DNA of 21,477 nucleotides from a virus, in the IMG/VR virus record IMGVR_UViG_3300050010_000309, positions 1-21,477 of that record; one strand, given 5' to 3'. Each line of letters begins with the position of its first letter. The first letter of the stretch is position 1. The notes under the pieces are model-generated. The model had not been told where the DNA came from and did no database searches. It saw only the letters and a program-made list of their open reading frames with translations. The position numbers and the translations under genes are program-made. Positions 1-21,477 of this stretch are shown here, one piece after another.

Positions 1-3000
1 ATGTCCGCCAAGTCCCCATACATGTCGGAGAACAACTTGGGGTCTTTGGTGAAGAAAACCGGAATAGCACCCGTTTTCAAGGCGTACCGAATGACCATTG
101 CCGCCTGACGCCCTTTGCCAATGCCCGTCTGATCGCCCACGATAGTTGCGCCGCCGGTCTTGATTTGGTCAATGGCCATAGCCGCGCCGTCAATCTGTTC
201 CGCCGCCGCCACCTTCCGCAATTGTTCCAACGGCATATCCAATTCCTTGGATACCCACTCATCCAACGGCCCAACCCGCTTCACCAAGGCGTCAAGGTAG
301 TTGTGGACCCCTTCCGCGATGGATTTGGGAATGAGCGTCCCAAACGGTTTGGCTTGTGACCGTGGTTCGTAGGGCACCTGATATTCCGTGCCCGCCACCT
401 TGGGGGCTACGTTATCCGGTCGAGGAACCCTTCCAGAGTCAGTTCCGCCGCCTCCTGTTGGGCTTCCTTCGCTGGCATCGGACGACTTTGCACCGCCTGT
501 TCCAGTCCCGCTTTCCAATCCGCCAGTCGGTGGTTCAATTCCGCCGTCATCGTCAGGAGGATTGACGGGCACCGGGGGTGTTTGAGTAGGCCGACCGGCA
601 GCGGGATTAGTTCCGTCTCTTGCAGGTTGTTTTCCAATTGACGGTTTGCTGCCTCGACCTCCCCCGGATTGGCTTCCGCCACGAGAAGGGCGAGGAGCCG
701 GACTTGCAGCCGTAACAGAACCTCCGCCAGTTTTGGTGGGCTGTGGCCCGGTTCCAGTACCACCAGATATTCCGGCTGGTCCACCGGTGCCCAAGGCTTG
801 TCGTTGCTGGTCAATTTCATTTTTAATCCGTTCAGTTCGCTTCCAAACATCATCCCAAGTCGCCAACCGGTCAACACTTTTTGGGCTTAACTCGCCCGTC
901 AGTGGCGTCGCCCGTCGCCCGTTCACCACAATGACCCGCACTGGAAACTTTGCGCCCTGGTTGGAATACAGGTCGCCGTTTACTTCAAAGTTGTCCACCA
1001 CGTTGTAATGCCCGTACAGGTAGTTTTCAAATACCCGTTGCGCCCCCTGCCCGGTGTCGGCGGTGTGGAGCGCCGCGCCCAAGATCATGTAGCCTGCCCC
1101 GTCATCCTTCATGGCTTCCAACGCCTTCAACGAAATCAAGTGTTCCAGCCGCTTGATGCCGTAGCCCCCGTAATTCACGTTGTCCATCCGGCCAAACGGC
1201 GGGTTAGATTTCACGCGGGCAAATTTCTCTTGGGGCTGGAACTGCGTGGCGTCGTTTTCGGTGACAGTCTTGATTCTGTTCGCGCGCAGTTCGTTGGCGC
1301 GGGCGGGATTTTTCTCGTTGGCGTGCGAATCTTCCCAGCGGTCGCCAATCATCAAAGCACCATGCCCGGCGGTAGGCTCGTAGGCGTCCCCCTCACCAAT
1401 GGCATGATTCAGCGCGTAGGCCAGCGGCACAGGCGTCGAATACGCCTGGTCCATCATGCTGGTGGACGTGCGGGCAGTCATCCGGGGTTGGTTGTCGTAC
1501 AGGTGAAGAATACGTTCCATCTTTTCCGCATCCGAAATATCAGTCCGCCGGGCAATCCTGTCCGCCAGCCGGACCACCTGTGCCTCAACCGCTTCTTGCA
1601 TGGCCTTCACCGTCAAGTTTCGCTGGCCCGCCAACCGCCGCAGCATCGCGCTTTTTTCAGCGGGGGTTTTGGACACATGAATCAAATCAATAATGTCAAA
1701 GTCCAGCGCGGGCGGTGCCGTCGCGGCGGTGGGCGTGATGGGTGGCTCTGTTTTGGGCGGCTCTGGCGCCGCGGCGGCGGGCGCTATCTCAAATTCTGGG
1801 TGCGCAACCCGGTCGGTGGCCATTTGAATCCCGTTCCGCGTGGGCCTCATTTCAACCGGTTCCGTCCGGCGCACACCGTTTTCAACGATGGACCGCACAC
1901 CCCGGCTGTCCTCGTAAAGCTCCTGCCCTTGGGCGTTGTGCCCAACTGGTTTCCAAACCTTGTCCGCATCCGTCCACCCACCTGGCGGCGGGCGATTCAT
2001 CATCGTGGGCTTGGGCGGTTGTGGCTCCGGCGCGGCGGAAGGTTCCGGTTTGGCAGGCTCCGGCGCGGGTGGCTGTGGAACATTTTGTTCCACGGGCGGC
2101 GCGGCGGGCGGGGTTTCTTCCGTACCTTTGGTCCCTTTGGTCCCTGCATTCGATGGTTCAACAGGCGAATTCGCTTCCGTGCCTGTGGATTTCGCTGGCG
2201 CGGCGGGAGGTTCTTCCACCGGTTTTGTAGTACTCACCACGGGCGTAATCGGCGCAATGTCCACGGCTCCCAGTGGCTTGGTGTCCGGGTGCGGTTGAAT
2301 GTCCCCCTTCTGAATCAACCGGCTTTCCCCGTTGTCCAGCTTCACGTCCAGCAAATCCCCGCCGTGCTGTTCGCCCTGGACGGTTCCCGGCCCAAAGGTC
2401 GTCATCACCTGGTACGGCACAAACGGCTTCGCTGGAGGCGGCGTAGGCGCGGCGGGCGGGGGTTGTGGTGGCGTGACTGGTTGGCCTGGTCGGCTCTGTG
2501 CTTCCTCCCGGTCTTTGCGGGCTTGCTCCTTTTCCGCCTCCCGCTCCGGGGACAAGGGGGCCGGGGTGTAAGTCGGTGGTGCCTTGGGCGTGGGTTTCAC
2601 CGGCCCCAGCGTGTCCTTGAATGCTTGAACGATTCCGCGTGGCGTAATGTTGGGATTCAACTCGCCCGCTGGCACACCGCTGGCCGCGTGACCCGCCGCC
2701 AGTGGCGCAAAAATCCCCGTGTTAATCAACGCGGCTTGCAGCGCGGCAATCTTGCCCGCGTCTTGGTCCTCTTTGGGCTTGCCCAACTCCGTGCCCAGTT
2801 CCGTGGCTTGATCTTTGACCCCCGCCACCATTTGGGCCGAAAATCCCGCCGCGATCAGTTTGCCGATGGTCCCGGCAGGGTTGAGCAACATCATGGACGC
2901 AAACTCCGGCAAGGCTTCACCAATATCCGCCGTCAGCGCCAACTTGGGATTGGTTTTGGCCACACTGGCAATGAACTTGTCCGCCGGGAGTTCGTCCCCG

Positions 3001-3401
3001 CCCTTGTTCATCGCCGCCAGATTGCCGCCATACTCCTTATCCCCCGTTACCTTGGACAACGCATCCGCCGCGCTCAAATAGGCCAGCTTGCCCGGTGCCG
3101 CCGCCAGTGATAAAGCGGCATTTGGCAGGGACTCCGCAAAGCCCACCGGGTCACGCGCCACCGCCGTTTCAAAGTCCGTGGTGTTCGCCATCGGGTCTTG
3201 CACTCCTGCCGCCTTGGCCACGTCGTAGGGGTCCAGCTTGATCTGTGACAGGTCCGGCGGCGCGGCGGGCGCTGCCGTGGCCGTCTTGGTCTTGGGGGTT
3301 GAGTCCAAAACAAATCCTGCTGGTGGTGGTGGCACCGTGGGCGAGTCCAGCACAAAACCGGCTGGCGGTGGTGGGATTACTCCGTTGTCAGGGGTTGCCA
3401 T
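1..3401 (-). CDS. DarB-like N6-adenine methylase / strawberry-notch-type helicase, large polyvalent ejection protein (partial, runs off left edge)
   Basis: The frame is open from ATG 3401 to the window edge (1133 codons), with the C-terminus missing. AAGGA lies just upstream of the ATG, and the start overlaps the previous gene by 25 bp. Residues 10-34 hold two copies of PPPPAGFVLDS. Residues about 90-220 are Ala/Leu-rich and helix-like. A small SH3-like segment (FGPGTVQGE...VKLDNGE) and long Pro/Ala linkers follow. An N6-adenine methyltransferase domain has a motif I-like EPTAGHG (about 675) and motif IV NPPFGR (about 733). After a Gly/Ser/Pro linker (about 845-1000) comes a P-loop, GDQTGIGKGRQ (about 1089), followed by FFTKDPKLF, as in strawberry-notch/DarB helicases. 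In phage P1, DarB is carried in the virion and protects incoming DNA from restriction. By analogy, and because it follows ejection-type genes, I infer an injected antirestriction or DNA-handling protein. Methylase and helicase calls are firm; the role is inferred. Confidence 0.85.
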   Translation of the reverse strand, partial: MATPDNGVIPPPPAGFVLDSPTVPPPPAGFVLDSTPKTKTATAAPAAPPDLSQIKLDPYDVAKAAGVQDPMANTTDFETAVARDPVGFAESLPNAALSLAAAPGKLAYLSAADALSKVTGDKEYGGNLAAMNKGGDELPADKFIASVAKTNPKLALTADIGEALPEFASMMLLNPAGTIGKLIAAGFSAQMVAGVKDQATELGTELGKPKEDQDAGKIAALQAALINTGIFAPLAAGHAASGVPAGELNPNITPRGIVQAFKDTLGPVKPTPKAPPTYTPAPLSPEREAEKEQARKDREEAQSRPGQPVTPPQPPPAAPTPPPAKPFVPYQVMTTFGPGTVQGEQHGGDLLDVKLDNGESRLIQKGDIQPHPDTKPLGAVDIAPITPVVSTTKPVEEPPAAPAKSTGTEANSPVEPSNAGTKGTKGTEETPPAAPPVEQNVPQPPAPEPAKPEPSAAPEPQPPKPTMMNRPPPGGWTDADKVWKPVGHNAQGQELYEDSRGVRSIVENGVRRTEPVEMRPTRNGIQMATDRVAHPEFEIAPAAAAPEPPKTEPPITPTAATAPPALDFDIIDLIHVSKTPAEKSAMLRRLAGQRNLTVKAMQEAVEAQVVRLADRIARRTDISDAEKMERILHLYDNQPRMTARTSTSMMDQAYSTPVPLAYALNHAIGEGDAYEPTAGHGALMIGDRWEDSHANEKNPARANELRANRIKTVTENDATQFQPQEKFARVKSNPPFGRMDNVNYGGYGIKRLEHLISLKALEAMKDDGAGYMILGAALHTADTGQGAQRVFENYLYGHYNVVDNFEVNGDLYSNQGAKFPVRVIVVNGRRATPLTGELSPKSVDRLATWDDVWKRTERIKNEIDQQRQALGTGGPAGISGGTGTGPQPTKTGGGSVTAASPAPRPSRGGSQSGGGRGSKPSIGKQPARDGTNPAAGRPTQTPPVPVNPPDDDGGIEPPTGGLESGTGTGGAKSSDASEGSPTGGGGTDSGRVPRPDNVAPKVAGTEYQVPYEPRSQAKPFGTLIPKSIAEGVHNYLDALVKRVGPLDEWVSKELDMPLEQLRKVAAAEQIDGAAMAIDQIKTGGATIVGDQTGIGKGRQAAMVIRYALKTGAIPVFFTKDPKLFSDMYGDLAD

Positions 3402-4258
3402 TGTCCATCCTTGTAAATCATTTGCTCACCGGTATCCGGGTTGGTCGCTGTGGCGTATGACGGGGTAGAGGCTGGCGCATTGGTCCTTGTGCTGGCCGGT
3501 GCCTGCAACGCCGCCGCCGCCGAAGCCGGAGCCGCACCACCACCAATGAAGTCTTGGGGCTGAGGTTCCGGGTTCTGGGCCAAATAGGTCTTGTCCGCCG
3601 GGTTGTCATTCTGGCCCCAGATCATGCCGGGCTTCGTCTTTGGCGGTTCGCTGGCCTTCCATTTTGCCAGCGCTTGCTCATAAGCAGAGTATTCCTCCTT
3701 GGTCATCTTGAGGGTGTTCCCCGTTGCGGTCTTGACGGTCACAGCGTTATTCACCTTTGGGGTGTCCGCGATTTGCTTCCGCAGCGCCAATAAATCCGCC
3801 GCGTCTTTCAACCGGCCCAAATTGTACCCGGCCAAGTCGCTGTTGCGCTGCGCCGTGTTGTTCGCCCGCTCCTGGCCCAAATCCCCGGACTGCAACACCC
3901 GGGCCGCGTCAATCGCCTGCTGGTTTCCGGTCTGCATGGCGTCCGACTGCTGCTGTTGCTGTTTGAGCGCCAAGGACGCCGCCGCCGCCTGCATGGTCGC
4001 GGCCTGTTGCGCTTGGGCCTGCCGCTGGCCGGCCTGCTGTTGTTGGGCCTGCAAGCCAAGTTCATCCCGCTTCAACGCCAAGGACGCGGCCTGTTCATCG
4101 CCCTGCATTCCCATTTGTTGCTGGGAAAGCTGGTCCCGTTTCAGGCTTTCCAATTCTTCATCCGAAAGTTGCCGGTTGCGCTGGCCCGCGCTCTCGCCCG
4201 CTTCGGCGGCTCCCAAGAACATGCCGGGCGTTACATCTAACCAAGGGGGGATTTGCAT
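3377..4258 (-). CDS. Gln-rich coiled-coil protein, probable internal virion/ejection protein
   Basis: 293 residues. The N-terminus MQIPPWLDVTPGMF resembles the short conserved start of small phage proteins encoded before large polyvalent proteins. Residues about 30-150 are very rich in Gln and Ala with heptad-like spacing, so a long coiled coil is likely. Residues about 225-265 are an Ala/Pro/Thr linker, and the end (TGEQMIYKDGQWQPL) is a compact tail. There is no signal peptide or catalytic motif. It sits between another Ala/Ser/Gln-rich protein and the DarB-like gene, and its last 25 bp overlap the DarB-like start, so translation is probably coupled. By position and composition it resembles podovirus internal core proteins that are ejected with DNA. 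That role is inferred; I do not recognise a named family. Confidence 0.8.
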   Translation of the reverse strand: MQIPPWLDVTPGMFLGAAEAGESAGQRNRQLSDEELESLKRDQLSQQQMGMQGDEQAASLALKRDELGLQAQQQQAGQRQAQAQQAATMQAAAASLALKQQQQQSDAMQTGNQQAIDAARVLQSGDLGQERANNTAQRNSDLAGYNLGRLKDAADLLALRKQIADTPKVNNAVTVKTATGNTLKMTKEEYSAYEQALAKWKASEPPKTKPGMIWGQNDNPADKTYLAQNPEPQPQDFIGGGAAPASAAAALQAPASTRTNAPASTPSYATATNPDTGEQMIYKDGQWQPLTTE

Positions 4259-4261
4259 AGG

Positions 4262-4951
4262 TCAATATCCTTGTCCAAATTCATCGGTGTTAAAACTGCC
4301 CGTGGCGTAAACCGGCAGTCCTGGCAACCCTTCATCTTGCGCCACGGTGGAGGCATACATGCTTTGGGCCGCGCCGTTGGCGTCCGGGAACTCGGAGTAA
4401 TTGCCCATCGCCCCGCCGCCGGAACTCCCGGAGTTGAACGAGCTATACTTGCCCGTGCCGGTCGTGGGGTTGTTCAAATACTGGTTATACAACGATTGCG
4501 CGTAACTACTCGCTGCCTGGGGATTGGGCGCGGCGGCGTTCACGGCGTTTTCTTCCGCAATTCCCGCCATCAGGGACGGGCTTTGCTGCGTGGAGGCGAG
4601 CGTGCTGGTCAAATTATTGTAGTCGCCCACCCCTTGTTGCTGTAATTGTTCGGTCGTGTTCCCGGTAATGTTCATGCCCATCAGGTTGCTCAATGCGCTG
4701 TTGGGCTGGCCCGTGGCGACGCCATGCGCCGCTGCCGTGTTCCCAATGTTCATCATCGTGCCGCTGGATAGCTGGCCATTCAACATGCCTTGAATGTCCC
4801 CCGTCGCGCTTTGGGTCATCGCGCCATAGTTGGGCACGTTCTGGTTAAGCTCGTCCCACACGGACGAGGGCGCACTGATCGCGCCGGGCACCAAACCATA
4901 AGCGCCATTGCCCTGCTGGGGGCTGGGATTGATATTGTAACTTGTAGCCAT
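4262..4951 (-). CDS. Ala/Ser/Gln-rich phage protein, probable virion or internal core protein
   Basis: 229 residues starting ATG at 4951, 18 nt after the previous stop. It is rich in Ala, Ser, Gly, Asn and Gln with several helix-prone stretches (for example EENAVNAAAPNPQAASSYAQ) and a Gly/Ser-rich C-terminus. There are no membrane segments or catalytic motifs. It follows the gp11-like connector and precedes the Gln-rich coiled-coil gene, which is where podoviruses encode small internal virion proteins. The stop (TGA) is followed after one codon by the next ATG, and the two ORFs are in the same frame. I do not recognise the family; the virion role is inferred from position and composition. Confidence 0.75.
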   Translation of the reverse strand: MATSYNINPSPQQGNGAYGLVPGAISAPSSVWDELNQNVPNYGAMTQSATGDIQGMLNGQLSSGTMMNIGNTAAAHGVATGQPNSALSNLMGMNITGNTTEQLQQQGVGDYNNLTSTLASTQQSPSLMAGIAEENAVNAAAPNPQAASSYAQSLYNQYLNNPTTGTGKYSSFNSGSSGGGAMGNYSEFPDANGAAQSMYASTVAQDEGLPGLPVYATGSFNTDEFGQGY

Positions 4952-4969
4952 AATTTTGGGTGTTGATGG

Positions 4970-5995
4970 TTAGAATAATCGCCGCCGTCGCGGACTTCCG
5001 CCGTTAAACACTTCCACTTGAAAAGGCATCTGGCTCACCGGCAACCGGCTTTCCAATTCCATGTTCAGCCGCCGGATGGCCGTTTTCTCAAATTTGTCTC
5101 CCGCGTCCTCGTCCCCCGCTTCCCGCGCATTGATGCTTTGAACCATGCTCTTGATGGCGTCCAGATTGCCGAGACACAGGATGTCCGCATCCACCGTCAC
5201 CGGCTCGTATCCCAGTTTAACCAAGGCGCTCAACCGGTAAACCCTCGTCGGGTCCGCCCCCCGGATTTTGCTGAACAGAAATTCCGGCGAAGTCTGCGCC
5301 CCGTTCCAAATCCCCACCATGCCGGTGGCCACTCCATTGGCATAGGACCAAGCCCGAACCGGACTCGTAGTTACGCTTTTCGTCACCGCCGTCACCAGCG
5401 AGAAAACCTGAGTCGTCACCGGAGCCGCCGCCGCCAGCGTCAACTGCACCCCGCGCTGACTCACCGTGGCTTGTTGCGTGCTGTCAAACTGGTTGGAGTA
5501 AATTTCCTGCCCGTTGGTGTCCAGCCCGTAGATCGTTACAGTGGAGCCGTAGTCGGCGGAATTATCCGCGGTCACTTGGATGGCAAAACAATTTGCTGGC
5601 GTTGGCCCGGCAAACATCGGTTGCGTACCGGAAAATTCGCACACGCTGCCATGATGACCGCCCGGACCCCACGCCGCGCAAAAACCTTCATCCTTGAACC
5701 ACCCCGTCATGCGACCGTCAATCGGTGTGAACGAATACCATTGATTAACCAGTTGCGCCGGGCAGTTGTCCAGGTTCATCGCCAACACCGCATCAATCTT
5801 GCGCGGCCACGTCACCGCGCCAACCACCACCAGCCCGGTCATGGCTTGCACCGTGCCCCACCAACCCGCTTCCCCACCCAAGTCCAGCAGTTGCCGGACG
5901 GCGTCATTGATCTTCTGCGCATACGCCGGGTCATCCACATTGACCTGCGCCACGTTGGCGATGGTCGAAGTTTTGCATTGTCCAAGGGTTAACAT
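4970..5995 (-). CDS. gp11-like structural protein, tail tubular/connector type
   Basis: 341 residues from ATG 5995. A TTG three codons upstream could extend it, but the ATG forms a TGATATG junction with the previous stop, as at two other junctions. The N-terminal half carries a pattern widespread in podovirus-like structural proteins: DAVRQLLDLGGEAGWWGT, then VTWPRKIDAVLAMN, then NQWYSFTP. In related phages this protein is annotated as tail tubular A or a head-tail adaptor. The middle (about 140-230) is beta-rich with a line reading VTIYGLDTNGQEIYS, and the C-terminus ends in a basic RRRR. It lies downstream of the nozzle genes, consistent with assembly of the connector and tail stub. Structural class is well supported; the exact position in the particle is inferred. 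Confidence 0.82.
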   Translation of the reverse strand: MLTLGQCKTSTIANVAQVNVDDPAYAQKINDAVRQLLDLGGEAGWWGTVQAMTGLVVVGAVTWPRKIDAVLAMNLDNCPAQLVNQWYSFTPIDGRMTGWFKDEGFCAAWGPGGHHGSVCEFSGTQPMFAGPTPANCFAIQVTADNSADYGSTVTIYGLDTNGQEIYSNQFDSTQQATVSQRGVQLTLAAAAPVTTQVFSLVTAVTKSVTTSPVRAWSYANGVATGMVGIWNGAQTSPEFLFSKIRGADPTRVYRLSALVKLGYEPVTVDADILCLGNLDAIKSMVQSINAREAGDEDAGDKFEKTAIRRLNMELESRLPVSQMPFQVEVFNGGSPRRRRLF

Positions 5996-5996
5996 A

Positions 5997-7286
5997 TCAA
6001 TCAAAGGTTACGGTAAAGGGCAGTTCGTACAGGCTCCCCGCCACGTTGTAATAAAATTGCACCGCGCCCGGCGTCATCCCGCCGGGATAGGTGATGGTCA
6101 GTTGTGTGCTGCTCAAATACTGGCAGGCAAATTGGGTTACGCTCACCGTGCCAAACTGCAACACCCCTCCTTGTGACGGATCAAACCCGGTGCCGGTGAA
6201 GGTCAACAGCCCGTCATTGACGGACGTGGGATTGGGCGAACAACTGGCAAATGTGGCGGCATTAGGTTGCACGTTCACTTCGCCGGATTGTGGACTTTCC
6301 CCGCTATTGGCCGTGGCCGTCACTTTGTAAAAATACGTCGCGTCATACCGCAGCCCGGTATCTGTGTAATCCGTCCCACTAATCCCGCTGGCGCAAAGCG
6401 TTGCGGTGCCGGAAGCGGTCCCCCGGTAAAGGTTGAACGCGGTGGCCCCCGCCGGAGCCGTCCAACTCACGGTAGCCGCATAATAGCCTTGCGTGACCTC
6501 CACCCCGCTTGGTGCGGTCAAAGCATTCGGGGTACACGTCACCGCCGCGCACTGCGGCCCCTCGACTCCGTTTATGACCGCGCTGACCGTATAGCTGTAA
6601 GTCGTGGCCGCCGTCAAACCGGCATCTTGGTACGTCAAACTGGAAGTCCCGCAAACCACCGAGCCGTTGCGGTAAAGGTTGTACGTCACACTGGGAAACA
6701 GCGTATCCCCCGCCACCGCCGACCAACTCAAATCGCTCTGGTAATAATCCGTTGTCGCGGCCAGCCCGGTCGGCGCTGTGGGTATCAGTCCCGCCGCGCT
6801 CACCGATGCGGTCTGCGGACTTTCCCCGCGCACCGTGTAAATCGTCACCGTGTAATAGTACGTCGTCCCGGCAACTACTGTGCTGTCGGTATAGGTGGCG
6901 GCGCTGGTGGAGGCCAGTTTGGTGAAGGTCACATTGTCCTTGCTGCGATAGACGTTGTAGGCGTAATTCGGCGAGGAAGCCGCCGTCCACGTTAACACGA
7001 TCTGGCCATAATCCCCCGTCGCCGCCAATCCCGTTGGTCCGCTGGTCACTGGGGCCGGACTGCCAGGAATGATGGTCATTGGCGCGGTCGCCAGATATGC
7101 CGCATTGATCTGGGCGAGAATCGCCGCCGCGTCCGTCGCGTCCGTGGCCGGAATCAGCGTGGCGGTCGGGTTGCTCGTGACGAGATTGACATAGTTTGAG
7201 CCGTCATAAAACATGGCGTCAATCGCGTCCAGAAACACTTGAATCTGGTTGCTACCGGAGTAAGGTAAAAGAATGGCTCGTCGCAT
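5997..7286 (-). CDS. Tail protein with three FnIII domains and a C-terminal IPT/TIG-like domain
   Basis: 429 residues. I chose ATG 7286, which follows the previous stop as TGATATG, rather than an upstream in-frame ATG at 7343 lying inside the nozzle gene. Residues about 1-80 form a unique head. Three fibronectin type III repeats follow, at about 83-170, 171-260 and 262-345. Each begins with a PTGLAAT- or PSGVEVT-like strand and contains W, YNVYR/YNLYR/FNLYR and a TYYY/TYSY/TYFY strand. The last about 85 residues (NDGLLTFTGTGFDPSQG ...) look like an IPT/TIG immunoglobulin-like fold. Such domains decorate phage tails and may bind surface carbohydrate. There is no catalytic motif. The tail role is inferred from domain type and neighbours. 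Confidence 0.85.
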   Translation of the reverse strand: MRRAILLPYSGSNQIQVFLDAIDAMFYDGSNYVNLVTSNPTATLIPATDATDAAAILAQINAAYLATAPMTIIPGSPAPVTSGPTGLAATGDYGQIVLTWTAASSPNYAYNVYRSKDNVTFTKLASTSAATYTDSTVVAGTTYYYTVTIYTVRGESPQTASVSAAGLIPTAPTGLAATTDYYQSDLSWSAVAGDTLFPSVTYNLYRNGSVVCGTSSLTYQDAGLTAATTYSYTVSAVINGVEGPQCAAVTCTPNALTAPSGVEVTQGYYAATVSWTAPAGATAFNLYRGTASGTATLCASGISGTDYTDTGLRYDATYFYKVTATANSGESPQSGEVNVQPNAATFASCSPNPTSVNDGLLTFTGTGFDPSQGGVLQFGTVSVTQFACQYLSSTQLTITYPGGMTPGAVQFYYNVAGSLYELPFTVTFD

Positions 7287-7287
7287 A

Positions 7288-9975
7288 TCAGTTTTGATTT
7301 TTGGCCGGTGCAAATTCCGGCTGGTCCAGCGCCACGGCGGCAAACCTGGCCCGCAGCAGGGTGCAACCGCTCAACACCAGCTTGACTTGAAAATCATACC
7401 CTTCGCGCATAGGCCGGTTGTTGCTGGCGTCATACACGTTCGCCGCCGGTTCCCCCAGTCCAATGCGCGGGCGGAAGCCGCTGTCATTGGGCTGGTACCC
7501 TACGCTGGTCGTGGCCCACGGCGTCCAAGCCGTGTTTTGGTCCACCCGGTAAAACGCTTGGACCGTGGCTCCCTGTGGCTGAATGTCCCGAATCCACATT
7601 TCCCCGTTCACCAGCCGCTTAAAAACGTCCCCTTTTTGCGAAAACACCATCGGGGTTTCGATTGTGAAGCTGACCGGCGTCAGGCCGTTATCCAACTGCG
7701 CCGGAGCCGGACCGCCCCCACTCCATGAGGCATCCAGCGGGATTTGCACGAGTTGAATCGTGGCCGCGCTGGTGTTGTCCGACAAACACAACGCATAGCA
7801 TTGCTTGCTGCCATTGAACATGCCGGTGATGATCTGCAACACGTTCAGGCCCACCCACTCACCGTCCCATACTGGCGGTGACTTGCCCCCCAGTGACGAA
7901 ATCGGGTCATAGTTCAACGCCACCATTGCCTTGCCCGCCACGCCCCGCGACATCTGCGCGAGCTTGCAGGTCATCAGCATCCGGTTATTGAACACCGCCA
8001 TGCTGGTCCACGGCAACAGCGTGGGCGGGTCGTTGTCGGTGCTGCGGGAAACCTCCTTGCTGATTGGCGTATTGCCCCACCGGTTGAAATCCAGCCGTGC
8101 CATGAGCAAACTCTGCACCCCACCATCTGATAAGCGAAAGAGCAAGTCGCCGTTGGTTTGCACCACGGCGTCTTGGGCAATGGCCCCGGAGCCAATCAAA
8201 CTTTCCGTCAAAATGGGATAATTCAGGTTGGCCCAGGTGGACATGTCCGGCGGCGCGTTGCAGGTAAACACCGTGTCATCGGTGAACACTTGCACCGGCC
8301 CCTGCCCCAAACTGGCATCCAGTTGCGCCACCAACGCCATTGCCGTGATCTTCTCGCCAGAACCGGGAATGGAAAACGTCCCGCCCCCGGCCAAAAAGTA
8401 GTTTTGGCTCACCTTCAACACCGCATCCCGGTAGCCGGTCGGGGTGCCGCTGGATGAACCTACAATATCCCCGGCAATAAAGCCGTTGCCTGCTTGGGTG
8501 CTGAACCAGTTGCGCCCCGCCGCGTAACAACCCATCCGCGCCGCCTCGTAAATTTCCGGCAAGCTGTAAATCGCGACGCCCGCCGGGTAGCCATTCGGGG
8601 TCAATACGTCAGTGGTGGTGCCCGTGTTGCTCGCGCCTGGCGTGTCATTGAGATTAATGACCGTGATTGACGGCGTGGTGGTGGTCGTGGCGTTGATACA
8701 GGACGTGACCAGAAACAAATCCACCGAACCATTGGTGGCGGTGATCTGAACAAGTTGCTCCACCGCCGCCTGGGTGCCGCTCGTGTTTGGCGTGTAGGGC
8801 ATGTTGGCAATCGTGGCCGCAACGGACTGGCTGGTGGTCGTCACAATCGCCCCGTCAGTGGTGGTGCCATAGTAGCCTACGGAAGTCGTTGCCGGGCTGG
8901 TGTTGGAAGTGTTGACCACGATTTGATTGATCTCGGGCGTGCCAATCGGAATCATGGTGTAAGTGCCGGATGGCAGCGTCACCATCTGACACTCCACCAC
9001 ATTACCATTTACGGAAATCACCTTGAACGTGCAAAGCCCATTCGTTGCCGACGTGCCAAACTGCAAAATGTTTCCAACCGTCACGGAATTGACCTGCGTG
9101 AGGGTCAGGTAAAAGTAATTGGCGTTGGCGGTCGTGCCTCCGTTCATCGTGCCCGGGGTGGTTTCCGTGAAACTTCCGCTGGCACTGGAACCGGACGCGA
9201 TTACTTTCGATGAACCGACGTAAGTATAATACTGCCAAGTGATCGAAGGAATGTTCACCGTGCCCGCAATGTTTATTCCGGTAGCGGACGACGCTGATGG
9301 CGTGCAAGTGAGACTAGTAACATAAAAGCTGCTGTTGGAAACAAGGCTGCTAATAACGCATGACTGGTTATTAACCGTGATGGTCATACCCACTTGGGCG
9401 ACAGCGTAGGTGTTGCTCGCATTAACGAGGGCCATTCCTTGCGCTAATATCTTGGCAGAATCAAAAAGGCTTAACCCGCTCACTGGAATCGTGAAAGCCG
9501 TTCCGGCCACACCCGCCACGGCCAAGGGTGGAAAAGCACTGATGCTGTTTCCGTTCGCGTCCGTGGCATCTTCGATCATGCCAAGATATTTGCTGTTGAG
9601 CAAAATCGCCGTGCCTGGCGCAATCAAATCCGTGCCTCCAAGCTGGTTGTAGATGATGCCGGCCAAAGAAAGCTGACTGACGCTCCCGGTGCCCTTGGAC
9701 GTAATGCCCACCACGTCATAAAGCGCGGCATTGATCAACACCGGCCCCAGATTGCCGGTGAAGTTTTCGGAAAGGTTAACCGTCACATATTGGTTTTGAG
9801 CCGGAATGGCAAAAAAGGCGGACGTGGACCCCAAGTTGACCAGTGACCCGCCCAGCGATTTGCGCGCCGTGTTGCCATCATAGAACACCGGCAGGGATTG
9901 GCCGTCCGTCCAAATAACCCAGCTTTCTGACTGCCAAAGCCAGTTTTGCAACGCGGTGTTGGATTGGATGGGCAT
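7288..9975 (-). CDS. Tail nozzle/stabilisation-like protein, main body (C-terminal part of a split nozzle)
   Basis: 895 residues. The start (MPIQSNTALQNWLWQSESW ... DGQSLPVFYDGNTARKS) resembles the internal 'Q-E-F-V-Q-DG...YDG-ARR' segment of podovirus tail-nozzle proteins rather than a normal N-terminus. Residues about 200-480 are a Thr/Ser/Val-rich beta region with little family signal, possibly inserted. From about 500 the order matches nozzle proteins: LPEIYEAARMGCYAAG, YFLAGGGTFSIP, LDASLGQGPVQVFT, NGDLLFRLSDGGVQSL, NNRMLMTCK, GGKSPPVWDGEWVGL, then GYDFQVKLV near the end. These proteins form the tail tube below the connector. The missing N-terminal domain is encoded by the gene just upstream, in the same frame, across TAG-TCT-ATG. 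Family assignment is from memory of conserved motifs. Confidence 0.82.
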   Translation of the reverse strand: MPIQSNTALQNWLWQSESWVIWTDGQSLPVFYDGNTARKSLGGSLVNLGSTSAFFAIPAQNQYVTVNLSENFTGNLGPVLINAALYDVVGITSKGTGSVSQLSLAGIIYNQLGGTDLIAPGTAILLNSKYLGMIEDATDANGNSISAFPPLAVAGVAGTAFTIPVSGLSLFDSAKILAQGMALVNASNTYAVAQVGMTITVNNQSCVISSLVSNSSFYVTSLTCTPSASSATGINIAGTVNIPSITWQYYTYVGSSKVIASGSSASGSFTETTPGTMNGGTTANANYFYLTLTQVNSVTVGNILQFGTSATNGLCTFKVISVNGNVVECQMVTLPSGTYTMIPIGTPEINQIVVNTSNTSPATTSVGYYGTTTDGAIVTTTSQSVAATIANMPYTPNTSGTQAAVEQLVQITATNGSVDLFLVTSCINATTTTTPSITVINLNDTPGASNTGTTTDVLTPNGYPAGVAIYSLPEIYEAARMGCYAAGRNWFSTQAGNGFIAGDIVGSSSGTPTGYRDAVLKVSQNYFLAGGGTFSIPGSGEKITAMALVAQLDASLGQGPVQVFTDDTVFTCNAPPDMSTWANLNYPILTESLIGSGAIAQDAVVQTNGDLLFRLSDGGVQSLLMARLDFNRWGNTPISKEVSRSTDNDPPTLLPWTSMAVFNNRMLMTCKLAQMSRGVAGKAMVALNYDPISSLGGKSPPVWDGEWVGLNVLQIITGMFNGSKQCYALCLSDNTSAATIQLVQIPLDASWSGGGPAPAQLDNGLTPVSFTIETPMVFSQKGDVFKRLVNGEMWIRDIQPQGATVQAFYRVDQNTAWTPWATTSVGYQPNDSGFRPRIGLGEPAANVYDASNNRPMREGYDFQVKLVLSGCTLLRARFAAVALDQPEFAPAKNQN

Positions 9976-9978
9976 AGA

Positions 9979-11454
9979 CTAATAATGTCCAGACAATGCC
10001 GGTACGCTGCTGATTGCGCCGGTGGTCAGATTTACCGCCCGCACCGTCCCATAATAGGTGGTCCCAGATACCGCATTGAAAGACAATGAATACTGGCCCG
10101 TGCTGGAAGTGGCTGCGGGCGGCAAATACACGATGGGAGAACCGCCGAAAGCCACGAGGTAGCCCGTTGCCGCTACTGGCGTCCAAGAAATAGTGATGCC
10201 AGTGGCACTAACCGTCATAGCTGCATTACTTGGAATCGCGGGTATCGAGGCGGTAGGCGTTGCGCTGATGGTGGCGGAATATGCACTTTCGCCATTGGCG
10301 TTTACCGCTGTCCACGCATAGCTGTACGTCGTGCCATTCGTTAAAGCTGTGGCGTTATACGTCAGCACGGAATTGCCAGCAAAACTTGGCGCGGTAAGGC
10401 CGCTGGCAAGCTTGGTGTAAACCCCGCCACTCACCTGGTACAAATTGTAACTGGTGGCCGCTGGCACCGCAGAACATAGCAATAATGCCCAAGCGGTAAA
10501 ACCGTAAGCATAAACCCCGGTGGGTGCCGCCGGAGCCGAAAGCGGAGAAGCGCTGACTTCGCTTGATTTTCCACTGGTGCCCACAAAATTGATTGCGCTC
10601 ACTGTATAGTAGTAGGTTATCCCATTGCTCACGGAATTGTCCGTATAGTTGGGCGTTGTCAACCCGCTAGCCAACGCGGTCGCCGACTCACCGCCGGACG
10701 TGACTCCGCGAAAGACCGAGTAAAAGTATGCCCCGGACACGCTGTTCCACGCTAACACAATCTGGCCACTGGACGCAGTTGCCGCCAAACCAGTTGGCGT
10801 TGCTGGGGCGGTTGTGGGCGCAAATGGCGTGGCCGTCACTTGGCCGGAATCACCGCTGGTCCCACCTCCGTTTACTGCTTGTACTGCATAATAATACGCG
10901 GTGCCATTCAACGCCGTGCCATCCACATAGCCGGTTCCACTCGCTGCGGTTGCAATCGTAGTGTAAGTCGTTGCGCTCCCCGTGGTGTTCCGCAAAATGT
11001 TGTAGCTGTTGGCATTGGCCGGAGCCGTCCAGGTTATCAGCACTGCGTTGTCTTGCGCCGTGGCGGTCAGCCCGGTGGGTGCGGATGGCGCGGAAACGAT
11101 ATTTGTGCCCAAGATAATTTCCTCGACATAGCAAGACCCGTTTTCCACGGTCAGTTGAAACAGGTTCCCGCCCACCGCCACCATGATGCAGGCTTCGCCG
11201 CTGTCCGGCAAAAAGTAGCACGCCCCTTGGAAGATGCCCGTGTTGAAGTCCAGTTGCGTTTGCGCACTCTGAAACACCAAAGGCAGATTCAAAAACGGCG
11301 GGCGCTGGTGGACAAAGTCACCGCGCACCGTGGCATTTTGGGCAAAGGAAAGTTGCTCCGGCTCCAACAACAGCGGGTCCACGTCTGAATTCACCCCTTT
11401 GGGGAAGCTTTTCAGAAAACCGTAAATGCGGTTGGGTGGTGGCTGGATGGGCAT
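9979..11454 (-). CDS. N-terminal nozzle domain followed by four FnIII domains
   Basis: 491 residues, starting at ATG 11454 in a TGATATG junction with the upstream gene. Residues about 1-120 (PKGVNSDVDPLLLEPEQL, NATVRGDFVHQRPPF, TGIFQGACYF, VAVGGNLFQLT) match the usual first domain of nozzle proteins, whose remainder is encoded by the next ORF. Four FnIII repeats follow, at about 122-210, 213-305, 307-400 and 402-485, recognised by APTGLTAT-type first strands and YYYAVQA / YYYTVSA / YSYAWTA strands. The ORF ends with TAG, and the next ORF continues in the same frame after one codon. It could be a separate chain that joins the nozzle or, by readthrough, part of one 1388-residue protein. The FnIII array is unmistakable; the split-nozzle reading is inferred. 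Confidence 0.83.
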   Translation of the reverse strand: MPIQPPPNRIYGFLKSFPKGVNSDVDPLLLEPEQLSFAQNATVRGDFVHQRPPFLNLPLVFQSAQTQLDFNTGIFQGACYFLPDSGEACIMVAVGGNLFQLTVENGSCYVEEIILGTNIVSAPSAPTGLTATAQDNAVLITWTAPANANSYNILRNTTGSATTYTTIATAASGTGYVDGTALNGTAYYYAVQAVNGGGTSGDSGQVTATPFAPTTAPATPTGLAATASSGQIVLAWNSVSGAYFYSVFRGVTSGGESATALASGLTTPNYTDNSVSNGITYYYTVSAINFVGTSGKSSEVSASPLSAPAAPTGVYAYGFTAWALLLCSAVPAATSYNLYQVSGGVYTKLASGLTAPSFAGNSVLTYNATALTNGTTYSYAWTAVNANGESAYSATISATPTASIPAIPSNAAMTVSATGITISWTPVAATGYLVAFGGSPIVYLPPAATSSTGQYSLSFNAVSGTTYYGTVRAVNLTTGAISSVPALSGHY

Positions 11455-11455
11455 A

Positions 11456-12331
11456 TCATTTCTTCATCCATTGCCCGTTTCCGGCGGCATTGCTCCACAC
11501 AAAAAAACAGCCCTGCATATTGGTGACGGTGGCCAAGTAGATGTGGTTGGTGTCCACGGGCGGGGTGTTTGTAAACGAATACCAGATTTGGAAGCCATTG
11601 GTGATAATGCCCGTCCAAAGCGAACCCGCCACCGTGTTGGAAACAAACGCCTTTGCGATTGGAGCCGCGGCCAAACCCAGTGAGTAAGTGGGATTGGACT
11701 GGTACGGGTACAAGTCCCCGCTGCTGTCCAGCGTCCACCAGCGGGTGGCGTTGGCATTGTACGTTGCTCCGGTGTCAAAGAAGATTTGCGACACGCCCGG
11801 TGATGCAGGCGCACTTGCGGCCCCAAGATCGAGGGTGGTGGTGCTTTGTGCGGGCGAATCCAACCCCAGAAAACCAGTACTGAAACTCGTGCCCGAATAG
11901 TTGGGAAAAAACATCCGGTATCCGTGTTCGTTGTTGGCCGTCAGCAAGGTTGTGGCGCCCGCATTGTTGCACCCAAAACTCTCCCAATTCCACAAGATGG
12001 TTTGCAAATTGTTGAACGTATCGGCCCCGCTTAGGGTGGGATAATTGGCAGGCAGGAAATTGAACGTGCCCCCGCCCGCGCCATTGGTCACGGCATAGTT
12101 GATCGCGTTGAGTTGACCGGCATTCAAGGTGGTGCCGCTGGACGCAGTGTTGGCAATGGTGATCTTGTTCCCGCTGGCCGTCACGGAAATGTTGGCCCCC
12201 GCCATCACGTTGTTTTGCAGCAGGGTACTATTCAGTGTGGAAACGAGGTTGGAAACGGTCGTCCAGGACGTGGTTTCCGACATGGCGAACCAGGGCCACA
12301 GCAAAAGCAGGATGCAGGGTAAAGTTTTCAT
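11456..12331 (-). CDS. Tail-fibre-like protein with N-terminal signal peptide
   Basis: 291 residues from ATG 12331, whose A and T precede the TGA of the upstream gene (ATGA overlap). A TTG two codons upstream is less likely. The N-terminus MKTLPCILLLLWPWFAMSET is a clear signal-peptide shape: Lys, a run of Leu/Ile/Trp, then AMS before Glu. The mature part starts with a fibre-like stretch (ANISVTASGNKITIANTASS) and contains repeated Asn/Thr/Gly-rich segments. It ends with LGLAAAPIAKAFVSNTVAG, a pattern common near the tips of phage fibres. I infer a receptor-binding or fibre subunit. The export signal is odd, because phage tail parts normally assemble in the cytoplasm. No lipobox with the usual spacing is evident. 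Confidence 0.72.
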   Translation of the reverse strand: MKTLPCILLLLWPWFAMSETTSWTTVSNLVSTLNSTLLQNNVMAGANISVTASGNKITIANTASSGTTLNAGQLNAINYAVTNGAGGGTFNFLPANYPTLSGADTFNNLQTILWNWESFGCNNAGATTLLTANNEHGYRMFFPNYSGTSFSTGFLGLDSPAQSTTTLDLGAASAPASPGVSQIFFDTGATYNANATRWWTLDSSGDLYPYQSNPTYSLGLAAAPIAKAFVSNTVAGSLWTGIITNGFQIWYSFTNTPPVDTNHIYLATVTNMQGCFFVWSNAAGNGQWMKK

Positions 12332-12552
12332 GTCCAAATTCCGGCTGCGGGGTTCCAGCCAAACGAGTCACCCACCCCGTTCAGGTCGTAAATGAGTGCG
12401 GGCAGGTTGGTGTAGGGCGGCACGATGCCTTGGGCCGTGGGCGTGCCCAACGTGGCGTTGTAGGTCATGGGGGGGTTGCACACCACCGGAGTCTGCGCCG
12501 TGCAAAATCCGTCTCCGAACACCCACACCGGGCATAAGGTCAGAACACTCAT
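12328..12552 (-). CDS. Small protein of unknown function with a hydrophobic N-terminus
   Basis: 74 residues and the first gene of the minus-strand tail operon. The N-terminus (MSVLTLCPVWVFGDGFCTAQ) is moderately hydrophobic and could be a weak signal peptide ending near FCTAQ. The rest is Pro/Asn/Thr-rich with three cysteines in the first 25 or so residues. The ATG lies only 7 nt below a possible -10 element, so the message may be leaderless. The stop overlaps the ATG of the tail-fibre-like gene. I do not recognise a family. Co-transcription and a possible shared export signal hint at a partner of that protein, but this is speculative. Confidence 0.55.
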   Translation of the reverse strand: MSVLTLCPVWVFGDGFCTAQTPVVCNPPMTYNATLGTPTAQGIVPPYTNLPALIYDLNGVGDSFGWNPAAGIWT

Positions 12553-12560
12553 GCCCTATT

Positions 12561-12576
12561 TGTAGCCCTTGCTACA
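12561..12576. promoter_or_regulatory. Perfect inverted repeat TGTAGC-N4-GCTACA, candidate operator
   Basis: TGTAGC CCTT GCTACA is a 6-bp perfect inverted repeat between the divergent late blocks, ending at the base before the first possible terminase ATG. A further half-site, GCTACA, lies at 12590-12595, 19 bp away. A nearly identical element occurs at 19879-19894 at the start codon of another gene. This looks like a site for a dimeric phage regulator; the protein is not identified in the window. Confidence 0.5.
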
Positions 12577-12578
12577 AT
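12570..12578 (+). promoter_or_regulatory. Candidate extended -10 element for the packaging operon
   Basis: TG-C-TACAAT matches an extended -10 (TGnTATAAT) at all but one base, with no convincing -35. It would start RNA near 12585, below the ATG at 12577 and above the GTG at 12604. A second weaker copy, TGCTACATT, occupies 12589-12597. Both overlap the operator half-sites. Confidence 0.35.
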
Positions 12579-14406
12579 GTTTTGCAAGTGCTACATTCGC
12601 CCCGTGAACCAGTATGGCATACCCTGGCCCGATGATGCCTCCCCGCTGGAAATTGAATTGGGGATGATTCGGCGGCGTTACGGCCAACCCGGAGCCGTGG
12701 CCCATTATCTGGCCGCGCACCGGCTCCTTTGGCCCGAAGATCAGCCGCACCGCTGGTTCGTTCAGGGACTCACCGCCATCGTTGAAAATAAGGTCACTGT
12801 CCTCCTGGGCTGCGCTTCCAGCGGCAAGACCTACCTCATGGCCGTCCATGCTTTGATTGATTTTTTTGCCTTCCCGCATACCACCTTGTCCCTGTTGTCC
12901 TCCACCGACATTCGCTCGCTCGAACTGCGCATTTGGGGACGCGGCATTAAATTTCTGTTCAATCGAGCCAAAACCCGTTTCCATGAACTCCCCGGCTACG
13001 TCCTCGAATCCAAGCTGGCCATTGTCCCGGATGAAGTGGACGAGGATTCGCAATTCGCCCGCGAGATCAACAAGGGCTTGGTGTGTGTCCCGTGCGTCTC
13101 CGGGGGGCGCTTCGTGGGCATGTCCAAGTTTCAAGGCGTCAAACCCCCGTCCAGCCCCGGCAAGAACGATGGCATTTTGAAGCATTACGGGGACGAGGTG
13201 GCCGTCATGCAACCTTCCTTGTTGGATGGCTACACCAACTGGATGGCCAACGCCCGGTTCAAGGGCGTCATGGCGGGCAACCCCACCGACATTTCGGACC
13301 CCCTCTGCACGGCCAGCGAACCGGTAGGCGGCTGGGATGCCTTCATTGACAACGAAAAAACTCAAGTCTGGCGCTCCCGCTGGCACGATTCATTCTGCCT
13401 GGCCTTCGATGGCCGGGACACCCCCAACGGGGACGAGCCAAAAGACCAATACGCCTTTCTGGCCAGCGCGGATTTCGTTCCCAAGCTCGTGGCGACTTAC
13501 GGCGCGGACTCGTGGCAGGTCTATCAACAAGGGATTGGGAAGCCTTCCAAGGGCATGGTGTCAAACCGCGTCATTACCCTCGGCCTGTGCGAACGACACC
13601 ATGCCTTCGATTTAGCCATCTGGCAGGGCGCTGGCCAAACCAAACTCTACGCCCTCGACCCGGCGTATGGCGGTGGAGATCGTTGCGTCGGCGGAGAATT
13701 GCAGTTCGGACCCGACAAGAACGGTCAATGGATTCTTTCCGTCGCCAGCCCGGAGATCATCCCCATCCGCCTCCACTGCGGCATCGAACCAGAAGAACAG
13801 ATTGCCGATTTTATCTGGCAACGCAGTCAATCCCTGCGCATCCCGCCGGAAAACATCTTCTACGATGCTTTTGGACGCGGCACGCTGGGCTTTGCTTTCG
13901 CCAAGAAATTCGGCGCGGCCTGCCCGGTGCCTGTGGACTCCGGCGGCAGGCCCACCGATAGGCCCGTGCGGTTCGATTTGTTCGTGGACGAGCCAAACGG
14001 CGTCCGTCGCCTCAAACGCTGCGACGAGCATTACTCCAAATTCGTCACGGAAATGTGGTTCAGCACCCGCGAAGCCATTGAATCCGGGCAGGTGCGTGAT
14101 TTGCCCCTCGAAACCGCCCGGGAAGGCCAGTTGCGCCTGTTCAAAGTGGTGGCGGGCAACAAGGTGGAAGTCGAAACCAAGGACGACATGAAGGAGCGGA
14201 TTAAAAAATCCCCCGACTTGTACGACCAATTTGCCATCGGGGTGGAAGGTGCCCGCCGGCTGGGCTTCCGCATTGAACGCATAGGCCGCGACGTCAAGCC
14301 GCCGTCCGGCAAGGAAGAAGACTTCTTTGAAACCGAAACCAAGGAATGGGACGCCCTGTTGAAGTCCGGCATGTTGAAACGCTCCACCCCCAACGCTTTT
14401 GCCTGA
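12577..14406 (+). CDS. terL: Terminase large subunit (ATPase/nuclease packaging motor)
   Basis: 609 residues if translated from ATG 12577. That ATG abuts the operator and lies above the likely transcription start, so the in-frame GTG at 12604 or ATG at 12664 may be the true start; no Shine-Dalgarno decides. The ATPase domain has Walker A GCASSGKT (78-85), a likely Walker B acidic pair in HYGDEVAVM (D206, E207) and a coupling motif in MAGNPTDISD (232-241). The nuclease domain has the expected acidic residues: D361 in LDPAYGGGD, D430 in FYDAFGRG, and D547/D550 in KSPDLYDQFA. The protein cuts concatemeric DNA and drives it through the portal, encoded three genes downstream. No small terminase is recognisable nearby. 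Confidence 0.93.
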   Translation: MFCKCYIRPVNQYGIPWPDDASPLEIELGMIRRRYGQPGAVAHYLAAHRLLWPEDQPHRWFVQGLTAIVENKVTVLLGCASSGKTYLMAVHALIDFFAFPHTTLSLLSSTDIRSLELRIWGRGIKFLFNRAKTRFHELPGYVLESKLAIVPDEVDEDSQFAREINKGLVCVPCVSGGRFVGMSKFQGVKPPSSPGKNDGILKHYGDEVAVMQPSLLDGYTNWMANARFKGVMAGNPTDISDPLCTASEPVGGWDAFIDNEKTQVWRSRWHDSFCLAFDGRDTPNGDEPKDQYAFLASADFVPKLVATYGADSWQVYQQGIGKPSKGMVSNRVITLGLCERHHAFDLAIWQGAGQTKLYALDPAYGGGDRCVGGELQFGPDKNGQWILSVASPEIIPIRLHCGIEPEEQIADFIWQRSQSLRIPPENIFYDAFGRGTLGFAFAKKFGAACPVPVDSGGRPTDRPVRFDLFVDEPNGVRRLKRCDEHYSKFVTEMWFSTREAIESGQVRDLPLETAREGQLRLFKVVAGNKVEVETKDDMKERIKKSPDLYDQFAIGVEGARRLGFRIERIGRDVKPPSGKEEDFFETETKEWDALLKSGMLKRSTPNAFA

Positions 14407-14408
14407 AT

Positions 14409-14729
14409 ATGTTCATCCTCAAATCACATAACCAAGCCATCCCCAACAATTATGTGTTCACCCAAACCACGGGCATTTACCACGTCTTTGCCCCGAACCC
14501 GATCATTACGGAAGTGGCCAAGGCTGTCAGTGCGTTTCGGGTCGCCAACCGTCTTCCCCGTGCCAGTTTACCGGAGTCCCTTGAAGACGTGGACAAGTTC
14601 AACTGTGCCGTCCGCAACAACAGTGAAGCCTATTGCTGGGACTGTGCTGAACCTTACGCCCGCATCCACGACAACCACCCCTTTTTCCGTAAAAGCTGCG
14701 TCGGGTGCGGACTTGTGATTGAGCCATGA
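14409..14729 (+). CDS. Conserved phage cysteine-rich small protein, probable zinc binding
   Basis: 106 residues. I chose ATG 14409, two bases after the terminase stop, rather than an upstream in-frame ATG at 14346 inside the terminase gene. The N-terminus MFILKSHNQAIPNNYVFTQT with TGIYHVFAP, then FRVANRLPRASLPESLEDVD, is a conserved arrangement in phage genes lying beside terL. The C-terminal half has CWDC (76-79) and CVGC (97-100) plus Cys66, as expected for a zinc ribbon or knuckle. Its stop overlaps the next ATG (ATGA). The function in this family is not known; it may help packaging or connector assembly, judged by position only. Confidence 0.8.
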   Translation: MFILKSHNQAIPNNYVFTQTTGIYHVFAPNPIITEVAKAVSAFRVANRLPRASLPESLEDVDKFNCAVRNNSEAYCWDCAEPYARIHDNHPFFRKSCVGCGLVIEP

Positions 14730-15136
14730 ACCTGCTGCAAGAATTCAAAGATGACGCCCAAGCGTTGGCCATCCTCCGGGACTGGCTGGGGGGCGGCGGG
14801 GAGCCGGTCACGCCCGCCCTGGCCCAAGAACGCGCTGACATTTGCTGGGACTGTCCGCAAAACAGCCCGGTTCACACTTCGCAGTTAAAGCTGAACGTGG
14901 CCAGGCTAATCAAGCAAGGCTTGCAAATCAAACAGCAAGTCAACTTGCGCACCGCCCGTGACCCGGACTTGCACGTTTGCAAAACCTGCCGTTGCGTTCT
15001 CTCCCTGAAAGTCTGGGTGCCTATCCGCCATATCCGGGCGCACACCACGGATGACCAGCTTACCAAATTTCCGGCCCACTGCTGGATACCCAAGGAAACA
15101 CTATGCCAAATTTTTCAGAACCATCCAAAGTCTTAG
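14726..15136 (+). CDS. Conserved phage protein with paired CxxC motifs, probable zinc binding
   Basis: 136 residues, beginning in an ATGA overlap with the previous gene. Cysteines occur as CWDC (40-43), CKTCRC (85-90) and CW (119), with a conserved SLKVWVPIRHI stretch and a FPAHCWIPKE end. This resembles small phage proteins seen between terminase and portal genes. Two cysteine clusters suggest one or two structural zinc sites. The last 34 bp overlap the portal start in another frame, and the conserved part ends at CWIP just before that overlap, so the tail may be dispensable. No enzyme motif is seen; the function is unknown. Confidence 0.78.
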   Translation: MNLLQEFKDDAQALAILRDWLGGGGEPVTPALAQERADICWDCPQNSPVHTSQLKLNVARLIKQGLQIKQQVNLRTARDPDLHVCKTCRCVLSLKVWVPIRHIRAHTTDDQLTKFPAHCWIPKETLCQIFQNHPKS

Positions 15137-17388
15137 ACACCATCCGTGCCGGGGATGAAGCCGAATTTTCACGCGGGGAAAACCGCGTCCTGATCAACCG
15201 CGCCGCCAACAATGAGCCGCTGTTTGACGAGGACGAGGCCAAGCGGCTGGGCATGAAGATTTTCAACCGCTGGGGCGAACTCATGGGGGCGCTGTCCCAT
15301 GCCCGCCGCCAGTACCTTTCCAACTTCATGTCCCCGCCCAATTTTTTCAACGTGTCCTTGCCCAAATCCCCGGATGAAGTCCGCGCCGAATGGGAAGGCA
15401 TCATTACGGAAACCATCAACGAGCGCATGAAGGAAGGCGAAGGCGCGTTGCAATTCTTTGAACTGCACCGCTCCCGCTGGGCGGCGGTGGTGTGTCACGG
15501 CATCGGTCCGATGCTTTGGGAAGATGAATTCTCCTGGCTCCCGCGCTTCGTTGCCATTGAGGACTTGCGCGTTCCCACCGACACCGAATTGTCTTTCCGC
15601 AACCTGACGTGGTTTGCCGTCCGCATCCCCTACACCCCGGGCGAACTCTCGCGCAAGGCGTTTTCTGATGCCGTCAGCAAGTTTCAATGGAACCGACCCG
15701 CCGTGGCCAAGCTGCTTTCCAGCGTGCAGGAATGCAACACCGTCATGGCCGAAAACAACTACGATTGGAACAGTGTCCCGGAAAAGTTTGAGGAATTGCG
15801 CAAGCAAAACGCCGGTTATTGGACCGGGGACGCCATGCCCACAATCAACCTTTGGCATTTTTACCACGAGGACGAGGACGGGAACTGGAATTTGAAGGTG
15901 GTCCCCGAAAATAACACCGCTGGCACCACCTCCGCCGACGAGGACGAATTTGTTTGCCAGTCACAAGAACCGGTGGCCGGAACCTGGCGGCATATCCTCC
16001 ATGTCCAGTTCGGCGATCTGAACAACAAGGCACCCTTCATGTATCACAGCGTCCGCAGCCTTGGCTTTGCCTTGTTCGAGCCATGCTACTGGACGGATTA
16101 CACCCGCTGCCGGTTGCTGCAACACACGCTGGACCAATTCAACATCATGCTCCGCGTAACGGACCCCGTGGACCGTGCCCGCGCCCAAATTCAGGTGTTC
16201 CAAAATCTGGCCGTCTTGAAACCGGGCGTCAACATCATCCCCCAAAGTGAGCGCCACCAAGTGGACGCCGCGCTGGTGGAATCCGTGATGGCCCAAACCA
16301 AACAACTGCAACAGGAGGCGTCCACTGCCTACACCCAACAAATTGACACCGGCACCAAAAAGGAACAGACCGCGTTTGAAGTGGGCGTCCACGTCCAGCA
16401 AAACAACGCCATGCTGTCCGGCCTGATGTTGACCGCTGGCATTTATGAAAAATTCGCCGCCAAGGAAATCTGCCGCCGTTTCTGCCTCCAAGGCTCTGAC
16501 GATAAGGACGTGGTTGAATTCCAGAAGGAATGCAAAAAATCCGGCATCCCGCGCGAGTGGCTGGACGAAAAAAAGTGGCGCGTGGAAATAAACCTGCCTT
16601 TGGGCAACGGCAATCCCACGATGGCGATGGTTGAATCCGAAAACGCCTTGAAGCTCCGGCCCATGTTGGACCCCACGGCGCAAGCGGAAGCCCTGCATGA
16701 TGCCGCCGTGCAAATGGTGGGTGCCAAACGCGCCCGCCGCTGGGTGAAGATCAACCCGCCCAAGGTGAGTGAAGCCAGCAACGCCGCCGCCAACGCCTTC
16801 CCGCTGATGATGCTGGGATTGCCCCCGCAAATCCCGGAAGGGCTGAACCCGATTCAGCAGATTCAAACCCTGTTGGGGCTGGCGGGCGGTTACATCGTGA
16901 GCATTGAGAAAACCACCAAGGTGCCCACACCCAAAGAACTCACCGGGTTGCAAAACGTGGTGGGATACCTGGGCAAGCTCATTCACGGCATGAAGGGGGA
17001 CACCGGCAACGAGCAACTCTACAAGAAGTTCAACCACGACTTGATGCAGTTGACCAACGAACTCAAAAAGCTGCAACAAAAGCTGCAAGCCGAAATGGAA
17101 AAGCGGGCCCAGCAAAAGGACGGAGGCAAGGCCCAACTCCTGTTGGCCGAAACCAAGGCCAAACTGCAAGCCGAACAGGCGTTGACCAACCAGAAGTTGA
17201 AACACAATGAGTTGATGGCCCGGCAAAAACTCCGCACCCAAGAAGTGAAGGACCAACAGGCCCGGCGCCATGCCGAAGTTGGCCACGTTGGCGATCAGCG
17301 GCGCAAAGCCGTGTCCACCGCCACGGATATTCACTTGAAAAAGGAAAGCGCCAAGGCCAGCCAAAAAGCCCTGGATAAAGACGAATGA
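15103..17388 (+). CDS. Portal protein (podovirus-type head-tail connector)
   Basis: 761 residues, with AAGGAAA 8 nt before ATG 15103. The size, the location after terL, and the segments MKIFNRWGELMGALSHARRQ, GIGPMLWEDEFSWLPRFV, EDLRVPTDTELSF and a helical C-terminal half fit podovirus portal proteins. Twelve copies would form the ring through which DNA is packaged and to which the tail attaches. Residues about 395-440 hold a Gln-rich TKQLQQEASTAYTQQ stretch next to the likely stem/clip region. Residues about 640-761 are a long charged Lys/Gln/Glu-rich coiled coil that could be a barrel extension. The stop overlaps the next ATG (ATGA). Confidence 0.88.
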   Translation: MPNFSEPSKVLDTIRAGDEAEFSRGENRVLINRAANNEPLFDEDEAKRLGMKIFNRWGELMGALSHARRQYLSNFMSPPNFFNVSLPKSPDEVRAEWEGIITETINERMKEGEGALQFFELHRSRWAAVVCHGIGPMLWEDEFSWLPRFVAIEDLRVPTDTELSFRNLTWFAVRIPYTPGELSRKAFSDAVSKFQWNRPAVAKLLSSVQECNTVMAENNYDWNSVPEKFEELRKQNAGYWTGDAMPTINLWHFYHEDEDGNWNLKVVPENNTAGTTSADEDEFVCQSQEPVAGTWRHILHVQFGDLNNKAPFMYHSVRSLGFALFEPCYWTDYTRCRLLQHTLDQFNIMLRVTDPVDRARAQIQVFQNLAVLKPGVNIIPQSERHQVDAALVESVMAQTKQLQQEASTAYTQQIDTGTKKEQTAFEVGVHVQQNNAMLSGLMLTAGIYEKFAAKEICRRFCLQGSDDKDVVEFQKECKKSGIPREWLDEKKWRVEINLPLGNGNPTMAMVESENALKLRPMLDPTAQAEALHDAAVQMVGAKRARRWVKINPPKVSEASNAAANAFPLMMLGLPPQIPEGLNPIQQIQTLLGLAGGYIVSIEKTTKVPTPKELTGLQNVVGYLGKLIHGMKGDTGNEQLYKKFNHDLMQLTNELKKLQQKLQAEMEKRAQQKDGGKAQLLLAETKAKLQAEQALTNQKLKHNELMARQKLRTQEVKDQQARRHAEVGHVGDQRRKAVSTATDIHLKKESAKASQKALDKDE

Positions 17389-17765
17389 AAATCATCATCC
17401 AAACCATTCCGCACGCGCAACAGTCCTATCCCACGGTGGGCGATTGGCGACGTGGCCCGGATGGCACCCTCAAAATCAACGTCAGTTCCGAAATCGGGCG
17501 CAAATACGCCTTGCTGGTGGCGCTCCATGAATTGATTGAAGTGACCTTGTGTGAAGACCGGGGAATCACTTGTGAAATGGTGGACACTTTTGACAAAAAG
17601 TTTGAAGAACACCGACACCCGGACAATTACAGCGAGCCGGGGGACGACCCCGCCGCGCCGTACCGGAACGAACATTTTTTTGCCACCAACATTGAGCGCC
17701 AAATGGCCCATGAAATGCAAGTGGACTGGGCCGACTACGAAGCCGCGATCGACGCCCTGCCATGA
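17385..17765 (+). CDS. Conserved phage protein with a HELIE (HExxE) motif
   Basis: 126 residues, in an ATGA overlap with the portal gene. The core is a beta-rich start (MKIIIQTIPH, YPTVGDW, DGTLKINVS), then a helix carrying ALHELIEVTLCE (H48, E49, E52), then DTFDKKFEEHR and the conserved EPGDDPAAPYRNEHFFATNIE. The order is typical of a small phage family found near portal genes. HELIE resembles the zinc-peptidase HExxH helix with the second His replaced by Glu; more acidic and His residues follow (E74, H76, H97) that could complete a metal site. Whether it is a peptidase, a metal-binding scaffold or neither cannot be read from the sequence. Its stop overlaps the ATP-grasp gene start. Confidence 0.75.
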   Translation: MKIIIQTIPHAQQSYPTVGDWRRGPDGTLKINVSSEIGRKYALLVALHELIEVTLCEDRGITCEMVDTFDKKFEEHRHPDNYSEPGDDPAAPYRNEHFFATNIERQMAHEMQVDWADYEAAIDALP

Positions 17766-19051
17766 AACCCCTTTCCGAACTTCACTGCCTCGTGGTGGAT
17801 ACCGGCCTTTTCCTCCACATCGCCCGGCGGCTCGCCCGTGACTACGCCAAGGTTTACTACTGGTCCCCGTGGGAAACCGCGTTCCCCCATTTCCGGGATG
17901 ATCTGCCCGGCGATGGATACCCGGACATTACCCGCGTGGAATCCGTGGAAGGCATCGAGGACAGCATTGACTTGGCCGTGTTCCCGGATATTGGCTATTC
18001 CGACCTGCAAAAGCGGCTGGCCAAGAAAATGCCCGTGTGGGGATGCCGTGGCGCGGACGTTTTGGAGGCCCGCCGCGGGGAATTCTTGAAGGTGTTGAAG
18101 GCGGAAACGGATTTGCCCGTTCCCAAGGCCGAAAAAATCAAAGGCGTCACCAATCTGCGGCTGTTCTTGGCCGACAACCCGGACCAATACATCAAAGTGT
18201 CCACCTACCGGGGGGATTTCGAGACGTTCCATTTCCGCAGCATGGAGGAAGACGGCCCCATCCTGGACGACATTGCCGCCAAGCTCGGACCCATCAAGGA
18301 AAACGTGGTGTTCTACGCCTTCTCTGACATTGAAACCGAGATTGAGGACGGCATTGACACCTACTGCATTGACGGCCAGTGGCCGACCACGGTCATGCAC
18401 GGGATTGAGAACAAGGACAAGTCCTTTGTCGGCTCATTCCAAAAAATGGCCGACATCGCCCCCGAAACCAGTTGTGTGAACCATGCTTTCGGCCCGATCT
18501 TGGCCAAGTACGGCTACCGGGGGTTCTTTTCCACGGAAGTCCGCATCACCCCGGAGAAGGAAAGCTATTTCATTGACCCCACTTGCCGCGCCCCCAGCCC
18601 GCCCAGCCAGGTTTTTTGCGAAATGACGGCCAACTATGGGGAAATCATCTGGCAAGGCGCTCAAGGCAATCTGGTGGAGCCGGAAGCCAATGCCCAATTC
18701 GGCGTCCAAGCCATTTTTAAGTGTGACCGTGACCATTGGAACGTGCTGAAAATCCCGGAAGAACTCACTGAATGGGTGAAGGTGGGTTTTTCCTGCAAAA
18801 ATGACGGCCTGATTTGTGTCCCGCCCCACCCCGAAGGCGTCTCTGAAATCGGCTGGGTCTGCGCCATCGGTGACACCGTCCCCGAAGCCATTGAATCGCT
18901 CCGGGAAAAGGTGGACTTGATGCCGGAAGGCGTCCATGTGGAATTCGAGTCCTTGGCCAAGCTCCTGACCGAGATGAAAACCGCCAAGGAGGCGGGAATT
19001 GAGTTTTCGGAGCAACCCATCCCCGAACCGGCCAGCGTCATTGAGGCATAA
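17762..19051 (+). CDS. ATP-grasp ligase, PurD-like
   Basis: 429 residues, in an ATGA overlap with the HELIE gene; last gene of the packaging operon. Residues about 6-90 look like the Rossmann-type front domain of ATP-grasp enzymes (DLAVFPDIGYSDLQKRLAKK). The ATP-grasp core follows: RGADVLEARRGEFLK (96-110), LPVPKAEKIKG, the nucleotide lysine segment YIKVSTYRGDFETF (143-156), and the metal-binding region FFSTEVRI ... YFIDPTCRAPSPPSQ (255-283), where E259 and D272 are likely ligands. A C-terminal segment (GWVCAIGDTVPEAIESL) resembles the PurD C-terminus. ATP-grasp enzymes join a carboxylate to an amine via an acyl phosphate. The substrate is unknown; purine synthesis, peptide tagging or protein modification are all possible. 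Confidence 0.82.
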   Translation: MKPLSELHCLVVDTGLFLHIARRLARDYAKVYYWSPWETAFPHFRDDLPGDGYPDITRVESVEGIEDSIDLAVFPDIGYSDLQKRLAKKMPVWGCRGADVLEARRGEFLKVLKAETDLPVPKAEKIKGVTNLRLFLADNPDQYIKVSTYRGDFETFHFRSMEEDGPILDDIAAKLGPIKENVVFYAFSDIETEIEDGIDTYCIDGQWPTTVMHGIENKDKSFVGSFQKMADIAPETSCVNHAFGPILAKYGYRGFFSTEVRITPEKESYFIDPTCRAPSPPSQVFCEMTANYGEIIWQGAQGNLVEPEANAQFGVQAIFKCDRDHWNVLKIPEELTEWVKVGFSCKNDGLICVPPHPEGVSEIGWVCAIGDTVPEAIESLREKVDLMPEGVHVEFESLAKLLTEMKTAKEAGIEFSEQPIPEPASVIEA

Positions 19052-19174
19052 AAAACGCCAACCCGCTAAAATTGGTGGCTGGAGCAATAGTGAGCTTGCA
19101 TCTGACGCTTAGAAAGCGCCCGTTTTCAAACACGTTAAACTATCCAGCCATTAGGAGGGGCCGCGCCCGACTGG
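19052..19174. other. Convergent intergenic region between packaging and replication-side blocks
   Basis: No convincing gene is present. Plus-strand genes end at 19051, and the next candidate on the minus strand ends at 19175. The stretch contains one short hairpin with a T-run (19106-19126) and otherwise nothing I can assign. Confidence 0.5.
19106..19126 (+). terminator. Weak candidate terminator after the packaging operon
   Basis: CGCTT-AGA-AAGCG forms a 5-bp stem with a 3-nt loop, followed by CCCG and TTTT. It lies 55 bp after the last plus-strand stop, where a terminator is expected between convergent operons. The stem is short and the T-run is offset, so support is modest. Confidence 0.3.
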
Positions 19175-19279
19175 CTATTGCCGCGCGATTTCCTTTGGCG
19201 TTGGCGTGTTCGCTTCCCAACCGCAGGCTTTATCGCAACGGGTTTCACCAGCCGTTGCCCACGCCCTTTTATCGCTCAT
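19175..19279 (-). CDS. Possible 34-residue phage ORF
   Basis: ATG 19279 to TAG 19175, preceded closely by a G-rich stretch (GGGGGCGGGGG) that could act as a ribosome site. The product starts MSDKRAWATAG and ends GWEANTPTPKEIARQ. The ending recalls the TPTPEEIA motif of small phage proteins that normally run on for 20-40 more residues, so this may be a truncated copy or a chance ORF. It follows the 186-residue gene on the same strand. Low confidence. Confidence 0.25.
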   Translation of the reverse strand: MSDKRAWATAGETRCDKACGWEANTPTPKEIARQ

Positions 19280-19318
19280 CCCCCGCCCCCGCGCAAGCCA
19301 TTTATCTTGAAACCAGGT

Positions 19319-19879
19319 TCAGGCCGCCGCCAGCCTTTCAAACGTCTTCTCATCCCCGTTCGCCAGCGCCGCGCACGCCGCCGCCTCCTTCGCCTTGTAC
19401 GCCGCTGAGGCCGGTTTCCCGTCCATGCCACCATTGCCCCTCTGCACTCGCTTCCGAGTCATCACCCGCTCCCGATACCGCTTTGACCGTTCCGCCGCTG
19501 TGTGATCTTTCTCCCGGTACTTTGTATAGTTCAACGCAATGTAACCCCCCGCCACTCGCACCAGCCGGCGTCCCTCGTAATCCGGGGTCCGGCTCTCATA
19601 CTCTGGCTCGCCCAACCGCTCCAAGGCTGAAAGCCCAGCCTCCAATTCCATCCCCGCCCGCCGTACTATCCCAATTCCCGCCGCCTCCACCATCCCGTAC
19701 CACCCGGCGGCTATCTCAAACCCGGTTTCCTCCAACGTCCGCACCCGGATTTGTTTCGCCGGTTCCTTCAATTCGTAGGGCACTGCCATCAGTAGCGCCG
19801 TGATGAACAATTCCCGCGCCTCACGGTCAACCCACAAAGTTGAGTCCAACATGCCGCAATCCAGTTTCACGAAAGCCAT
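19319..19879 (-). CDS. Conserved phage protein, possible replication or regulatory DNA-binding protein
   Basis: 186 residues from ATG 19879. The frame is open to 19936, but MAFVKLDCGMLDSTLW is the start I expect for this family. The protein reads DREARELFITALLMAVPYEL, GFEIAAGWYGMVEAAGIGIV, LSALERLGEPEYESRTPDYEGRR split across adjacent segments, then GGYIALNYTKYREKDHTAAE and a very basic SKRYRERVMTRKR. The first 110 or so residues have the layout of a winged-helix-like domain, and the basic tail suggests nucleic-acid binding. Similar proteins are common beside replication genes in environmental phages, with no function known to me. Directly upstream lie an operator-like element overlapping the ATG and an iteron-like region. 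Possible roles are replication initiator or helicase loader, or regulator. C-terminal Ala-rich helices complete it. Confidence 0.72.
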   Translation of the reverse strand: MAFVKLDCGMLDSTLWVDREARELFITALLMAVPYELKEPAKQIRVRTLEETGFEIAAGWYGMVEAAGIGIVRRAGMELEAGLSALERLGEPEYESRTPDYEGRRLVRVAGGYIALNYTKYREKDHTAAERSKRYRERVMTRKRVQRGNGGMDGKPASAAYKAKEAAACAALANGDEKTFERLAAA

Positions 19880-19894
19880 ATAGCACATGCTACA
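19879..19894 (-). promoter_or_regulatory. Operator-like inverted repeat TGTAGC-N4-GCTATA at a start codon
   Basis: Read on the minus strand, TGTAGC ATGT GCTATA ends on the A of the ATG of the 186-residue gene. It differs from the perfect repeat at 12561-12576 by one arm base (and in the spacer), and holds the same position relative to an ATG. A regulator bound here could block initiation of the gene, perhaps as autoregulation. Confidence 0.45.
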
Positions 19895-19900
19895 TTTAAC

Positions 19901-19951
19901 CGTCACGCGTGTCAAGTGTCGCGTCACGCGTAGCAAGCCGTAGCGTCACGC
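19901..19951 (+). repeat. Three iteron-like repeats, CGTCACGC every 21-22 bp
   Basis: CGTCACGCGT at 19901 and 19922 and CGTCACGC at 19944. The first two copies also share CAAG at the same offset. Spacing of 21 then 22 bp equals two helical turns, as in protein-binding iterons. They lie just upstream of the 186-residue gene. Confidence 0.6.
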
Positions 19952-19990
19952 AAGCAGAAGCAGAAGCATACTACACCGCGCGCACCAAAA

Positions 19991-20053
19991 TGCTGACACA
20001 TTCTTACGTCAGCAAAGTAAGCCAGTCGTCAGCAGAGTAAGCCACGGTAAGCC
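19991..20053 (+). repeat. 18-bp direct repeats with a third partial copy and an inverted half-site
   Basis: CGTCAGCAAAGTAAGCCA (20007-20024) and CGTCAGCAGAGTAAGCCA (20027-20044) differ at one base with a 20-bp period; CGGTAAGCC (20045-20053) is a partial third copy. TGCTGAC (19991-19997) faces GTCAGCA (20008-20014) as a 7-bp inverted repeat. Confidence 0.6.
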
Positions 20054-20056
20054 CAT

Positions 20057-20074
20057 GCAGACGCAGACGCAGAC
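20057..20074 (+). repeat. Tandem hexamer GCAGAC x3
   Basis: Three perfect copies of GCAGAC lie head to tail. A related AGCAGA-type run lies at 19952-19967. Confidence 0.6.
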
Positions 20075-20102
20075 AGGGAGTCTGAGGGGTGCAAAATCAG
20101 TC

Positions 20103-20153
20103 ATCCGGGAAAGCCGGATAACTCAAAAATGAGGTTCGGATACCCCGGATACC
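20103..20153. repeat. CCGGATA hairpin and two CGGATACC direct repeats
   Basis: ATCCGG-GAAAG-CCGGAT (20103-20119) is a 6-bp hairpin. CGGATACC follows at 20137-20144 and 20146-20153. The same CGGATACC core forms the long inverted repeat at 20916-20962 on the other side of the small coiled-coil gene. Confidence 0.5.
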
Positions 20154-20232
20154 TTTTCCCCACTCCAACCAGAGAAAAATCAAGCTTAACCCCCTACGCG
20201 GTAAACGCGGTAAACGCGGAAAATGAGGTTCG
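20126..20232 (+). repeat. 13-bp direct repeat AAAATGAGGTTCG, 94 bp apart
   Basis: Perfect copies occupy 20126-20138 and 20220-20232. The second directly follows the ACGCGGTAA tandem array. Confidence 0.6.
20196..20222 (+). repeat. Tandem 9-mer ACGCGGTAA x2 plus variant
   Basis: ACGCGGTAA at 20196 and 20205, then ACGCGGAAA at 20214, all head to tail. An A/T-rich stretch follows, as at DNA-unwinding sites of iteron origins. Confidence 0.55.
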
Positions 20233-20273
20233 ATTAAAAACGGGGTGGTACAAATCCGCCAACACCGCCAGGA

Positions 20274-20311
20274 CCCCCCCCCTCCCCCCTCGTCCCACCC
20301 CCCCCCTCCCC
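20274..20311 (-). other. G-run cluster on the minus strand, candidate G-quadruplex
   Basis: On the plus strand are C9, C6, C3, C9 and C4 runs separated by one to four bases. The minus strand therefore has five closely spaced G-runs, more than enough for an intramolecular G-quadruplex. Such long homopolymers are also prone to length error in sequencing. Confidence 0.6.
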
Positions 20312-20507
20312 GGACTGGGCAAAACCGTGGTCATCCCCTCGTAGTCATGGCCGATGGCAGGCCGATGCACACCACGAGCGGTGAGTGTCCAAAATCGAAT
20401 TAAGGACACACAACATCCATTATACTCAATTGAGGCCGTTGATTTTCAACGACTTACGCAAGCAAGGATTGAGGAAAACTGAAAACCACAACCTGTAGTG
20501 GTATCGA

Positions 20508-20861
20508 TCAAAGTTCCCGTAACGCTGGCCGTCGCTCCCGGATTGATTTTCGGACGCCTGCGGTTGGCCGTGCCAGCGGCCAGAGCCGGGCCTTGGTCGA
20601 GGCGATGGCCGCAGCAAGCTTGAAGTTCTTGGCGTCCAAGGCGGCGTCCAGTTCTCTGTCCAACGTCGCAATCTGCTTCTTGGTGGCCACGATTGCCGCA
20701 TCCTCATTGCCAGCGGCCTGCAATTCGACTTGCGCTGCTTCGAGGGCCTTCCGGTCGGCTTCCCGCTGCCGGCGCGCCGTCCATGACCGGCGGGCCATCT
20801 CGCGGGCATTTCCACGGTTGAAGCGATGGTTGAGCGGGGGTGGGTTGGGATCGGTGTTCAT
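20508..20861 (-). CDS. Small basic coiled-coil phage protein of unknown function
   Basis: 117 residues from ATG 20861. The N-terminus MNTDPNPPPLNHRFNRGNAR is Pro/Asn-rich. MARRSWTARRQREADRKALE then begins a charged helical segment, and residues about 30-90 (Ala/Glu/Lys/Gln-rich, with ATLDRELDAALDA) look like a coiled coil or helical hairpin. The C-terminus ends in SIRERRPALREL. There is no catalytic motif. A GGAGA lies 13 nt before the ATG, rather far for a ribosome site. It is flanked by the CGGATACC-type repeats on both sides and follows the primase gene. I do not recognise the family; a DNA-associated role is a guess from charge and position. Confidence 0.6.
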   Translation of the reverse strand: MNTDPNPPPLNHRFNRGNAREMARRSWTARRQREADRKALEAAQVELQAAGNEDAAIVATKKQIATLDRELDAALDAKNFKLAAAIASTKARLWPLARPTAGVRKSIRERRPALREL

Positions 20862-20915
20862 AAAGTCATTCAGAATCTCCGTGATTGTGAATTTCCCCAG
20901 TGGAGTGGGAAAATG

Positions 20916-20962
20916 GTATCCGAGCTATCCGAACCGCCGATTGCCGGATACTTCGGATACCC
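20916..20962. repeat. 17-bp imperfect inverted repeat downstream of the primase gene
   Basis: GGTATCCGAGCTATCCG (20916-20932) and CGGATACTTCGGATACC (20946-20962) pair at 15 of 17 positions around a 13-nt loop. The element lies 25 bp after the primase stop on the minus strand and is followed there by ATTTTCCC, so it could terminate transcription. Its internal repetition of TATCCG and the related sites at 20137-20153 equally suggest protein binding. Confidence 0.55.
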
Positions 20963-20987
20963 TTCTGCCAGTTGGTCTGACAAAATT

Positions 20988-21477
20988 TCATAAGTGGCGG
21001 ATGCCTTTCCAGCCCCGCTGGGCTTTGCCGCTGCCGTCGTGAATGTCATTGCGAGTGGTGGTGCCGAACTGCCTTACCACCACGTCACCAATCAGCGAGC
21101 CGAATTTGTTCTTGGTCAGGGCCGTCCAGCCGTGCTGGTTGCAAAATTCGACATATGCCGAGAAACAATCCGGCACGGTTAGCTGCCCTTCGGCATCTCG
21201 CGTCAAGCACTCGCGGACAAAAACCGCGTGGCCTTCGGATTCGAGCAACAGATTATCCACGCTCCTTTGTTGCTGGCTGTTGAGATTCAGTTGCCAGCCA
21301 TCGGCGCGGAGTTTGTCCAGGCCGACCAGCATCCAATTCAACACGCCACTGGCTTCCTTGCTGAGAATCTGCTGATCCAGGTCGGCAATCACCTTCTCCG
21401 GTTTCGACTTGTGGTGCTCAATTCGCTCCGGGTGCATCATCTGGAAGGTAGCATTTCTACATTGTGGCCACAATATG
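20988..21477 (-). CDS. P4/D5-type DNA primase-helicase, C-terminal part (partial, runs off right edge)
   Basis: About 163 codons ending at TGA 20990-20988. The frame is open to the window edge, so the N-terminal primase and most of the helicase lie outside. The pattern ADLDQQILSKEASGVLNWML, GLDKLRADGW, LLLESEGHAVFVRECL and then YVEFCNQHGWTALTKNKFG matches the region after the helicase core in phage and P4/D5-family primases, ending in a winged-helix-like domain. The tail TTRNDIHDGSGKAQRGWKGIRHL is also typical. These enzymes unwind and prime at the phage origin. The ending, not the catalytic part, is what is visible, so identity rests on this C-terminal pattern. It could start as late as the internal ATG pair, but that is less likely. 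Confidence 0.75.
   Translation of the reverse strand, partial: ILWPQCRNATFQMMHPERIEHHKSKPEKVIADLDQQILSKEASGVLNWMLVGLDKLRADGWQLNLNSQQQRSVDNLLLESEGHAVFVRECLTRDAEGQLTVPDCFSAYVEFCNQHGWTALTKNKFGSLIGDVVVRQFGTTTRNDIHDGSGKAQRGWKGIRHL

Follow-up and report, generated by a model that had tools for sequence, protein, structure and literature searches.

A virus-specific ATP-grasp ligase family of PurD fold, tied to phage packaging operons and to exchangeable partner genes

We describe a family of viral ATP-grasp proteins that descends from the fold of PurD (GAR synthetase) yet is no longer PurD. With a probability of roughly 0.55, we consider its member P0001 to be an active virus-specific carboxylate-amine ligase whose amide product is needed at assembly. 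The stretch of DNA analysed (hereafter the window; 21,477 bases) carries on its plus strand, in this order, genes for the terminase large subunit (TerL), two small proteins, a portal-like protein, the HELIE protein and the ligase (Table 1). The ligase open reading frame is a genuine gene, since full-length homologues with 62–70% identity are present in other IMG/VR viral contigs. Two genes with fibronectin type III domains lie elsewhere in the window and diverge from the packaging operon.

Table 1 Coordinates of features in the window and in related loci
Feature	Locus	Positions	Strand	Remarks
Source window	IMGVR_UViG_3300050010_000309			IMG/VR virus record, 21,477 bases
Fibronectin type III gene	Window	5997–7343	-	PF00041, E 5e-12
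Fibronectin type III gene	Window	9979–11454	-	PF00041, E 2e-10
TerL, P0004	Window	12577–14406	+	phrog_2, E 1.1e-7
Portal-like protein, P0003	Window	15103–17388	+	761 aa; portal inferred from synteny
Portal-like gene/HELIE overlap	Window	17385–17388	+	ATGA stop-start overlap
HELIE protein, P0002	Window	17385–17765	+	126 aa; putative metal-binding partner of the ligase
HELIE/ligase overlap	Window	17762–17765	+	ATGA stop-start overlap; translational coupling
Ligase, P0001	Window	17762–19051	+	ATG start; 429 aa; virus-specific PurD-fold ATP-grasp ligase (predicted)
SpeD-like gene	L079	9646–10008		
SpeD-like gene	L092	9499–9873		
SpeD-like gene	L119	7563–7988		
SpeD-like gene	L128	7564–7989		
SpeD-like gene	L136	882–1235		A further 24 loci carry such a gene
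HELIE fused to Erv1/Alr-like domain	L067	11413–12096		PF04777, E 4e-8
Giant polyvalent (ParB/ART) or DarB-like protein	L066	3732–9833		Beside the ligase
Giant polyvalent (ParB/ART) or DarB-like protein	L087	5696–9850		Beside the ligase
HNH/AP2-type homing-endonuclease-like ORF	L028	9488–9952		Recognised by eye
SET protein	L194	113–559		Patescibacteria
LPG_synthase_C-like aminoacyl transferase	L194	483–1496		Patescibacteria
PurD-like ATP-grasp protein	L194	1462–2901		Patescibacteria

The ligase is recognised only through profiles and structure, not by single-sequence searches: P0001 alone matched no Pfam, PHROG or NCBIfam model, and a sequence search of the PDB returned nothing useful. A profile of a 50-member alignment (A2) compared with PDB sequences had PurD structures as its best six matches (including 2yw2, 5e-5, and 1vkz, 3e-4). 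The AlphaFold model derived from A2 (mean pLDDT 94.5, pTM 0.92), which replaced a poor earlier model from 9 sequences (pLDDT 63), likewise found PurD 2yw2 as the top Foldseek match, with agreement over the full-length fold (E 4e-19, TM 0.71/0.72) at 14% sequence identity. PurK, PurT, biotin carboxylase and L-amino-acid ligase ranked next, R2K and RimK peptide ligases were absent from the best 50 PDB matches of the model, and no described viral protein in BFVD matched it structurally over its full length (best TMq 0.45). The modelled structure thus has the fold of the ATP-grasp superfamily, and an earlier description of the protein from sequence alone (the sequence-only reading) as a PurD-like ATP-grasp enzyme was right with regard to fold, profile and Foldseek both ranking PurD first.

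With PurD, P0001 shares the full-length fold and residues of general ATP-grasp chemistry. The PurD models TIGR00877 and PF01071 did not match P0001, and one of 50 ligase relatives matched GARS_A (E 0.12). In an alignment with cellular PurD (A3), the N-terminal GGREHA motif is gone from the viral family, which has D-x-G-x-F instead, and the ExNxRFGDPE motif reads DPTCRAPSPP in P0001, with loss of the GDPE segment. The metal-binding ExN of PurD is DxT or DxC in the ligase family, and 121 of 128 members carry Thr or Cys at position 274, the site of the second metal-binding Asn in PurD. Glu259 and Arg261 are added relative to PurD, and the invariant E259 and N291 further distinguish the ligase. 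In a FastTree tree built from 128 viral plus 19 cellular sequences, all viral members cluster in a single starred group outside PurD, although long branches meet at this group and its attachment point is therefore uncertain. A purine context was also lacking: SAICAR synthase (PF01259), the sole purine family searched, was found in 0 of 46 long related records and in all 14 control genomes, where absence from the 46 records is suggestive only because these may be fragments. Given the missing profile match, the lost motifs, the separate clade and the lack of purine context, we reject P0001 as a true PurD. The sequence-only reading had already doubted a plain metabolic role, and a purine role does appear to be the wrong reading; the family falls outside cellular PurD in the tree, and every homologue retains the ATP-binding residues.

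Ten residues (K145, R150, E154, D199, E216, K218, E259, D272, R276 and N291) are invariant in all 128 full-length distinct members, even though identity to the window protein, as seen in the 50-member alignment, falls to 32%. By analogy with ATP-grasp enzymes in general, these residues would be suited to binding ATP and metal and to stabilising an acyl phosphate. Since they include the ATP-grasp Lys, the metal Asp and an Arg, P0001 is probably an active ligase. The nucleotide and metal residues that the sequence-only reading had seen are not the set of PurD, the second metal-binding Asn being exchanged for Thr or Cys.

Among cellular proteins, the nearest relatives found were a diverged PurD-like set from Patescibacteria (L194–L201; hhalign E 5e-10). 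The viral HMM scores these proteins mostly at 37–51 bits, whereas four true PurD of the host-genome set were unmatched. They are without GGREH, and most carry ExTxRFGYPT, sharing the Asn-to-Thr change with the viral family. A search of 145 Patescibacteria genomes gave matches in 29, and the subfamily was present in eight or nine genomes with strong matches. Unlike the viral ligases, these proteins are cellular and no portal context was seen; the L194 protein matches TIGR00877 weakly, below the cut-off. Two genes upstream of its gene, L194 encodes a SET protein 38–42% identical to SET proteins found beside viral ligases, with the LPG_synthase_C-like aminoacyl-transferase gene in between. That viruses and a bacterium share this unusual SET/PurD-like combination hints that the two proteins are functionally linked, albeit from one bacterial locus. 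Among viruses, amide formation has been proposed for other ATP-grasp ligases, namely R2K and others (PMC4431377, PMC7824862) and a LUZ24-like enzyme (PMC3890496). The gene of the latter is located among early genes, together with those for an amidoligase and a glutamine amidotransferase, unlike the packaging setting of the ligase described here.

Two overlapping scans of IMG/VR gave 219 and 144 confirmed stretches, of which up to 80 loci per scan were pooled with seven genome contigs and reduced to at least 134 distinct viral ligase loci. Six of the seven genome-contig loci belong to metagenome-assembled genomes, and the seventh to Bradyrhizobium sp. YR681 (L092), in which the ligase gene is flanked by a SpeD-like gene before it and one of the P22-type portal family after it. 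The L092 record carries no label of a metagenome assembly, so a culture test might be feasible. Searches of INPHARED phages with tblastn returned no match for four ligase members, HELIE, the portal-like protein or one SpeD.

The gene slot adjoining the ligase is occupied by different proteins, HELIE in 51 of the 134 loci, a SpeD-like protein in 29 and a SET-domain protein in three; HELIE and SpeD are both present in six loci, and 57 have no recognised partner. HELIE lies within 2 kb of the ligase in each of the 51, upstream in 38 and downstream in 13. The translational coupling read from the ATGA motif was confirmed, and the exact 4-nt overlap of HELIE and ligase recurs in 24 of the 38 upstream loci (dereplicated, window included). 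HELIE has no relative in Pfam, PHROG, NCBIfam or among solved PDB structures, and a scan with the single protein recovered near-identical copies only. Its invariant residues are H48, E49, E52, C56, D70, P92, Y93, H97 and E104, and all but the Pro and Tyr resemble putative metal ligands. One group of downstream HELIE proteins has an additional C-terminal domain resembling Erv1/Alr sulfhydryl oxidases, detected by profile in L067 and by sequence similarity to it in L065, L069, L077, L078, L082 and L085, always adjoining the ligase. The view that the neighbours of the ligase are all structural is not borne out, since the coupled neighbours (HELIE, SpeD-like, SET or the Erv1/Alr fusion) look enzymatic or metal-binding.

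SpeD/AdoMet-decarboxylase-like genes are located upstream of the ligase in their 29 loci, 21 of them at a distance of -16 to +3 nt. In the ligase tree they occur in clade II only, whereas clade I, which includes the window, has HELIE or SET partners. Matches to PF02675 (AdoMet_dc) exceeded the 25-bit cut-off for L119 (6e-14), L136 (5e-7) and L079 (2.5e-6), fell below it for L092 and L128, and were absent for L147. The pyruvoyl Ser63 and Cys83 are present in 29 of 29 proteins, and His68 is found in five and replaced by Asp in 23, which speaks against a true AdoMet decarboxylase. TIGR03330, the model of the true enzyme, scored 38.2 bits for L119 against a cut-off of 75.65 and did not match L136 or L079. 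SpeD occurs in 6 of the 46 long related records, and a comparison of coordinates placed it next to the ligase every time. Some SpeD homologues of phages are known to act on ornithine or arginine as decarboxylases (PMC9992855, PMC10407285), and share size, PF02675 membership, the pyruvoyl Ser and the catalytic Cys with the clade II partners; the latter differ in having mostly Asp at the His68 equivalent and in their coupling to an ATP-grasp ligase, a partner that a term search did not find within either paper. The SET-domain partners are encoded in L042, L045 and L073 (PF00856, 2.9e-8), with a 4-nt overlap in L042 and L045.

Upstream of HELIE in the window, P0003 has no Pfam or PHROG profile match of its own, and we call it a portal because of its position after TerL and because P22-type or SU10-type portals adjoin the ligase in relatives. 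A P22-type portal is encoded upstream of the ligase in L075 (PF16510, 1e-56) and downstream in L083 (PF16510, 5e-69), and a SU10-type portal adjoins it in L070. The coupling of HELIE to a portal gene, as first read from the sequence, stands for the ATGA overlap, and the identity of the portal comes from synteny. Members of the portal-like family F1 precede the ligase in 39 loci, and F1 may be an unrecognised portal family; its profile comparison with P22-type portals gave no significance over the body of the protein. Ligase and F1 distances co-vary across 36 loci (Mantel r 0.62, 0 of 2000 permutations), and in L035, L049 and L075 the portal gene is coupled straight to the ligase without HELIE. 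The ligase closes the packaging operon in the window's subgroup, as the sequence-only reading had it, but many relatives continue with scaffold-like and capsid-like genes. The connection with head assembly does not hold throughout the family, because some clade II ligases have a polyvalent (ParB/ART) or DarB-like neighbour in place of the portal. Giant proteins of these kinds were observed beside the ligase in L066, L067, L069, L085 and L087. Homing-endonuclease-like ORFs of HNH/AP2 type (by eye) occur between the portal-like gene and the ligase in L028, with F26 ORFs in L026 and L030; the F26 ORFs were set aside as insertions.

Based on the fold and the conserved residues, we propose that Mg-ATP activates a carboxylate to an acyl phosphate with the participation of Lys145, Asp272, Arg276 and Glu259, and that an amine would then attack the acyl phosphate to form an amide. 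In the roughly one fifth of relatives that have it, all in clade II, the coupled SpeD-like pyruvoyl decarboxylase is the probable supplier of the amine, considering the ornithine- and arginine-decarboxylating phage homologues. In the window's lineage it could be drawn from the host pool, with HELIE acting on the same pathway. The operon position points to a role of the amide at assembly or ejection, and a need for its product at that stage may be why the ligase is made alongside the proteins of the head and of packaging. This product could be a virion component carrying a small amine, or a cationic amide that is packaged or ejected together with the DNA. More specifically, and only tentatively, the ligase, fed by the pyruvoyl decarboxylase or by the host, would amidate a portal or capsid protein while the head is assembled, the HELIE or SET proteins acting on the same target. 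Against the general proposal stand the window itself, which is without SpeD, the 57 loci in which no partner was recognised, the polyvalent or DarB-like neighbours of some clade II ligases and the Thr or Cys at the second metal-binding position.

Several other explanations start from the same genes. The coupling to SpeD could equally reflect conjugation of a small polyamine, in which a small carboxylate would receive putrescine or agmatine of SpeD origin in a glutathionylspermidine-like reaction with no protein target, tuning host polyamines or neutralising packaged DNA. The ornithine and arginine decarboxylases among phage SpeD homologues would fit such a pathway, as would the report of phages with a glutathionylspermidine synthetase homologue (PMC9992855). 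We nevertheless regard it as unlikely, though deserving of attention, since SpeD is restricted to clade II, the SET and HELIE partners are left unexplained, and no spermidine synthase (PF01564) was found in 30 of the 46 long, possibly fragmentary, related records. The polyvalent (ART/ParB) and DarB-like genes adjoining some clade II ligases would instead be in keeping with modification of host proteins or counter-defence, the late-operon position meaning that the enzyme is co-packaged and ejected like those proteins. This appears improbable given that packaging genes are next door in the window and in clade I, and that no PADLOC family was matched.

Phages with putrescinyl-thymine exist and the PurD fold is nucleotide-related, so the ligase might serve DNA hypermodification by decorating a modified pyrimidine with an amine or an amino acid, one of the roles suggested in the sequence-only reading. 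However, thymidylate synthase/hydroxymethylase (PF00303) was found in 0 of 46 related records, which may be fragments, compared with 9 of 14 control genomes, and the ligase gene sits in a packaging operon, which makes this role very improbable. We give hardly any credence to auxiliary purine synthesis by a diverged but working PurD: PurD is the best fold match, but the loss of GGREHA and GDPE, the position outside PurD in the tree and the distribution of PF01259 all speak against it. Just as implausible is an inactive structural or scaffolding protein that keeps the ATP-grasp fold, to which the replacement of one PurD metal ligand (Asn) could point, because the Lys, Arg, Glu and Asp residues of the core never vary among the 128 members, which is difficult to reconcile with a lack of catalysis.

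The favoured carboxylate-amine ligase joins a known element, the ATP-grasp fold, to a viral setting and partners for which we found no earlier account. Our literature search found no description of the ligase/partner cassette, and an earlier one could be contained in work on amidoligases (Iyer et al. 2009). The partner genes, one of which encodes an amino-acid decarboxylase, suggest that a so far undescribed chemical modification is made late in infection, and a pyruvoyl decarboxylase working with a carboxylate-amine ligase would offer concrete, testable chemistry. The family is widespread among mostly uncultured phages, unrecognised by the libraries searched, and tied into the packaging operon with swappable partners. 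If the proposed amidation of a portal or capsid protein is true, it would constitute ATP-grasp modification of a virion by a phage-encoded amidation system.
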